64,000 nt of DNA from a halophilic archaeon SHRA6 (lineage in GTDB: Archaea; Halobacteriota; Halobacteria; Halobacteriales; Haloferacaceae), in NCBI GenBank assembly GCA_005239175.1, contig SOPS01000001.1:496001-560000 (forward strand), given 5' to 3'. The notes beneath the pieces were generated by a model. That model was not told the DNA's origin. It saw only the letters and a program-made list of their open reading frames with translations, and searched no databases. Made by a program: the position numbers and the translations under genes. Within the stretch, counting starts at the first letter, position 1. Every line of letters begins with the position of its first letter. Of the stretch, positions 1 to 64,000 are shown in pieces.

Positions 1-571
1 AATCGAGAGTGTCGAGATCGACGAGTTGGGTGTCGACAAGCGTTGTAATCCCGTAGCCATAATTTCGCTTCCCGCCGAACTGTACCCCGTCGAGGACTTC
101 TTCTTCGAGTGGCAGGAGTGAGTCATCTGTCGCGCTCAGGTACGCACTCACGAACCAGTTTGTCGTCCGCAAATCGAATTTATGTGTTTCGGGAAGACCG
201 AGCTTCGTCTGACTGGCTAAGGCCGGATGGCCACTCTGCACGCGCAGATCGTGTGTGTTCAGCGCATCGCGGGGGCGGGAGTCTATCAGCCACGGCTGGT
301 GTGGATCACGGAAGATGAACAGATCCTCGTAGGCAGCGACCGGCCGACAGCCATTGCCGAATGCAGGATGAGCGCCACTTTGTGAGTGTTCCTCCGGATA
401 TGTGTCGTACTGGCCAGGCACGAACATGCCGTGACTGGCCCTGAGTTTGCGGTGGGCTGCTGGGGGGAGCTTGTGTCCGAGTGCATGGCAGATGGCGTTC
501 CCGGACACGTAGTAGGGATGCCCAATGTACTCCATCTCCAGTTTCCAGTGGATCTGCTGAATGGTGGTCAT
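1..571 (-). CDS. Partial protein with RAMP-like glycine-rich motif
   Basis: The frame is open from an ATG at 571 to the left window edge (190 codons, no stop), so the C-terminus is missing. The ATG overlaps the stop of the truncated upstream frame (ATGA), suggesting an old two-gene operon. I do not recognise the family. Residues 166-174 read GGKRNYGYG, which resembles the glycine-rich loop of CRISPR RAMP proteins (Cas5/Cas6/Cas7 type); the preceding segment DGVQF is compatible with the strand before such a loop. That resemblance is only a short motif and no other Cas gene or repeat array is in the window, so the function stays open. Confidence 0.6.
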   Translation of the reverse strand, partial: MTTIQQIHWKLEMEYIGHPYYVSGNAICHALGHKLPPAAHRKLRASHGMFVPGQYDTYPEEHSQSGAHPAFGNGCRPVAAYEDLFIFRDPHQPWLIDSRPRDALNTHDLRVQSGHPALASQTKLGLPETHKFDLRTTNWFVSAYLSATDDSLLPLEEEVLDGVQFGGKRNYGYGITTLVDTQLVDLDTLD

Positions 572-978
572 TGTCGCCTCCGGGTGAACACTTCGAGATA
601 CTGCAAGGCCGTTGACCACGAGCCGATCCGGCGCAGGTTCGCATCCAGAAACCGATCGTCTCGGCAGCTGTCGGTGTTCAATGGATTGCCGGCAAGTCGT
701 GACCAGACCGTAGCCCACGATCGGGAGGGCCGGGAGCCAAGGGCCGCTGATGGACTGCCCTGTGGATTGGCAGTGATGCGAAGAGCGAACTGCTCACCTG
801 TGTAGATCGTCTGGTAGGGAATGATGACATCCTCCGCGTCAACGACGAGTTCGAGGTCGTCGAACTTGCTCCCGGAGCGGTAGTTGTCGAACAGTGCCGC
901 CACGAGCAGTGTGTGGTACTTTAGGCTCGTGTACGGGTAGTAGACTGACTCGTTGAATCGACTGGCGACTGTTGAGGT
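568..978 (-). pseudogene. 5'-truncated partner of the upstream partial gene
   Basis: The frame reads into a well-formed protein segment (FNESVYYPYTSLKYHTLL, later RRIGSWSTALQYLE) and stops at 568, overlapping the next ATG. Going upstream it stays open to about 1041 but offers no ATG or GTG, and protein-like sequence ends near 975, where the HNH gene begins on the other strand. I infer that the N-terminus was removed by the rearrangement that brought in the HNH gene. A GTG at 903 could still start a shortened 111-residue product. Family not recognised. Confidence 0.5.
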
Positions 979-1520
979 TAAGACCCCGTAGGCTTGAGAA
1001 GCAGTATTGGGAGAATGAACTAACCATTGGTGAGATTGCTAAGAAGGCAACAGTCGCAACGAAAAAAGTTGTAGACGCTATGGATGCGTTTGGGATAGAG
1101 CGGCGAAGCCCAGTAGAGAATTTACCAGACCGACATCCATCATCTCGAACTAATCATTGTGGTCATCGGAGATATAAGCACACTCATAAAGGAGAGAGTT
1201 TCAAAATCATGCTCCACAGGCTCCACGCAACGCTACTTGTAGACGACATAGATGAGCTGAAAGGGATGGAAGTACATCATGTAAATGGTTGTCCATTCGA
1301 CAACAGATTAGAAAATTACCAGCTTATCACACCCGACGAGCATCGAAAACTTTCGCCTCAGGGGATCAAAGCAGATAACAAAGCACTCTGTCGGGAATCT
1401 GGAGAAGTTCTCTATTCGATAAACAACCCGGTATTACGATACTGTCCCAAATGTGGTTCTCAATACGATGCTGAAGAGATCGTCAGTTGTGAATATATAA
1501 ATTGGCAAATACAACACTGA
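972..1520 (+). CDS. HNH endonuclease with N-terminal helix-turn-helix
   Basis: About 182 residues from a TTG at 972; the true start is uncertain because the N-terminus lies at a rearrangement junction and may be clipped. Residues ~8-40 (YWENELTIGEIAKKATVATK) look like a helix-turn-helix of the kind used by free-standing homing or phage endonucleases. The HNH core is HHVNGCPFDNRLENYQLI, with the His-His pair, the DNRLENY segment and a later EHRKL. A C-terminal CPKCG supplies one half of a zinc knuckle with a later Cys. The gene sits at the exact point where the neighbouring minus-strand gene is truncated, as expected for a mobile endonuclease. A transcription-linked role cannot be excluded. 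Confidence 0.75.
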   Translation: MRLRPRRLEKQYWENELTIGEIAKKATVATKKVVDAMDAFGIERRSPVENLPDRHPSSRTNHCGHRRYKHTHKGESFKIMLHRLHATLLVDDIDELKGMEVHHVNGCPFDNRLENYQLITPDEHRKLSPQGIKADNKALCRESGEVLYSINNPVLRYCPKCGSQYDAEEIVSCEYINWQIQH

Positions 1521-1657
1521 GGCCATTCATGATGTCAATAACTCTATTTTATTAAGAAGTCGATTATCTCTCTGGTGTGGGGGGCAAGTCGGTTGTCAGC
1601 GATTGTCGCCAACGGAGACCGATACGTTTGTTTGTGGTGCTCCGGTACGGAGAGACA

Positions 1658-2764
1658 ATGCGAATTCTCCGGGTCACCCCATGGATCTACCCAGACGCGA
1701 AAGGCGGTGGCGGATACCATGTCCACGCGATGTCGAGAGACCAGGCCAAACGGGGCCACGACGTGACCGTACTCACGACGCGCGAGGATGCGTCGCTGCC
1801 ACAGATCGAAGAGACAGACGGCTACACGATCCTGCGCGTCTCTCCGGGCGTGACGCTGCTCGGCAACGACATCTCGCCTGCAGTGGCGCGGTACCTGTGG
1901 GGCGTCGAGAGCGATGACTTCGACGTGATGCACGCACACTCACACTACTACTTTGTGACCAACCTCGCTGCTTTGAAGCGGCGGCTTGGCGATCTCCCGC
2001 TGGCGATCACTAACCACGGACTGTACAGCCAGAACGCCCCCGAGCGGCTGTTTTCGGTGTACTTGCAGACGCTCGGCCGATGGACGTTCAACCAGGCGGA
2101 CGTGATCTTTTGCTATACTGACGTGGATAAAAAGCGTGTACGGGAGCTGGGTGTGCGATCGCCGATCGAGGTCGTTCCCAACGGGATCGACACTGAGCGG
2201 TTCACTCCTGAGGGACCTGAGAGTGACTTGATTGACGCTGAGGGGCCGGTGGTGTTGTTTGTCGGACGGTTCGCCGATGGGAAGCGGCCGTGGCTTGCAG
2301 TCGACGCGTTCGCGGCGGTGCTTGAGGAGTATCCGGACGCGGAGCTGTACCTGTGTGGTGATGGGGCGCTCCGTGACGATCTGGAGGCGCAGGTCGCGGA
2401 GTTGGGGATTGGAGAGTCGGTGACGTTCCTTGGACACGTCCCCTACGACGAGATGCCGAAGGTGTACCGCAGTGGCGACGTGCTGGTGTTACCGAGCCGG
2501 GCGGAAGGAGTGCCGCGGACGGTGTTGGAGGCGATGGCGAGTGGGACTGCGATCGTCACGAGTCGGCTCGAACAGACGGCTCAAATAGTCGATTCTGTCG
2601 GCCAGACCGTCGAGGAGGCATCCGGTGAAGCGTTTGCTGCATCTCTCCTAGACTCGATCGAGGCAGGGGTTAGCTCGGGTGGTGAAAATGATGCAGTGAG
2701 TGAGTATCAGTGGCGATCGACTGTTGAATCGACGACTGAGTACTTAGAGTCGATCGCTCACTGA
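1658..2764 (+). CDS. GT4-family glycosyltransferase
   Basis: A 368-residue GT-B enzyme that should transfer a sugar from a nucleotide donor to a growing surface glycan or N-glycan. The start MRILRVTPWIYPDAKGGG is the usual N-terminal Rossmann strand and glycine turn of family GT4, so I place the start at 1658 rather than at the upstream GTG-type codon of the open frame. The C-terminal domain opens with VVLFVGRFADGKRP and carries the donor-binding EGVPRTVLEAMASG motif (E-x7-E). No signal peptide or membrane segment is seen, so it acts at the cytoplasmic face. It ends 7 bp over the convergent sulfatase relic. It is the first gene of a polysaccharide island. Confidence 0.9.
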   Translation: MRILRVTPWIYPDAKGGGGYHVHAMSRDQAKRGHDVTVLTTREDASLPQIEETDGYTILRVSPGVTLLGNDISPAVARYLWGVESDDFDVMHAHSHYYFVTNLAALKRRLGDLPLAITNHGLYSQNAPERLFSVYLQTLGRWTFNQADVIFCYTDVDKKRVRELGVRSPIEVVPNGIDTERFTPEGPESDLIDAEGPVVLFVGRFADGKRPWLAVDAFAAVLEEYPDAELYLCGDGALRDDLEAQVAELGIGESVTFLGHVPYDEMPKVYRSGDVLVLPSRAEGVPRTVLEAMASGTAIVTSRLEQTAQIVDSVGQTVEEASGEAFAASLLDSIEAGVSSGGENDAVSEYQWRSTVESTTEYLESIAH

Positions 2765-3507
2765 AGATATCCTAAGTCTTCCAAGCGATCTTTTGTTGCG
2801 TCGCTCATGTCAACCTCGCCCGTGGCGTCGGCGTGTTCGAACGAGTCGAGCCACGCATCGAGTTCGGCTTCGAGTTGGGATACTTTCTCAGGGCGCTTCG
2901 ATGCGAGATTCCTACGTTCCTCAGGGTCCTCGGCGACGTGATAGAGTTCGGTAGAGCCATCTGAACCGCGGATGAGTTCCAGTCGTGGCTTCGGAGCGCC
3001 CGGAGCGATCGATCGTATTTGTAGACGTCTTCGGGAAGATCGCCGACGCGCTTTTGTAAGGCTTCCATCGAGGGCTGTGGGGCCATGTACTCGGCAAAGA
3101 CGTACTCCCGTGGTTCGGTTTCTGAGTCGGGGTGAAAAGAGACGCCGTCGAACTGCGCTCGTGCTTCTGGAGCGTCGATGTCGAGTACGTCGAGGATCGT
3201 CGGCGGGAGATCGATCAGCTGGATGAGGTCGTCTACCTGATCGTTCTCGAAGGGACCACCGTGGATGAACAACGGGACGTGAAGGAGTGTGTCGTAGAGG
3301 GCATATTGGTGGTCCATCAGCCCGTGATCGCCGATGTTCTCGCCATGATCACTCGTCACGATGAACAGGGTCTCTTCCCACTCGCCTTCAGCTTTGAGGA
3401 GATCGACGATCTCTTCGATTTTTTCTTCGAGGTAGGCGATCTCGGCGCGGTAGAGCGCACGGAGGATCTCGAAATCGTTGTCGGTCAGTTCGACTTTGTC
3501 GACGATT
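2758..3507 (-). pseudogene. Decayed sulfatase (middle and C-terminal part)
   Basis: The reading frame covers the second half of an alkaline-phosphatase-fold sulfatase: TSDHGENIGDHGLMDHQYALYD is the conserved metal-binding Asp-His region, followed by VPLFIHGG. The N-terminal half with the catalytic Cys/Ser is missing; the frame is closed by a stop at about 3508 beside unrelated sequence. At ~2979 a single base is lost after HDW, moving the C-terminal tail (ending DRLEDLGYLQ) into another frame. It is therefore dead twice over. The product would have removed or rearranged sulfate on surface glycans. Confidence 0.85.
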
Positions 3508-3581
3508 CAGATGTGTGAGTATCCGCGATACTGAGGTATATATTTTAAAATGCTTGTCTGTAAAAATGGGCCAACATCTCT

Positions 3582-4508
3582 TCACCAGTACGATCCCAGC
3601 TTGAAATCCCATTCAACCGGGTAGAACGTTTCTGACCCTGCACCAGGCGCCAAGGTCATCTCTCCGAAATAGATTCTACTATCACTAGTATGATACAGAT
3701 CTACACGGATAAACTCAAATTCTTTCCCCAATTGTTCAGCAATATCTATCATCTCGTCTAGGCGGTCAGGCTCATCAATTACTGGGCCCAGTGGATAGTC
3801 TAATCTAAAGTCGTAGGCTTCCCACTCTTTATCAAAAAACCTGCGCGATCGATTACCGGAAAAACGATTGAAATCTACGTGTACGAATTCAACCCGACCG
3901 TTGAAGACATAAAATTTGAAATCCGGGGGCACATTATGTTTTGGATCATCGACATGTTCTTCAATGACGATTTGGGGCGAAATTGCTTCATACCAGTACT
4001 CTCTTGATATCTTCCCATATGATGTCTCAAGCCAGGATTTGCATTCAGATCTGATCGAATCAAAATCTTGTTTTTCTTTGTCATTCACCACGACAGCCAT
4101 TCCGCTTCCGTGCGTTGCTTTAACGACGAATTTATTGGGTAGTTCCTCAAATAATATCTTATCAGGGTCATCTCCAACAAAATATAGTTCCGTCAATGGG
4201 TTTGCACCAACCATTTTTTCAACGTACTCGCGAACTGCGTACTTATCGGATACTTTCGAGAATAGTTTAGTTCTCTCGTTAGAGAGTTTACGCACGATTA
4301 TTTTTTCGCTGAACGACCGAGGTTCGTCAAGTTGTGGCCAATACCCCAAAACAGGAGCTGCTATGAGCTTTTCATGAGTCTCAGGAGATAAGATACTTGA
4401 AAGAACAGTATAGCCTGGTTTCTGCAGTACGAAACGAACTGAATGTCTGAGTGTCGGAACAATACCCCGATGTTGTAGCGTGTTTTGTAGCTTAGGAAAA
4501 TAGGTCAT
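3582..4508 (-). CDS. TupA-like ATP-grasp protein
   Basis: 308 residues resembling the TupA-like ATP-grasp family (named after teichuronopeptide synthesis), which is common in capsule and exopolysaccharide clusters and probably attaches an amino acid or other group to a glycan by ATP-driven ligation. Visible motifs are KFVVKATHGSGM (nucleotide-binding loop, residues ~127-138), PDFKFYVFNGRVEFVHVD (central strands) and FGEMTLAPGAG near the C-terminus (metal/ATP-binding Glu). Start is the only ATG before a long AT-rich leader. Base composition is much more AT-rich than the helicase operon at 10-15 kb, which suggests recent acquisition together with the next two genes. Confidence 0.85.
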   Translation of the reverse strand: MTYFPKLQNTLQHRGIVPTLRHSVRFVLQKPGYTVLSSILSPETHEKLIAAPVLGYWPQLDEPRSFSEKIIVRKLSNERTKLFSKVSDKYAVREYVEKMVGANPLTELYFVGDDPDKILFEELPNKFVVKATHGSGMAVVVNDKEKQDFDSIRSECKSWLETSYGKISREYWYEAISPQIVIEEHVDDPKHNVPPDFKFYVFNGRVEFVHVDFNRFSGNRSRRFFDKEWEAYDFRLDYPLGPVIDEPDRLDEMIDIAEQLGKEFEFIRVDLYHTSDSRIYFGEMTLAPGAGSETFYPVEWDFKLGSYW

Positions 4509-4657
4509 GGGTAATTTGGTAGCGTCTTATTAAATATAGGTGTCGAATCTGTTGAAACGTTTCCAATTGGTTTATTTCAGTCGTGTATTTTTGAATCATC
4601 CGATCAATAAACACTCATGACGGACTGAAGGCTATCACAACTTGACCGTTCGCTGGA

Positions 4658-4972
4658 TTACTGAAGGTAGCCGAGTTGCCGGAGCCGATCCTGATCCGGT
4701 TTAAAATTCCCATTGTTTTCCTTTTCAAATTTCTCTGGTACCATAGAATTAGCTGTATTTAACGAGAAAGATGGGGACCCATATCTCAGTCGTTGTTTTG
4801 CCACAGAACGATATAATTCGAATAATTTGATCGGAGATAACGAACGTGATAAGTGGGAATGGTCATATTTGTACCAATGGGCTCCAAAAGTAAACAGGGT
4901 GTGTTTAGATAACGATCCAATCCGATGAACATAGCCACCGCCATCGTCCCAAATAGAAGTTGCAGAATAGTC
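4658..4972 (-). pseudogene. C-terminal relic of a second sulfatase
   Basis: Reading the minus strand from about 4972 gives IWDDGGGYVHRIGSLSKH, then FGAHWYKYDHSHLSRS and finally DRLRQLGYLQ before a TAA at 4660. The last motif is the same C-terminal ending as in the sulfatase relic at 2758-3507, and the length and order suit the last ~100 residues of a surface-glycan sulfatase. An in-frame TGA lies just upstream and there is no start. It abuts the transposase relic at 5021, so the 5' part was probably lost by IS activity. Confidence 0.65.
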
Positions 4973-5020
4973 TCAGTACTTCACAAAGCCGCTTAGTTAG
5001 AACGTCTGCTTGCTCAAGGT

Positions 5021-5173
5021 GTGTCTACGACCCCGCAAGCAGACAGTGTGATTCACGAGGACCAGCTTCTTAACTTTCTCGTCAACCGCCTTGACGAGGA
5101 AGTTCCACTTTCCTTAGCCAATAACGCTGAAATTACTGCTAAGGACATCTATGAGGTCCTCGTCGGCGCTTAG
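5021..5173 (+). pseudogene. N-terminal relic of an ISH3-type transposase
   Basis: From a GTG at 5021 the frame encodes STTPQADSVIHEDQLLNFLV and ends DIYEVLVGA, which I recognise as the beginning of the ISH3-family transposases of haloarchaea (normally near 390 residues). It stops after 50 residues at a TAG that is created by the left end of the IS630 element. The continuation on the far side of that element does not restore the ISH3 frame, so the ISH3 copy was already rearranged before the IS630 insertion. Confidence 0.6.
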
Positions 5174-6321
5174 TGGTTAGGGAAAGTTATGAAGCTTGAG
5201 TCTGTTGTGAGTGTATGTCTGGAGGTCGCCGCAAAGAGATCATCCATCACCTCAGTGAGGATGATCTCAACCGACTCCTCTCTGAGTCTACTGATCAAAA
5301 GCTCACTGAGCGGCTCATCTTTCTCAAACGAGTCTACAAAGGAGCGACATTGGAGGACGCTGCCGACGACGTCGGCAGGTCCTCCGCTACGGGAACACGC
5401 TGGGCTCGACGGTGGAACAAGGGTGGTCTCGGACTTCTCATGCCGAACTTCGGGGGCGGCAGGCCCCCGAAGCTCGATGAGCAACAACAAGAGCAGTTAC
5501 TCGAACTTCTCCGTGACGGCCAACCGTGGAAGAAACAGGAAATACAGCATCTTATCAACGAAAAATTTGATGTCGAGTTCCATCCAGTCTACCTTTCAAC
5601 GTTCCTCACAAAACTCGGTCTCTCATACGCAATTCCTCGGACAAAGCGTCCATCACGGCCAGAAAACGCAGAAGAGATTCTCGACGAACGCGTCAGCGAC
5701 GCGTTCGACGAGGACCAAACACCGCACAACAAACGTTCTGATGATTCTGAAGAGGGATGGATCGTAGACAAAGAAATCTGTACGGACGGTGGTACCGTCT
5801 TGGGATTTCTCGACGCTACCCATCCACAACCTTGGGACAATTCACAGCGACTCTACACTGTAGATGACCCACATATCACCCGACCGCTGGTTCGTCCAAC
5901 TTCACCAGCGGTCGGGTTCTATGCACTCTCTGGCAAGAGTGTGATTCAGTTTCCGACGAGTCAAACAAAGGAACAGATCTGTGGATGTCTTGAAGAGATA
6001 CGCGAGCAGAATCCCGGCAAGCGGATTCTGCTCGTCTTGGATAACTTCTCGTCGCACGTGTGCGAACACACGCGTAGACGAGCACATCAACTGGGTATCG
6101 ATCTCGTGTTTCTTCCAGTCGGTTCGCCGGATCTCAATCCAATTGAGCAGGTCTGGAAGAGTTTGAAATGGGAAGCATCTCCGCTGATTGTGGAGAGCGC
6201 GGCAGAATACCGCGCTCTCCTCACTCGGCTCTTCGAACAACTCACAGCTCGACTAAGCTTCGCAGCCTCTTGGATAGACAATCACCTCAGTGGATTCCTT
6301 CAAAAGTTACGCTAGGGACTA
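5171..6321 (+). mobile_element. IS630-family insertion sequence
   Basis: The element is bounded by imperfect inverted ends of about 24 bp: the left end reads TAGTGGTTAGGG... and the reverse complement of the right end TAGTCCCTAGCG..., both running into AAGTTATGAAG / AACTTTTGAAG. Each begins with TA, the dinucleotide target duplicated by IS630/Tc1-type elements. One full-length transposase fills the interior. It sits between two transposase relics. Confidence 0.75.
5215..6315 (+). CDS. IS630-family transposase
   Basis: 366 residues. The N-terminal ~110 residues form two helix-turn-helix units (KGATLEDAADDVGRSSATG and a second after the GGGRPPKLDEQQQEQL linker), which bind the element ends. 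The catalytic core has the expected D-D-E: LGFLDATHPQP (first Asp), LLVLDNFSSH (second Asp) and GSPDLNPIEQVW (Glu). All three motifs are present and the frame is uninterrupted, so the enzyme could be active. It catalyses cut-and-paste transposition into TA. The start MSGGRRKEIIHHL is the natural family start and lies 44 bp inside the left end. Confidence 0.9.
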   Translation: MSGGRRKEIIHHLSEDDLNRLLSESTDQKLTERLIFLKRVYKGATLEDAADDVGRSSATGTRWARRWNKGGLGLLMPNFGGGRPPKLDEQQQEQLLELLRDGQPWKKQEIQHLINEKFDVEFHPVYLSTFLTKLGLSYAIPRTKRPSRPENAEEILDERVSDAFDEDQTPHNKRSDDSEEGWIVDKEICTDGGTVLGFLDATHPQPWDNSQRLYTVDDPHITRPLVRPTSPAVGFYALSGKSVIQFPTSQTKEQICGCLEEIREQNPGKRILLVLDNFSSHVCEHTRRRAHQLGIDLVFLPVGSPDLNPIEQVWKSLKWEASPLIVESAAEYRALLTRLFEQLTARLSFAASWIDNHLSGFLQKLR

Positions 6322-6412
6322 CGCCGAGCGTGCGCGAACCTGGTACGGTGAATTTCGGGAGCTTGTCCTGATGTGTACGGTTCACAACATCAAGCAGTCT
6401 TTAAATCCATGA
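6320..6412 (+). pseudogene. C-terminal relic of a DDE transposase
   Basis: Directly after the IS630 right end the frame reads YAERARTWYGEFRELVLMC then VHNIKQSL and stops at 6412. This is the typical C-terminal tail of haloarchaeal DDE transposases (IS4/IS5-like; exact family not settled). Removing the IS630 element joins it to the ISH3 relic out of frame. Confidence 0.55.
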
Positions 6413-6682
6413 AATTAAGCTAAGTCTGGCGATTCACCACGGCCGTACAATACTATAACTTCAGCGACCACATCAGGCTCTCAATGGACGAACACCAGTC
6501 GAGGAGGTTATCTAAACAGTGGCGATCGAAGAGATATTTTACATCGTTGAGAGGAAGCGATCTAAGCCGACTGCTCAATTTGTTTGTTTCTCGGCTATGA
6601 GTATTAATCCTTCTAAATTTTGCCCAGAAAGTCCAAGATGTAAGCGGCAATATAAGCAAGTTCAGGTTGAATATACATCCAA

Positions 6683-7954
6683 TTAGTTGTTATCTTTCTC
6701 AATAAAATTTGCGAGTTGCTTAGCAATAAGTCGGTTGTGGTGAGGAGATGGATGACCACCCAGACGGTCTTGAGACACATACAAATCTTGTGGATTCTCT
6801 ACTTGCTTCCAAATATATTCTCTAGAGTCTATGATATTCAATGTTGGATTGTTTTGCCTAATATTATCCTTTAATTCTTTATCTAGTGGATCATATCCCT
6901 CATTATATACACTGTAATGACGGACTGGAAGTAAGACAGGTGTAGCTCCCTTCGAATTTGCATACATTGCAAATTCTGCTATAATTTCACTAAATAGGTC
7001 ATTGAATTCCTTCTTTATGCGCTTTTGATATTCTCTTTTATTATTTAAGAATTGTTCCCTTTTTTTATCATATAAAATATTTTTATATTTACCTGTAGCG
7101 TTTGAAATAGGAGATAACATAGAAGTATGCTCCGCAATGTAATGCGAGACAGAAAACAGCATATGTGGTGCGTTGTATATATTTCTAAACCAATACGTAA
7201 GATGAGGTCTTCTTTGATAGTATTGCAAAAACCAATTATTATAATGGTAATCGTTTTCACGGAGATATTTTTTATATTTTGATATATTTAGAATATCTTC
7301 TTTTTTTTCAATGGGAGTAGGCACAATCTCAAGCCCATACTTATTTAATTTATATCTAGGTTTTATTGCAAAGGTATTTCCAAACTCATAGTAGTGTTTC
7401 CACAGACTGAGGGTTCGTTCGATCGAGTTAACATCAGAAAAAATTATGACTATATAATCAGCAGGATCATTTTCAAACCGTTTTTTCATTCTAAATAAGG
7501 ACTGATCTAGCCCATAATTTCCAACGCCGTAGTTACTAACATGCACATTGAGTAACTCCGAAGTGTAGTGTTGTATTGTTTCATTATCATTCACTTCGCG
7601 ACAAAAACAATAGGAGTCTCCATAGGTAGTAATGCTAAATTCATCATCTTTTCTAGGCACTTCGCACACTCGGCTTCCGTATGAGTCAGTTGAGTATACC
7701 ACTTTATCACTATCTGGATTATCTGGCTTCTGATGCCCTGTATCTTTTTTTCTAGTTTCGTTAGGTTGTCTTTCCCATCCTAGATCAGGGTCAAAGCTGC
7801 TAAATTTAGCAATATCAGACTTTGATATTTTTGGAAATTCTTCAAATAATACGTGATTTGATAAACGAGTTACCACTGGTTTTGTGACAATTTCAGCTAT
7901 TACAACTATCGTAATCGGTAGCGATATTAGCAATAATGATTGTAATAATGACAT
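6683..7954 (-). CDS. Membrane-anchored SGNH-hydrolase-like protein
   Basis: 423 residues. Residues ~5-25 form one membrane helix (LLLISLPITIVVIAEIV), so most of the protein is probably outside the cell. TYGDSYCF (GDS motif, nucleophile Ser) and a C-terminal GGHPSPHHNRLIAKQL (Asp/His block, here with the Asp-x-x-His position occupied by a His-rich run) mark the SGNH/GDSL hydrolase fold, as in acyltransferases and esterases that decorate polysaccharides. SNYGVGNYGLDQ fits the Gly and Asn blocks. It is strongly AT-rich, and lies in the same direction as the CDP-glycerol transferase-like gene, 54 bp downstream of it. A role in O-acylation or deacylation of surface glycan is inferred. Confidence 0.7.
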   Translation of the reverse strand: MSLLQSLLLISLPITIVVIAEIVTKPVVTRLSNHVLFEEFPKISKSDIAKFSSFDPDLGWERQPNETRKKDTGHQKPDNPDSDKVVYSTDSYGSRVCEVPRKDDEFSITTYGDSYCFCREVNDNETIQHYTSELLNVHVSNYGVGNYGLDQSLFRMKKRFENDPADYIVIIFSDVNSIERTLSLWKHYYEFGNTFAIKPRYKLNKYGLEIVPTPIEKKEDILNISKYKKYLRENDYHYNNWFLQYYQRRPHLTYWFRNIYNAPHMLFSVSHYIAEHTSMLSPISNATGKYKNILYDKKREQFLNNKREYQKRIKKEFNDLFSEIIAEFAMYANSKGATPVLLPVRHYSVYNEGYDPLDKELKDNIRQNNPTLNIIDSREYIWKQVENPQDLYVSQDRLGGHPSPHHNRLIAKQLANFIEKDNN

Positions 7955-8008
7955 GCTTTTTCGAATTTCATCAAATTACTTAGTGTGGTTTGATATTTTT
8001 TGAAACAA

Positions 8009-9190
8009 TCAATATAGAAATTTCTGTTCTATTTTTCTAATCTTATTTCTTGCTCTTTTATCTAGCCTATTAAATTTAATTATTTTCAATATTCTTTTCA
8101 CACTGCTTGGAAGGCGTTGAATCAACAAATCTCGTGTATCCCCAATCTTCAGGCATACGGATCCATAACTACGGGCGGCAAAAGAAAGCTCCGGATCTAC
8201 CGGATAAACTGGCGGCTGTTCGTTTTTGGCTAATGAACTTATTAAATCAATGGTGAGATTCGAACTATTTCCTAAGTGGCTGTAATGTTGTTTACGTTCT
8301 TTTTTAATATTTCTTTTTAAATATCCCATATTCTCATATATATTTTTTATTTTATCACTCAGATCAGACAGAACTACTTTTTTAACGAAGTCCATTTGGT
8401 ATCCTTTATTACCAGCTGTTCCACCCGACCGTATTGGCCAGTCAACTACTGAAACAGGTATCGTATCTGTTAAAATAGATTCATTTAAAACACTCGATTG
8501 ATCTGAAACCACGATATCTGCTACCCCAAGGCACTTCATAATATCTTCCTTGGGGTCAAATATGAAGATATCCTCCCTTGTTTGGTATCCTTCATACAAT
8601 TCGTTAAGATCTTCATAGCCTTCCGCATATTTTAATTTTTCATATGGAGCATGTTTGATCAACATCTTATCAGCTACATGCTCGCAGTTTGTTATGAAAT
8701 CATGGATTTTTCCATGGTCCTCGCTTGTTGGAGCATACAAAATGGTTTTGTTGGATTTAATACCGATTTCTTCAACTAAATTCATAATTTCTGACTGAAA
8801 TTGTTTTGAATAAATTCTATCAGTCTTCGGCCAACCAGTGGTAAATACACCGATTTTTGGATGTGCTAATGGGTAGTAGGACTGTTTTTTCCAATTTTTA
8901 ACCGATACATTTCCAGGGAGTAATCCTATATCAAACTTCGACCAATCGTGATTTCTCCAATACGCGTTTCTATAACCGTCATCAATACCATGAAACATAA
9001 TTACAGACAGATCTGATTTAATTTTGGCTGGATTTCTAGCATATACCCCAATTTCCGATGGTTCAGAATAGTCTGTTGAAAATTCTATTTCAAAACCTTC
9101 ACGCGAGGCCACCTCTGCAAGTGGTTCCATTGCAGCCATATCATGACCCCCATCATCATACTTATGAAAGAACGTTATTTTTTTATTCAT
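8009..9190 (-). CDS. CDP-glycerol glycerophosphotransferase-like protein
   Basis: 393 residues when started at the ATG at 9190 (MNKKITFFHKYDDGGHDM); an upstream GTG-like codon would add 15 residues with no conserved look. The architecture fits the TagB/TagF-type family that transfers glycerol phosphate (or a related group) from a CDP-activated donor to a glycan: FMFHGIDDGYRN-type segment in the N-terminal half, GVFTTGWPKTDRIY before the linker, ILYAPTSEDHGK at the start of the second Rossmann domain, and DIVVSDQSSVLNE, the conserved donor-site Ser-Ser region. Strong AT bias matches its neighbours. Acceptor and product cannot be read from sequence. Confidence 0.75.
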   Translation of the reverse strand: MNKKITFFHKYDDGGHDMAAMEPLAEVASREGFEIEFSTDYSEPSEIGVYARNPAKIKSDLSVIMFHGIDDGYRNAYWRNHDWSKFDIGLLPGNVSVKNWKKQSYYPLAHPKIGVFTTGWPKTDRIYSKQFQSEIMNLVEEIGIKSNKTILYAPTSEDHGKIHDFITNCEHVADKMLIKHAPYEKLKYAEGYEDLNELYEGYQTREDIFIFDPKEDIMKCLGVADIVVSDQSSVLNESILTDTIPVSVVDWPIRSGGTAGNKGYQMDFVKKVVLSDLSDKIKNIYENMGYLKRNIKKERKQHYSHLGNSSNLTIDLISSLAKNEQPPVYPVDPELSFAARSYGSVCLKIGDTRDLLIQRLPSSVKRILKIIKFNRLDKRARNKIRKIEQKFLY

Positions 9191-9383
9191 TTTCGTATCT
9201 ACCCTTTCATCTCGAGTATTTATATTCACCGACAAAGAAGCTACTACTGCCGCATCAAGTCTGAACTGTTAGAATCAACCGAGAGACTCTGTATCGCAGG
9301 AATCTAGCAAATCACGGCTGAAGCGGCACTAGTAGAGGGCCTCTATTTTTCTCGATCGATAGATCGCTCACAGCCGATCGCCC

Positions 9384-9745
9384 TCACTCCAACTTCTGTA
9401 ACACCGCCTCAACAACCGGCGATCGAACGGCCGTCGAGAACGATCGCTCCTCAGATGAATTAGCCTCCACGTACGACCAGCCGTCGAGGTCCACAAGATA
9501 GTACCCGTTAATCGAACCCCCTCAACCACCACCGGCAGTGGCTCCTCGAACTGTTCACAGATCGCTTCGATGACGAGCTCGGCCCAGTCAGCCTTCCACG
9601 CCGCATCGGTCTGCTGTTGGAACCGAGCAAGTCCTTCGATCGCCAGAAACCAATCACTTGGTTGCCACTCGATCGCCCGTGGCTCGTCCGCTTACGTCGT
9701 GTCGAAGTACTACGGTTCGAGGAGCGGCGCTGACTTATCAGGAAC
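9384..9745 (-). pseudogene. Decayed copy of the 31041-31784 gene family
   Basis: The segment aligns along its length with the 3' half of the gene at 31041-31784 (both contain AWKADWA, FQQQTDAA and GSINGYYLV). A C-run near 9520 has five Cs where the intact copy has six, which breaks the frame, and the 5' half is absent. The surrounding 9191-9383 and 9746-9978 stretches hold nothing I can assign. Confidence 0.75.
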
Positions 9746-9978
9746 GTTAGGTTCCTTCTCGTTCATGTCGTACCCACTCACCGCTTTTTTATTAGCCAGG
9801 AATTGCGTGATCTCGGAAGTCAACGGGTCAGGATTTTGGTCGGCAAATGTGAGGACTTCACTAGCCGTTGTTGGAAAGATCTCCTCAGTTCAGATTTCAC
9901 ACTATCATGGTACACATTCCCCTTCTGGCAAGGGATATGCTTCTCCACGCTGAGATTCATCCGACACTTCTCTAGGAA

Positions 9979-10179
9979 TTATTCCTCGTCACACACGACC
10001 TCTCGAAGTTCCTTGAGGAGTTCAGGGTGAGTTTCTTTGAGGACTGCCACATCAGTCGACAGTTCCTCGTTAATCCGAGAGCGAATCTCCGAGATAGCCT
10101 GATAGCGACGGTTCCCACCCTCTTCATCGGCAAGCAACTCTCGATCGCGCTCAGTCAGGAGCGCCCTTGTTCGGGCCAT
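9979..10179 (-). CDS. Small conserved haloarchaeal protein
   Basis: 66 residues: MARTRALLTERDRELLADEEGGN then a helical, acidic remainder with EIRSRINEEL and HPELLKELREVVCDE. The pattern RALLTERDRELLA followed by a predicted long helix is one I associate with a widespread small haloarchaeal protein of unknown function. It has a normal ATG and coding-like composition. It stands alone beside the nuclease-helicase operon and is divergent to it. Confidence 0.65.
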   Translation of the reverse strand: MARTRALLTERDRELLADEEGGNRRYQAISEIRSRINEELSTDVAVLKETHPELLKELREVVCDEE

Positions 10180-10383
10180 CTTTATTTTCTATTCGCACAT
10201 ATTGTACTTTCATGTACCGTTCTCAGTTGCGTGTACATTAGCGCATATGAAAACGTTTGCTCATGTGTAAACTTTTATTAGGCTGGCGCTGTGTAGATGT
10301 AACTGAGAAGCGCGGGACACCGGCTGAAAGATGGCCGAAGCGTGCGGCAACACGCCCGACCGCGCTTCGTTGGACAACGAAGC

Positions 10384-10554
10384 ATGCAACTCTCAGACGC
10401 CAACTCCAAAGAGTCTGTTGAACAGCCAGCCGACCAACCGACAACCCCATTGTGTCGATGCTTGGTGTGTGGCGCCACCGGCCTCCCAGAGCGACTCGCC
10501 CTCCACGACTGCCCCACACCAACGAGTCCACACCACGAGGGGGACGATCGATGA
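10384..10554 (+). CDS. Small zinc-finger protein, first gene of helicase operon
   Basis: 56 residues from ATG 10384. The C-terminal half carries CRCLVCGATGLPERLALHDC, a C-x2-C ... H-x-C arrangement that can bind one zinc. Its TGA overlaps the ATG of the next gene (ATGA at 10551), which implies translational coupling. A competing open frame covers the same bases but lacks the Cys/His pattern. Likely a partner or regulator of the nuclease-helicase; no family recognised. Confidence 0.55.
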   Translation: MQLSDANSKESVEQPADQPTTPLCRCLVCGATGLPERLALHDCPTPTSPHHEGDDR

Positions 10555-13500
10555 CGGCCCCTAACGCAACCCCACCGCTGGAACCGAGCGGGATCGCCCA
10601 GTTCGTCGAACACGATCGGTGCCCACGCTACCTCAAACAACGCGTCGAGCCGGGCGACGAACCCAATGCTCGAGACTGGCGGGAGGCCTTCGGGGTGATG
10701 AACATCGCCTTACTGGGCAAAGGCCACGAGTTCGAAGCCGAGCAACTGGAGTGGCTCGCCGCCGATGCCGCCCACGTGATCGCCCCAGACCTCGAGGACC
10801 AAACGAAAGCGGGCGTGCCGGACATCCCGATCGACGAGACATGGGCGGCCACCGTAAGCGATCGCACTGCCCAACTCACGGCGGCGATCGAACACGCAGC
10901 CACCCACCCCACACCCGACGACGACACCCCATACACCCTCTTGTATCAGGCCCCACTTGGGGGGACCCTCGGCGAGCAACCCGTCTACGGCGACGCAGAC
11001 TGTATTGCGATCGCGCCCGCCGACACAACACCACACACGAACTCCGACGACACCGACATTGAGGCCGCCGTCGTCGCCCGGGTCATCGACTGCAAAAGCG
11101 CCCACGACGAACAGCCGGCCCATCGGGTCCAAGTCGCGACCTACTGTGCCCTGTTAGAACAGACCCTCGCCGAGGGGCCCAGCGATATCGACTGTCGCAT
11201 CGAAGCGAGTGTCCTAACCCAAGCCCAAGGCAGCAAAAACACCCCTCCACAGTCGCCGTTTGCCCTGCCGACCTTCCGCCGATCGGAGTGGGAGCTGTTT
11301 GTCACCCAACTACTAGCTGAGGACGGCCCCGTCGACACAGCCCTCACCAGCGATCTCCAGGCGCTCCCGTTTGCGCTCGATCAGGTCTGTAACAACTGTG
11401 CGTACCGCGAAGCGTGTGCAACACGGGCGGTTGAAAACCCACGGGAGCCCCAGAGTCTTGCCCTGTTGGGACTGGATATGAGCACCCAACGCACACTGCA
11501 GGAGGTGGGCCTCGACAGTCTCCATGACGTGGCAACCCTCTGTGCACCACAACGAGAGACGACCCCAACTGCTGAGCCCCCACAGCTCCCGATCGACCCT
11601 CCGCAAAAGCGCACCCTCGAAAAGGCCCTGCCCATGCCAATATACGAACTCGTCCTGCGGGCGCAAGCACTGTACGGCAAGATCGAACCCGACTACCCCG
11701 AGTATCGGACGCCACCGGCGATCCCCGGCAACGACTGGGTGCCGCTGCCGGACGATCGCTGTGCTGGGTGGGGCAATCTCGAGACAGCCGAACCGGGCGA
11801 ATTAATTCACGTCTCGCTGTTCGTCCGACCGGAGGCCACCATCGATCGGATCGGTGCCCTTGGTGCGACCGTCACAGCCGACGCATACGACGAACAGATT
11901 ACGATCGGGGAGGTAATCGAGGCGGTGCCCGACGACCCCACCATCGCCGCTACCGTCGAAAAGCGCCTCCTCAACCGATTTCTGCGAGAGCTGTTTGGGG
12001 CGATCGAAACGGTCGCAACCGCCCTCGGCGACCCCGAACAGGCGGTCATCCACGGGTATACCTTCAGCGACCACGAACTCGAAGCGCTCATCGAGGCCCT
12101 TGAACGCCACCGCGACACGCTCGATCGCGCTCGCGCGTTGCGAGCGCTGTGTAGTCTCCACGAAGACGGCCACACCGACCCCGACCAGTCGATGGTGACC
12201 GCCGTCCAACCCATCCTCAACGAGCAGTTCGCATTGCAGTCGCCGTCGCAGGGCTTGGTGAGTGTCGTCGAACAGTTCGATACCACCTGGACGATCAACA
12301 GTCTTGATCCCCTCGATGGCCGCCCTGACAGCCCGCTGCTACGAGAGATTTTCGGCGAGCAGTTTCTCAGCGATGCGGTCCCGTATCTCAGCGCCGATCC
12401 CGATCCGGGGATTCGCCTGCATCTGGCGCGGGGGCCCCTCGCCGAGGGCCCAACCGCCGAAGCCCTCGACCGTCCCAATGCGACCCCCGATGGGTGGTAT
12501 CGCATCCGCAAACGCAGCGGCGGGCAGTTCCCGATCGAGTACCTCTGGGCGGCCGTCCCGAAACGCCCCGGCGAGGACACCCCTCGCTTGCACCCAGAGA
12601 GTGTCGACGAGTGGGCCGTCGACGAGGAGCATCAGCCGTTGTATCGTCAGGAGATCAGACGGTTTTACGATCGGACCGACGCCGCCACAGAGGCCATCCA
12701 ACCCGACGACGTGGCGTATCTCGCCGAACGACTCAGTAAAAGCCTCCAACGACTCGTCGAAGCGATCCCGTACAAAGACGCCTACCAGCGGAAGGAACCG
12801 ATCGATGTGACCCGCCTCGACCAATTTGAACTGCCGGTGCGGACGCTGCCGGGCGCCGCACGAGATGACCTGCGAATGGAGTATGGGGCCGCCCGCGAGG
12901 CGACGATCGAACACTACCGTGGGTCGCTTCGCGAACGCGCTCGCAGTGGGCGCTCGATGCCGATCCGGTGTACCGACTACACGCTGGCAGACGACGGCAC
13001 ATTGAGGATCACCGCCGAGTTCGCCTACGAGGCGTTGTTCGCAGACCCAAACACCGCGGCTCGTGTCGCCCAGCAAGCGCGGCTACGCGCAACGGAGGGG
13101 ACAAGCGGCGGCAGTTGGCGGCTGTTGACCCCACTGAAATCCACCGACCCTGAGGCTGCTACTGCCATCACCGCGGTCGCCGGCCAGCCACGGGTTGAAC
13201 CGGCCGTTGACGAGCCAGCGGACACAAAGCATTCCCCGCCGGTGTTTGTCTCCGAGCTCGATGGAACCACGGGCACGATCGTCCTGACAGCCCTGCCACA
13301 CCGGTTTCGGCGCTACGGGAGCCGCTTTCGGGTCGATCACTGTGGCTGGCAGTGTCCAACGGGCAGTAACCTCACCGATCCGGACACGCCGCCGGCCGAA
13401 CGCGAGGGCTACGTCGCGGGCCGGTGGCCGGTGTGGATCGAACCCGGCGAGCGATACTGTCTTGACCCGATGGTCGATGCCTTCAGTGCGCCCAAAGCCG

Positions 13501-14516
13501 ATCGGGCCCTGCGGCCAGAAACGGTCACCCACAACGTTGGCTACCACCAGCTGCAGGCGACCTACAGCCGTGGCCAGCCACAGCCACGGCCACTCGAAGA
13601 ATCCATTCGAGCCGGCGTGGAACGGTTCTGTGCGCAACTGGCAGCAAGCGACGCCTGTCTGACGCCCAACGCCGCCCAACAGCGCTTCATTACGGCGCTC
13701 GAGCGCCCCCTTGTACCGCTGCAAGGCCCGCCGGGGACGGGTAAAACAAGCGGGGCGATCGCCCCGGCCCTGCTGGCGCGGGCGTACGCACACACCCGCC
13801 AAGATCGCCCGTTTACGGGACTTGTGGTCGCGCCCTCACACGAAGCGGTCGATGCCGTCCTCGCCGGGGTGGTTGGGTGTCTCGATGACTGGCGGACCGA
13901 CTGGACGGGCCTCAGCGAGCTCGAGCTACTTCGGGTCACCCCCACCCCAATCCCGCCGGACACCCCACGGGCGGACACGACGGCGACACAGGTTGCAGTG
14001 ACGTATGCCGCCTACCACAGCGACGCCGGCGCCGAAACGATCGAAACCCTAGCGCCCACACCCGAGGAGGCGCCGACACCGCAACTGGTCTTTGCAACGC
14101 CACCGACGGTGTATCACATTCTTGGGCTCCTCGCGAAGGCCACGCCAGCGATCGAGGGCACCACCGCCCCCGCCGCGATGCGGTATCCGCCCGGGCTGGC
14201 CGATGTCGTCTGTCTCGATGAAGCCAGCATGCTGACGATCCCCCAGCTGTTGGTGGCCACGAGCGCGCTCGCACCCGACGGGCAAACGCTGCTTGTCGGC
14301 GATCACCGCCAACTGGCGACTGTCTCGACCGTCGAGTGGGCCGAGACACGCCGCCGGCCGCTGACAGAAACCGGGGCGTACCACTCCGCATTGGCGTACG
14401 TCCAACAACTCGCTGCAGCCACCGCGTCCGACACGTTGACCACAGGAGCGGGCACGCCCACCCAAAGCGTGTTGTCGCAGTTTGGAATCGACACCACCAC
14501 GGAGGGCCCTCAATGA
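10551..14516 (+). CDS. RecB/Cas4-like nuclease fused to SF1 helicase RecA1 domain
   Basis: 1321 residues from ATG 10551. The N-terminal ~300 residues form a RecB-family nuclease: a GDADC Asp near residue 147, IDCKS (D-x-K type) near 180 and the QVATY QxxxY motif near 194. Cys20 in DRCPRYLK and CNNCAYREAC near 279 give the four cysteines of a Cas4/AddB-like iron-sulfur cluster. A long middle region is unassigned. The C-terminus holds the first RecA domain of a Dna2/Upf1-like SF1 helicase: GPPGTGKTS (Walker A, ~1058), CLDEAS (Walker B, ~1222) and GDHRQL (motif III, ~1250). The protein ends soon after motif III; helicase motifs IV-VI are in the next gene. It should bind, unwind and cut DNA ends, possibly in repair or defence. 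Confidence 0.85.
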   Translation: MTAPNATPPLEPSGIAQFVEHDRCPRYLKQRVEPGDEPNARDWREAFGVMNIALLGKGHEFEAEQLEWLAADAAHVIAPDLEDQTKAGVPDIPIDETWAATVSDRTAQLTAAIEHAATHPTPDDDTPYTLLYQAPLGGTLGEQPVYGDADCIAIAPADTTPHTNSDDTDIEAAVVARVIDCKSAHDEQPAHRVQVATYCALLEQTLAEGPSDIDCRIEASVLTQAQGSKNTPPQSPFALPTFRRSEWELFVTQLLAEDGPVDTALTSDLQALPFALDQVCNNCAYREACATRAVENPREPQSLALLGLDMSTQRTLQEVGLDSLHDVATLCAPQRETTPTAEPPQLPIDPPQKRTLEKALPMPIYELVLRAQALYGKIEPDYPEYRTPPAIPGNDWVPLPDDRCAGWGNLETAEPGELIHVSLFVRPEATIDRIGALGATVTADAYDEQITIGEVIEAVPDDPTIAATVEKRLLNRFLRELFGAIETVATALGDPEQAVIHGYTFSDHELEALIEALERHRDTLDRARALRALCSLHEDGHTDPDQSMVTAVQPILNEQFALQSPSQGLVSVVEQFDTTWTINSLDPLDGRPDSPLLREIFGEQFLSDAVPYLSADPDPGIRLHLARGPLAEGPTAEALDRPNATPDGWYRIRKRSGGQFPIEYLWAAVPKRPGEDTPRLHPESVDEWAVDEEHQPLYRQEIRRFYDRTDAATEAIQPDDVAYLAERLSKSLQRLVEAIPYKDAYQRKEPIDVTRLDQFELPVRTLPGAARDDLRMEYGAAREATIEHYRGSLRERARSGRSMPIRCTDYTLADDGTLRITAEFAYEALFADPNTAARVAQQARLRATEGTSGGSWRLLTPLKSTDPEAATAITAVAGQPRVEPAVDEPADTKHSPPVFVSELDGTTGTIVLTALPHRFRRYGSRFRVDHCGWQCPTGSNLTDPDTPPAEREGYVAGRWPVWIEPGERYCLDPMVDAFSAPKADRALRPETVTHNVGYHQLQATYSRGQPQPRPLEESIRAGVERFCAQLAASDACLTPNAAQQRFITALERPLVPLQGPPGTGKTSGAIAPALLARAYAHTRQDRPFTGLVVAPSHEAVDAVLAGVVGCLDDWRTDWTGLSELELLRVTPTPIPPDTPRADTTATQVAVTYAAYHSDAGAETIETLAPTPEEAPTPQLVFATPPTVYHILGLLAKATPAIEGTTAPAAMRYPPGLADVVCLDEASMLTIPQLLVATSALAPDGQTLLVGDHRQLATVSTVEWAETRRRPLTETGAYHSALAYVQQLAAATASDTLTTGAGTPTQSVLSQFGIDTTTEGPQ

Positions 14517-15415
14517 CAGCCAACGAGCCCGACGAGCCACAGCCTGCAGCCGCCCCACTGCGGATCGAACAGCTCACCGAATCCTATCGGTTCGACGCGG
14601 AACTGGCCACCCTACTCACCCAGTTTCAATACGAAAAGGATGGCCTCACACTGACCGCCGCCGAGTCACGACCCATCCCAACCCACCACATCACGGCCCC
14701 GACGGCGGGGCTCAACGCCGTTTTTGAGGCCGGTGCCTCGCTCGTGTTCGTCTGTTATGCCGACCGCGAACACACCATGGTGAATCCGATCGAGACGGTG
14801 GTGATTGCGGCGCTCATGGAGGCGATCGAGCAGGCGCCGACCGCTCGTTCTGACGGGGGGACAGACAGACCCCTCGGCGAGGGCCCGACCGCCACCGCTG
14901 ACCGACCAGCCACCCACCCAACGACACGTCCCACAAAAACGACAGGAACAGAGCCACACCCGACCGTCGGGGTCGTGAGTCCACACAACGCCCAGCGGGG
15001 CGTGCTCAACACCGTCCTCGCTGAGGCGGTGACCGCCAACACCGTCGAGAAGTACCAAGGCGGCGAGCGCGACATCATCGCGGTGTCGGCGACGGTGTCG
15101 GACCCACAGTTTGCCCGCCACGAAGACCGCTTCATCCTCAACCCCCGACGATTGCTTGTCGCCATCTCCCGATCGAAGCGGCTGACCGTCGTCGTCTGCA
15201 GCACGGCGTTGTTCGAAGTCGCCCCCCAAGACAGCGATCGCCTCGATGCGGGTCCGATCTGGGCCCGATTGTTCACCCAAGCGGTCGGCCGCGATCCCAC
15301 CCCAGCGTGGGCCGGCTCGCTTGGGGCGTTCGTCGGGAACACAACGGGCGAACACGCCGCCGTGCCCGTAGAGGTGTATCCCAGTACGATCGCAACCGAT
15401 GGCGGTGATCGATGA
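14513..15415 (+). CDS. Second RecA domain of the split SF1 helicase
   Basis: 300 residues from ATG 14513, overlapping the previous stop by 4 bp. IEQLTESYRFDAELATLL fits motif IV (Q/R-x-x-R type), TVEKYQGGERDIIAVSAT is motif V with the usual YQG(x)E signature, and RRLLVAISRSKRLTVVV is motif VI with the arginine finger. No Walker A is present, so the protein is useless as an ATPase alone and must pair with the preceding gene product. A Thr/Pro-rich low-complexity insert occupies about residues 105-145. The split falls exactly between the two RecA domains, which argues for a functional split rather than random decay; the two frames are different (overlap ATGA), so a past frameshift is the alternative. 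Confidence 0.85.
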   Translation: MTANEPDEPQPAAAPLRIEQLTESYRFDAELATLLTQFQYEKDGLTLTAAESRPIPTHHITAPTAGLNAVFEAGASLVFVCYADREHTMVNPIETVVIAALMEAIEQAPTARSDGGTDRPLGEGPTATADRPATHPTTRPTKTTGTEPHPTVGVVSPHNAQRGVLNTVLAEAVTANTVEKYQGGERDIIAVSATVSDPQFARHEDRFILNPRRLLVAISRSKRLTVVVCSTALFEVAPQDSDRLDAGPIWARLFTQAVGRDPTPAWAGSLGAFVGNTTGEHAAVPVEVYPSTIATDGGDR

Positions 15416-15831
15416 TGGGGCCACGTGAGACGGATCCCGATCGAACCAGTAACTGTGAGCACAGTGGTGCGCATGCCGTCATCGCCACGCTCGAACAAGT
15501 GCTGGCTGGCGTTCCGGTGGGCGAGCACACGCTCGAACTTCAGTGCAAAAAGTGCACGCGGAAAATAAGAGACGGCGACGAGATCACAGTTGAGGCGTCT
15601 CGAATGGCCGAACCACTACGGTGGCAACTGACTCGGTGGTGGTGTCCTGACTGTGTGCCGGCGCCGATCAACTCACCGACTCCCGAGGAGAGAACAGCCC
15701 GATGCAGTTGTCGGGTCGCCACAATCTCAGATGGCAAAACGCAGCACCACTGGCTGTGTCTTCTCGAGCCAACGGTGACGGCGATCGTGCCACCACAGGT
15801 GAGACACCACCATGACAGTCTCTCCAGATAA
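15412..15831 (+). CDS. Cys-rich protein, last gene of helicase operon
   Basis: 139 residues from ATG 15412 (a second ATG follows at once at 15415); the preceding TGA overlaps. CKKCTRK, WWCPDC and a later CSC, C give up to three zinc-binding pairs. The first half ends in a region HTLELQCKKC typical of small haloarchaeal zinc proteins. It completes a four-gene set in which every junction overlaps. Function unknown; nucleic-acid or protein binding is inferred from the zinc pattern and the operon. Confidence 0.6.
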   Translation: MMGPRETDPDRTSNCEHSGAHAVIATLEQVLAGVPVGEHTLELQCKKCTRKIRDGDEITVEASRMAEPLRWQLTRWWCPDCVPAPINSPTPEERTARCSCRVATISDGKTQHHWLCLLEPTVTAIVPPQVRHHHDSLSR

Positions 15832-15968
15832 AAAATCAAGGTAGAATAACAAAATCGGATTACCAACAACTGATCGGAAAGAGGCGGTCACTGATTTGGC
15901 GTTGGTCCACAACAAATATAGATATTCGCAAAGAAAGCATTTTTATTCAAAGCCCACTATGATCTTCT

Positions 15969-16598
15969 ATGGCTGATGACGCTCGTGAGCACTGGGAAGG
16001 AGACGTCAACGAGGCAGTACGCAAAGAGTGGAAAGCCGAGACCACGCCCTTCGAGCGGGTACAAGCGATTCTTCGAGCTACGTCAACACCACAGTACGCC
16101 GGTGAAATCGGTGACCGGGCGAGAGTGAGCGAACCCACCGCTCGAACCCACCTCAAGCGGCTGGTACAGACCGGCCACGCCGAGGCAGTGGAGACAACCC
16201 AGGGAATCCAATATAAGCGATCCCGCCAGACAGTCGCAATGAGGCGGATCGTCGAACTCCATCGAGAACTCTCTAGAGAGGACCTTATCAGGGGGCTCAG
16301 GCGGCTTCGAACAGACATCAACAAGTTTCAGGATCGATTCGATGCGACGGATCCCGACGATCTTGCGATCCAAATCGAGGACGGGGACGCAGAGAAAGCG
16401 TGGAAGGCGGTCACTGAGTGGCGGTCACTTGCGGAGGATCTAGATATCGCGAAGGCGGCGTTAGCACTCTATGAGTTCGATCCAGATGCGGGAAGCGACC
16501 GTAGCGGAGCAGACACGTCGAATACCGGCCGTGGCGCGTTTGCAGAGTCGAGTTCCAACGCCAATGCCGATCGCCCCAACCTGTCGGAAACAGCGTGA
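15969..16598 (+). CDS. Winged-helix protein (DUF7342-like), probable TumA-type antitoxin
   Basis: 209 residues. The N-terminal winged helix is clear: FERVQAILRATSTPQYAGEIGDRARVSEPTARTHLKRLVQTGHAE. A coiled middle (ELHRELSREDLIRGLRRLRTDI) follows, then WRSLAEDLDIAKAALALYEFD, the pattern I associate with the haloarchaeal DUF7342 regulators. The Ser/Asn-rich C-terminus is probably disordered. A T-rich box (gcatttttattc, 15937-15948) lies about 25 bp before the ATG, so the transcript may be nearly leaderless. It is followed after 3 bp by a TumE-like gene, so I infer an antitoxin-regulator. Confidence 0.7.
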   Translation: MADDAREHWEGDVNEAVRKEWKAETTPFERVQAILRATSTPQYAGEIGDRARVSEPTARTHLKRLVQTGHAEAVETTQGIQYKRSRQTVAMRRIVELHRELSREDLIRGLRRLRTDINKFQDRFDATDPDDLAIQIEDGDAEKAWKAVTEWRSLAEDLDIAKAALALYEFDPDAGSDRSGADTSNTGRGAFAESSSNANADRPNLSETA

Positions 16599-16601
16599 GC
16601 G

Positions 16602-17081
16602 ATGAGAATGCCGCATTCGGAGACCATCGGGATTCCCGAAGCAGAACTCGAAGGGGATATCGGAACGCCTGATATCGACGTGATGGCCGACATTCGAGAT
16701 CTGGTTCTCAAGGCGGAACCACTAGTCAAAAAATACGCTTGGAACGACCCACTCTCCAGACGGGAGTTACGTATTCACTTTTCGACGGGTATCAACGCCG
16801 ACTGGTGTCGACTTGACGTGACGTGGTACACTTCTGGGGCCTACAAGTTCCATTACACCGACGAGAACAACCACAATTGGCGATTTGATCGGCATCCAAA
16901 CACCCACTCAGACGAGATCCATTTCCACGAGCCTCCTGATGCAGATTCTGCGTCGGCCGTCAATTCCTGTATCGCCGTCACAGAGCCGATGTTAGTGGCA
17001 CGAGCAGTTTTGAAACTCTGGCGTCGAGCCGTGATGACTGGGTCGTTCGACGCGGTGAACACAGCGCAAAACCCTCCCTAA
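16602..17081 (+). CDS. TumE-like toxin candidate
   Basis: 159 residues. The segment RLDVTWYTSGAYKFHYTDE, then NWRFDRHPN and EIHFHEPPD matches the His-rich beta-sheet pattern of TumE-type toxins (a Tyr/His pair, RxDxxPH-like block and a HFH block). Toxins of this family are paired with a winged-helix antitoxin, which is just what lies upstream. The mode of action is not known to me. A second ATG at 16608 would shorten it by two residues. Confidence 0.6.
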   Translation: MRMPHSETIGIPEAELEGDIGTPDIDVMADIRDLVLKAEPLVKKYAWNDPLSRRELRIHFSTGINADWCRLDVTWYTSGAYKFHYTDENNHNWRFDRHPNTHSDEIHFHEPPDADSASAVNSCIAVTEPMLVARAVLKLWRRAVMTGSFDAVNTAQNPP

Positions 17082-17217
17082 ATTTCTTCGGAAGCATCGA
17101 AGCAGTTGTCCGCAGGGATCGGCGGCGAAACCTCTTTTGACCGGATTTTTCCCCGTCCCGGTAGATAGCTTTTTCATCAAGTAAGTTGTTATACTCTATA
17201 GTGATTTAGTACTAGTA

Positions 17218-18045
17218 ATGGATACGAAATCAATAAAAAGTATAAAACAGGGATTGTCACGGCGGGAAGCTCTCGCACTAACCCGGCTCGCAAGTCAGAA
17301 CCAGACCATTATTACAATCGACGACATCCAGACGGCCATCGATGTCCCGTACGACAACGCAAAGAAAATTGCGAACAACCTCGTGCACAAGCGGTGGCTT
17401 GACCGATTGAAAAGCGGGACCTACCTCATCGTGCCACTGGCCGCGGGTGAGACCGGCGAGTACACCGAACACGAGTTCGTGATCGCCGCCCATCTTGTCG
17501 ACCCGATGTACATCGCCTACTGGACCGCCCTCAACTACCACGGGTTGACAGAACAGGTCCCACTGACAGTGTTTGCCGCGACCACAGCACAGGTACCGCC
17601 CCGAGAGATTCACAATGTGACCTACACGTTCGTCACGGTGACCGAAGAGAAGTTCTTCGGCTACGACCCGGTAGCGATCGACGCCCAGCAGGTGAACGTA
17701 GCGAGTGTCGAAAAGACCCTCGTCGACTGTGCCGACCATCCGGAGTACTGCGGTGGCATCGGTGAACTGGCGAAGGGGCTGGCAGCCGCTGACTTTGAGC
17801 AGGCGACGCTGACCGAATACCTGCGCCGGCAGGGGAATGGGGCCGCGATCAAACGAATCGTGTACCTCGCGGACCGCTTGGAGATCGAACTTGAACAGCG
17901 AGACGAACTCGTTGCTGGGTTCACCGCGGGGTATTCAAAGCTGGATCCGACTCGCGGTGACGAGGGACGACATATGAGTGAGTACCGATTGCTGGTGAAT
18001 GTGCCAGCAGACGAGATCACAACCATGGTCGGTGACAGATCGTGA
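17218..18045 (+). CDS. AbiEi-like antitoxin/regulator
   Basis: 275 residues. The winged-helix N-terminus SRREALALTRLASQNQTIITIDDIQTAI and ANNLVHKRWLDRLKSGTYLIVP are typical of the AbiEi antitoxin domain, followed by the conserved HEFVIAAHLVDPMYIAYWTALNYHGLTEQ block and VASVEKTLVDCADHPEYCGG. AbiEi normally represses its own operon and neutralises AbiEii. The stop overlaps the next start by 4 bp, giving tight coupling. The pair forms a type IV-like toxin-antitoxin and phage abortive-infection system. Confidence 0.85.
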   Translation: MDTKSIKSIKQGLSRREALALTRLASQNQTIITIDDIQTAIDVPYDNAKKIANNLVHKRWLDRLKSGTYLIVPLAAGETGEYTEHEFVIAAHLVDPMYIAYWTALNYHGLTEQVPLTVFAATTAQVPPREIHNVTYTFVTVTEEKFFGYDPVAIDAQQVNVASVEKTLVDCADHPEYCGGIGELAKGLAAADFEQATLTEYLRRQGNGAAIKRIVYLADRLEIELEQRDELVAGFTAGYSKLDPTRGDEGRHMSEYRLLVNVPADEITTMVGDRS

Positions 18046-18836
18046 TTTCTGAGACGAGAGTACGGGCGTTGGCACGGCAGGACGGAGTGACGGCGGGGTT
18101 GGCAAAGAAACACTATGTGAACTCGTGGGTGCTGTACGCTATTGCGACCAGCCCCCTCGGTGAATCTCTCGTGTTCAAAGGCGGGACAGCACTCAGCAAG
18201 CTGTATTTCCCCGAGATCTGGCGATTCTCTGAAGACCTCGATTTTACTGCAACCGAACAGCTACCTGATATCGAGCGGACACTGGAATCGGCGCTTGCTG
18301 ACATTGAGGCAGAATCTGGGATTCGATTCGAGAGACGGAATATGCACGCGGCCGGTGAGCCGGTTGAGTATGTACAGTTCGATGTTCAGTACGATGCGGT
18401 GTTGGGCCAAAAGAACACAACGGACCTCGATATCACGTTCAACGAGCCACTGGTATTCCCGATCGTCAATCACGAGCACACGTTCGAAGACGTTCCCACG
18501 TTCAGCCTTGCGGCGTACAGTATCGAAGAAATCTTCGTGGAAAAACTGCGGAGCCTGTTTCAGCGGGCGCGGGCCCGAGATTACTACGACATTTACCGGT
18601 TATTAGAACAAGAATCGTTCAACGATGCGGAGATCGTCGCTGCCGTCCACGAGAAAGCACGTGCGCACGAGGTGGAGATAGCTCTGGGTCAAGGAGTGCC
18701 CGAGGACGACGTGGAGGCGGTTCGGGCATACTGGGAGCAAGCTTTGAATCGGCTCGTCACAGAGCAACTCTCGTTCGATGCAGTGATTGAGCGAATCGAT
18801 ACATACCTCATGAAGTTGGAGAAACTGGCGGAGTAA
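18042..18836 (+). CDS. AbiEii-like nucleotidyltransferase toxin
   Basis: 264 residues from a GTG at 18042. VFKGGTALSKLYFPEIWRFSEDLDFTA is the nucleotidyltransferase signature of AbiEii/MenT-type toxins: the G-G-T-A loop and the D-L-D pair that binds metal. IEEIFVEKLRSLFQRARARDYYDIYRLL is the conserved C-terminal helix block. Enzymes of this type stop growth by transferring nucleotides (often to tRNA) during phage attack. All key residues are present, so the toxin looks intact. Confidence 0.88.
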   Translation: MISETRVRALARQDGVTAGLAKKHYVNSWVLYAIATSPLGESLVFKGGTALSKLYFPEIWRFSEDLDFTATEQLPDIERTLESALADIEAESGIRFERRNMHAAGEPVEYVQFDVQYDAVLGQKNTTDLDITFNEPLVFPIVNHEHTFEDVPTFSLAAYSIEEIFVEKLRSLFQRARARDYYDIYRLLEQESFNDAEIVAAVHEKARAHEVEIALGQGVPEDDVEAVRAYWEQALNRLVTEQLSFDAVIERIDTYLMKLEKLAE

Positions 18837-19002
18837 AGACTGGTTTTGCTGATCTGGCTGCAGGCGGGGACGCTGGGTCAGCAAACAGAACTTTTAACCA
18901 ACAGCCTGCAGATCATTTGTTCGACTGTTGGTTAATAATCTACAGGAGAGACAGGCTGAGTGCCTCGGGGCTTGACCCCGAGGGTGAAGGCCGTAAGCTC
19001 CG

Positions 19003-19401
19003 CTAAACGTGTTCCGTTCGCTCAATATACTGTTCAATCGTCTCGCTCGACACTGTGCCTGCCGTCCCGACATAGTATGACTGCTCCCAGAATCCACCAC
19101 CCCACAAATACTGTTCCAGAAACGGTTCGTGTTGCTCCCACATCTCTCGCGCTGTGATGCTCTTAATCGTCCGTACAATCTTGCTCGGCGCGTGTTTCGG
19201 ATGCGCGGACAGGAACACGTGTACGTGGTCAGGAGAGATATGCAACGATTGTAGGCCATAACCGTACTCATCGCATACCTTCTGGAAACACTCGTCCAAC
19301 GAATCCTCGATTGGCTCCAGTATCGCGTGGCGGTACTTCGGACACCACACGAAGTGATAGTTGACGTTATACACCGTGTGATTCGACCGCTTCTCCCCCA
19401 T
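19003..19401 (-). CDS. tnpA: TnpA Y1 (HUH) transposase
   Basis: 132 residues from ATG 19401 (MGEKRSNHTVYNVNYHFVW); eight more upstream codons are open but unlikely. HVHVF provides the HUH metal-binding histidines and QSYYVGTAG the catalytic Tyr region. KYRHAIL, ISPDH and IKSITAREMW are standard family blocks. It cuts and rejoins single-stranded DNA at the element ends. Complete and apparently active. Confidence 0.92.
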   Translation of the reverse strand: MGEKRSNHTVYNVNYHFVWCPKYRHAILEPIEDSLDECFQKVCDEYGYGLQSLHISPDHVHVFLSAHPKHAPSKIVRTIKSITAREMWEQHEPFLEQYLWGGGFWEQSYYVGTAGTVSSETIEQYIERTEHV

Positions 19402-19454
19402 ATTGGACACACCACACCGATACACCCAAGTATATCCAAAGGATATACGCAGGT

Positions 19455-19610
19455 ATGGCGAATCGCTTTGAAATCGACGGCGAAGAAGTTCTTGACGGAG
19501 AGGTCAAACCGTTCGGGAACAGCGCCCACGTCACCGTCCCCAAACGCTGGCGTGGCGCGGACGTGAAAGTCGTTCGCACCTCAGAGCCTACCGAACAAGA
19601 CGAAGAATGA
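19455..19610 (+). CDS. DUF2080-family transposon-associated AbrB-like protein
   Basis: 51 residues from ATG 19455 to a TGA that overlaps the tnpB ATG (ATGA). The sequence GEVKPFGNSAHVTVPKRWRG is the SpoVT/AbrB-like swapped-hairpin motif of DUF2080 proteins that travel with haloarchaeal IS200/IS605 elements. It probably binds DNA and controls the element; it is translated with tnpB. Confidence 0.85.
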   Translation: MANRFEIDGEEVLDGEVKPFGNSAHVTVPKRWRGADVKVVRTSEPTEQDEE

Positions 19611-20884
19611 CAACTGAAGAGCCGACTCTCGTGAAGACGCTGGACTTCCAACTCGACATCCAGAGTGACAACGAGAGTCTGCTCAAAGATGCCACCCTCG
19701 AAGCCCGCTGGGTGTACAACGAAACCATCCGCCTTGCCAAAGAAGGCGTGGACTGGGACGACATTTCTCCTCGCCTCGAAGACGAGGCCGACCTCATCAA
19801 GAACACGACCCAACGCATCGTCGCCAAAGCCTTGGAAGCGATGGAGAATTATTACGACTACGACGACTACAACATTCCCAGCCACATCAAAGATGGCGCG
19901 TACCCACTTCGAGCCAACTACAAGGAAGGCTACAACCTCTCACTCACCGATGATGGCGAAGTGGCGTTTCGCATCAGCGCAAAACCCTACAACCACGTCA
20001 AAGGCATCCTCAAAGGCGGTGACGCCCACCTTGATTTGCTCAAGAACGCACTGATGAGCGACGAGTGGAAAGTCACGACCAGCGAAGCCCTGTGGCGCGG
20101 GGGAGAACCCGAACTTCACGTCAATATTCGCAACACCGAACGTACTGTGCGAGACAAGCAGGACTCACGAACGGTCATCGGTGTAGACGTGAACGAGGAC
20201 AACGTGGCCCTTACTGCACTCTCAGCGGATGGTGTCGAAGACACGTTGGTCATCGATTTCCCCGAAATCAAGTTCGAGCGCCATCGCTACTTCACGATGC
20301 GGAAGCGCGCCCAGAACGCGGGGAAGGACAGCATACACGACACGCTCAAAGGGCGCGAGAAACGGTTCGTCCGCGACCGACTCCACAAAGTGAGCCGTCA
20401 CATCGTGGAATGGAGTCAGCGGTTCGAGAAGCCGTGCATCGTCTTTGAAGACCTCAAAGAGATGCGCGACAGTATCGACTACGGCACGCGGATGAACCGA
20501 CGCTTGCACCACCTCCCGTTCCGCGCTCTCCAGTTCTATACGTCGTACAAGGCTGCGTTCGAGGGAATCCCCTCGGATTCGATTGACCCGTACAAGACGA
20601 GCCAGCGGTGCCCGTTGTGTGGGCACGCAGAACGGGCGAATCGGCGGAAGAAGCGGTTCAAATGTAAGGACTGTGGTCATCAAGACCACAGCGACCGTGG
20701 TGCAAGCGTCAATATCGCCGTGAAAGGCGTGAAGAAACTCGATTGGAATGTGCCTGCTCTCAACAGCCTTCTCGTTGTTCGGAAGGTGCGACGGCAGGCA
20801 TCGGGGCTTGTGGACAGCCCGACCGTGACCCACCCGACCGTTCGAGGCCACCCAGCCGATGGTCAGGTGGGAGTATCTGATTAA
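19607..20884 (+). CDS. tnpB: TnpB RNA-guided nuclease with complete active site
   Basis: 425 residues. RuvC-I Asp is in VIGVDVNEDN, RuvC-II Glu in CIVFEDLKEM and RuvC-III Asp in HSDRGASVNIA; the zinc ribbon is CPLCGHAERAN...CKDCGH. All catalytic and zinc residues are present, so this copy could be a working guided nuclease that promotes retention of its element. The C-terminal tail after the RuvC-III motif is Val/Pro-rich and probably overlaps the guide-RNA scaffold at the right end. Confidence 0.92.
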   Translation: MTTEEPTLVKTLDFQLDIQSDNESLLKDATLEARWVYNETIRLAKEGVDWDDISPRLEDEADLIKNTTQRIVAKALEAMENYYDYDDYNIPSHIKDGAYPLRANYKEGYNLSLTDDGEVAFRISAKPYNHVKGILKGGDAHLDLLKNALMSDEWKVTTSEALWRGGEPELHVNIRNTERTVRDKQDSRTVIGVDVNEDNVALTALSADGVEDTLVIDFPEIKFERHRYFTMRKRAQNAGKDSIHDTLKGREKRFVRDRLHKVSRHIVEWSQRFEKPCIVFEDLKEMRDSIDYGTRMNRRLHHLPFRALQFYTSYKAAFEGIPSDSIDPYKTSQRCPLCGHAERANRRKKRFKCKDCGHQDHSDRGASVNIAVKGVKKLDWNVPALNSLLVVRKVRRQASGLVDSPTVTHPTVRGHPADGQVGVSD

Positions 20885-21094
20885 ACCACGGGAAGAAGCC
20901 TCGGGGCTTGACCCCGAGGCGGTTCACAAAGTGAGTTCAGGGTAGCATAACGGTTTGAGGTGCTTGATGAGCTTTGCTGCTGTTCGACTGATCCGATCGC
21001 GCCGGTCGCGAACGACGTCGGACTCATCCGACTCCCAAGTCGTGACTTCCTCCCACGACTGAAGTCGTGGGCTTCCCCTCCGCTGGCACGTGAT

Positions 21095-22573
21095 TCAGTC
21101 GTCTGAAACACCGGGGGCAACGTTCCCAGTCTCGTGACTGGTACTCTGGTTTGCGGGTGCCTCTTTGGTCGAGTGACCATCGTGTTCTACCGTCCACGCA
21201 TGGTCGTTCCACTCAAGGCATGGTACCGAATTTTGGCTTCCATCCACCTTCGTGTTCTCTCCAGTGGCCGCGGGCCGAGCCATCGACCCACTCGTCTGTA
21301 TCTCTATACGCTCCGCAGCGTGCTTCTGAAGGAAATTCACCGACCCTGCGATATCCGAATGCCCCTCACGTCCACACGAGTGGCATTGAAGCAAGTCTCC
21401 ACTCCGATGCACGTCGTCGCTCCTACACGCGGGGCACATCGACGACGTCCCTGCTTCTGACTTCTCGGTGACTGTTATATCGTACTCGAACTCCAGAACC
21501 TCGTCGAGCCGTCGTCGGAAACGCCTGTGCGCCCAGAACAGGTCCGTCTTCTCATTCACCGTCGCGGACCAATGCTTCTTTCGCACGTCACCCAGCGCAC
21601 CGACGAGGAGTTCCGTGACACCTCTCTCAGCAAGCCATTCGCCGAGGTCACGTATGAGAGCATCCATCGCGTGGTTGCGTTGCTCACCGCGCGTATGGTA
21701 CATATCTCGAATTTGCTTGCTCGACCACTCGTTGTCCCCGAGTATGGATTGCAATTCAGCGATTCGTACAGTGTGAGCGTGGAATGTGTCAAACGCGGGT
21801 CGTCCGTGGTACAGGCGGTGGTCGCCTTGGGTGGTCGTGACGGCGGCGAGATTGTTTGCACCGATGTCCACCGCTGCCACTACCGCTTCGCCGCTGCTAG
21901 TAGTGGCCAGTGAACTGGGTTGATAAGAGTCCCGGCGGCGTGGAGGGTTGTCCTCGTCGCCGACGGTTCTGTATGCAGTGAACGTTTCGGTGTCTCTATC
22001 GTACACGATCTCCAAGCGACCCTGCTTACCCGTCCAACGGGGCTTCCCTGCAACTTCCAAGCGCACTCGCTCATGGTATCCGAGCCCGTATTTCTCTTTG
22101 AGATCCATCCCCACAGGGATTTCGAGACGGCTTCTGTCGCCGAGTTCGAGAGTGTACTGGTCGTTGCGGATGACGGTACGTGGCGTACGCTTGCCGTCTT
22201 CTTTCCAGTATCCGGGTGGACTTGGCCTATCTGCGACTGTTGAGTTGTTTGGGTCTCGGTATTTCGAGAGGAGCGAGAAATATGATTTCCACGGCTCCCA
22301 GTTTTTCTGCACGAGTTGCTGGGGCGTGCTGGAACTGAGGATTTGGATATACTGTTGGCGGTATTCCTCTTGGGTAACCGCTTGTTTGACCGTGGATTTC
22401 AACTTGCTTACGGAGACGCGGTTGTCCGCGTTGTCTGTTGTCTCGAAGAGGGTTTGTCTACGGTCGTAGTTGACTTGGTTGTTACAGGCTGCTGACGCGT
22501 CTAATAGTTCGAGGAGAAGTAGCGTATCTCGGTGAGAGCGTGGTCTCACTTCAAACGTATCACAACGCGCCAT
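21095..22573 (-). CDS. TnpB-family protein with altered RuvC-II site
   Basis: 492 residues from ATG 22573. RuvC-I Asp is in AAVDIGANNLAAV and RuvC-III Asp in HSDIAGSVNFL, with zinc ribbon CPACRSDDV...CHSCGREG. At RuvC-II the usual Glu is not where expected: the segment reads LLVGALGDVRKKHW where canonical TnpB has (I/V)xxEDL. The downstream VNEKTDLFWAHRRFRRRL, shared with the TnpB at 31873-33216, contains a Glu that might serve in a rearranged site. Whether it cuts DNA or only binds it is open. The C-terminal ~70 residues are an extra polar tail. Confidence 0.85.
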   Translation of the reverse strand: MARCDTFEVRPRSHRDTLLLLELLDASAACNNQVNYDRRQTLFETTDNADNRVSVSKLKSTVKQAVTQEEYRQQYIQILSSSTPQQLVQKNWEPWKSYFSLLSKYRDPNNSTVADRPSPPGYWKEDGKRTPRTVIRNDQYTLELGDRSRLEIPVGMDLKEKYGLGYHERVRLEVAGKPRWTGKQGRLEIVYDRDTETFTAYRTVGDEDNPPRRRDSYQPSSLATTSSGEAVVAAVDIGANNLAAVTTTQGDHRLYHGRPAFDTFHAHTVRIAELQSILGDNEWSSKQIRDMYHTRGEQRNHAMDALIRDLGEWLAERGVTELLVGALGDVRKKHWSATVNEKTDLFWAHRRFRRRLDEVLEFEYDITVTEKSEAGTSSMCPACRSDDVHRSGDLLQCHSCGREGHSDIAGSVNFLQKHAAERIEIQTSGSMARPAATGENTKVDGSQNSVPCLEWNDHAWTVEHDGHSTKEAPANQSTSHETGNVAPGVSDD

Positions 22574-22663
22574 TACCACTTATTACGAGATACATGGTTA
22601 TAAACACATCGGTTGGCGTCGAAGCAAATGGTTAACATGCTGGAGATCGCATGATTGCTCACT

Positions 22664-22906
22664 ATGGATCGAGAGAGAGAAACAGGGGGCGAGTTCAAAT
22701 CGGTCGTTTCCGACGACGAGGTATTGGGTGTGTTGAGCAATGCTAATACCCCTGTTTTGACGACGCAGATGATTGCCGATGAGTTGCCAGTGACTCGTCA
22801 GGCAGTATATTATCGGTTACAAGAGTTACATAAAGATGGGAGTGTGGGCCGAATGAAGGTTGGCTCTCGGGCGGTGGTATGGTGGGTTGCCGAAGAGTCG
22901 GAGTAA
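22664..22906 (+). CDS. Small winged-helix protein inside the TnpB element
   Basis: 80 residues from ATG 22664. TTQMIADELPVTRQAVYYRLQELHKDGSVGRMKVGSRAVVWWV is a compact winged-helix domain of the kind common in haloarchaeal regulators. It is divergent from tnpB and lies inside the two terminal hairpins, so it may be a passenger or a regulator of the element. A TTG nine bases upstream is the alternative start. Confidence 0.7.
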   Translation: MDRERETGGEFKSVVSDDEVLGVLSNANTPVLTTQMIADELPVTRQAVYYRLQELHKDGSVGRMKVGSRAVVWWVAEESE

Positions 22907-23104
22907 CGTGGGAATCACTGGATAAGTGTCGTGCGTAGTTTGTGTAGTTCTTCCGACCGCTTGGACCCACGACTGAAGTCGTGGGCTTCCGCTATCTTTG
23001 TGTCAAGTGAACTACCTCTGCCTACTCGCCACCTTCGGCGGCTCCTTGAGGAAGGGGCTTACCGCCTATGAACAGCTAAGATTGTGGATTTCAAGCCCAT
23101 GGTG

Positions 23105-23464
23105 TCAATCTGTTAGGCCAAGAGAGACACGTAGTGCTTTCTCAATCTCTTCGAGTTGTGAAGCAGTGACAAAGCCGTAGTTGTTCGTTATGCGTCCGTT
23201 GATATCGACAGTTCGTATCTGGTCAAGTTGGACATGTGAGTCCATTCCTAGTTCATCCATTGATCCGGGAAGATTGACGTGGAACGGATAGTTCGTATGA
23301 CCCTTAGAAATAGGAGCGATAATAGTTGTGGGTGAATATTTATTTCCAGTATCGTTTTGGATGACAACGGATCGTCGTGATTTATAAATCTCGCTTCCGC
23401 GAGTATCGTCATCGTGCTTCCCACCTAAATCAACCCTGACGATGTCTCCTCTCCTGACTTTCAT
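23105..23464 (-). CDS. MazF/PemK-family mRNA interferase
   Basis: 119 residues from ATG 23464. MKVRRGDIVRVDLGG, RRSVVIQNDTGNKYSPTTIIAPIS and HVQLDQIRTVDINGRI are the classic blocks of the PemK/MazF fold, with the Arg and Ser/Thr of the RNA-cleavage site in the first two. It overlaps the upstream antitoxin stop by 4 bp. Intact; it should cut mRNA when the antitoxin is lost. Confidence 0.88.
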   Translation of the reverse strand: MKVRRGDIVRVDLGGKHDDDTRGSEIYKSRRSVVIQNDTGNKYSPTTIIAPISKGHTNYPFHVNLPGSMDELGMDSHVQLDQIRTVDINGRITNNYGFVTASQLEEIEKALRVSLGLTD

Positions 23465-23700
23465 TCTATTTCCCGGGGTGGTTCTCCAAGCTGTCTGTTT
23501 GCCTCGTTCGAGACGTGGCTCCATTGTTCATTGACTTCTGTGGCGTGGACAGCATTCTCCTGATACGCCCGTGCGAGTTCCGAGTCTGATGGGTCCATTG
23601 CTTCGTCGATTGCTTCTTGAACGAGCTGGGAGAGGTTGACCTGTTTATTTTTAACCCATTCGGACTGATCTTCCCGTATCGTGATGTTCTTTCGTTCCAT
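23461..23700 (-). CDS. Antitoxin of the MazF-like toxin
   Basis: 79 residues. ERKNITIREDQSEWVKNKQVNLSQLVQEAIDEAM resembles a ribbon-helix-helix DNA-binding domain with one long following helix; the acidic, polar C-terminus would wrap the toxin. Order (antitoxin first), size and the 4-bp overlap fit a type II module. The 23701-24045 stretch downstream of the HerA-like gene contains an open minus-strand frame ending DPLTDNELDAFENV but no convincing start, so I leave it unassigned. Confidence 0.75.
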   Translation of the reverse strand: MERKNITIREDQSEWVKNKQVNLSQLVQEAIDEAMDPSDSELARAYQENAVHATEVNEQWSHVSNEANRQLGEPPREIE

Positions 23701-24045
23701 GAAAGTGTGTATGTAGTGTGTATTAGTAAATGTGTCGGTCAGACTCGACTCATCACGTTCTCGAATGCGTCAAGTTCGTTGTCCGTCAGTGGATCTTGCT
23801 TCCCCCCAGATCTCGGCTCTGTTGTAGTCTCATGGGGCGGACTGGTTTGCGTGTGCTTCGAACGATGAAAAACAGCATTCGAAGAGAGCGCCCGAAACCC
23901 GCCGCAAATCGGAGCTTCTGGCCGTTCAAAGAGCCGTCCTGTCGATGCCCGCTCCAGTTCCGGCGTGGCCGGTGTCACGTGCCGAGTCGAGGCACCCCAG
24001 ACACTCACACAGCAGTCGCAAATAAAAATAGGTCCGATCGGCGAC

Positions 24046-26688
24046 TTACCCAGCGTCAGTAAGTAGCTGGTCGAACAGTTCCGGCGTGACTGCTCCGAGC
24101 GTCCGGATCGCGGTACACCCAGGGGCCTCGAAATCATACCGATCCAGCGGTGTGGTCTCGGCTTTCACCGCCGCGGGATCGATCGGCAGCCGCGACTCGC
24201 CCGCTGAATCCCCAACTAACACCTCGACGACGCGATGGCCCAGCTTCCGATTCGAGACCACCCACAGCGCGGCCTGCGGATCAACCGCCGCCATCGCATC
24301 GTAATCGTCGGGCACGCCCGTCCGGAGGTCATTCGTTGGCCGTTCGACCTCAACGGCGATCACTACAGTCTCAGTCGCATCCAACCCGACCACGTCCAAT
24401 CGAGTGTTTGCGTCCGGCGGCGACCAGTACCGCTCGACACGATCGATTGGTGACGATCCGTCGTTCGCCAGCGTCTGCAGCGCCCGCACCGCTGTCTCAA
24501 CGCCTTTGATGTGGGCGGCAGACTCATTCGAATCACCGCGTTTGGGCTCTGGTGGGGCCCGGCCGTTGCGAATCTTCCGGAGCAGTTCCCGGCCCGCATC
24601 GGTCAGATGATAATACTTTCCCCGAAGGTCCGTCTGGAGGGTGATGTATCCGGCTTCTTCCAGCAGTGCCTCATCGCTCGCAGTACAGCCCGCAGCCTCT
24701 CGCAGCGGGAGCATGGTGTCTGAGACAATGTCCCACGCACGGACGTCGATCGCCCGCCGCCGTGCGCGCTCGATCAACCGCAAAAACATCAGCTGTCGAA
24801 CCGTCACCGGGGCCGTCTTTGCCTCCCAGGGATCAACCGTAAGACCGATCTCGACGATCGGCAACGAATACTCACTCGGAGCGGTCTCTTGTGAGCAGGC
24901 TGCGGTCGCCGCCCAGACCCCATCGAACGTCGGGGGCCACCGTTTTGGATGCGATCGATCAGCCTCGAGCGACGGCGACGATGTGGTCGATGTTGAGTCT
25001 GTGTCTGGATCCGTGTCTGCCCGCCCCCCAGACTCACGCCCAGCGCCGACGGCCCCATCTGCACACACCACCGAATCGGTCCCAGGATCGTACGCGATCG
25101 GGGCGGGCAACGAGGTCTCCTCGAGCCACAGGGTGTGGCTGAACGCACGGCGGATCTCTGGGTCCGAGAGCTCGGTGTGGGTACTGCTGACGGTCGCTTC
25201 AACGACCCACTCGTACTCGAGCGAGCGGGTTCGACACGCCCGGATCGCCTGCGAACACTCGGCGACAACCCCCGCTGTGGCCCGCTCGGTTGAACCGGCT
25301 GCAGACGCAGAATCGGTCTCGTGTGTGGGCGCTTCGTCCCACTCGGGATGGCCCTCCCGTAGCTGTGGGGCAGCGACCACGAACGGCTCAAACGGCGTTT
25401 GCCCCCGTGGCGCACGGGTCCGCACAAGCCAGTCACCAACCAGCAGCGTCGCAGCGATCCGGTTGGCCGCCCGTTCAGCATACTGATGGCTTAGGGCCGC
25501 CTGGATCGCCGCCGTGTCGGTGTGACCAACAATGAGCGTACCGATGTTCCCGCGGATGTGTTCGCGAAGCTCCTCACCGAACTGCGCTAACAGCTGGCTC
25601 ATCAGGTACACCGAAATGTCGAACGAACGGCCCTCCGAAAGCAGATCCAACAGCGTCTGGAGGTCGCCCAGCGTGTGGGCTTCATCCAGATACAGATTTG
25701 CCAGTGGTCTGTCACCGCTTCGGCGGCCGTCGCGTTGGCGCAGCCGGCCGGCGATGAAAAATCGAGTGACGATCGCCCGCGCAAGCGTTTCGCGGTGGGC
25801 ACTGTTGAGCCCGCCCATATCGATGATTACCAGCCGATCGCTATCCAACAGCGAATACCAATTTACCTGCGCGGTAGGGTCAGTAGGCACCGTCCCAAAG
25901 GCTTCGCCCATCAAGGAGGTCCGCACCAACGGGGTGATACGACGGAGCGCACCGTTGACAAGCGCCGAGCGCATCTTTGGGGAGTCACTCGCCTGTGCCT
26001 CCAACAGTTGCTGGAACCGCCCGTCATCAACGCTGACAGAAAAGGTTCCATCCCGGAGTTTCTGGAGTTCGGCGATGAGATCGGTCACCGAAAACGCATC
26101 GACGCCCGAGCGAAACAGCGCGGTCGCAACCGACCGCAGCAGTTCAATCGATTGGGCGGCCGCCCCAAAGGCCTCTTCGTCGCCGCCGGCGGCCGCAAAC
26201 ACGTCGATCGCCGCCTCGACGACGATCTCGATGAGCCGTTCGCGGCTGATCGTGAGTTCCTCGGAGGAAAGATACGGCCGCAGATCAAACAGCGGCAGCC
26301 GCGGCAGCGCTTCGGCGGCATCCAACACGACCACCTCCGAGAGATCACCGTCCGCATGATAGTACATCGGCAACAGCTCTGCGGCAAACCCGCCCTTTGG
26401 ATCGACGACGAGATCGAGCCCCTCGGTCGCGAGGGCGTTGTCCAGACAGGCGATCTGGGCGGTGGTGGTCTTGCCCTCGCCAGTCCGGGCGAGATGAGCA
26501 ACGTGTCGGCGCTGCAGGGCCGGGGGGATCGACAGCGTGCGATCGGCGACCTCCTGGCGGGTTCGATACGGACGGCCGATCGTCAACCCCGGTCCACTGA
26601 ACCGTTCGGCCACCCGCCCGCCGGCGCTGTGTTCACGCAACTGGAATGCAGAGGGTACTTCAGAGTCAGACTCAGAGTCAAACCCCAT
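24046..26688 (-). CDS. HerA/VirD4-like ATPase with C-terminal nuclease-like domain
   Basis: 880 residues from ATG 26688 (a GTG two codons upstream would overlap the previous stop). Walker A is ARTGEGKTTT at residues ~67-76, with VVDPKGG shortly after, and Walker B LANLYLDEAHTL near 330, typical of the HerA/FtsK/VirD4 DNA-pump group. The middle has a Ser/Thr/Asp-rich linker (~540-580). A winged-helix-like segment (RQLMFLRLIERARRRAIDVRAWDI) follows near 635, then a C-terminal region RLDVVGLDAT...IAVEVE near 760-778 that looks like a PD-(D/E)xK-type fold. No membrane helix. It would move DNA, in conjugation or in defence, probably with the two preceding gene products. Confidence 0.8.
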   Translation of the reverse strand: MGFDSESDSEVPSAFQLREHSAGGRVAERFSGPGLTIGRPYRTRQEVADRTLSIPPALQRRHVAHLARTGEGKTTTAQIACLDNALATEGLDLVVDPKGGFAAELLPMYYHADGDLSEVVVLDAAEALPRLPLFDLRPYLSSEELTISRERLIEIVVEAAIDVFAAAGGDEEAFGAAAQSIELLRSVATALFRSGVDAFSVTDLIAELQKLRDGTFSVSVDDGRFQQLLEAQASDSPKMRSALVNGALRRITPLVRTSLMGEAFGTVPTDPTAQVNWYSLLDSDRLVIIDMGGLNSAHRETLARAIVTRFFIAGRLRQRDGRRSGDRPLANLYLDEAHTLGDLQTLLDLLSEGRSFDISVYLMSQLLAQFGEELREHIRGNIGTLIVGHTDTAAIQAALSHQYAERAANRIAATLLVGDWLVRTRAPRGQTPFEPFVVAAPQLREGHPEWDEAPTHETDSASAAGSTERATAGVVAECSQAIRACRTRSLEYEWVVEATVSSTHTELSDPEIRRAFSHTLWLEETSLPAPIAYDPGTDSVVCADGAVGAGRESGGRADTDPDTDSTSTTSSPSLEADRSHPKRWPPTFDGVWAATAACSQETAPSEYSLPIVEIGLTVDPWEAKTAPVTVRQLMFLRLIERARRRAIDVRAWDIVSDTMLPLREAAGCTASDEALLEEAGYITLQTDLRGKYYHLTDAGRELLRKIRNGRAPPEPKRGDSNESAAHIKGVETAVRALQTLANDGSSPIDRVERYWSPPDANTRLDVVGLDATETVVIAVEVERPTNDLRTGVPDDYDAMAAVDPQAALWVVSNRKLGHRVVEVLVGDSAGESRLPIDPAAVKAETTPLDRYDFEAPGCTAIRTLGAVTPELFDQLLTDAG

Positions 26689-26690
26689 TG

Positions 26691-27638
26691 TCACGGGCTG
26701 TACCTGCGGTTGTTTTTGCCGTGTCCACGATCATATTTACCAGTAGTGTTGGTGGGAGAATCCATGTTGGCTCGTTTACCAAGCGAGATAAACTCCCGAA
26801 TCTGGTCATCGGCGACGGCAATCGTGGCTCTGCCAGTGCGGGGGTCGCGCGGATCGATGGCTGCACGTAGCGACGGCTTTGGGAAGACGACGCCATTGCG
26901 AAGCTGGTAGGTTGCGGTCTGGGGGTCCGCTGGGATCGGTTGCACAGTCGGTGCAAGCGGCTCAAGCTCTCCAAATGTCGGTAAGATGGACGTCGACGCA
27001 GAGTCCTTGCGCTGATCAATCAGCTCGATCGGCGACAGAACGTATACTTTGTTGGTTTCGTCGACGTGGTGATCCCATCGTTTGTGTGTTAATGTGTGAA
27101 ACAGTTTGTAATTCAGCCGGTGGAATCCGTCCGGGGGTTGTGGCCGCCTGTGGGGGGGTGTAGCCGACGAATCGAGACTGCCCTCATACGTATAGATGTT
27201 CAGCCCGAGAATCCGGTGGACGTCCGGGCTTGCCAACGCTTCGGTCGCAAACTGTAATCGGGTTTTGTCCTGCCGTGTTTGTGTGTCGGCTGCCGCAGCC
27301 GGGATAATTGGGGTCATCCGGTCGACAGCAAGCCTGCGTGCGCCTGTAACCTGACAGTCCTGGCCCCATTGGTTAAATGGGTCATCCAGCCCGACTCGCT
27401 CCACAGAAGTGTCGACGATACTTCCTGCATCGATCGTATCGTTGTGTCGGAGCACGTACAGGGAGACTGAGTCAGAGCCCGCAGTAGTCAAGATAATGCT
27501 AACGAAGCCGCGGTCACAGCGTAGCCCCTGATTCGATTGCCCATTGACAATGGCTTGGAGGTCGTTGTCTGTTACCTGAGAGACATCCATCTTATAATAC
27601 TGGGCTTGGTCAGCTAGGCTAGTGGGTGGTTCAATCAT
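26691..27638 (-). CDS. Unknown middle gene of the HerA-like operon
   Basis: 315 residues from ATG 27638, which overlaps the upstream stop by 8 bp; four codons upstream another ATG exists. Its own TGA overlaps a possible GTG start of the ATPase. I see no membrane segment or known motif. Recognisable features are a beta-rich N-terminal half (GFVSIILTTAGSDSVSLYVLRHND), a His/Pro-rich centre (PPHRRPQPPDGFHRLNYKLF) and a basic C-terminal tail. By position it should connect the membrane protein with the ATPase. Confidence 0.65.
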   Translation of the reverse strand: MIEPPTSLADQAQYYKMDVSQVTDNDLQAIVNGQSNQGLRCDRGFVSIILTTAGSDSVSLYVLRHNDTIDAGSIVDTSVERVGLDDPFNQWGQDCQVTGARRLAVDRMTPIIPAAAADTQTRQDKTRLQFATEALASPDVHRILGLNIYTYEGSLDSSATPPHRRPQPPDGFHRLNYKLFHTLTHKRWDHHVDETNKVYVLSPIELIDQRKDSASTSILPTFGELEPLAPTVQPIPADPQTATYQLRNGVVFPKPSLRAAIDPRDPRTGRATIAVADDQIREFISLGKRANMDSPTNTTGKYDRGHGKNNRRYSP

Positions 27639-28065
27639 CAAAATCACCATGGTGTTCCTGGCCCCCAGCGGTGGGCGATGCGATGAGCCAGTCTAGCGTC
27701 TCGGATCGATCCTCGATCGCCGAGGGGTAGCGGGTCGATTTAGTCCCGCGGTACCAATATTTGCCCAGCAGAACTGCCTCTTGATATTTCCGATACGTCA
27801 AAAGTATAGCTATTGTGAGGATAAATGTCAACACAACAGCTGGAATCAGCGCAAAAACTAGCCGAAGAGCGAGTTCCCAGAGAATCCCGGAGACTCCGTC
27901 TCCCGTGAGCCAACTGTAAGATCCGAGCGGAGGTAGACTGTAAAACTTAAACAGCAGGGCGATAAACCCAGCTGTAGGGACTAGCTGGAGAATTGCCACG
28001 GCTTCGTACCACTCTTTCCGACTGCTCAGGTTTGCGGCTGAGTCTGAGGAGGTTTTGGGGTCCAT
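27631..28065 (-). CDS. Membrane protein, first gene of the HerA-like operon
   Basis: 144 residues from ATG 28065. Two predicted membrane helices: VAILQLVPTAGFIALLFKFY (~23-42) and LVFALIPAVVLTFILTIAIL (~70-90), the second followed by a basic RKYQE stretch and a cytoplasmic tail rich in Thr/Asp. VirD4-type coupling proteins usually have their own N-terminal helices; the ATPase here has none, so this protein may supply the anchor. Function inferred from context only. Confidence 0.65.
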   Translation of the reverse strand: MDPKTSSDSAANLSSRKEWYEAVAILQLVPTAGFIALLFKFYSLPPLGSYSWLTGDGVSGILWELALRLVFALIPAVVLTFILTIAILLTYRKYQEAVLLGKYWYRGTKSTRYPSAIEDRSETLDWLIASPTAGGQEHHGDFDD

Positions 28066-30830
28066 CACAAACAAATTTTACAGTTATGATAAAATACTTT
28101 ACGGGGGCCTATGAAATGAATTTGACATTATACTGCTGCGACTGGCGACGCCGTGACGACGCTGCGAACACACAGACCTCACAGCCTGACACACAGAACG
28201 CTCCCAGCGTATGCACTCGCCCACACAGCCACAGTGGGACTCCCAAAGCGCTATCGGTACGGTCGTCGATCGCTGCGGTCGACGCCCACCGCCAACGAAC
28301 AACGCTTGTCAAAAAGTCTCATCAGTGCCGGCAGAACGAGCCGAATAGACAAGAACCTGTCAGAACCCAACCTACGACCGCACACACTGGAACACACCAA
28401 CACAGACACAAACGCCACACAGTCTCCACAGTGTGACAAACCCGTATCCGGTACTGAGCGGGATTGTCACGGGCATATACAACTCAGCTCGTGTCTCACC
28501 GTGTCGACAACAGTATCGACCGCCAAGTAGGCTCATACGACAGCATGTCAGTATCTACTAATATTACAAACACCGATCGGCCCAACCAAACCCACGCTTG
28601 TCGGCCGGCGAGTCGGTCACAGCCACACCCACCCACAGACTCCCAACCCCACCTGAGACTGCTAGCTGCACCAGAGGGCGGTCGGCCACAAGTGCCCGCC
28701 GGCAATCGGGTCGAATCCAACCAGCACCCGTCAGGTAGGGGCCACCACACGGGAGGACCGACACGGCGCCCACAGCACCCAACCACACCAGGCGGGGCAA
28801 ATACCCACCCAAGCGCAGACCACGTAAGTGACCGAGTGCGGCCACTGCGTTGCCACCAATCGAACACCACCGCACCCGCTCTCGCCCAACCAATACAGCC
28901 CCACACAGCCACACACAGCCACACAACGACAGCGTGTGACCGCCGCACTGACAACAGCCGTTCGGGCCGTGACAGCGCCGACAGGCGCCCTCGATCGGTC
29001 TCAGCGCCGCAGAGGACGCTGCCAAACCCACTGGCTGGCCGGTAACTGAACGCCGAGCCGACACCCCACCGGTCACCCGCCCTGAGATCACAGCACACAC
29101 ACCACCGCAGATACAGGCGATCGACAGCGGGGCCGACGCCAACAGCACAGACCCAACGTGGTGAGACCCACAGTACAGTACAGTACAGTACAGTACAGTA
29201 CAGTACCACCACACCGACCGCACCACGGTAATCGATCCTCGAGCACCACACGATCTGGGCCGTCTTTTGACACCCACCACAACTGAGCCCGCCAACCGAA
29301 AAAAGAACCTCACACACAGAGCGCACTGATTCGGCTTGATCGAGGGTCGATCGATCACCTACCACTCATCACCGACCATAGCCCACAACGCACACGGCAC
29401 ACCCAACCAACGGGTGAGAAACCACATCGATCGACTCGAATGAACGGAAATTAAATCCACTGACCTGAAAGCGACGATCGACGCCAAAGAGCGATCACCA
29501 CGCCACACCCCGCCAGTGTTCGCTACGGCTGCAGGCACAATCGAACACCGATCGGAGACACAAATAAAGAGCACAAGGAGGGCGATCGAGAGCGCCCCGA
29601 GTGAGCTACGTCGAAGCCACGAGACGAAACACACCGACACAGGGAGGCGTAACCAGTCCACAAGAGCTATCGGGCGGGCGTGCTCCCCAAGAGCGGATGG
29701 CTGGCCGCTGAGTCGACACTCCCCTGCGCGGAGATGCGACCACTGACCGCCGCATCGACACACTCAGGCTGTCATCCCGCCCAGTCGCAAGCGAGGGTCT
29801 GCGGAGAGAGGAGATCGAGACACGTGGGTTGGCTGGTGTGCAACTGGAACGTACCGCTTGCACCTCCCAGCATGGCCCAAAGACACGACACAGTGGTGGG
29901 CGCCACCACAGAGTCGACGATCGCTCACACCAACGGGGAGGCAAGCCAATCCATGATCGATCCAACTACGAGCCAACGCCACAGTTTGACGGCTGGCCTT
30001 CGAAAACCCGAACCCACCGAAGCTGAAATCGCTGCGATCGACAGGACCGCCAGTGCCAGTTTGAACATGGACACCACCATCGCCAGCAAAGCGAAAGCGG
30101 GCTCCGATCGCCGACAAACCGGCAGGCCATCGATCGACGCTAAGTTCCCAGCCAACAGTCGCCGGCAGACGGGTCGATTGGCCGCTAATCGATCGGCCAC
30201 AGCGAGAAGTTCCTCCCATGGAACCAGGTCGGGCAACTACCACCGGATAGGGGAGATCGGCGTGTCGTACATGTGAGTCTATGTTCCGGACAACGCCAGT
30301 ATCTGTCACAGGGCTATGAGCGGCGTAGCATCGGTTATAAGATCTATAACGTGATTAAAATAAATACGTACTTGTGTCAGTAAGTACTGAGTAATTGTAT
30401 TAAATCGCTTTTTTCATCTAACTATCAATCATACTCTATCTTATATTTGTTCAGAGTCGGGACGATCGAGCAGACCATTTTGTTCTAAAAGCCAACACCG
30501 ATCAGTCCCTAATAAGTGTGGAACTCCCCTACGAACTCGATACATCCGAACGACGGAGCGATGCCGTAGCGTGTGGTGCGGTTTCGAATCGGGTTCACGA
30601 AGTGAAGAACAACCTCCCAATACTATACCGTCAATTGGCCACCAAGTAACGTCGATGGGATCGGAACCGCTAGGGGCCTCCGCACTACTGGCACCATCCA
30701 ATCGTACCCATCTTCACTCGGATCGGAAGACCACCACTACAACTACTTACAACATCTCAAACGAAACTGCAACTGCTCACAGACCATGCACCTCAATCGA
30801 CCTTATGATTGCACAAAGGGCTACCGTATA
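28066..30830. other. Gene-poor stretch with strong A+C strand bias
   Basis: From about 28130 to 30250 the plus strand is rich in CAC/ACA-type words and poor in G and T, so stop codons are rare and both strands hold long open frames (for example 28464-29045 plus and 28496-29365 minus). None has protein-like composition, a good start or a motif. A pentamer repeat is embedded at 29171. From 30310 to 30830 the sequence is more AT-rich, with promoter-like ATAA stretches near 30335-30400, and I see no gene. Confidence 0.5.
29171..29206. repeat. Pentanucleotide tandem repeat (CAGTA)7
   Basis: Seven perfect copies of CAGTA followed by C. The unit length is not a multiple of three, so it would shift frame if it lay in a gene and changed length; no gene is supported here. 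Such a perfect microsatellite is rare in haloarchaeal DNA. Confidence 0.95.
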
Positions 30831-30840
30831 GTGTATCGAT

Positions 30841-31040
30841 CGATCGTCGTCGGTCACCATCACGGACCCACCCCGGACGATCGGCCGAAGACACCAGCTG
30901 TCCACGGACCGAGTACAAAGAGGGATCGATCACGCCAACGAAACACACCTCGTACCGAGTGAACACGCGGTCGAGTGTGTGTTTCCGCTGTAACCATCAC
31001 TCATCGGTCATCACCGCGGACTCGCCCCAGACGATCGCCC
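30841..31040. repeat. Dispersed repeat R, copy 1 (extended form)
   Basis: Core GTCGGTCACCATCACGGACC ... GGACGATCGGCCGAAGACACC as in seven other places of the window, here continuing into a ~110-bp extension (ACACACCTCGTACCGAGTGA ... CATCACTCATCGGTCATCAC) also found at copy 3 and in part at copy 5. It lies directly downstream of the intact 31041-31784 gene. Confidence 0.9.
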
Positions 31041-31784
31041 TCACTCCAACTCCTGTAACACCGCCTCAATAACCGGCGATCGAACGGCCGTCGAGAACGA
31101 TCGCTCTTCGGCAGGATCCACCTCCACGTACGACCAGCCATCGAGCTCCACGAGGTAGTACCCGTTAATCGAACCCCCCTCAATTACCACCGGCTGTGGC
31201 TCCTCGAGCTGTTCGCAGATCTCCTCGATGACGAGGTCGGCCCAATCAGCCTTCCACGCTGCATCGGTCTGCTGTTGGAACCGAGAGAGGCCTTCGATCG
31301 CCAGACACCAATCCATCGGGTGCCACTCGATCGTCCTCGGTTCGTCAGCCTGCGTCGTGTCGAGGTACCATGGTTCGAAGAGCGGTGCTGACTTGTCGAG
31401 AGCGTCAGACTCGCCACCGTTACCACCGGACTCACCCCAGGCATTTGCATTTTCACCAGACCCATTCCCAGCGTTTTGTCCAGCCACACACAACGATCGA
31501 ATCCCGCCGTTGAGGTCCGCACGAGTGGCGAGCACCGATCGCGGCTCCTCATCGTCTGCGTCATTGTACACCGCAAGCGTAACCGGGTATTCGATCGCAA
31601 CCGTCAGCTCGTCGGATGGCATTCTCGGAGCAGGCATCGGGAGCGCATGTCGTGTCGCGATGTCGTGGCACAGTTGTGCGGCTCGATCGACCTTCCACGG
31701 GTGACTCACGAAGTCCGGCAGTGTGGTGAGTCCGTCCAATAGTATTCCTGCATCCGCTGGGTGATCGTGGACGGTCATACTCAT
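31041..31784 (-). CDS. Intact member of an unknown haloarchaeal family
   Basis: 247 residues from ATG 31784 (a second ATG lies two codons in). It is very acidic, with a Gly/Asn/Ser-rich linker around residues 120-135 (ESGGNGGESD). The best-conserved part, judged by decayed copies at 9384, 38107 and 42735, is the C-terminal ~100 residues: MDWCLAIEGLSRFQQQTDAAW, ADWADLVIEEICEQLEEPQP and GSINGYYLVELDGWSYVE. I do not know the family. The C-terminal part looks like a small alpha/beta domain. Its repeated association with repeat R suggests it spreads, or is spread, with that element. Confidence 0.7.
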   Translation of the reverse strand: MSMTVHDHPADAGILLDGLTTLPDFVSHPWKVDRAAQLCHDIATRHALPMPAPRMPSDELTVAIEYPVTLAVYNDADDEEPRSVLATRADLNGGIRSLCVAGQNAGNGSGENANAWGESGGNGGESDALDKSAPLFEPWYLDTTQADEPRTIEWHPMDWCLAIEGLSRFQQQTDAAWKADWADLVIEEICEQLEEPQPVVIEGGSINGYYLVELDGWSYVEVDPAEERSFSTAVRSPVIEAVLQELE

Positions 31785-31835
31785 GGTGAGTCCGGCAGCA
31801 GAAGAGTATATATTACAGTTCTCGTTGACATCCAC

Positions 31836-33335
31836 CAACGACTGAAGTCGTGGGATTCCTCTCGTGGGAGCCTCAGTCGTTCTGAGCCTCTCCGAGAGCG
31901 ACATTCCCACCCGATGTGGTACTCTGGTCTGTGTATTCCTCGTTGGCTGTTGTCTCCACCACAACGGAGGGCGGGTTATGGTGTTCCCGCCATTCGTGTT
32001 TGTTCCACTTGAGGTACACAGGGCGTGCCATCGCCCCGACCGCACTGTTCTGCTGTCTCAGGAACGATTCGGACGCCACCAAGTCGGCGTGTCCTTCAAA
32101 CCCGTACGGGCACGTCAGCGAATCCTCGTGGCGAATCGTGTTCTCTCGCTCGCCACAGTTAGGGCACTCCTGACTCGTCCACGCCTCGGATTCCTCGTTG
32201 ACTGTGATGCCGCATTCTTCACACACATCTTCGAGACGGTTGATGAACCTTCGGTACGCCCAGAAATTGTGCGTCTTCTCGTTCACACGAGGCGACCAAT
32301 GCGTGTCGAGGACACCCTTGATGTCGCCAACGTACAGCGTTGAAACGCCTTCCTCGTGCAAGCATTCAACGAGGTCACGAACAAGACTGTCTTGGGCGTG
32401 GTTGCGTCGATTCGTGCGCTTGCGATACAAGCGGTCGATGCGCTTGCTGGACTTGCGCTGGTCTTCGAGACGTGACTGGTAGTGTGCGATTTGTTCCGTG
32501 GTTTCACGGAACTGCCCGAACAGGGTGCGTCCTTCGTACAAATATTGAGAGCCGGTCGTTGTCGTGCAGGCGACGAGGTTGTTCGCACCAACATCCAGAG
32601 CGGCTTCTTCAGAAGCCAATGGTGAATCCAGTCGAGAATCATCAACGGTGACTGGTTGGAAAGCCCTGCAGGTTTCAGCGGTTTCGTCGTACACGATTTC
32701 AACTCGGTTCTGCTCACCACTCCATTTTGGGTCGCCCGCAATCTCAACTCGTAAGCGTTGGTTCCGGTTCAACTCAAGTTCGTTTTTGAGCTCGGAACCA
32801 ATAGGGACTTCAAGTCGGGAACGGTTCCCGTACTCAATGGTGTACTGGTCGTTACGGACGTAGGTGCGTAGCACTCGCCCATCTTCTTCGTTACCCCAGT
32901 ACCCCGGCGGTGACGGTCTTTCATCGAGTTTCCCAGCGTGGTACTTCTCGTTGAGGCCGAAGAACGACCGCCACGCCTCCGAGTTCTTACGGATGATTTG
33001 CTGGGCAACACTACTGCTGAGAACGCCTTTGTACTTGCCTTCGAGATTGCCGGTATCGGCGTCCCAGACGCTTTCGTCGGAGAGGAAGGCTTGGCGGCGA
33101 GCGTAGTTTGTCTCGTTCCAAAGACTTGCAGAAGCATCCAACCAGCGAATGAAAACCTTTCGCTCTTTCTCGGAGCGAGGGCGAACATTGAACTGGTTGG
33201 TTCGCTTCATCACCATATTCTACGAAATGTTGGTTCGTAAAGGTATGGATTGGCATTGGAGACTCAGGCCTGCTATTGAACGTGGGTTGTGGAGTGTTTT
33301 GTCGGATTAATCCCACGACTAAAGTCGTGGGCTTT
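31836..33335. mobile_element. IS1341-type element with tnpB only
   Basis: A hairpin of the type CGACTGAAGTCGTGGG at 31842-31857 and CCCACGACTAAAGTCGTGGG at 33313-33332 flank one tnpB in the same orientation as the hairpins of the element at 21040-22995. The left hairpin has a shortened arm (CCAACGACT). No tnpA is present. Confidence 0.65.
31873..33216 (-). CDS. TnpB-family protein with defective zinc ribbon
   Basis: 447 residues from ATG 33216 (or 33210). RuvC-I Asp is in [13 protein letters not shown], the RuvC-III segment is [14 protein letters not shown], and RuvC-II reads [14 protein letters not shown] with Gly where most TnpBs have Glu. The shared [14 protein letters not shown] block follows. 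The zinc ribbon begins CPNCGERE but its second half is CPYGFEG, where CPCGFEG is expected; the codon TAC replaces TGC. The protein is full length but probably misfolded or inactive at this ribbon. Confidence 0.85.
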
Positions 33336-33465
33336 CTCCTTGATTCTGTGTAATTGGGCATCGATTCTCAATTTCAACGTGTTACCGTTACACTACCCAA
33401 TGTGACCGACCCCGAATCTCACCGAAATTACTATAAGACACAAAGAGCTACATTGGGACACAACT

Positions 33466-33837
33466 ATGCCTGTTCATCTTGACACTCACGAACCCGACGT
33501 CGAACTCACGCCCGGGACAGCCAAATCCGACATAATCGCATTCCTCTACGACAACACCGAACTCGGCTTCAAACCCAAAGAACTCGAAGACCACCTCGAA
33601 CTCCCCCATGGCACCGTCACCACAACGCTCACCCGGCTCTACAACGACGGCTACATCGGGAAAACTCGGGACAGCCACTACCACGCGCTCGAACACCGTG
33701 AAGACCTTCGCCGGTACGTCGCCAGCCTCGACCAACTGGAGAGAATGTTCGAAGACAAAGAATACGTAGGAACTCCAACAGAAGACGTGGACGAAGACGA
33801 GCTTGACGCCGAAATTGCCGAGCTAGAGGATGAATAA
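33466..33837 (+). CDS. Winged-helix antitoxin
   Basis: 123 residues. KSDIIAFLYDNTELGFKPKELEDHLELPHGTVTTTLTRLYNDGYIGK is a MarR-like winged helix; the C-terminus is a very acidic helix (DVDEDELDAEIAELEDE) suited to cover a basic toxin. It overlaps the toxin gene by 8 bp. A similar antitoxin without its toxin is at 52263. Confidence 0.82.
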   Translation: MPVHLDTHEPDVELTPGTAKSDIIAFLYDNTELGFKPKELEDHLELPHGTVTTTLTRLYNDGYIGKTRDSHYHALEHREDLRRYVASLDQLERMFEDKEYVGTPTEDVDEDELDAEIAELEDE

Positions 33838-34171
33838 ATACCCGATAGGGACAATCTGTTGGGCGGTTGACCCAACTGGTGCCCACGAACAACGTCCTGT
33901 CGTTATTCTCTCACACGAAAAACACCCATTTAGCGCCACTGACTGTACAGTAATGTGTATCGGGACAAGCGCCGGTGACTACGATCACTACTCACCAGAA
34001 CTCAAAGACAAACACCTCTCAGGGATCAGTTTCGACGAAACGAATTACCTTATGCCATGGGCGCTCCACACGATCCCTCCTGGTGGACTCATTACCACTC
34101 AAACAGGAGAGCTTACTGAGGACGGCGAGAAACTCGTGAAACAAGCCCTCCTCTCCCTCTTCAAAGTTTGA
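33830..34171 (+). CDS. PemK/MazF-like toxin
   Basis: 113 residues. NKYPIGTICWAVDPTGAHEQRPVVILSHEKHPF has the opening blocks of the PemK/MazF fold in a variant form, and TDCTVMCIGTS and LMPWALHTIPPG follow. The upstream winged-helix antitoxin and the overlap support a toxin-antitoxin pair. Intact frame. Confidence 0.78.
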   Translation: MNKYPIGTICWAVDPTGAHEQRPVVILSHEKHPFSATDCTVMCIGTSAGDYDHYSPELKDKHLSGISFDETNYLMPWALHTIPPGGLITTQTGELTEDGEKLVKQALLSLFKV

Positions 34172-34219
34172 CCTCCTCCCTCACCTGAAGATACGGGAAT
34201 CCCGACCGCGTTGGGATAA

Positions 34220-34423
34220 GAACCCGGTCAAACAACTTCTCAACGCACCACCACGTACCGCGCAGTTCCGTGCCCCGCGGAGTCACTCGGCCACTCTTTT
34301 AGTGGTCGCCTGACCGCCGTTCGGGGATCCCCGTCGGTCGTGCCCTTCCTTCCTGCGGGAGTTGCCGGTGACAACAATAACGACTTGCTCCTACATCCCT
34401 ACGACGACGTGATGGTTGAGTAG
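34220..34423 (+). pseudogene. Decayed C-terminal tail, probably of a TnpB
   Basis: The GC-rich stretch looks like a structured RNA at first, but one frame is open for 68 codons and reads like a protein tail: QTTSQRTTTYRAVPCPAESL, HSFSGRLTAVRGSPSVVPFL and DLLLHPYDDVMVE before TAG. An in-frame TAA at 34217 cuts it from any upstream part. I associate such tails with haloarchaeal IS200/IS605 TnpB proteins, but only loosely. Confidence 0.4.
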
Positions 34424-34568
34424 ACTGCCTCTCCCATGCACACTACCCGAAAATCTCAATTTAAGGATTGAAGACCAATTACCTAGGACTGATTAGTATT
34501 GTCTGGTGAACGATCGCCCGGATCCAGTCAATGAGATCGCCTCGGCGCAGCGTACCACGCGACAGGAC

Positions 34569-34793
34569 CTATTCGCGGTCAGATTCCCCGTCAGCGATCG
34601 CACTGCCCGCATCAGTAATCTCGTATAACCCACGAGTGACCTGACGGACGTAGCCGGCTCGGCCCAACCGGACGAGCACAGTGTTGACCGCTCCTTTGTC
34701 CAAGTCAGTCCGTTCTCGGATCAGATACGGGTTTGCTCGTCCTTCAGAAAGAATCGAGAGTACCAATCGATCGCGATCGTCCAGTTCCACCAT
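34569..34793 (-). CDS. Winged-helix protein, copy 1
   Basis: 74 residues: MVELDDRDRLVLSILSEGRANPYLIRERTDLDKGAVNTVLVRLGRAG, a complete winged helix. It is nearly identical to 45155-45379. It is divergent from the A/B module that follows (35284 onward), in both copies, so it may regulate that module. Confidence 0.8.
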   Translation of the reverse strand: MVELDDRDRLVLSILSEGRANPYLIRERTDLDKGAVNTVLVRLGRAGYVRQVTRGLYEITDAGSAIADGESDRE

Positions 34794-34832
34794 ACCAGGT
34801 ACTGGTAGTGTTATGCGTATTAGGATCGTTGT

Positions 34833-34988
34833 TTACTTGCTATCAGCGTCGACATCGTCTACCACTCGCCCGTCTGTGTCTGCCTCAATGAGTTCGATGA
34901 TCCGCGTTTCGAGGCTTTTCGATCGCGGGACAGTCTCTTTCCACGCCGCCCACGTGTCGTCGTCAATCTGGAACTGATATTTGACCAT
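34833..34988 (-). CDS. Small ribbon-helix-helix-like protein
   Basis: 51 residues from ATG 34988. MVKYQFQIDDDTWAAWKETVPRSKSLETRIIELIEAD fits the strand-helix-helix plan of CopG/Arc-type DNA-binding proteins, followed by an acidic tail. It lies between the winged-helix gene and the A/B module; the second copy of the module lacks it. Confidence 0.7.
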   Translation of the reverse strand: MVKYQFQIDDDTWAAWKETVPRSKSLETRIIELIEADTDGRVVDDVDADSK

Positions 34989-35283
34989 ACCGTCGCTTGG
35001 ATCGATCGTTTCATTAGTGTTTCTTACTCCGCATGTGTGTCACTTATACTTTGTTATACTTAGTAAAACTTAGTGAGTTAATACGGTCCACGACAAGGAT
35101 CTACGTAGCAGCACATCTCGTCACAGAACTCTGTGGCCCGGTGCACCACCACCGGACCGGTGTGCCTGCGGATCAGGCAATGAACGCTACAACGCACCCA
35201 TGTGAAACCGTTTCGGCTGGATCGCCCACGACCATCCTGCGAACAACCCGATCGACCCGCGCAGATCGATCGGAGGTCCCACA

Positions 35284-35529
35284 ATGAGTGGGCTATCGAT
35301 CGCCACACAGCCAGACGACTCGATCGACCACCTCACGATCGCCTACACGCCACCGAGTGGCCAGCCGCGCCGGATCGTGTTCACGACAACACCGGAGACC
35401 GCGGGCTGGCTGCGGATCGAATCGCGCTGGACCGGCAGCGGGTGGCGCGAACGCGCCTGCGATCGGGTGACCGACCTTACAATTCACCCAGACCCAACCC
35501 ACGCGATCGAGGTGGAGACGGATGACTGA
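35284..35529 (+). CDS. Gene A, copy 1 (small protein of duplicated module)
   Basis: 81 residues. The core LTIAYTPPSGQPRRIVFTTTPETAGWLRIESRW and ACDRVTDLTI is almost identical in copy 2 (45567-45821), while the N-terminal ~15 residues differ. It reads like a small beta protein with a Trp-rich face. Its stop overlaps gene B by 8 bp. A short upstream open frame (35180-35287) overlaps the ATG and matches the start of copy 2 (MNATTH / MKPTTTTH), so the N-terminus here may have been displaced by a frameshift. Function unknown. Confidence 0.65.
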   Translation: MSGLSIATQPDDSIDHLTIAYTPPSGQPRRIVFTTTPETAGWLRIESRWTGSGWRERACDRVTDLTIHPDPTHAIEVETDD

Positions 35530-36691
35530 GGACGCCCGATCGCCGTCGACGGCCACCCGAGCCACCAACTTCGAAGCAACCGAAACCCAGTTCACGGAAA
35601 CGATCGCCGCCCTCACAGAGACGATCGACGATCTCACCGCCCGCGTCGAAACACTCGAAACGGAGGTTGAGGCGCTCGACGCAGAGAACGATCGCCTTCG
35701 GGACCGCCTAGATGATCAGGACGATCGCCTCTCTGAACATGACGATCAACTCTCAGACCACGCCGACCACCTCTCCAACCACGACAATCGTCTCTCTAAC
35801 CACACTGATCGCCTCACCACCCAGACCCAGACAACAACCGAGTTGGACACCCGGACCGAGGCGATCGCGCGGAAGACAGACGCGATCGCCCGCAAAACGG
35901 ACGCGAACAAGACCCGAATCGAGGAACTCCAGTCGAGAGAACTCGAGAAAGGCGCACACCTCCGCACGGACACTGTCGATCCGACCACGATCGAGGTCCT
36001 CGGCGATCGCCTCGAAACACTCACCAAAGACGACGGCCACGCGTACTATCGCCTGCCCGAACAGGCAGACCCACTCGATCGCAGCCGTCCCCACCAGACG
36101 ACGCTCACCTACGGAGATCTCCTGCCGATCCAACAGCTGGCCCGGATGGACGAGGACATGCTGCGATCGAACGCCTCTGCACTCCCGACCCGACTCGCCG
36201 CCAAACTCTGGAAAGCGCGGACGGACGAGACGATCGGCGACAATCCGTGGAAGCGCGGCTCCGCGTCGGTGCGCGAGTACGTCAAAGCGAGCGATCTCAA
36301 ACACTGGATCCGCAGACAGGAACGCGGCGTAAGCGACACCTACGCGAAAAAGCTCGTCTCCCGGACGATCGACGCCCTGTTGGATCTCACGAAGAACCGG
36401 ATCGCGATCAGACGCAAAACCGAACACAAAAACGGCCTCTCCTACACCGAACGCCGGATCATCCTCCCGAGCGACGCCGAAATCCCCGGCGAGACGGGGC
36501 GCTCACAGACGACCACAGGCGATCGATCGAAGGAAAACACGGAAACGAAGACACGCGATCGATCGTCTCGAGACGCTACAGGTCGATCGGAGGCCACAGG
36601 TCGATCGGACGCCACAGATCAATCCGACTCAACAGATCGATCGGACGACACCACACGATCCGCCCCAGAGACACCTGGCGTCCACGGCTGA
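35522..36691 (+). CDS. Gene B, copy 1 (coiled-coil protein of duplicated module)
   Basis: 389 residues. Residues ~20-135 form a long coiled coil with leucine/isoleucine heptads and a block of heptad repeats of the type DDRLSEH-DDQLSDH-ADHLSNH. A globular part follows (about 180-330) with GDLLPIQQLARMDEDML, NPWKRGSASVREYVKASDLKHWIRR and SDTYAKKLVSRTIDALLDL, helix-rich and probably DNA binding. The last ~45 residues are repeats of RSDATDQSDSTD type. Gene B always follows gene A. The architecture recalls plasmid maintenance or partition proteins, but I cannot place it in a known family. Confidence 0.7.
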   Translation: MTEDARSPSTATRATNFEATETQFTETIAALTETIDDLTARVETLETEVEALDAENDRLRDRLDDQDDRLSEHDDQLSDHADHLSNHDNRLSNHTDRLTTQTQTTTELDTRTEAIARKTDAIARKTDANKTRIEELQSRELEKGAHLRTDTVDPTTIEVLGDRLETLTKDDGHAYYRLPEQADPLDRSRPHQTTLTYGDLLPIQQLARMDEDMLRSNASALPTRLAAKLWKARTDETIGDNPWKRGSASVREYVKASDLKHWIRRQERGVSDTYAKKLVSRTIDALLDLTKNRIAIRRKTEHKNGLSYTERRIILPSDAEIPGETGRSQTTTGDRSKENTETKTRDRSSRDATGRSEATGRSDATDQSDSTDRSDDTTRSAPETPGVHG

Positions 36692-36819
36692 CCCTGTCCA
36701 CCGATCGAAACCACACACCAAAACACACCAAAGCACATCCCACGCGGGACACCACGCGATCAAACCAACACTAACCACCGATCGACCCGACTATTTGCAG
36801 TAGCGTTACCGTCTGGTGT

Positions 36820-36919
36820 ATCGATCGATCGGTCGTCGTCGGTCACCATCACGGACCCACCCGGGACGATCGGCCGAAGACACCAACTGTCCACGGAGCA
36901 CAGATGAGGAGCGATCGAT
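36820..36919. repeat. Dispersed repeat R, copy 2
   Basis: About 100 bp starting in a GATCGATCG run, through the conserved core to GAGGAGCGATCGATG. It lies downstream of gene B copy 1 within the otherwise empty interval 36692-37019; copy 4 has the same position behind gene B copy 2, together with the upstream words GCGTTACCGTCTGGTGT. Confidence 0.92.
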
Positions 36920-37019
36920 GCTGCTGCGATCGATCAATCTTGATCGCTTCCCACGCTAAATAGAGGCGAGCAGTACACCAATCGCCATGCGATTAGGACA
37001 TGATTCGAGTGGGCAACAC

Positions 37020-37499
37020 TCACTCGCGATCGAGTGCGAGGGCTCGCTCGTACAGATCATCGGCAATCCAGAATCCCGCGTCCCGTAATGCGTTGAGTTC
37101 AGATTCGAGGTCAAGTCCGTCTTGCCGGGACGCCCGGAGCAAAATTCCCACAACGCCGGTGACAGGGACATCGTGACGACTGGCGGCTGCACGTCCCTCA
37201 CGTTCGTCAAGAAGGATACGTTCGGCGTCAGTATCGATCGCGTACGCGAGGGCTGCCGCCTCTCCAGCATCGAGCTCTCGCTGAAGTTCTGTCAGAAGTT
37301 CCGTCGATTCTGGAGATACAATGCGAAGTCCACCACGATCCCGTAGTGATTCAATTTGATCGACACCAGCAGCCCCTGCCTGGATCTCGTGCCATACTGT
37401 CAGAGGAATCACAACCTCATCGAACTGTGCTTCGATCAACGCGAGCCGCCCGATCAAAGCGAGATTCAACAGCGGGGAGGTGTTCGAAACGACTGTCAT
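37020..37499 (-). CDS. PIN-like toxin (DUF3368 type)
   Basis: 159 residues. MTVVSNTSPLLNLALIGRLALIEAQFDEVVIPLTVWHEI carries the first conserved Asn/Ser variant of the PIN site, LDAGEAAALAYAI the Glu block and RILLDEREGRAAA the C-terminal Asp. This is the DUF3368 pattern, whose members pair with UPF0175 antitoxins, as here. A ribonuclease role is inferred from the family. Confidence 0.85.
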   Translation of the reverse strand: MTVVSNTSPLLNLALIGRLALIEAQFDEVVIPLTVWHEIQAGAAGVDQIESLRDRGGLRIVSPESTELLTELQRELDAGEAAALAYAIDTDAERILLDEREGRAAASRHDVPVTGVVGILLRASRQDGLDLESELNALRDAGFWIADDLYERALALDRE

Positions 37500-37744
37500 T
37501 CGCGGGCGTATTCGATATCGAGCGTGAGATCGGTGTCAGTGTAGTGTCGTTCGACGTTGCGCTTGCCGAGCAAGCGATGAAAGTCAGCCTTTGTGAGCCC
37601 GGCCAGTTCTCGTGCCTTTCCAAATGATAAATATCCTTCCCGATACAGCGAGACGGCCAGTTCCTGTCGAACAATGGGTTCGCGTTCATCTGGTGGGGCA
37701 GCGATCGCGTCGAACACATCAGCGGGAACCTCGATACTGCTCAT
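37496..37744 (-). CDS. UPF0175 antitoxin, copy 1
   Basis: 82 residues. EPIVRQELAVSLYREGYLSFGKARELAGLTKADFHRLLGKRNV is the UPF0175 helix-turn-helix signature. It overlaps the toxin by 4 bp. The protein is identical to the one at 48007-48255, and a truncated third copy lies at 56640-56745; the ~160 bp upstream of the gene are conserved in all three. Confidence 0.88.
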   Translation of the reverse strand: MSSIEVPADVFDAIAAPPDEREPIVRQELAVSLYREGYLSFGKARELAGLTKADFHRLLGKRNVERHYTDTDLTLDIEYARE

Positions 37745-37905
37745 GTGGAGGTATTCGGTGCCACAGTACTTTAATTATCATCTCAGAGTGAAAATGGCAG
37801 TACGTTTGCCACGCCAACTATAGCAGGAACTCGATCGAATACTGCGAGCCAGAGAATCTCAATCTCTCGGCGGAGACTATGTGATTCCTCTCGGGTTTCT
37901 TCGAG
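37745..37905. repeat. Conserved region upstream of UPF0175, copy 1
   Basis: The segment after the UPF0175 start (beginning GTGGAGGTATTCGGTGCCAC, ending ...GGCGGAGACTATGTGATTCC) is repeated at 48256-48415 and 56746-56905 with a few changes. It joins repeat R copy 3 at its right end, as copy 2 joins repeat R copy 5. Confidence 0.9.
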
Positions 37906-37913
37906 GCGATCGG

Positions 37914-38106
37914 CCGTCGTCGGTCACCATCACGGACCCACTCCGGACGATCGATCGAAGACATCAATTGTCCACGGAACACAGATGAGGAGCGATCGAC
38001 CACGCTAGACACACCTCGTACTGAGCGAACACGCGATCGAGTGCGTGTTTCCGCTGTAACCACCACTCATCGGTCATCACCGCGGACTCGTCCCAGACGA
38101 TCGCCC
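37914..38106. repeat. Dispersed repeat R, copy 3 (extended form)
   Basis: Core at 37914-38000 with GACGATCGATCGAAGACATC, followed by the same ~105-bp extension as copy 1 and again joined to a relic of the 31041 gene family. This pairing in two places suggests that the extension and the gene 3' end moved as one block. Confidence 0.9.
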
Positions 38107-38310
38107 TCACCCCAACTCCTGTAACACCGCCTCAATAACCGGCGATCGCACGGAAGACAGACGCGATCGCTCTTCAGCTGAATGAGCCACCATGTACGAC
38201 CAGCCGTCGAGGTCCACAAGAGAGGAGCCGTCGATCGAACCCCGGTTGATTACCACCTCCTGTGGCTCCGCAAACTGTTCACAGATCGCCTCGATGACGC
38301 GCTCTCTGCG
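38107..38310 (-). pseudogene. 3' relic of the 31041-31784 gene family
   Basis: The last ~65 codons of the family (AICEQFAEPQEVVI, SSLVDLDGWSYMV, SPVIEAVLQELG) are open and in frame, but the 5' part is replaced by the toxin gene at 38330. The stop is conserved. Confidence 0.75.
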
Positions 38311-38329
38311 GTCATCGAGCGATCGCGTG

Positions 38330-38620
38330 TTAGTCGTCGTCCGCGGTGTATGCGCCGCTCCGGGGCTTGATCCGGTGGACCGACAAAAGACATCTATCGC
38401 GCGCGAATGACACAGAGAGGCGATATTGACCGATTCGGATCTTCCGATACGGACTGTTTTGGGGCGGTTCACCGTAGTCGGGGGGGTCGCACCACGGCGA
38501 CGAACAGATTTCGTCGAGTTTGTTCGCTATCTGTGTCTGTGTCGATGAATCGAGGCCGGCAAAATCGTCGTAGGCCCGCCCGGTAAACTCCCATGACCAC
38601 TCCGCATCTTCCTCGGCTAT
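38330..38620 (-). CDS. ParE/RelE-like toxin lacking a normal start codon
   Basis: The frame is open from the antitoxin stop to a TAA at 38332 and reads AEEDAEWSWEFTGRAYDDFA, QTQIANKLDEICSSPW, SPYRKIRIGQYRLSVSFAR and LLSVHRIKPRSGAY, which is a complete RelE/ParE fold with the basic C-terminal Arg/Lys cluster. The natural start position holds ATA (38620-38618), three bases after the antitoxin TGA; no ATG, GTG or TTG precedes the conserved part in frame. Either ATA is used weakly or the toxin is silenced by a point mutation. Confidence 0.65.
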   Translation of the reverse strand: MAEEDAEWSWEFTGRAYDDFAGLDSSTQTQIANKLDEICSSPWCDPPDYGEPPQNSPYRKIRIGQYRLSVSFARDRCLLSVHRIKPRSGAYTADDD

Positions 38621-38623
38621 CTG

Positions 38624-38905
38624 TCACTCTCCGTCGTCGAGACCAAACTCCGCAAGAATTTCCTCACGGGAATGCGTCTCTCCCGTCTGAATGTCGCGCT
38701 CCCCGAGTGCGATCGCGAGGAGTTCGTCGCGGTCAAAGGTTGAGTGTTCAACGGCGTCCTGAAGAACGTACCGGATGTATTCACTCCGGGAGTTGAATCC
38801 ACGGCCCTGCCATTCGTTGTCAACCCGATCAAGCAAGGTTTGCGTCAGCCGAAGGTTAATTTTCACAGTCTCCGGCCCGTTCGATTCCGTAGTTGCGTTC
38901 GACAT
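38624..38905 (-). CDS. Ribbon-helix-helix antitoxin
   Basis: 93 residues. VKINLRLTQTLLDRVDNEWQGRGFNSRSEYIRYVLQDAVE is a CopG/ParD-type ribbon-helix-helix; the acidic tail (EEILAEFGLDDGE) would bind the toxin encoded just downstream. Intact. Confidence 0.82.
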   Translation of the reverse strand: MSNATTESNGPETVKINLRLTQTLLDRVDNEWQGRGFNSRSEYIRYVLQDAVEHSTFDRDELLAIALGERDIQTGETHSREEILAEFGLDDGE

Positions 38906-39290
38906 ACAAACGTACTACACAGGTGAGTGTGTTAGGCGTATCGGTTATAAAGAACCGAAAACAATACCTGACTCATAGGCCAGGATTCCCTCCGTGGCGG
39001 AAGATGGGGACCGCGATTGCAGTTACGATCGGCTCGTGAAGGGACCAGACGTAGCCAGTTGCGTGCGATCGGACACACAGTGCCGCTGCTACCACACCGT
39101 CACCACAGCCGCAAACACGAAAGTGCGGAACCGAAGCACTGAACGGCCGTCTCTGCGGACGTCTGTCCATGCAAACCGATCGTGTCCTCCTCACGAGCGC
39201 CACAGGGATCATTCGATCGCCTCTCCGGAACCAACCCCAGAACCACCTCGACAGCCGACAACGATCGTGTCCGTATCACGGAGGGGCAGC
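38906..39290. other. Intergenic region before the Nudix gene
   Basis: An open plus-strand frame runs through from 38994 but has no protein-like features; I treat it as leader or promoter sequence. A purine run GGAGGGG at 39281-39287 lies 3-4 bp before the Nudix ATG and could act as a ribosome binding site. Confidence 0.4.
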
Positions 39291-39752
39291 ATGAGCGACG
39301 AGTGGATTCAAGCCGACGACTGGCGGACGATCGTCGCAAACGTCCCGATTGTCTCCGTCGATCTCCTCGTCAAATACGAGGGAGGCCTGTTGCTTGGCCG
39401 CCGGATGAACGAACCGGCGAAGGGCTACTGGTTCGTGCCGGGCGGTCGTGTACTGAAGGGCGAGACGCGACGCGAGGCCGTCGATCGGATCGCCCAAGAC
39501 GAACTCGGCCTCGAGGTCGAGATCGTCGAATCACTCGGAGCCTTCGAGCACATCTACGACACCTCGGACGTGGACGGCGTTGACTCGAAGCACTACCTCG
39601 CAAACGGATACGTTGTCGATGCGATCGCTTGCGATGTCTCGGCCGACGATCAGCACGATGCGTTTCAAACCTTCCAGTCTGCACCAGAGCCGTGCCACGA
39701 ATATGTCGAGGCCTACGTCAACGCGTCGTCGGCAATCAACGGGTGGGACTAG
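39291..39752 (+). CDS. Nudix hydrolase, GDP-mannose mannosyl hydrolase-like
   Basis: 153 residues from ATG 39291, chosen because the family begins a few residues before VPIVSVDLLVKYEGGLLLGRR. WFVPGGRVLKGETRREAVDRIAQDELGL is the Nudix box in the relaxed form seen in GDP-mannose mannosyl hydrolases (GDPMH), which lack one of the usual glutamates. The following LGAFEHIYDTS and HYLANGYVVDAI blocks fit the same subfamily. It should hydrolyse a GDP-sugar such as GDP-mannose, so it may belong to surface-sugar metabolism although it sits among toxin-antitoxin genes. Confidence 0.8.
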   Translation: MSDEWIQADDWRTIVANVPIVSVDLLVKYEGGLLLGRRMNEPAKGYWFVPGGRVLKGETRREAVDRIAQDELGLEVEIVESLGAFEHIYDTSDVDGVDSKHYLANGYVVDAIACDVSADDQHDAFQTFQSAPEPCHEYVEAYVNASSAINGWD

Positions 39753-39791
39753 AGAGACCATCTCGTACCGCTCACGCCGGAGCGATCGTTC

Positions 39792-40073
39792 ACGTAATCC
39801 AACAATACACCTGTACGTGTGAGTCAGAACACTCGACACAGTGGGGTGTCACTCAACAGCAAAGTACGGTGCTACCCAACAGGTGACCCTCTCTATTCAG
39901 TCAAAAACATTCGACACGGTGGGGTGTGAGAGAGAATTCGATCGCCGACGCTTATCGTCGAAGCACTCGACCGAAAGTGACAACAGTCACACTGTCTGGG
40001 TAGCCTTTTGATCGGTGTTCTTCACTCGGTATGAGGTGTGGGTCCGCGCTTGAAGTCACGCTTGACGACAAAA
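39792..40073. repeat. 282-bp repeat, copy 1
   Basis: Highly similar to 43703-43985 over its whole length. Inside are two related words about 80 bp apart (CTCGACACAGTGGGGTGT at ~39829 and TTCGACACGGTGGGGTGT at ~39909) and the short inverted repeat GTGACAACAGTCAC. No coding potential is seen. The next ~60 bp (40082-40135) recur inverted at about 44070-44110. Confidence 0.93.
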
Positions 40074-40201
40074 TATCAACCACTAACAGTTGTTGGCAAT
40101 GTGATCGTCTGTATTCAGTCCAGAACACGTATCATACCGTTCTGGACCCTATTCAGTCGGATTCGTATATAAATGTGGGTCATATTTCCAACGACTGTTA
40201 C

Positions 40202-40256
40202 CGGAAGCGAACTTGCTGACGAACTCGCCGAAGACTTCGTTTCCGAATTGGAGTAG
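40202..40256 (+). pseudogene. Tail fragment of the PIN-domain gene at 49229-49658
   Basis: The sequence encodes GSELADELAEDFVSELE and stop, identical but for one residue to the C-terminus at 49607-49658. It is attached to unrelated sequence on the left, so it is a transplanted gene end. The rest of 40257-40455 shows nothing. Confidence 0.8.
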
Positions 40257-40455
40257 CTTACCAATTGTTAGTAATACGATTTCTTTATTCAGTGGCGATC
40301 CGGTGGCAAACCGTGATACACCATCATTACATACCTCGTATTGAATAATAAAACTGTGTTTTCAACTACTGTTACGCAAGTGTCACACCCAGTAGTTGAC
40401 ACCGTATATTTTCAGCACACAACAACTATCCAATCAAAAATCGAGGCAGTGCCCC

Positions 40456-41601
40456 CTACGCCAGAATATCGAACACCTCGACTGCTTTGTACTCCTTCCC
40501 GCGTTCTTTTCCAGTCACTTCCTCGATGAGGCCATCCGATTCGAGGTCGTCGACGATCTTGTATGCAGTCCGGCGTGAGACGTCGAGATACTCCACGAGA
40601 GCTGGTGCCGTGAAATACGGATACTGGAGTAACTGCCGAGCAAACATGTCCGTATTCGTACTGCCTGGGTACTCGGTCTCGTAGCGCTCCTGGAGATCAC
40701 GGAGTCGGTGCGTCCGATCGTACGAGGTCTCAGCTTGACTTCGGAGGCCTTCGAGGAAGAACGTGAGCCACTCGTCCCACGCCCCGTCCTCACTCACCGC
40801 ACGCATGCGTTCGACGTACTCGACTGTGTGACGATTGAAGTACGCGCTCGGGTAGATATACGGACTTTCGAGATACCCTTCGCTCGCCAAATACAGAATA
40901 ATGAGTAGGCGACCGAGTCGACCGTTCCCATCCGAGAAGGGATGGACTGTCTCGAAAAAATAGTGGATGATGGCGGCGTCGACGAGGGGATGGTACTGCC
41001 CACCCATTTGAATGTACGACGCAAGTGAATGCATGAGCGCAGTGAGTCCCTCCGGCGGTGGCGGGACGAACGGACGCTGTCCTGGCTGTGGGCTCGTGAG
41101 ATGCACCAGATGATCGCGGAAGTCACCGACGACGTCACCCTCGTTTCGGACGTCCTCAAGCAGCATTGAATGGAGTTCTCTGAGAAGCGAGAGCGTTATC
41201 GACGCTCCGCCCTCGATGCTGTCGAGCCCATATGTGAGTGCAGTCTCGTAGTTGAGCGCCTCTTTCAGATCTTTCTCAATTGCCGTGTCACCATCACCTG
41301 CAGGATGCTTTGTGTGGTAGGCTTCGACATCTTGATACGCGACGTCTGCCCCTTCGATACGTGCTGACTCAACGGCCTCGATACGAATGAGAGAGGTGTA
41401 CAGAACTGCGGAGAAGTCGACTGTCGAGCTGATACCGTCGACACGACCGATTTGATACGCTGCATCGGCCACCAGATCGTGTGTCTGGTCGGAAAGCTCA
41501 AGCGGCGGCTCGACTGGGAGTGGCTCCGGTGAATAGTATGGGTCCGGATGATAGGGGACGTATTTCCCCGGGGCGCGATCGGGAAGCTCTTTTGTGGGCA
41601 T
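40456..41601 (-). CDS. Fic-family AMP transferase
   Basis: 381 residues from ATG 41601; an open extension upstream (to 41724) is poorly conserved in appearance. The catalytic motif is HPFSDGNGRLGR (complete, with His, Asp/Asn and two Arg) at ~215. Residues 79-84 (SARIEG) match the class II inhibitory helix (S/T)xxx-E-(G/N) that blocks ATP binding within the same protein. The C-terminal ~90 residues end in a winged helix (APALVEYLDVSRRTAYKIVDDLESDGLIEE). Such proteins are self-inhibited Fic enzymes that modify target proteins with AMP and regulate themselves. Intact. Confidence 0.9.
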   Translation of the reverse strand: MPTKELPDRAPGKYVPYHPDPYYSPEPLPVEPPLELSDQTHDLVADAAYQIGRVDGISSTVDFSAVLYTSLIRIEAVESARIEGADVAYQDVEAYHTKHPAGDGDTAIEKDLKEALNYETALTYGLDSIEGGASITLSLLRELHSMLLEDVRNEGDVVGDFRDHLVHLTSPQPGQRPFVPPPPEGLTALMHSLASYIQMGGQYHPLVDAAIIHYFFETVHPFSDGNGRLGRLLIILYLASEGYLESPYIYPSAYFNRHTVEYVERMRAVSEDGAWDEWLTFFLEGLRSQAETSYDRTHRLRDLQERYETEYPGSTNTDMFARQLLQYPYFTAPALVEYLDVSRRTAYKIVDDLESDGLIEEVTGKERGKEYKAVEVFDILA

Positions 41602-41877
41602 CTCGGTGATACCACTATCTGGCTCTGTTGGTATAGTTGTTTTTATAGTAGGTATACGTATATCTCTGTGAGCGCTCTCGTGGGAGCTATAGCGCGAATA
41701 GTATACGTGCGGCCGTCGCGACAATATGTAGGTATAGTTTGTATATAAACATGTATACTAAGATTGTGGATTTCAAGCCATGGTTTCACGATATAACACT
41801 AAGACTGGAGAGGTGGGTGTGCCGGTTGCTTCGTGAGAAAATTTCAACCGATAATAGATGAAATTTGAAGCAAAACC

Positions 41878-41890
41878 TTCTTAAATGCAT
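41878..41890 (+). promoter_or_regulatory. TATA-like box before vapB
   Basis: CTTCTTAAATGCA lies about 25 bp upstream of the ATG at 41908, a spacing that predicts a leaderless transcript. Assigned from position and AT content only. Confidence 0.4.
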
Positions 41891-41907
41891 ATATCCGAAT
41901 ATATTGT

Positions 41908-42156
41908 ATGGTCAAAACCATTCGAGTATCCGAAGAATATCATGAGTGGTTGACGGCACACAAAGAGGGTGACGAGACGATGGAAGAGACGCTTCGCCGA
42001 ATGACGCGCGGCCCTCGGCCGGGCGACGTCGCCGGACTCCTAACCGAGAAAGAAGCCGAAGCGGCCAAAGAAGCAGTGGCGGGGCTCCGAGAGCGTGACC
42101 GCGACCGTCTTGATGCGGCCCAGATCGCCTTCGACGACAGTGACAGCACCGAATGA
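41908..42156 (+). CDS. VapB-like antitoxin
   Basis: 82 residues. VKTIRVSEEYHEWLTAHKEGDETMEETLRRMTRG is the start of the DUF7557/RHH-like VapB group common in haloarchaea; the C-terminal half is one acidic helix. It overlaps vapC by 4 bp (ATGA). Confidence 0.82.
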   Translation: MVKTIRVSEEYHEWLTAHKEGDETMEETLRRMTRGPRPGDVAGLLTEKEAEAAKEAVAGLRERDRDRLDAAQIAFDDSDSTE

Positions 42157-42548
42157 TCATCGATTCGTCATTCCTTTTTGACCTCATGGCAGAGGACCCA
42201 GATGCGTTCTCGAAGGGTGTGGAACTCGTTGAGAACGGCGAGATGCAGTGGCTGCCAACGCCAGTGGTCGCGGAGGCGTACTACGGTGTCGCCACCGTCC
42301 GCAGCACCACCACCGAGCAGGAGTTGCGGAATCGCCTTCTCGGGTATCCTCGTATTGAGGTTGACGACGAGATCGCACGGAGAGCTGGCGAACTCCTCGC
42401 GGCGGCAGATGACCGTGCCGGATCGAACGCGGGTGTCGGGGCGAACGATGGCTACATCGCTGCGATGGCTGACGTCCTCGATGACGCGGTTCTCACAAAC
42501 AACGTCGACGATTTCGCAAGGCTGGGCGTGCCAGTTGAAACCTATTGA
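42153..42548 (+). CDS. VapC-like PIN ribonuclease
   Basis: 131 residues. The first Asp is in MIIDSSFLFDLM, the Glu in VAEAYYGVA, and the two C-terminal acids in NDGYIAAMADVLDDAVLTNNVDDF. All four acidic PIN residues are present, so it should be an active ribonuclease kept in check by the preceding antitoxin. Confidence 0.87.
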   Translation: MIIDSSFLFDLMAEDPDAFSKGVELVENGEMQWLPTPVVAEAYYGVATVRSTTTEQELRNRLLGYPRIEVDDEIARRAGELLAAADDRAGSNAGVGANDGYIAAMADVLDDAVLTNNVDDFARLGVPVETY

Positions 42549-42630
42549 TCGGTGAACGCGTCGGTCGCGGGCATCGGCGAGGTCGCCAATAAATAATCAA
42601 GACTGATCGCCCGTAGCCACCCGATCGATC

Positions 42631-42830
42631 GCCCACGACCATCCTGCGAACAACCCGATCGACCCGCGCAGATCGATCGGAGGTCCCACAATGAGTGGGC
42701 TATCGATCGCAACACAACCAGACGACTCGATCGCCCTCGGCTCGTCAGCCTCTATCGTGTTGAGATACCACGGTTCGAGGAACGGTGCTGACTCGTCGGG
42801 ATCATCAGGCTTGCCTCGGTTCCACCGGGC
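42631..42830. pseudogene. Chimeric fragment: gene A start joined to 31041-family piece
   Basis: 42631-42735 is a near copy of 35219-35323 (leader and first codons of gene A, including its ATG). It switches abruptly at ~42735 to a piece homologous to 31340-31425 in the other coding direction (CCTCGGCTCGTCAGCCTC...). The junction falls at CGATCGCC, present in both parents. The rest of 42549-42919 is empty apart from a promoter-like TTTTATATA at 42880. Confidence 0.75.
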
Positions 42831-42879
42831 GCAAACGAGTTGTTCACCGTGAGACAGTATAGTTCCAGCACAGAACAGT

Positions 42880-42888
42880 TTTATATAT
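42880..42888 (+). promoter_or_regulatory. TATA-like box before the AbrB/PIN operon
   Basis: TTTTATATA is 32 bp upstream of the ATG at 42920, and GGTGAG at 42909-42914 could serve as a ribosome binding site, so a short leader is possible here. Confidence 0.4.
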
Positions 42889-42919
42889 CAGCGTAATAGT
42901 GGGTATTAGGTGAGAAAAA

Positions 42920-43189
42920 ATGGGAGAAACATCGGTTGATGGGAGCCACCGAAAAGAACTGTCGCTAACGGTAGACGACAGAGGACGAGTCACGCTTCCA
43001 AAAGACGTTCGAGAACAGTTGGGGATCGAGTCGAACGATGAGCTACCGGCGACGCTTGTCGGATCCGTCCTGGAGGTCAACCCCAAGCCGAGTTCGAAAT
43101 TAGCGCTCGCGACGGCTGGCCGGGATGACTGGGAGAACACGACGCCAACCGATGCGGGAGACGCGCTCTTTGGAGCGATGGATGAGTGA
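42920..43189 (+). CDS. AbrB-type antitoxin
   Basis: 89 residues. ELSLTVDDRGRVTLPKDVREQLGIESNDELPATLVGSVLEV is the swapped-hairpin AbrB fold. The C-terminal part (AGRDDWENTTPTDAGDALFGAMDE) resembles the toxin-binding tails of haloarchaeal VapB proteins. The PIN gene follows after 9 bp. Confidence 0.85.
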   Translation: MGETSVDGSHRKELSLTVDDRGRVTLPKDVREQLGIESNDELPATLVGSVLEVNPKPSSKLALATAGRDDWENTTPTDAGDALFGAMDE

Positions 43190-43198
43190 TCGGAACTG

Positions 43199-43678
43199 AT
43201 GGCTGACCCACTCCCGACAGAAGTGACGGTGCTCACGGACGTGAACATTCTCGCGATTGGACTGACCGAAGATCATCCAGTACACGACGATGTATATCCG
43301 TGGATTCAAAACGCCCTCGACGGACCAAACGTCTTGCTTGTCTTCGATTATTATCCACTTCGAGCACAGTATCTGATGACGAATAAATTTGGCGTGGACG
43401 CTGTTGCGGCTCGAAACGCAGTCCAGTCGCTTATTCAGAGCCCGGCACGGATTATTAGTGCGACTGAGACAACGCTGTTAGAGGCATACGAGATCAGCGC
43501 CGAACAGAACCACGACGTGTACGATTCGTTTATTTTGTCGCTCGCACGAGCCTACAGCGCGGATTATCTCATCACGACTGACGATGATTTCAACGAACTC
43601 TGCGATGGTGAGGACGTTACGTACACGAATCCGATTCCAGCCGACGATCGAGAGAAACTAGCATTCATTCAGGGCTGA
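43199..43678 (+). CDS. PIN-domain toxin
   Basis: 159 residues. TVLTDVNILAIGLTEDHPVHDDVYPWI gives the first Asp, TTLLEAYEIS the Glu, and HDVYDSFILSLARAYSADYLITTDDDF the C-terminal Asp block. The order and spacing are those of VapC-like ribonucleases. Intact frame. Confidence 0.85.
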   Translation: MADPLPTEVTVLTDVNILAIGLTEDHPVHDDVYPWIQNALDGPNVLLVFDYYPLRAQYLMTNKFGVDAVAARNAVQSLIQSPARIISATETTLLEAYEISAEQNHDVYDSFILSLARAYSADYLITTDDDFNELCDGEDVTYTNPIPADDREKLAFIQG

Positions 43679-43702
43679 GACGCGCCCCAGATCTACGACT
43701 CG

Positions 43703-43985
43703 ACGTAATCCAGCAATACATCTGTACGTGTGAGTCAGAACACTCGACACAGTGGGGTGTCACTCAACAGCAAAGTACAGTGCTAACCCAACAGGGCACC
43801 CTCTCTATTCAGTCAAAAACATTCGACACGGTGGGGTGTGAGAGAGAATTCGATCGCCGACGCTTGTCGTCGAAGCACTCGACCGAAAGTGACAACAGTC
43901 ACACTGTCTGGGTAGCCTTTTGATCGGTGTTCTTCACTCGGTATGAGGTGTGGGTCTGCTGTTGAAATCACGCTTGACGGCAAAA
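43703..43985. repeat. 282-bp repeat, copy 2
   Basis: Second copy of the repeat at 39792-40073, in the same orientation. The interval 43986-44114 adds an inverted copy of the word GTTGGCAATGTGATCGTCTG (here at ~44086-44105), so the right flanks of the two copies are related by inversion. Confidence 0.93.
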
Positions 43986-44114
43986 GACCAACCAATAATA
44001 AAACGTATATATCGAGGAGCGACCGGCTGGTTCTTCGAGGACTGCTGCCGTCGGAGCATGTGTGATACGCGTTCCGAACTGAATACAGACGATCACATTG
44101 CCAACAACTGATAG

Positions 44115-44589
44115 TCAACAAACGTGTTCGATTGAAATCTCAGGAAGCGAATGTGCTGCTGGGTCCATCTCAGCGAACGACTTGTCGTTCGTGAAAATAG
44201 TCGGCGCACGATCACGATGCTCAAATGCCAGCACGAGGATTGGAACATCTTTTGCTTGGATTCCACAGACTCGAGCGAGCGTCTGCACCGCGGCCGCTGA
44301 TCGTTGTTCTCCCAAGAGCGACTTATTCACGTCGCGACTGGACGGTGCTTCGATGAGCCCGGTCATCCGCGTGAGTCGTGTGAGAAACCGGGTTTTGACA
44401 GCATCCCGATCTACCGCCGAGAGACTTTGAGTGCGGTCGAACGCAGCGAGCGCTTCCTGAACCATGTACGCGTTGATCGCCGAGATTGTCTCACCTCGAT
44501 CGATTTCAGCAAGCAGTGTAGCGGCTTGATCGTTGGTCCGCAACGTCCCGAAGACCCACAGATTCGTATCGAGGATCGAGGATCTTCAC
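44115..44589 (-). pseudogene. VapC-like toxin inactivated by a 7-bp tandem duplication
   Basis: The natural start is a GTG at 44589 overlapping the antitoxin TGA (GTGA), giving V-K-I-L-D. Just after it TCGAGGA is present twice in tandem (44569-44575 and 44576-44582, plus strand). The extra copy shifts the frame and the rest (DTNLWVFGT, MVQEALAAFDRT, LAFEHRDRAPTIFTNDKSF) is in another frame with no start before a TTG at 44543. Deleting one copy would restore the whole PIN protein, including the first Asp. Confidence 0.8.
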
Positions 44590-44918
44590 GTGTCCGACCC
44601 GTACACCTGCTCGGCCGTTTCCTCACGTGCTTCGTTGACGGCGCGTTCGAGATCGTTCGAATCGACTTTTTCCCCGAGTGCTGTAAGCTGGGTATCGATA
44701 TCACGATCAGACTCGCGGCTCTGTTCGGCCTGCGCTAACAGCTTTTCAAGTCGAAGTGCGGCGATCGCCGTGTCGTCGTTGAGATCTCGGAGGTGGCCAC
44801 GGCAGGCTTCTTTGATGAACTCACTCTTATTCGTGTAGATTCCCGTTTCCTCGAGGAACCGTTCGATTTCGGTATCAAGTTCGACAGGGAACTTGACGCT
44901 GACACTGGCGTACCTCAT
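44586..44918 (-). CDS. Ribbon-helix-helix antitoxin
   Basis: 110 residues. MRYASVSVKFPVELDTEIERFLEETGIYTNKSEFIKEACRGHL is a clear ribbon-helix-helix domain; a long helix (EKLLAQAEQSRESDRDID) and an acidic tail follow. Intact, although its toxin is frameshifted. Nothing is seen in 44919-45154 apart from AT-rich promoter-like sequence. Confidence 0.8.
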   Translation of the reverse strand: MRYASVSVKFPVELDTEIERFLEETGIYTNKSEFIKEACRGHLRDLNDDTAIAALRLEKLLAQAEQSRESDRDIDTQLTALGEKVDSNDLERAVNEAREETAEQVYGSDT

Positions 44919-45154
44919 AGTAATACCATCGTGCTACGATAATATAAATGACGTGCTCGAACGGGATGTCGGTCATAAGAGTGCCCGCGGGTAAATAGTG
45001 CTACGGTACTGTATCGCAGACATCGGGTGATGATTGGTGTGTTGAGAACACACGTGCCATTGAGACCTGCGATAGCGAATCATCTCAGTTTCCAGAGGCA
45101 GAGAGTCACACAACTCCCGAACACGAGAGTACAGATTCCGGCGAGAGAAGATAC

Positions 45155-45379
45155 CTACTCGATCCCAGAACAATCGTCAGCGATCGCACTGCCCGCATCA
45201 GTAATCTCGTATAACCCACGAGTGACCTGACGGACGTAGCCAGCTCGGCCCAACCGGACGAGCACAGTGTTGACCTCTCCTTTGTCCAAGTCGGTCCGTT
45301 CTCGGATCAGATACGGGTTTGCTCGTCCCTCAGAAAGAATCGAGAGCACCGATCGATCGCGATCGTCCAGCTCCACCAT
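45155..45379 (-). CDS. Winged-helix protein, copy 2
   Basis: 74 residues from ATG 45379, matching the start of copy 1 at 34569-34793; an ATG seven codons upstream (45400) exists only here. The winged helix is the same with one changed residue (KGEVNTV for KGAVNTV), and the last residues differ (DDCSGIE). It again lies divergent to an A/B module. Confidence 0.8.
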   Translation of the reverse strand: MVELDDRDRSVLSILSEGRANPYLIRERTDLDKGEVNTVLVRLGRAGYVRQVTRGLYEITDAGSAIADDCSGIE

Positions 45380-45566
45380 ACCGGGTACTGGTACTGCCAT
45401 GCCTATGAGGATACTTGTTTAATCCTTATAAAGAACTTTCTGTAGGCTTACGTAGTAAGTACTAAGACACTGCCGATCAAATTCCCGGTAGGAGCACAAC
45501 GGCCACAGAATCGAGAGTGGTCGGCGGCGCACCACCGCCGCCAACCGTGCTTCTAGGACAGAAGCA

Positions 45567-45821
45567 ATGAAGCCTACAACCACAACGCACCAAACTGTTA
45601 CGGACAGCGAGACGCTCGACCACCTCACGATCGCCTACACGCCACCGACTGGCCAGCCGTGTCGGATCGTGTTCACAACCACGCCGGAGACTGCGGGCTG
45701 GCTGCGGATCGAATCGCGCTGGACCGGCAGCGGGTGGCGCGAACGCGCCTGCGATCGCGTGACCGATCTCACAATCTACCCAGACCCAACCCACGCGATC
45801 GAGGTGGAGACGGATGACTGA
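45567..45821 (+). CDS. Gene A, copy 2
   Basis: 84 residues. From DHLTIAYTPPTGQP to the end it is nearly identical to copy 1; the first ~16 residues (MKPTTTTHQTVTDSETL) are probably the original N-terminus. It overlaps gene B copy 2 by 8 bp in the same way. The 45380-45566 interval holds a GC-rich inverted repeat (GGCGGCGCACCACCGCCGCC) that may be part of a leader. Confidence 0.68.
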   Translation: MKPTTTTHQTVTDSETLDHLTIAYTPPTGQPCRIVFTTTPETAGWLRIESRWTGSGWRERACDRVTDLTIYPDPTHAIEVETDD

Positions 45822-47040
45822 GGACACCCGATCGCCGCCGCCGTCCCCACGAGCTAACGACTGCAAAACAACCGGAACTCAGGTCGCTGAAACGATCGCC
45901 GCCCTCAAAGAGACGATCGACGGACTCACCGCCCGCGTCGAAACACTCGAAACCAAGGTCGAGACGCTCAACGCAGAGAACGATCGTCTTCGGGACCGCC
46001 TGGACGATCAGGACGATCGTCTCACTGTGCATGACGATCGACTCTCCAACCACAACGACCAACTCTCCAACCACAACGACCAACTCTCCGACCACAACGA
46101 TCGACTCTCCGACCACAACGATCACCTCACCACCCAGACAATAACCGAGTTGGACTCCCGGACTGAGGCGATCGCACGGAAAACAGACGCGATCGCCCGC
46201 AAAACAGCCGCGAACAAGACACGAATCGAGGAACTCCAGTCGAGAGAACTCGAGAAAGGCGCACACCTCCGCACGGACACCGTCGATCCGACCACGATCG
46301 CGGTCCCCGGCGATCGGCTCGAAACGCTCACCAAAGACGACGGCCACGCGTACTATCGTCTGCCCGAACAGGCAGACCCACTCGATCGCAGACGTCCCCA
46401 CCGGACAACCCTCACCTACGGAGATCTCCTGCCGATCCAACAGCTGGTCCGGATGGACGAGGACATGCTGCGATCGAACGCCTCCGCACTCCCGATCCGA
46501 CTCGCCGCCAAACTCTGGAAGGCCCGGACGGACGAGACGATCGGCGACAATCCGTGGAAGCGCGGTTCCGCGTCAGTGCGCGAGTATGTCAAAGCGAGCG
46601 ATCTCAAACACTGGATCCGCCGCCAAGAACGCGGCGTGAGCGACACGTACGCGAAAAAGCTCGTCTCCCGGACGATCGACGCCCTGTTGGATCTCACGAA
46701 GAACCGGATCGCGATCAGACGCAAAACCGAACGCAAAAACGGCCTCTCCTACACCGAACGCCGGATCATCCTCCCGAGTGACGCCGAAATCCCCGGGGAG
46801 ACGGGGCGATCACAGACGACCACAGGCGATCGATCGAAGGAAAACACGGGCATAGAGACATGCGATCGATCGTCTCGAGGCGCGACAGATCGAACGGACA
46901 CCACAGGTCGATCGTCTCGAGACACCACGGACCGATCGGACTCCACAGATCGATCGGACTCCACAGATCAATCAGACGCTACAGATCGATCGGACGACAC
47001 CACGCGATCCGCCCCGGAGACACCTGGCGTCCACGGCTGA
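45814..47040 (+). CDS. Gene B, copy 2
   Basis: 408 residues. Same plan as copy 1: coiled coil, heptad block, helix-rich core with NPWKRGSASVREYVKASDLK, Ser/Asp/Arg repeat tail ending TPGVHG. The heptad block is one unit longer than in copy 1 (SNHNDQL and SDHNDRL types, encoded by 21-bp repeats) and the tail has extra 15-bp units. The core differs by only a few residues, so both copies seem under selection or are recent duplicates. Confidence 0.72.
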   Translation: MTEDTRSPPPSPRANDCKTTGTQVAETIAALKETIDGLTARVETLETKVETLNAENDRLRDRLDDQDDRLTVHDDRLSNHNDQLSNHNDQLSDHNDRLSDHNDHLTTQTITELDSRTEAIARKTDAIARKTAANKTRIEELQSRELEKGAHLRTDTVDPTTIAVPGDRLETLTKDDGHAYYRLPEQADPLDRRRPHRTTLTYGDLLPIQQLVRMDEDMLRSNASALPIRLAAKLWKARTDETIGDNPWKRGSASVREYVKASDLKHWIRRQERGVSDTYAKKLVSRTIDALLDLTKNRIAIRRKTERKNGLSYTERRIILPSDAEIPGETGRSQTTTGDRSKENTGIETCDRSSRGATDRTDTTGRSSRDTTDRSDSTDRSDSTDQSDATDRSDDTTRSAPETPGVHG

Positions 47041-47169
47041 CGCTGTCCACCGATCGAAACCACACACCACAGCACACCAAAACACATCCCACGCGGGAAA
47101 CCACGCGATCAAACCAACAGTAACCACCGATCGACCCTGTGGTTGCACGAAGCGTTACCGTCTGGTGTG

Positions 47170-47269
47170 TCGATCGATCGGTCGTCGTCGGTCACCATCA
47201 CGGACCCACCCCGGACGATCGACCGAAGACACCAGCTGTCCACGGAGCACAGATGAGGAGCGATCGACA
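47170..47269. repeat. Dispersed repeat R, copy 4
   Basis: Same position relative to gene B copy 2 as copy 2 has to gene B copy 1, including the GCGTTACCGTCTGGTGT lead. The rest of 47041-47359 is empty. Confidence 0.92.
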
Positions 47270-47359
47270 TGGAGCAGCAAAACGATGTGGAGCGATCGCT
47301 CAGTAAGCGAGAATCCTCCGATACCAAACCTTTGTAACAGTTCCCGACGTACCGCCCGT

Positions 47360-47548
47360 ATGAGCGATGCAGACGATGTTGCTGAACTCGGTCATCACAC
47401 CCTCCGTACCGCACGGGTGGCGGGACTCCGCCAGCGAATGAACGAATTTATTGAGTTACACGGGCACGAACAGGATCTTAAAGAACTTCGTGTCGGCGTT
47501 GATTCGATGGCTGAGCTTGTCGACGACGGCCGAACTGAGCGGATTTGA
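47360..47548 (+). CDS. Small antitoxin of PIN toxin
   Basis: 62 residues from ATG 47360, chosen because the upstream part of the open frame is repeat R. ELGHHTLRTARVAGLRQRMNEFIELHGHEQDLKELRVGVDSM is helical and polar. It ends one base into the toxin ATG (TGATG), and size and context fit an antitoxin. Family not recognised. Confidence 0.6.
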   Translation: MSDADDVAELGHHTLRTARVAGLRQRMNEFIELHGHEQDLKELRVGVDSMAELVDDGRTERI

Positions 47549-47982
47549 TGTTATTTTTCGATACGTCCGCACTGGTCAAGCGGTACGCGGATGAGCAAGG
47601 GACACAGACGGTCGATCGACTCATCGAAACACCAGAGAGCACGATCATTGTCACATCACTCTCTGTGATCGAGATTGCCTCTGCATTTCGCCGGAAGTAC
47701 AACCGAGGAGAGATTAGCGAGCAACAACGAGACGGCCTTCTTGTATCTTTTTTTGAAGAGGCAACGGAACGATTTACTATTATCCCAGTTGATGAGCGCA
47801 TCTTCGAAACTGCGTTCGATCTCGTTCTCGGTGATGATCTCCGAACGCTCGATTCACTCCAACTCGCTGCAGCACTATCAGTACCGACGCCTAACTCTGA
47901 TATTACGTTTGTCTGTGCGGATAAGACACTCGTCGATGTTGCGGAACAACACGGGTTGGCGACAAACAATCCTCGGAATTGA
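47548..47982 (+). CDS. PIN-domain toxin
   Basis: 144 residues from ATG 47548. MLFFDTSALVKRYADEQGT gives the first Asp, SVIEIASAFRRKYNRGEI the Glu block, LGDDLRTLDSLQLAAAL the central Asp and TFVCADKTLVDVAEQHG the last. This is a complete VapC-type active site. Confidence 0.87.
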   Translation: MLFFDTSALVKRYADEQGTQTVDRLIETPESTIIVTSLSVIEIASAFRRKYNRGEISEQQRDGLLVSFFEEATERFTIIPVDERIFETAFDLVLGDDLRTLDSLQLAAALSVPTPNSDITFVCADKTLVDVAEQHGLATNNPRN

Positions 47983-48006
47983 AAGAGTAGTGTATCTGTC
48001 CACTCG

Positions 48007-48255
48007 TCATTCGCGGGCGTATTCGATATCGAGCGTGAGATCGGTGTCAGTGTAGTGTCGTTCGACGTTGCGCTTGCCGAGCAAGCGATGAAAGTCAGCC
48101 TTGGTGAGCCCGGCCAGTTCTCGTGCCTTTCCAAATGATAAATATCCTTCCCGATACAGCGAGACGGCCAGTTCCTGTCGAACAATGGGTTCGCGTTCAT
48201 CTGGTGGAGCAGCGATCGCGTCGAACACATCAGCGGGAACCTCGATACTGCTCAT
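48007..48255 (-). CDS. UPF0175 antitoxin, copy 2, without its toxin
   Basis: 82 residues identical to copy 1 at 37496-37744. The DUF3368 toxin that should follow is missing; only the first bases after the overlap remain and the convergent PIN gene at 47548-47982 comes instead. An orphan antitoxin of this kind could protect against the toxin of copy 1. Confidence 0.88.
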   Translation of the reverse strand: MSSIEVPADVFDAIAAPPDEREPIVRQELAVSLYREGYLSFGKARELAGLTKADFHRLLGKRNVERHYTDTDLTLDIEYARE

Positions 48256-48415
48256 GTGGAGGTATTCGGTGCCACAGTACGTTAATTATCATCTCAGAGT
48301 GAAAATGGCAGTACGTTTGCCACGCCAACTATAGCAGGAACTCGATCGCATACTGCGAGCCAGGGAATCTCAATCTCTCGGCGGAGACTGGGTGATTCCT
48401 CGCGGGGTTCTTCGA
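48256..48415. repeat. Conserved region upstream of UPF0175, copy 2
   Basis: Matches 37745-37905 closely and is likewise followed by a repeat R copy, after about 30 bp of different sequence. Confidence 0.9.
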
Positions 48416-48448
48416 GTCGATCGATCGGTCATCTTCTGTCACCACCAC

Positions 48449-48531
48449 TCGTCGGTCACCATCACGGACCCACCCTGGACGATCGGCCGAAGACACCAGC
48501 TGTCCACGGAACACAGACGAGGAGCGATCGT
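48449..48531. repeat. Dispersed repeat R, copy 5
   Basis: Core with CACCCTGGACGATCGGCCGA and a shortened extension (ACACCTCGTACCGAGTGAAC ... GCTGTAAC, to about 48588). Confidence 0.9.
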
Positions 48532-48716
48532 CACGAACGCACACCTCGTACCGAGTGAACACGCGATCGAGTGCGTGGGCCCGCTGTAACGGCGCTTGGT
48601 AACGTGATGGGTCGGCGATCGACACAACCGTCTCCGCATTTGTCGATGAAAAATAACAGGAAACGATACTATTTCAGTAATCCTTATTGCAGTTTGTGTG
48701 CAACTTGCAATTAGAA

Positions 48717-49232
48717 ATGGCAACGAGAGACGCAAACTGGGAAACACCGCTCGATACTGGTGGTGAGGCATTCGAACTCCTCAGGAATCCTCGCAAGGCG
48801 TGGATATACACGTACATCCGCCATCATCCGACAATCACGGTTCAAGATATCGTCGAGAGTCTTGACCTTCCGCAGCGAACGGTCTACGAATACGTTGCTG
48901 ACCTCGTCGATGCAGGATTTATTGCACAATCAAATGAGGGGCGACCAGCAACGTACACCGCACAGGAGATCGACCTCCAACTGGTAACGAGCGATGCGAA
49001 ACAACGGATTACTCCGGAGTTGATTGCGGCGATCGCTCGTCGACTGCGAGACGAAGATATTGACACGTATATCGATCGCCACGGATTGGACGGCCTCGCT
49101 GTTGCGCTTGAGTATACGCACGAGCACGTCGACGGGACGGTGACGCACCAGATCATGGCTCGCGAACAGGAACTATCGCCGCTTGAGGCAGGAGTAATTT
49201 TGGACGCACTTCGTCCGATCGTCGAAGCATGA
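48717..49232 (+). CDS. Winged-helix antitoxin/regulator
   Basis: 171 residues from ATG 48717. FELLRNPRKAWIYTYIRHHPTITVQDIVESLDLPQRTVYEYVADLVDAGFI is a winged helix; the C-terminal part (AIARRLRDEDIDTYIDRHGLDGL and MAREQELSPLEAGVILDAL) is a haloarchaeal antitoxin-type domain. It overlaps the next frame by 4 bp. Confidence 0.78.
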   Translation: MATRDANWETPLDTGGEAFELLRNPRKAWIYTYIRHHPTITVQDIVESLDLPQRTVYEYVADLVDAGFIAQSNEGRPATYTAQEIDLQLVTSDAKQRITPELIAAIARRLRDEDIDTYIDRHGLDGLAVALEYTHEHVDGTVTHQIMAREQELSPLEAGVILDALRPIVEA

Positions 49233-49658
49233 GTATGGGATGCGCTAGAGAGATCATTTTTATTGATTCATCAGTGCTGATCAGCTGTGGTCGCCGCGAA
49301 AGCCCACGATTTCACGCCCTCGCTCGTGAGGCTCGAAACCGCGATACCGTCTTTCGTCTCTCTCCGCAAGTGTACGCCGAGGTCACTGGCGATCCAGCAC
49401 TTGACTCATACCTCCCCGAGCGATCGCTCAGTGGACATCGTCGAAAAGGCAGATACAGAGATCGTGGGATTGGCGCTCGAAATGCTGTTGGATGGGACCG
49501 CGACACAGGTCGTTGTCGTCACAAACGACATTCCACTCGGCGAAGCAGCCGAATCGTTGCTTCCGAAGCACGGCGTTGACGATGAACAAATCACGTGGCT
49601 TACCGGAAGCGAACTTGCTGATGAACTCGCCGAAGACTTCGTTTCCGAATTCGAGTAG
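49229..49658 (+). pseudogene. PIN-like toxin broken by one frameshift
   Basis: From ATG 49229 the protein starts well (EIIFIDSSVLISCGRRESPRF, with the first Asp, then VYAEVTGDP). Around 49420-49435 the coding frame changes by one base: the second half (VDIVEKADTEIVGLALEML, VVVTNDIPLGEAAESLLP, GSELADELAEDFVSEFE) continues in the other frame. Both halves together make one complete PIN-fold protein of about 140 residues. It is either a recent mutation or a sequencing error at the shift. Confidence 0.75.
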
Positions 49659-49864
49659 CTTACGCAAGTATGAGTCGACAGCAGCAAAGACACCGCCGCA
49701 AACTCCCACCACACACGTTCAACACGGAGCCATCATGCTCACAACCCACAACACACAATGATCGATGTTGTGGTTGCCCGAAGCGTTATCGTCAACTCTG
49801 TCGATCGCTCTCACATACCGATCGTTCTGAGACCGGAGGGACCCCACCATGTCCGCATAATTCC

Positions 49865-50115
49865 CTACGCGGTAATGCGGTCCATTACATCACGAAGCCG
49901 CTCGTTCTCCCGAAGGACGTCGATCGTTGTACCGAGATCGGCACCGAGTTCAAACAGATAGTGTTGCCCGCCCTGTATGCCCGTGTTTCGTTCCATCGCG
50001 TTCACGACACCTGCAAGATTGAGGTCCTGAAGATGGTCACGAACGCGGCGCATCGCGATCGAGTCAGCACCAATATGTGTGGTGATGTCTACTGATAAGC
50101 GACCGAGCGTGCGTA
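49865..50115 (-). pseudogene. C-terminal winged-helix relic of Orc1/Cdc6
   Basis: Reading down from ~50115 gives RTLGRLSVDITTHIGADSIA, MRRVRDHLQDLNLAGVV and ERNTGIQGGQHYLFELGADL, ending DRITA before a stop at 49865. The HLxDLxxxGxV...ERNxGxxGGxxYxFEL pattern is that of the winged helix of archaeal Orc1/Cdc6 initiator proteins. The AAA+ part is missing. The relic suggests that a plasmid-type origin region once lay here. Nothing else is seen in 49659-50168. Confidence 0.7.
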
Positions 50116-50168
50116 GTGACCGATGGGTTCAAGTGTGTTTGTAAGGAATTCTTACACAGAGTCCCAAC

Positions 50169-50432
50169 ATGGCATCTAACGAACCGGAAGTGACCACAGT
50201 CACCTCAAAGGGTCAAATCACGATCCCGAGCAGCCTCCGAGAGCAGTTTGGGTTGCAACAAGGAACGAAGCTCATGGTCGTGCCGACAGAGTACGGACTC
50301 GTGTTGAAGAAAATTGACCTCCCCTCGGTCGAAGAGTTTCAACAGCGGGTAGAAGAACGTGCGAAAGCAGTTACTGTCTCTCCAGAGGACGTGTCCAAGC
50401 TCGTCCACGAGGCACGGGGCGATGATGAATGA
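50169..50432 (+). CDS. AbrB-type antitoxin
   Basis: 87 residues. VTTVTSKGQITIPSSLREQFGLQQGTKLMVVPTEYGLVLKKI is a textbook AbrB fold; the acidic helix at the end binds the toxin. It overlaps the toxin by 4 bp. Confidence 0.9.
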   Translation: MASNEPEVTTVTSKGQITIPSSLREQFGLQQGTKLMVVPTEYGLVLKKIDLPSVEEFQQRVEERAKAVTVSPEDVSKLVHEARGDDE

Positions 50433-50842
50433 GAGCAGTCCTCGACACGAACGTTCTCATTTCAGGGGTCATTGCGACCGGCGTCCCGCACAAGTTACTT
50501 GTTAAGGGATTCAATCACGAGTACCAAATCGTCGTCTCTGTGGAGACACTCAGTGAGTTCCGGAAAACGCTTTTGAAATATCCAGATCGGTTCCACATGG
50601 ACGAAACCGAAATACAAGGGGAAGTCGAAACGATCCGCTACTTTGCCGAGTTCGTGAGCCCAAAAGAAGATATCAGAGCTGTTGAAGATGACCCTGACGA
50701 CGACAAGTTCCTTGAAGCAGCAGTGGCTGGCGATGTCGATTATCTCGTTTCAGGTGATAAACATTTACTCTCGCTGGATTCGTTTCGTGGCATTGAGATC
50801 GTCGAACCGAGAACCGTCTACGACCTACTTGATGAGCAATAA
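50429..50842 (+). CDS. PIN-family toxin (PF13470 type)
   Basis: 137 residues. MRAVLDTNVLISGVIATGVPHKLL (first Asp), LSEFRKTLLKYPDRF (Glu) and DDPDDDKFLEAAVAGDVDYLVSGDKHLL (C-terminal Asp cluster) match the PIN_3 toxin group. Intact. Confidence 0.9.
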   Translation: MRAVLDTNVLISGVIATGVPHKLLVKGFNHEYQIVVSVETLSEFRKTLLKYPDRFHMDETEIQGEVETIRYFAEFVSPKEDIRAVEDDPDDDKFLEAAVAGDVDYLVSGDKHLLSLDSFRGIEIVEPRTVYDLLDEQ

Positions 50843-50865
50843 AGCCACATCAAAATACCTGAGAG

Positions 50866-51105
50866 CGATCGCGCCACAGCAAACGCGAATTGAGTCGTCC
50901 GATGGCGAGTGAGCTAGACGGAGCCTTGTCATCGGAAGCCCGCCTCTCGGACGGGGGTCCCTCGCTCGGTGGCGTGTCTTGGTGGGCCTGCCACTGGCCC
51001 CCGCTCCATGGCGAGTCATCGCCTGCTGATTTCCAAGGCAGGCTCTCTCCCCACGGATTCAGTCGATTAGCTATGTTCGCCGCTGCGTTCAAATCCGCTT
51101 GATAC
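50866..51105 (-). pseudogene. C-terminal relic of a TnpB
   Basis: The minus strand reads YQADLNAAANIANRLNPWGE then SPWSGGQWQAHQDTP and SSSLA. DLNAAANIANR is the RuvC-III motif of TnpB proteins (with its Asp). Upstream the frame runs straight into repeat R copy 6 (IVRGGSVVMRDDRS), so the body of TnpB is gone. A hairpin CCACGGGTGTAGCCGTGTGG follows at 51204-51223. Confidence 0.75.
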
Positions 51106-51118
51106 TCCGCAATCTGTC

Positions 51119-51197
51119 GATCGATCGATCGATCGTCCCTCATGACCACAGACCCGCCTCGGACGATCGGCCAAAGACACCAACTGTCCACGGAGGA
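51119..51197. repeat. Dispersed repeat R, copy 6 (divergent)
   Basis: Begins with a GATCGATCGATCGATC run; the middle is altered (CCTCATGACCACAGACCCGC) but GGACGATCGGCCAAAGACAC and CTGTCCACGGAG are kept. It has recombined with or inserted into the TnpB relic. Confidence 0.85.
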
Positions 51198-51226
51198 ACT
51201 CCACGGGTGTAGCCGTGTGGAAAATA

Positions 51227-51694
51227 TCAGTTTTCGAGAAATCTATTCAGTTCGGCAAACTCGTTGGCTGACAGAATGATCTCGGTCTCGAACGCATCAA
51301 ATCGTTCAAAATCATCGTCAATCGTCAACACCGTATTCACGCCTTCGTCGATCGCAACCTGCGCATAATATCCGTCCCAGCCATCAACGTTTATTTCGCT
51401 CGCCTGTGAGAATCCACCTCGAACGACAGCTTGGGGCATCCGATCGTACCAATGGATTCGCTTCGCATCCATGAAATTCTGGAGTAGACGCGAAGCATCT
51501 GCGTTTGAATACCCATAGTACGTCGTGAGAACAGTATGGGCGCCGAACAGCGCAGGGTAGGGAACAACAGCATCGATGTCTCCAGCGATACCCGCTCGAA
51601 CGTGCGAGAGTGCAGACTCACGGACCGGCGCCGTTGAGTGTGCGAGAGCAATTACCCCGACATCGAACAGATACGGACCACCAGCGTCACTCAT
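51227..51694 (-). CDS. PIN-domain toxin
   Basis: 155 residues from ATG 51694. PYLFDVGVIALAHSTAPVRESAL (first Asp), VPYPALFGAHTVLTTYYGY and GWDGYYAQVAIDEGVNTVLTIDDDFERF (Asp cluster) show a PIN fold, of a variant group in which the usual Glu is less obvious. It overlaps the AbrB gene by 8 bp. Confidence 0.82.
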   Translation of the reverse strand: MSDAGGPYLFDVGVIALAHSTAPVRESALSHVRAGIAGDIDAVVPYPALFGAHTVLTTYYGYSNADASRLLQNFMDAKRIHWYDRMPQAVVRGGFSQASEINVDGWDGYYAQVAIDEGVNTVLTIDDDFERFDAFETEIILSANEFAELNRFLEN

Positions 51695-52025
51695 CGCAGT
51701 GGTTCTCCGCTCCTCGACGAACGGCATCGCGATGCTTTTCCGCAATCGGATCGGCTCCGTCAGAGAGCGGCGTTGTCTCCCCTCGGTTCAAAGATGCGTC
51801 TGCAATGAGCTGTTCCATCCGCTCAAGAATTTCTTCGGGGCAGTCCTCAGGCTTCACAACCGCTTTGCCGTCTTCTTCGTGGACCACTACCTCTGTGCCC
51901 GGAGTAATACCGAGACGTTCTCGTACGTCCTGCGGGAGCACAATTCGGCCTTTTGAATCCACCGTAGGCACATTCCCACATAAAGTGGGAATAAACATAA
52001 TCCTTTGGTTCGGATACTGAGACAT
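51687..52025 (-). CDS. AbrB-type antitoxin
   Basis: 112 residues from ATG 52025; the open frame further upstream runs through repeat R copy 7 and is not gene-like. NVPTVDSKGRIVLPQDVRERLGITPGTEVVVHEEDGKAVVKPED is the AbrB fold; the long acidic helix that follows is the toxin-binding part. The gene carries an unusual basic/Cys N-terminal stretch (NQRIMFIPTLCG). Confidence 0.86.
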   Translation of the reverse strand: MSQYPNQRIMFIPTLCGNVPTVDSKGRIVLPQDVRERLGITPGTEVVVHEEDGKAVVKPEDCPEEILERMEQLIADASLNRGETTPLSDGADPIAEKHRDAVRRGAENHCDE

Positions 52026-52101
52026 CGTTGCGGTACCTTCATGTGCCAAGCCTAATTCGATCGAGACTGTCCGACGGCAAACCGATCGCGCCGGGGATTG
52101 G

Positions 52102-52158
52102 TGGACGATCGACCGAAGACACCAGCTGTCCACGAGACATAGACGAGGAGCGATCGAC
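52102..52158. repeat. Dispersed repeat R, copy 7 (partial)
   Basis: Only the right half is kept: GGACGATCGACCGAAGACACC ... GAGGAGCGATCGAC. It lies between divergent genes and within their likely promoter region. Confidence 0.88.
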
Positions 52159-52262
52159 AGTAGCAGGCACACCGATCGCATCGCAGAGAATACGTCGTGA
52201 ACGTAATTTTCATTACTTACAGACCTAACGCATTCACACACGATCGTGTACATCTGCCAGAG

Positions 52263-52640
52263 ATGTCGATCGATCGGGAGACGTTCGAGAACACAAGTGA
52301 AGAGGAGCTTGCAGGGCTTTCAGTCCCCGATCAGGTTCTGGGATTCCTCGCAACGCACGCCGATCGTGCGTTCAAAGCCCGAGAAATCGCGTCCCAGATC
52401 GATCTTGATGAGGGTGCAGTCAGCACAGCACTCTCACGGCTCAAAGATCGAAAGCTGGTCGAGCACAAAGCGACATACTGGGCAGTGACAACCGACAAAG
52501 ACCGTCTCGAAGGGTACAGCGGCTACGAGCGTGCGACCACTCTGTTCAATGAACAACTCGGAACTGAGGATGCGGCTGCGTGGCGCGAACACGCGCCTGA
52601 AGAACCACACCCAAGCATCAAAACGGAGGACGATCAGTGA
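52263..52640 (+). CDS. Winged-helix antitoxin without toxin
   Basis: 125 residues. VPDQVLGFLATHADRAFKAREIASQIDLDEGAVSTALSRLKDRKLVEHK is a MarR-like winged helix very similar in plan to the antitoxin at 33466. There the next gene is a PemK-type toxin; here a decayed unrelated fragment follows, so this is an orphan or has lost its partner. Confidence 0.78.
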   Translation: MSIDRETFENTSEEELAGLSVPDQVLGFLATHADRAFKAREIASQIDLDEGAVSTALSRLKDRKLVEHKATYWAVTTDKDRLEGYSGYERATTLFNEQLGTEDAAAWREHAPEEPHPSIKTEDDQ

Positions 52641-52889
52641 GCAAGCGATCACCGAGGAGATCGAGGCGTGGCAGACGACCTACGACGTCGAGACGTGGGA
52701 GGAGCTCGAACAGTGCTCGCCGACGCCGACCTCGCAAGTGCCGAACTTCACGACCGCCGCGACGTGATTACCCGCTGGGAGGAGAATCTGGAAGATCGCC
52801 GGCTCATCAAGCACGCGTTGGCGCTCTACGCGGATGTCGAAGCCGCTCGCGAACAGCGGATCAACGTGGCTGACCGCACCACATACTAA
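52637..52889 (+). pseudogene. C-terminal relic of a DUF7342-like regulator
   Basis: AITEEIEAWQTTYDVETWEELEQ is in one frame and VLADADLASAELHDRRDVIT, RLIKHALALYADVEAAR in another; one base is missing near 52711. The text resembles the region after the winged helix in the protein at 15969-16598. No start. Confidence 0.6.
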
Positions 52890-52934
52890 TTCTCGTGATC
52901 GTCGGACTTGCGGGCGTCATCGAGGGCGACACAG

Positions 52935-53756
52935 CTACTCGCAAGACTGCTCGTCCGCCTTTTCACGGAGGTCGATCGCGGCCTTCTCGAAGTGTTCCGC
53001 GAGGAACGATGTTCCCGATGTCGCCCGCTCGTCGAGGAATGTAACGCCGTCACTGACAGTCTCAGCATCGTGCTCTACAGCCGCGACACAGTCGACGTAC
53101 CCGTCGAGTGCCCGTCTAAATGCACGCGAGAAGTGGTCGTATGCGCCATCGACACGCTCCATGTTGTCATCGAGCGACTCGACAAGGGCGCGGTAAACGA
53201 TCGCCGCCGACACGAACCGCCCTTGCTCGCGGTACTCATTCGCGAGATCGAACCACTGTGTGAAGTCGATCGGCTCGAAGACGACGTGATACTCTGGGTT
53301 TATCTCCGCAAACCGCCGGTCGATCGCGGTGCGAACCTCGTCGACTGACTGTGTCGTCGGCTCGCCGACTCGGGCGAGAAACCGATCGCGGAGATTCGCG
53401 TCGGTCGCGAGTTCCTCACGTAGGAACCCGCGGAGTTCGTCGGCGTCGGCACTGTTGAGTGCAGTGTCGAGTCGATCGCCGTCGTCTGGCGGTGGATCGT
53501 CAATACACCGAAGCAGCACGGCGACGACGTGCTTGCACGATCCCGGGCCGTCGTACGGACAGTCACACCACGGGGCAAACCCATTGGTGGCGAGATCAAC
53601 ACGGACATCGTACTGGCGGCTGCCGCTCACGACGGCGGTAACGGTGGTGTCGACGCGGTGAATCTCGCGGATGCGGCCCTCAGCACGGTATCGTTCGCCG
53701 CGTTTGAACACTGCGTCCGTGCAGACATCTCGAACTATGTCCTCGGTTACGTCCAT
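52935..53756 (-). CDS. SWIM zinc-finger protein
   Basis: 273 residues from ATG 53756 (MDVTEDIVRDVCTDAVFKRGERY), the usual start of the family. WCDCPYDGPGSCKHVVAVLL is the SWIM finger (CxC...CxH) at ~70-90. The rest is helical, with FDLANEYREQGRFVSAAIVYRALVESL resembling a TPR-like repeat. Such proteins are common in haloarchaea; DNA or protein binding is inferred. Confidence 0.85.
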   Translation of the reverse strand: MDVTEDIVRDVCTDAVFKRGERYRAEGRIREIHRVDTTVTAVVSGSRQYDVRVDLATNGFAPWCDCPYDGPGSCKHVVAVLLRCIDDPPPDDGDRLDTALNSADADELRGFLREELATDANLRDRFLARVGEPTTQSVDEVRTAIDRRFAEINPEYHVVFEPIDFTQWFDLANEYREQGRFVSAAIVYRALVESLDDNMERVDGAYDHFSRAFRRALDGYVDCVAAVEHDAETVSDGVTFLDERATSGTSFLAEHFEKAAIDLREKADEQSCE

Positions 53757-53894
53757 GTGCGTGGACGATGTTCCAGCGCGAACGGCAAAACTGATACGTC
53801 GATCTGGCTTTCGCACCGGATTAGAACGGTCTGGTTTTGCGAGAAGCCAGGATACTGTTGTGGTACCACCTAGAACCCCCCGCTTGGCGGAGTC

Positions 53895-54032
53895 CTATTC
53901 GGTGGCGAGTTCCTCGTAGATATCCGCGTGCTCGTCGAGGTCCTGGCGACCGAGGAACCGGATGAGATACTGCCGTGCCTCCTCGGGGGACATCTCATCG
54001 GGAATCTCGGGCTGCTCACTTTCAGCGGCCAT
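53895..54032 (-). CDS. Very small acidic protein next to the Doc gene
   Basis: 45 residues from ATG 54032: EQPEIPDEMSPEEARQYLIRFLGRQDLDEHADIYEELATE. Coding-like composition and tight spacing (2 bp) behind the Doc frame suggest a real gene of the same operon. Possibly a truncated partner; no family recognised. Confidence 0.5.
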   Translation of the reverse strand: MAAESEQPEIPDEMSPEEARQYLIRFLGRQDLDEHADIYEELATE

Positions 54033-54034
54033 GC

Positions 54035-54579
54035 TTACTCCTCACTATGGGGGTCGTGGTCATAACCGTTCGGTTCATGAGACTCATTATCAACTGTGTC
54101 GTGCTCCGTTGGCAGCCGATCTGTGCCGTCAATTCGTGCCAACCAAAGGTTGATCGTCGCCTCGTACTCCGGAGCGAGCGGTTCTGTATGCTCTCGGAGA
54201 TAGTCGATTACGTCACCGTCATCGACACCAGCCTCATCCGTGGCGAGTGACTTCAGAATCTCTTTGATACTCCGATCATAGTCGAAGCGTAGGCCATTCA
54301 AGGCGTAAAAATTCGAATCGACATGAGCGCCGTTCGCTTGTTGCCATCGACAAATGGATGATTTGCCGTGATGAGCCGTAGCAGCTGGAAGGCTTTCTCG
54401 TGGAGCGACTCAGGCACCTGACCGAAATGACCTTCCTGCATATGTTCTACGGCATATTCAAGATCGCCTGGCGAAGAGATTCCAGCGGTTGTCTCTGCAC
54501 TTGTCTCCACGATCAACTCGTGGATGTCATGGATGTCAGCAGCCGACAGATAGCGGATCGACTCCGATTCTTCGTCCAT
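54035..54579 (-). pseudogene. Doc/Fic-type toxin with frameshift in a T5 run
   Basis: The first 93 codons (from ATG 54579) read a Doc protein through the catalytic motif HPFVDGNKRTALMS and then hit a stop after IRIFTP. The expected continuation, FYALNGLRFDYDRSIKEILKS and YLREHTEPLAPEYEATINLWL, is present in the next frame to 54035. Adding one T to the TTTTT run at about 54308-54312 (plus strand AAAAA) would restore one ~180-residue protein. The catalytic motif is intact, so the cut form loses only the C-terminal helices. Could be phase variation, recent mutation or sequencing error. Confidence 0.82.
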
Positions 54580-54607
54580 TATTTGTATTCTCTGTTACAA
54601 CGCATAT

Positions 54608-54906
54608 CTAACCTCTGCTTTCTGCAGATGCTCCTCGTTTCTGTGGAGTGCTCTTTTGGCCCACTCGGTATTCACCGTCCAACTGTTGTACTGTGTCTCG
54701 ATGAGCCCGAACCGTTGATGGTGAGATGTTGGCGGTTTCTGCAGCTTCGGATTGTGTCAGCCGTTGTCCCTCCTCGCGACTGGCCTTATAGAGACAGGCC
54801 GCGGTGAACCCAGCCGGATGGACGCCCGTCGTGACGCCGCGCTTCTCGGCCTGTTCCGCGAGGGCTCGAGCCCGCTGTCGAATCACGTCCGGACACTCGA
54901 GGTCCC
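54608..54906 (-). pseudogene. Relic of transcription factor B (second cyclin fold)
   Basis: ECPDVIRQRARALAEQAEKRG, HPAGFTAACLYKASREEGQRL and LTQSEAAETANISPSTVRAHRDTV form most of the C-terminal cyclin fold of an archaeal TFB, including the DNA-binding helix-turn-helix. The N-terminal zinc ribbon and first repeat are absent; repeat R copy 8 takes their place, joined in frame. Confidence 0.8.
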
Positions 54907-54926
54907 TCAGAGAGAATCGAGAGTAC

Positions 54927-55023
54927 CGATCGATCGGTCGTCGTCGGTCACCATCACGGACCCACGCCGGACGATCGGCCGAAGACACCAACTGTCAACG
55001 GAGCACAGATGAGGAGCGATCGG
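54927..55023. repeat. Dispersed repeat R, copy 8
   Basis: Full core from GATCGATCGGTCGTCGTCGG to GAGGAGCGATCGG. Its left edge is the break in the TFB relic. Confidence 0.92.
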
Positions 55024-55069
55024 CCGCAGTTCCTCAAAAAAGCCCGTAATGTCTCCATGTCGTTGCTCG

Positions 55070-55765
55070 TTACTTCTGTTGCTGTTTGAGAAACGCGAGG
55101 AGCCTCTCAATATCCTCGGCCGAGGCCGATGAGTGGCCAAAGAGACTCTTGAATCGGTGATCGAGTCCACCCGCTTCGATGAACGCTTGTGCTTCACTGA
55201 GCTGCTGACGAAGGGCATCAGCATCACCGCGATGTAGATGCGTCTCGACCGTTCCGAGGTCGATCGACGGAATCGCAGCGAGGACGTCAGCGAGATCCGT
55301 TTTTCGCCCACTATGGAGCTTGGCCGCAACGAGCACTTCCCCATCAGCTGCTCGTGCGGTTGTCGACCGGGTACCGCCTGAAATCGTTGTCGGAGAACTG
55401 TGCTTGCGCAGATAGTCGAACGACCACTCTGCTTCGGTCTGTCGACAGCCGAGGCCGTTCACAAGAATGTCTGCACCGACCGGGTGAGGAAGGCCTTCAG
55501 TACGCTCGAAAAGTTCGATTTCGCGATTGTAAATGGTCTCTTCTGGGGGTACTTCTAGATCGGTCTGTCGTTCGAAACCGTGCGCTTCAAGAAACGCAAC
55601 GACTTCATCGTAGTCGTCCGGAGCGATGACGAGGTCGAGGTCGGTCGAAAACCGCGTCTCGAACTGGCTGATCGCGTACCCACCAACGAGGACGAACCCA
55701 ATATCTGACTGTTCTAGTTCTTCGAGCACGTCGATGAGTGCCGCACTTCGGTCTTCGTGACTCAT
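55070..55765 (-). CDS. Nucleotidyltransferase-type toxin
   Basis: 231 residues. FVLVGGYAISQFETRFSTDLDLVIAPDDYDEVVAFL is the nucleotidyltransferase core: G-G loop, then the D-L-D metal pair. A later EVLVAAKLHSGRKTDLADVLAAI block is the helix that follows in AbiEii/MNT-like toxins. With the upstream winged-helix gene (2 bp gap) it forms a putative toxin-antitoxin pair distinct from the AbiE pair at 17-19 kb. Confidence 0.82.
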   Translation of the reverse strand: MSHEDRSAALIDVLEELEQSDIGFVLVGGYAISQFETRFSTDLDLVIAPDDYDEVVAFLEAHGFERQTDLEVPPEETIYNREIELFERTEGLPHPVGADILVNGLGCRQTEAEWSFDYLRKHSSPTTISGGTRSTTARAADGEVLVAAKLHSGRKTDLADVLAAIPSIDLGTVETHLHRGDADALRQQLSEAQAFIEAGGLDHRFKSLFGHSSASAEDIERLLAFLKQQQK

Positions 55766-55767
55766 GG

Positions 55768-56433
55768 TCAGGCGGGCTCCATGCGGTAGCTCGCGTCAGT
55801 GTCGACGTCGTCGTACATCCGTCCGAGCATGTCGAGTGCTGACTCGAAGGTTGCGTAGTACTCGTTTGCGAACGCTACGGTTTCTTGGAGTGAGATGACA
55901 GACCGTCCGTCGACCATCTCGGCATCGATCTCTGGCCGTGGCTCTAGAACGACCTGGATAGCGCCGTCAAGAGCTCCAGTGGGCTGGCGATTTGTGGAAG
56001 TCGGGATGCCGAACCGATCGAAGAACGCCGTCCAGGCCTCAAGCTCGGATTCGTGGACGGCGATGAACAGCGGATAGTCCGCCGGATCGCGAGCAACCTG
56101 GTAACCACCGCGGGTCCAGACGTAGACCGCATCGATGCCAGTAAACGCATACACCATACCTGCGAACTGTGGGAGGACGTACGCCTCCGAGATCGACGGG
56201 GGCGAGAGGGCTGCTGTCGCCGTCAGGAACTCGAGACCGACGTCTCGGATTGTCTGATCGACGAGCTGGAGACCATCATCGTACACGACGTATCCTGCCT
56301 CTTCGAGGCGATTCACGACGCGCCGGATTGTCTCTCGGTTCTCGTCGATCTTCCGCGCGACGCCAGAGATAGAATCCCCTGGATCGAGCGCGAGGCAAAC
56401 TTTGAGTTCCTTTTCACCGCATATCTCGTACAT
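55768..56433 (-). CDS. Winged-helix antitoxin of the nucleotidyltransferase
   Basis: 221 residues from ATG 56433. LKVCLALDPGDSISGVARKIDENRETIRRVVNRLEEAGYVVYDDG is a winged helix; the remainder (VYAFTGIDAVYVWTRGGYQVARDPADYPLFIAV) resembles AbiEi-like C-terminal domains of haloarchaea. Five more codons upstream are open from a TTG. It probably represses the pair and blocks the toxin. Confidence 0.78.
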   Translation of the reverse strand: MYEICGEKELKVCLALDPGDSISGVARKIDENRETIRRVVNRLEEAGYVVYDDGLQLVDQTIRDVGLEFLTATAALSPPSISEAYVLPQFAGMVYAFTGIDAVYVWTRGGYQVARDPADYPLFIAVHESELEAWTAFFDRFGIPTSTNRQPTGALDGAIQVVLEPRPEIDAEMVDGRSVISLQETVAFANEYYATFESALDMLGRMYDDVDTDASYRMEPA

Positions 56434-56639
56434 CCTATAATTACACAATTTTGTGCAACAGACAAAGAGATTACTATTCGTGAGGAATATGCTGGCTGGA
56501 TCTGACGAGCGTCTTCGGCGAGGCCGTGGATGTTCTCGCGACGTGTCTAGCTATTCCTGCGGTCGTATTCCAGCGTTTTCGCCTTTACCCCAGTTTTGAA
56601 CTGGGCTTCAACCCGTGTCCCGGTTCGGCGTTTGGGCTT

Positions 56640-56905
56640 CACGATACAGCGAGACAGCCAGTTCCTGTCGAACAATGGGTTCGCGTTCATCTGGTAGGGA
56701 AGCGATCGAGTCGAACACATCCGCGGGGACCTCGATACTGCTCATGTAGAGGTGTTCGGTGCCACAGTACGTTAATTATCATCTCAGAGTGAAAATGCCA
56801 GTACGTTTGCCACGCCAACTATAGCAGGAACTCGATCGAATACTCCCAGTCAGGTAATCTCAATCTCTCGGCGGAGACTATGTGATTCCTCGCTATGCTC
56901 TTCAA
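56640..56905 (-). pseudogene. UPF0175 relic with its conserved upstream region (copy 3)
   Basis: 56640-56745 matches the first ~35 codons of the UPF0175 gene (up to SLYREA), and 56746-56905 matches the upstream region shared with 37.7 and 48.2 kb. The rest of the gene and its toxin are lost; the break is at TTGGGCTTCACG. The remaining parts of 56434-57137 show nothing recognisable. Confidence 0.85.
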
Positions 56906-57137
56906 GTCGACCGATCCTGCTATACGAGCCCAGTAACCCCAAGCAAATCCAAGCCGTCAGTGCCATCCCGGAACCACGACCGTGAGGCCGATCGGAAGCC
57001 GACGAGCGAACACCTAGAGGGCGGCTAATTCAACCAGGAGAGACAGTCTAGCGCAGCGGGTGGAACCGAGAGTAAGCCAATATTATCTCAGTTACATGTG
57101 CTATAACAAACAGCATAGAAACGTGGTTTCAAACTGA

Positions 57138-58094
57138 ATGAAGCCAACGATTACAACACGACGCAACGTCATCAAAGGAGCTGGAGCTGCGGGGATCGCC
57201 GGGATCGTCAGCGCGAGTTCGGGCGCGTCTGCATCCACACACGAGGGGAGCGACAACGGCGAGGACGCCAACGGCAACGGCGGTGGCAATGGCGACGACG
57301 ATGATCACTTTGCCGCGGTCCGTGTCGGGAACCTCGTCCCAGACATCGCCGTGACTGAGGACGGGGGCGGCCCGCCATCGGATTCACCAGGCGAAGGCCG
57401 GGGACCACCGAGCACGCCGCCCGGACTGAACGGCCCGCATGCGCCAACCTCAACCGCGGGCGATTTGTACGTCGGCAAGCAACCCGATCGCAATCCAACG
57501 ATCGGCGAGGTGTACTACCCGACGTTCGGTCCGGGGGCAGGCGATGCGTATCTGCAGGTTCCCGCCCGGGAGTACAATATCTTCGTCGCCCGATCGGGAA
57601 CGGTCGATCCGCTATTCGAAGAACACGTCGACGTTGAGGCCGGGTATCGGTACACCGCACTGGCGATCGGGAGCGTCTCCACCGAGGATAGTGAGGAACT
57701 ACAATCACTAATCATCGAGGACGCCGACAGTCGTGAGGAAGCAACGCCCGACGCCGATAGCGTTGAAGTGAGTTTCGTCCATGCATCACCGAATGCCGGA
57801 CCAGTGGATATTGTCGTCGATGGGATGACCATGTTCAAAGATGTAGAGTTTGGAGCCGTCACTGATTACATGGGTGATATTCCACCCGGCGAATACACCG
57901 TTGAGATACAGTCCGGCGGACAAACGGTCCTCTCACTGACGCGGGAGTTGGTCGCGGCCACCCGGCTAACCGTATATGTCACCGGATTCGCAGGAGTCGA
58001 CGAGTTCCCCGATGAAGACGGGCGGTTCGGCTTGAGCGCCGTTGCAACGATCGACGGGCTAAATCCACAGCCACGAAATGTGTTGACCCGATAG
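57138..58094 (+). CDS. Tat-exported DUF4397 surface protein
   Basis: 318 residues. The signal TTRRNVIKGAGAAGIAGIVSASSG is a twin-arginine signal followed by a likely cleavage near residue 33. Next comes a Gly/Asn/Asp spacer (NGGGNGDDDD). Two DUF4397 domains can be seen: AAVRVGNLVPD...YLQVPAREYNIFVA and VSFVHASPNAGPVDIVVDGMTMFKDVEF...VEIQSGG. DUF4397 proteins are exported beta-sandwich proteins of unknown role. Large Asp/Glu excess fits an external halophilic protein. Confidence 0.88.
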   Translation: MKPTITTRRNVIKGAGAAGIAGIVSASSGASASTHEGSDNGEDANGNGGGNGDDDDHFAAVRVGNLVPDIAVTEDGGGPPSDSPGEGRGPPSTPPGLNGPHAPTSTAGDLYVGKQPDRNPTIGEVYYPTFGPGAGDAYLQVPAREYNIFVARSGTVDPLFEEHVDVEAGYRYTALAIGSVSTEDSEELQSLIIEDADSREEATPDADSVEVSFVHASPNAGPVDIVVDGMTMFKDVEFGAVTDYMGDIPPGEYTVEIQSGGQTVLSLTRELVAATRLTVYVTGFAGVDEFPDEDGRFGLSAVATIDGLNPQPRNVLTR

Positions 58095-58125
58095 CCAACT
58101 AGTGATAAAATTTTGATTAATGACC

Positions 58126-58263
58126 ATGTCAACGACGATTCCATCGACGTGCCCAAACTGTGAGTACATGCGCCCCAAAATCTCCAAGCAATATATGGAA
58201 CAAAAAGGGTGGGTGACGGTTGTCGATTGCCCAGAGTGTGAGTTCACACAACAGACCGAGTAG
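58126..58263 (+). CDS. Small zinc-ribbon protein
   Basis: 45 residues from ATG 58126 (or 47 from ATG 58120). CPNCEYMRPKISKQYMEQKGWVTVVDCPECEFTQQTE has two C-x2-C pairs 26 residues apart, a complete zinc ribbon. The last codons overlap a 25-bp tandem repeat. Confidence 0.65.
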   Translation: MSTTIPSTCPNCEYMRPKISKQYMEQKGWVTVVDCPECEFTQQTE

Positions 58264-58312
58264 TGAGTTCACACAACAGACCGAGTAGTGAGTTCACACA
58301 ACAGACCGAGTA
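58238..58312. repeat. 25-bp tandem repeat, three copies
   Basis: Three perfect copies of a 25-bp unit beginning GTGAGTTCACACAACAGACC, then a partial fourth (GTGAGTTT). The first copy encodes the end of the zinc ribbon; each copy carries the same TAG stop, so the number of copies does not change the protein. Confidence 0.97.
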
Positions 58313-58407
58313 GTGAGTTTACGCGGCACAGGAAATAATCCAACAGACGACAGCGTGCCGCAGATCGCCAATCGTGATTCGCCCAATCCGCTGCATCTCC
58401 CAGTCGC

Positions 58408-59247
58408 TTATACCGCACTGATCGTCCCATCTGCGTCCCCAGCACCCAGCGCAAACGCGCCAGACACGATCGCATACATCACCCCAAACACGAGCCCGTA
58501 CAGCACGAGGCCACCCAAACTTGCCCAGTGAACGAACGGGATCGCCAACTCACCCTGGATAACCAACTGAACCCACAGTGGCACGAACACAACCACCCCA
58601 CCAAGCCACGCAATCACCCCAAGCCCAGCGCCGATCGCACCCGCAAAAAGCGGCGCAGTCTGATACTGCCGCGGTACAACCAACAGAAATCCGACCGCAT
58701 ACCCGAGCCCCACAACAAATCCACCCGCAAGCACGACCAGCACACCGATCACAACACCATCGCCACCAACCAGCCCGGCGACGGAGTCAAACGCCCACTG
58801 CGTGCTGACGACCGCCGTGAGCGCGATCGTCGCGAACCCGGCTGCAATCGCCCCCGAAACACCCGTAATTGCCACTTGCCCGAGTCCCATCCGTGCGATC
58901 GTCTGTCGATCGCGAATGCGGTATGCTAGGGAGACGATCGACAGGGCGAACAAAAACAGGGCGATCGCAAGCACGACGCTCACGTTCTGACGATCGCGGA
59001 CGGCCGGGGTGTCCAACACGTAATGAAACGCAAATAGTGACATCCACGGCGAGTTGTGGATCGCGAACAATTCAGCCCCAAAGACGGGCGCAATATGGTG
59101 GAAATCAGGAATCAATCCCCAGATCCCGCCGAGGGGGACGATCCACATGATGATTGTCTGGTCGAAATCATACCGGAGAACGAACGGAGCCGCAGTCAAA
59201 AGGAGGAGGGACGCACCGACTAGAAAGTGCGTGATAGCGAAGGCCAT
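58408..59247 (-). CDS. YdjM-like multipass membrane protein (metal-dependent hydrolase family)
   Basis: 279 residues from ATG 59247 (MAFAITHFLVGASLLLL). About seven membrane helices. THFLVGA near the start, the IPDFHHI motif at ~50-56 (D-F-H-H) and a later HYVLDTP agree with the YdjM/DUF457 type of predicted membrane hydrolases. An open extension upstream of the ATG is basic and unlikely. Substrate unknown. Confidence 0.72.
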   Translation of the reverse strand: MAFAITHFLVGASLLLLTAAPFVLRYDFDQTIIMWIVPLGGIWGLIPDFHHIAPVFGAELFAIHNSPWMSLFAFHYVLDTPAVRDRQNVSVVLAIALFLFALSIVSLAYRIRDRQTIARMGLGQVAITGVSGAIAAGFATIALTAVVSTQWAFDSVAGLVGGDGVVIGVLVVLAGGFVVGLGYAVGFLLVVPRQYQTAPLFAGAIGAGLGVIAWLGGVVVFVPLWVQLVIQGELAIPFVHWASLGGLVLYGLVFGVMYAIVSGAFALGAGDADGTISAV

Positions 59248-59542
59248 ACAGCTCAATCCGTGCCTGAGGCGGAAAATTATACTGGACGCCAGCAACGCTA
59301 ACCACAGAATAACAAGGCGTACAGCGGCAGTTGCCGACCATGAGCGATTGTGACAAACCGCAAGGCTCAAGCGTGGTGAACAGTCCTTATAGCAGATCGC
59401 CGATCAGTGTGGTGCCGCAGCCGTCTACGCATGGTGTCGGTGGATCGACGGCCACCGAGAGGAGGTGCGTCGATCGATCGGTATCACAGCAAATCGATCG
59501 GCATCACAATTCGTTTATATGTTTGACCGTGGTGGGTTCAAT

Positions 59543-60460
59543 ATGGACAACAAGCGGGTGCTTGTGACAGGCGGTGCAGGATTCATCGGATCGAACCTCG
59601 CGAACGCGCTCGCGGTGGATAACGAGGTAATTGTCGTCGACGACGGCTACCTTGGGACTGCCGAAAACCTCGACGAAACCGTGGACTTCCGCAACGAGAG
59701 CGTCCTCGCCGAGGACCTCCCGACCGACGTCGACGTGGTGTTTCACCTCGCGGCGCTGTCGTCGTACGCGATGCACGAAGACGATCCCTGCAAAGGCGTT
59801 CGCGTTAACGTCGAGGGGTTCGTCAACGTCGTCGAGCAGGCCAAACAGAACGGCTGTGAGACTGTCGTGTACGCCTCGACCTCCTCAATCTACGGCAGCC
59901 GAACCGAGCCCTCGCCCGTCGACATGCCCGTAACGGTCAACACGGGCTATGAGGCCTCAAAACTCGCCCGCGAGCGCTACGCAGAGTACTTTTCGAACCA
60001 CTACGGGCTTACACTCGCCGGGATGCGGTTTTTCTCGGTATACCAGGGCTACGGCGGCGCAGAGGGCCACAAAGGCGAGTACGCGAATGTGATTGCCCAA
60101 TTCGCCGACGACATCGCCCACGGCCGATCGCCAGAGCTGTACGGCGACGGCACCCAGACCCGGGATTTCACCCACGTCGAAGACATCGTCGACGGCCTCG
60201 TGCTCGCAGCCGAACACGAACTTGATGGCGTCTTCAACCTCGGGACGGGCGAGGCGTACGACTTCAACACGGTCGTCGACCTGTTGAACGAGGAACTCGG
60301 GACTGCCGTTGAACCGACGTACGTCGAAAACCCGATTCCTGACTCGGTGTACGTCCACGACACCTGCGCGGACTACTCGAAGATGCATGCCGAGACCGGT
60401 TGGGAGCCGTCGATCGAGTTCGAAGAAGGGATCGAACGCGTCTGCTCGGTGTACAAATAG
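59543..60460 (+). CDS. NAD-dependent epimerase, UDP-glucose 4-epimerase-like
   Basis: 305 residues from ATG 59543, placed at MDNKRVLVTGGAGFIGSNLANAL; further upstream codons are not family-like. GGAGFIG binds NAD, VVDDGYLG is the second strand, and YEASKLARERYAEYF contains the catalytic YxxxK of extended short-chain dehydrogenases; the partner Ser is in YASTSSIYG. RDFTHVEDIVDGL and FNLGTGEAYD are typical of sugar epimerases. It should interconvert nucleotide sugars for surface glycans. Confidence 0.9.
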   Translation: MDNKRVLVTGGAGFIGSNLANALAVDNEVIVVDDGYLGTAENLDETVDFRNESVLAEDLPTDVDVVFHLAALSSYAMHEDDPCKGVRVNVEGFVNVVEQAKQNGCETVVYASTSSIYGSRTEPSPVDMPVTVNTGYEASKLARERYAEYFSNHYGLTLAGMRFFSVYQGYGGAEGHKGEYANVIAQFADDIAHGRSPELYGDGTQTRDFTHVEDIVDGLVLAAEHELDGVFNLGTGEAYDFNTVVDLLNEELGTAVEPTYVENPIPDSVYVHDTCADYSKMHAETGWEPSIEFEEGIERVCSVYK

Positions 60461-60550
60461 CGGCGAGGTGAGAGCGGCGATCGAACGGGTCCAGCACTGT
60501 CGTAGCCAGCGTGGTCTTTTCAATCCGCCCCCGACCTGCCGCCAATCGTC

Positions 60551-60680
60551 CAACACGAGCAGATAGCGATCCTCAGCCGTGAGGTCTGGTGTAACCCGCC
60601 CAAACTCGGCATCCTGGGTCACCATTATGCAGACGATCATATGATCGTGTTCATAGTGGAGGTTCGGTTGATATCCACCG
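60551..60680 (-). other. Small open fragment of unknown origin
   Basis: The minus strand reads YQPNLHYEHDHMIVCIMVTQD then FGRVTPDLTAEDRYLLVLDDW, which is protein-like, with no good start or end and decaying into the 3' flank of the epimerase gene. I do not recognise it. The rest of 60461-60759 is AT-rich. Confidence 0.35.
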
Positions 60681-60759
60681 ATGATCTTAAAACTGTAAGA
60701 GATATTAAATAATTACAATCGAAGTAGGTGAAACATACCTCCCCTCACATCAATATTTC

Positions 60760-61011
60760 GTGTATGGGTACCCACATATAAATTATGACAAGAATATCTC
60801 CATCAGTGACGAGGTCTATCGAGGGTTAAAACGTGAAAAAGGCAATCGGAGTTTCAGTGAGGTGATCGCAGAGAAACTCGACAGTGGGGGAACGATCGCA
60901 GACGTCGCCGGGCAGGGTATTTTCGATGCCGAAACGAGCGAGGAGGTGACCGAGACGATCGAGCGGTTGAGTGAAGGGACGACGGATCGGGAGACCGACG
61001 AAACTCAGTGA
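60760..61011 (+). CDS. VapB-like antitoxin with disturbed start
   Basis: About 83 residues if started at GTG 60760. ISISDEVYRGLKREKGNRSFSEVIAEKL is the DUF217-type VapB signature. Normally these start M-x-K-N-I-S-I-S; here ATGACAAGAATATC at 60784 would read that with one more A, so a base seems to be lost from the ACAAG run and the ATG is out of frame with the rest. The protein may start at GTG 60760 or not be made. Confidence 0.6.
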   Translation: MYGYPHINYDKNISISDEVYRGLKREKGNRSFSEVIAEKLDSGGTIADVAGQGIFDAETSEEVTETIERLSEGTTDRETDETQ

Positions 61012-61177
61012 CACCACGGCCATCGTTGATATCGATCGCGGTGGTGTCGATCGGGAGGTCGCAACGCTCGACGTGAAAGGACGACACGGGATTAATTTCT
61101 ATCCGAATACTGGACCACAGCCACGAGCGCCGATCGATCGAACCCAGATCAACAGAAATCCTAATTTTTATATTTGA
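61010..61177 (+). pseudogene. VapC relic after the antitoxin
   Basis: DTTAIVDIDRGGVDREVATLDVKGRHGI is the N-terminus of a VapC of the group that follows DUF217 antitoxins, first Asp included; it breaks off into unrelated sequence and stops at 61177. The toxin is dead. Nothing more is seen up to 61296. Confidence 0.65.
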
Positions 61178-61296
61178 TAGCGATACACACTAATGTGATG
61201 ACAGCTCGTTGGTGGCAGATATCAGTTCTCGATATGGGCAGTAGATAGCGAGGCAGAATCGGCCACCGTGAGCAGTCAGTAGCTGAGGATGATCGA

Positions 61297-62076
61297 ATGA
61301 GCGACGAGAACCATCTACCAGCAGATGACGTGCAGCATGACGATCGACCCAACCACGAATCCGGAACTGAAGCTCGTGTCACCCACAGCCGAAATTTGAT
61401 TGCAGACGCCGGCGGTGGCGAGTGTCGTGGTGGCGGTGGCAGTGGCGGCGATCGCCCCGACGACAGTCGCGGCATCCTCGCGATTCCACGCCGTCGGATT
61501 GCGACGATCGCCCTCAGTCTGCTCGGGCTGAGCGGCGCTGTCTCCATGACGAGTGATTCTGCTCGCGCGGAGGCCTCGATCGATTTCACCGCGGCCGATA
61601 CAGCGACCGAGAATAACGACGGAGCGATCACTTCGGTGTGGATCGAACCGACCATCGATATTGAGTGGGAGAACTTCTCTGACGGACTCGAACGGATCGA
61701 TCTGTCGATCGATGCCTCCGTCGGGGAGAGCACTGATTCGATCTACGATGAGTCGGTTGAGAGCGATCGGATTGGAGATGAAGTCGAATTGAATGGCGAT
61801 TCGTTTGATTTTGTGGAAGGACTTGTCACAGCTGCTTTCGACCAAGTTGACATCACAGATCGCGGCACCGAGATCGACGATTCGACGTTCGATAATGGTG
61901 GGGTCGACTCAGGGAATACGGAGACGACAACCGTCTCACTGCTGGTGTCAATAACACTTGTTGGCGCAGCGACAGAGGAAGTTGCCTTAGAGAGCGAGTC
62001 AACCTTCGACGTTGACGTTTCGAATCCTGACGCAGACGCGACCGCAACCGGGAGTGCAAATACGGACAGCGAGTAG
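61297..62076 (+). CDS. Acidic exported protein with internal hydrophobic segment
   Basis: 259 residues. A Gly-rich polar N-terminus (~50 residues) is followed by RRRIATIALSLLGLSGAVSM, a basic-plus-hydrophobic segment that looks like a late signal or membrane anchor with a possible cut after SARAEA. The rest is highly acidic and Thr/Ser-rich (ESVESDRIGDEVELNGDSFD), suggesting a surface or periplasmic protein. Family not recognised. The position of the signal, far from the ATG, hints that the true start may be later, but no in-frame ATG or GTG fits better. Confidence 0.65.
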   Translation: MSDENHLPADDVQHDDRPNHESGTEARVTHSRNLIADAGGGECRGGGGSGGDRPDDSRGILAIPRRRIATIALSLLGLSGAVSMTSDSARAEASIDFTAADTATENNDGAITSVWIEPTIDIEWENFSDGLERIDLSIDASVGESTDSIYDESVESDRIGDEVELNGDSFDFVEGLVTAAFDQVDITDRGTEIDDSTFDNGGVDSGNTETTTVSLLVSITLVGAATEEVALESESTFDVDVSNPDADATATGSANTDSE

Positions 62077-62143
62077 CCGGATCACATTTCGATCGGTTCG
62101 GAGCCGTTAAGGCCCGCTCGGAACCAGTAGCAGATACCCACGA

Positions 62144-63454
62144 ATGAACGCCGACGATCGCCGTCTCATCTTATTCACGTCCGGCGCTCACGGCTTAGTC
62201 CACACGTACGAGCTATCGATCCCGATTTTGATGACCGTCTGGCTGGTGGAGTTTTCGACCACCGCGGCGCTGCTCGGTGGGCTCGTCACGGTCGGATACG
62301 GCCTCTTCGGCGTTGGGGCGTTACCCGGCGGCGTGCTGGTCGATCGCTTCGGCTCGAAACCACTCATTATCGCCTGCCTGTTCGGGATGGCCGGATCGTT
62401 CGTCGTGATGAGCCTCAGCCCCTCGTTGCTCCTCATCGGCGTCGCCGTCGCGCTGTGGGGTGCGGCCGCCAGCGTCTATCATCCAGCCGGACTGGCGCTG
62501 CTGTCGAAGTCGGTCGATCGGCCCGGGATCGCGCTGGGATACCACGGGATGGGCGGCAACGTCGGCATCGCACTCGGACCGCTGGTGACCGCGTTGCTGT
62601 TGCTCCGGTTCGACTGGCAACTCGTCGCTGCCGCGTTAGCGATCCCGGCGATCGGTGCGGCGGTGTACGGACTGACCGTCGATCTCAACGAGACCCGTCA
62701 CAGTGGGGTGGCTGCCGACGGTGGAGATGATAACACCACAGCAGACACCGAGACGACAGGAGACAGTAACAGCAACAGCGACAGCGAAGACACCAGCAAA
62801 GGCGAGGTGTCGCTCACGACGATCGTCTCAGATACCCGAATTCTGTTGACCGGGAGCTTCGTCCTCGTGTTGCTCATCGTGACCCTGAACGGCCTCTACT
62901 ACCGTGCCTTCCTGACGTTCCTGCCGGATCTCCTCGGAGACTTTCTCGACGGCCTCGTGACGCTACAGTTGGTCGACCCCGAGAGCCCCTACGCTGAGGA
63001 GTTCGACCTCGCACGGTACCTGTACGTCGGGATCTTGATGGTCGGGATCGGCGGCCAGTACATCGGCGGGCAGGTGGCCGATCGGATCGCCACAGAGCGC
63101 GGGCTCGCGTATGTCCTCGCGACGCTGGCGGTACTCGCGTTGCTGTTCGTCCCGGCGACCGCGAGCGTCTGGACGTTCCTGGCCGTCTCGTTGCTTCTTG
63201 GTGTCGTGCTGTTTTCCGTCCAGCCGTTGTCACAGGCGACCGTTGCGGCCTACTCGAACCCCGAGACCCGAGGGATCTCGTTTGGCTACACCTACCTTGC
63301 GATCTTCGGCGTCGGCGCACTCGGTGCCGGCCTCGCGGGGACGGTGCTGACAGTCGCGAGCGTCCAGGTCCTGTTCATTGTGCTCGCAGCGATCTCTGCA
63401 GTGGCAGCGTCCACCAGCTTCGTCTTGCTTCGCGTTGGGACCCGTGTCTCTTGA
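62144..63454 (+). CDS. MFS transporter
   Basis: 436 residues with about 12 membrane helices in two bundles of six. GALPGGVLVDRFGSKPLII is the loop 2-3 motif (G-x-x-x-D-R-x-G-x-K) of the major facilitator superfamily; GGQVADRIATERGL is the matching loop in the second half. The central loop (residues ~190-225) is acidic and Asn/Thr/Ser-rich. Substrate cannot be told. Confidence 0.9.
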   Translation: MNADDRRLILFTSGAHGLVHTYELSIPILMTVWLVEFSTTAALLGGLVTVGYGLFGVGALPGGVLVDRFGSKPLIIACLFGMAGSFVVMSLSPSLLLIGVAVALWGAAASVYHPAGLALLSKSVDRPGIALGYHGMGGNVGIALGPLVTALLLLRFDWQLVAAALAIPAIGAAVYGLTVDLNETRHSGVAADGGDDNTTADTETTGDSNSNSDSEDTSKGEVSLTTIVSDTRILLTGSFVLVLLIVTLNGLYYRAFLTFLPDLLGDFLDGLVTLQLVDPESPYAEEFDLARYLYVGILMVGIGGQYIGGQVADRIATERGLAYVLATLAVLALLFVPATASVWTFLAVSLLLGVVLFSVQPLSQATVAAYSNPETRGISFGYTYLAIFGVGALGAGLAGTVLTVASVQVLFIVLAAISAVAASTSFVLLRVGTRVS

Positions 63455-63555
63455 ACCGGCAAACAGAGATCGGCGATCGGTGTCACGTCCGGTCTGCCGA
63501 CAGACGACGACAGACGACAAGAGACGTTAACATGCGGGCGATCGACTGTCAAGAC

Positions 63556-64000
63556 ATGCCGCCTTCCGATCGCTCCGCGTCAGCGTCCACACCAGACGAT
63601 CGTCCCTCAGCACCGCAATCACCTACCCAGTCGCGACCAGTCTGGATGAGCGCCGTGTACATCGGTGCAGGGATCGCCCACTTCCTGATGCCGAAGGCGT
63701 TCGCGCGAGCGGTGCCACCCCAGCTCCCGCGGCCGATCGGACTCGTGTACCTCTCTGGGCTTGCCGAGATTGGCCTGGGCCTTGGCGTGCTCTACAACCG
63801 AACCCGCCGGCTGTCGGCATACGGACTCATCGCGCTGTTGATCGCGGTGTTCCCCGCGAACCTGTACATGGCGGTGAGCGATCCGTTCGACGAGGAGATC
63901 CCCGATCGCCTCCAGCCAATCGCAGATGCCGGCGCGTGGCTCCGGCTGCCGCTACAGCTGGTGTTGATCGCGTGGGCATGGAAATACGCCAACGCCACAC
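63556..64000 (+). CDS. DoxX-like membrane protein (cut by window end)
   Basis: At least 148 residues from ATG 63556; the frame is open at the right edge. MSAVYIGAGIAHFLMPKAFARAVPPQLPRP and GLAEIGLGLGVLYNRTRRLSAYGLIALLIAVFPANLYM are the DoxX family blocks, with four membrane helices. A polar stretch of about 35 residues precedes the first helix. Confidence 0.85.
   Translation, partial: MPPSDRSASASTPDDRPSAPQSPTQSRPVWMSAVYIGAGIAHFLMPKAFARAVPPQLPRPIGLVYLSGLAEIGLGLGVLYNRTRRLSAYGLIALLIAVFPANLYMAVSDPFDEEIPDRLQPIADAGAWLRLPLQLVLIAWAWKYANAT

Follow-up and report, generated by a model that had tools for sequence, protein, structure and literature searches.

A haloarchaeal nuclease–helicase divided between two genes, in an operon headed by a predicted structured RNA leader

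Gabija and AddAB are two-gene nuclease–helicase complexes. Hachiman HamAB is another complex of this kind (PMC12278908). In DNA2 and its UPF1-like SF1B relatives, a Cas4/RecB-like Fe-S nuclease precedes an Upf1-like helicase, and the DNA2 enzyme is a single polypeptide. One chain also accommodates both activities in a haloarchaeal family annotated as 'bifunctional RecB family nuclease/DEAD/DEAH box helicase', represented by a protein from a Salinirubellus salinus plasmid and often encoded in Dpd/7-deazaguanine loci. Here we analyze a 64,000-nucleotide stretch of the genome of the halophilic archaeon SHRA6 (hereafter, the window), in which the two RecA domains of a related enzyme are encoded by separate genes.

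Organization of the operon

The original prediction for this locus, which was partly supported overall and did not include the RNA leader or the Dpd and HRAMP connections described below, postulated four coupled plus-strand genes at 10384-15831. Indeed, all three junctions are 4-base ATGA overlaps:

10384..10554, plus strand: gene 1, small zinc-finger protein of 56 aa with the motif CxxCGATGLPERLALHDC; its start is the ATG that closes the leader R1
10551..14516, plus strand: gene 2, RecB/Cas4-like nuclease and first RecA domain of an SF1 helicase, 1321 aa
14513..15415, plus strand: gene 3, second SF1 RecA domain with motifs IV (R26), V and VI (R220), 300 aa
15412..15831, plus strand: gene 4, Cys-rich, probable zinc protein of 139 aa, found again in other split operons and at R1/HRAMP loci

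The assignment of an Fe-S cysteine-containing nuclease and the first RecA domain to the large protein, and of motifs IV to VI to the 300-residue protein, agrees with both the individual residues and the Pfam matches (PDDEXK_1, 8.8e-5, AAA_11, 2.2e-11, and AAA_30, 1.9e-8, for gene 2; AAA_12, 3.6e-14, for gene 3). The nuclease region of gene 2 (residues ~20-300) contains the four-cysteine Fe-S set (C24/C280/C283/C289) and the residues D150, D180-x-K182, Q194 and Y198; it is followed by a long middle region and by the first RecA domain (~1040-1260) with motifs I (Walker A), Ia, II (DEAS) and III. The closest solved structures detected by profile comparison are UPF1, SMUBP2 and DNA2, with matches that span the helicase part only. 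AlphaFold models of the two halves, built from three-row alignments, reached pLDDT values of only 29 and 34 and were uninformative. PADLOC produced only generic SF1 matches for the operon (MkoA, DpdJ), and NCBIfam nothing beyond generic helicase matches.

Of the zinc genes flanking the enzyme, the Cys-rich gene recurs among the split relatives. A tblastn search with the 56-aa product of gene 1 yielded no homologue, and we initially favored the view that this ORF is an artefact of the RNA. That view was overturned when the motif CxxCGAxGLPERxxxHDC turned up in three further small ORFs; each of them belongs to an R1-bearing locus, and the remainder of the sequence searched has no further instance. 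Because of this restricted recurrence, gene 1 is probably real.

The surroundings of the operon include the following features:

2..571, minus strand: Cas5-like, HRAMP-type F5 gene, cut by the edge of the window (301 aa when complete), 64% identical to the F5 of locus L106
568..903, minus strand: truncated HRAMP-type middle protein F2; the Cas7-like gene is missing here
15969-16598: DUF7342 protein with a winged helix (3e-35)
16608-17081: protein without a family match
17218..18836, plus strand: AbiEi/AbiEii toxin–antitoxin pair, downstream of and outside the operon

Of the two neighboring modules named originally, AbiE was recovered (AbiEi, 7.5e-8; AbiEii, 3.4e-40), whereas the TumE-like label was not supported: that pair consists of the DUF7342 gene and the protein without a family match.

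Inheritance of the split and the wider family

Six copies of the operon share the split between motifs III and IV; they come from five genomes, which represent three families. The closest relatives of the window protein, from Halovenus carboxidivorans (G116, 69% identity), genome G128 (62%) and Natronomonas aquatica (G219, 55%), and two copies from genome G401 added by a family-wide search (52-57%) were examined for fused proteins; all five are broken at the identical point. The genes overlap at the split in the window, G116, G219, G128 and G401 copy 2; in G401 copy 1 they are separated by a 29-base gap. Gene calls at the related loci were made with a home-made caller based on codon usage. The five complete split copies form a single clade with a long stem (SH-aLRT 100 in a quick IQ-TREE analysis), and their proteins retain all catalytic residues and motifs. 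Purifying selection is equal on both halves, with NG86 dN/dS values between the window and G116 of 0.17 for the large gene and 0.19 for the small one, at synonymous sites near saturation. The conserved split, intact motifs and selection on both halves rule out a frameshifted or broken gene. Because the close relatives share this split point and the Cys-rich gene recurs with them, the gene pair is best described as a putative two-gene enzyme that is maintained, as originally proposed, rather than a broken repair gene. Our literature search found no natural SF1 helicase split between the RecA domains; a cut at this position might be tolerable even without a function of its own.

The split clade is rare, being present in G401 and in 4 of the 391 sampled genomes. 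Two of the seven loci in the split set are decayed: the large gene of G128 is broken up by insertion sequences, and only a remnant is left in G301. Rarity and decay are compatible with an accessory system, though the cases are few. Rearrangements of other kinds were also observed. In Halovenus G116 (locus L034, 14428-17967), the tail of the helicase C-terminal half and the Cys-rich gene are present as three repeats, separated by small genes that, by reading, resemble PemK and MNT/HEPN toxin–antitoxin modules. In G128 (locus L036), a Cas7 fragment lies inside the Cys-rich gene of the IS-disrupted operon, next to a tandem copy of R1 and the nuclease; this genome contains 16 matches to HRAMP F5, for the most part fragments.

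More distant relatives, with about 30% identity, consist of one fused chain, about 1450-1600 aa long. Fused or related copies reside with QueC, TGT/DpdA and DpdH- or DpdJ-like genes in L043, L044, L046-L049, L051 and L053 (DpdA, 7e-70; QueC, 1e-70; some loci by gene-list reading only). In L045 (2741-11312), a fused copy directly adjoins Mre11/Rad50-like genes. A third arrangement, in L037-L041, is cut between nuclease and helicase, belongs to a separate clade and adjoins a gene for an N6/N4 DNA methylase (checked for L037 and L040); this conserved three-gene locus is a candidate restriction–modification-like system. In the gene lists that we read, no DNA-modification gene was recognized within about 10 kb of the split loci, and a scan of viral contigs for the nuclease gave no match.

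The R1 leader and its cargo

Immediately upstream of gene 1, comparison of upstream regions revealed a putative structured RNA, for which a covariance model was then built from three copies. It is preceded by a predicted promoter and a divergent gene:

9979..10179, minus strand: divergent small gene of family F0, 66 aa, probable regulator
10255..10280, plus strand: promoter, with the inverted repeat GTTTGC..GTAAAC (10255-10272) and the TATA box TTTTATTA (10273-10280)
10305..10386, plus strand: R1, structured RNA leader of 82 nt, ending on the ATG of the first gene

R1 is predicted to form the helices P1 (10307-10315/10360-10368), P2 (10321-10324/10334-10337) and P3 (10340-10344/10351-10355). 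An alternative helix, P4 (10364-10369/10378-10383), reuses the 3' strand of P1, so that P1 and P4 are mutually exclusive. Over 38 matches, 98.4% of the cells are paired, with two-sided changes in 11 of the 18 pairs, a level reached in none of 500 shuffles; the alignment was fitted to its structure, and slid controls drop to 31-49%. Because P4, which shares a strand with P1, covaries too (97.5% paired; 0 of 500 shuffles), the covariation indicates that two exclusive folds are conserved. No Rfam family matched R1 above the gathering threshold.

Across 32 loci, an AT-rich, TATA-like peak precedes R1 at positions -30 to -26 (about -28), and transcription should therefore start about at R1, the end of which falls on an ATG in 29 of these loci. 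Upstream of R1, nearly all loci carry either a divergent small F0 gene (21 of 32) or a winged-helix gene, F3; the F0 homologues at the equivalent place are 59% identical to that of the window in Halovenus L034 and 43% in L060. Inverted repeats of differing sequence overlap the promoter both in the window and at its equivalents, and are possible candidate operators for the divergent regulator.

R1 was detected in 85 of the 391 haloarchaeal genomes (covariance model, E 0.01 or better) and in contigs of haloarchaeal tailed viruses. A second place in the genome under study (C2:357738) is weak and lies within a coding gene, and was judged a chance match. Five of the six split operons carry R1, with two copies in G128, before the tandem nuclease genes; none was found before the G219 operon, even with filters off, nor at those loci of fused relatives that were examined. 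The genes downstream of R1 differ between loci. Those of at least a dozen loci include a Cas7-like RAMP (weak match to TIGR03986, type III, 0.0014), F2 (246 aa) and the Cas5-like F5, a set that fits HRAMP as described (PMC8730458; PMC12669027), with the identity resting on those descriptions. Cas7-like genes are present in 100 of the 391 genomes, and type-A HRAMP genes occur in Halobacterium salinarum plasmids. In a count that took in 105 R1 places, R1 lies upstream of 21 of the 60 type-A and none of the 55 type-B HRAMP-like Cas7 places. We rejected the notion of an HRAMP-specific RNA because most R1 places do not adjoin Cas7. A TnpB-like gene (F11) directly precedes the Cas7-like gene in several R1/HRAMP operons (L104, L107, L116 and L117).

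Other R1 loci also contain zinc-finger ORFs resembling gene 1 and Cys-rich proteins resembling gene 4, and in the viral contig L138 the two stand side by side. The operon thus looks like an R1-led operon of small proteins into which a nuclease–helicase has been inserted between the two zinc genes. Because R1 also heads loci in viral contigs and type-A HRAMP-like loci, the operon is one cargo of a class of R1-led operons found in mobile elements and defense loci. A broader proposal, for and against which we see the case as evenly balanced, is that R1 would represent an unlisted class of 5'-terminal RNA switches, widespread among haloarchaea and haloarchaeal viruses, and would control a family of operons with interchangeable defense cargo, including HRAMP and the nuclease–helicase with the two-gene motor. 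R1 provides a handle on the switching-on of haloarchaeal defense and virus operons, and links the untested, array-less HRAMP systems to a defined RNA amenable to assay.

Proposed function and comparison with known systems

The explanation that we consider reasonably probable is a two-piece, ATP-dependent nuclease–translocase that would degrade DNA ends or unmarked DNA under the control of the divergent regulator and R1. The 1321-aa subunit would contribute the Fe-S nuclease and the ATP-binding first RecA domain, and the 300-aa subunit the second RecA domain with the arginines of motifs IV and VI. From SF1 helicase chemistry we infer that the ATPase site would be completed across the interface, such that ATP is hydrolyzed only when both subunits assemble; the ATGA overlap would couple their translation and thereby equalize their amounts. 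The complex would probably load on DNA ends or on DNA without the host mark, translocate and degrade, and its expression would be governed by the divergent small regulator together with R1, the exclusive folds of which meet at the first start codon. A restriction-like role is suggested mainly because relatives associate with DNA-modification genes, an analogy drawn from proteins about 30% identical to a clade that has no recognized modification gene within about 10 kb. The putative defense role foreseen in the original prediction is backed by association, that is, by relatives in Dpd and methylase loci and by a leader RNA and Cys-rich gene in common with HRAMP-like loci; an antiviral activity may be expected.

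Less likely, the operon could encode a split housekeeping enzyme for end processing or repair, akin to Dna2 or AddAB and without a defense role. The arrangement of nuclease and SF1B helicase as in Dna2, the nearest solved structures and the Mre11/Rad50-like neighbors of one fused relative are all in keeping with such an enzyme, but the distribution is patchy (any relative in 48 of the 391 genomes of the class, the split form in about five), and the split form is accompanied by toxin–antitoxin modules, insertion sequences and plasmid or provirus genes. R1 and small zinc genes in plasmids and tailed-virus contigs, and Orc1/Cdc6-like genes nearby in G116 and L061, bring up a somewhat less probable alternative, namely that the gene set belongs to a virus or plasmid and helps this element to replicate, to recombine or to compete with other elements rather than to defend the host; however, the split operon has no adjoining viral structural or replication genes, and its relatives occupy host-type Dpd and methylase loci. 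Least likely of these, the nuclease could be a module of an HRAMP-type system, acting in trans with Cas7/Cas5-like proteins and with R1 as the RNA component: the operon and the HRAMP-like loci both have R1, a divergent regulator and a Cys-rich gene, an F2/F5 remnant lies 9.4 kb from the operon, the G128 operon contains a Cas7 fragment, HRAMP genes are present in G000, G219, G128 and G301, and HRAMP accompanies HNH or PD-(D/E)XK nucleases (reviewed in PMC8730458; PMC12669027), but Halovenus G116 carries the split operon without HRAMP, virus and plasmid operons that lack HRAMP likewise begin with R1, type-B HRAMP has no R1, and in G128 the Cas7 fragment shares the interrupted Cys-rich gene with an IS-type gene.

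A helicase core stably kept in two genes raises the question of whether the assembly of subunits can serve an organism to gate a motor that degrades DNA. The operon shares its R1 leader, its divergent regulator and its Cys-rich gene with type-A HRAMP loci; these CRISPR-derived, array-less systems are built on Cas7/Cas5-like genes, whereas the operon has neither. The original comparison with Dna2 proved correct for the architecture: gene 2 matches the Fe-S pattern of DNA2, in which the catalytic motifs have one cysteine on the N-terminal and three on the C-terminal side, ahead of the SF1B helicase. Unlike DNA2, the window enzyme is split, has a long extra middle region and matches PDDEXK_1 only, not the Pfam Dna2 nuclease model. 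The fused haloarchaeal family is homologous to the window pair end to end at about 30% identity, and its nuclease, Fe-S set, middle region and helicase motifs are all shared by the pair, but its single chain is broken in the window between motifs III and IV. The L037-L041 loci likewise divide the enzyme into two coupled genes, although there the helicase is whole and a methylase is adjacent. In Hachiman, Gabija and AddAB, the motor core is undivided between genes, whereas in the window it is the motor core itself that is divided.
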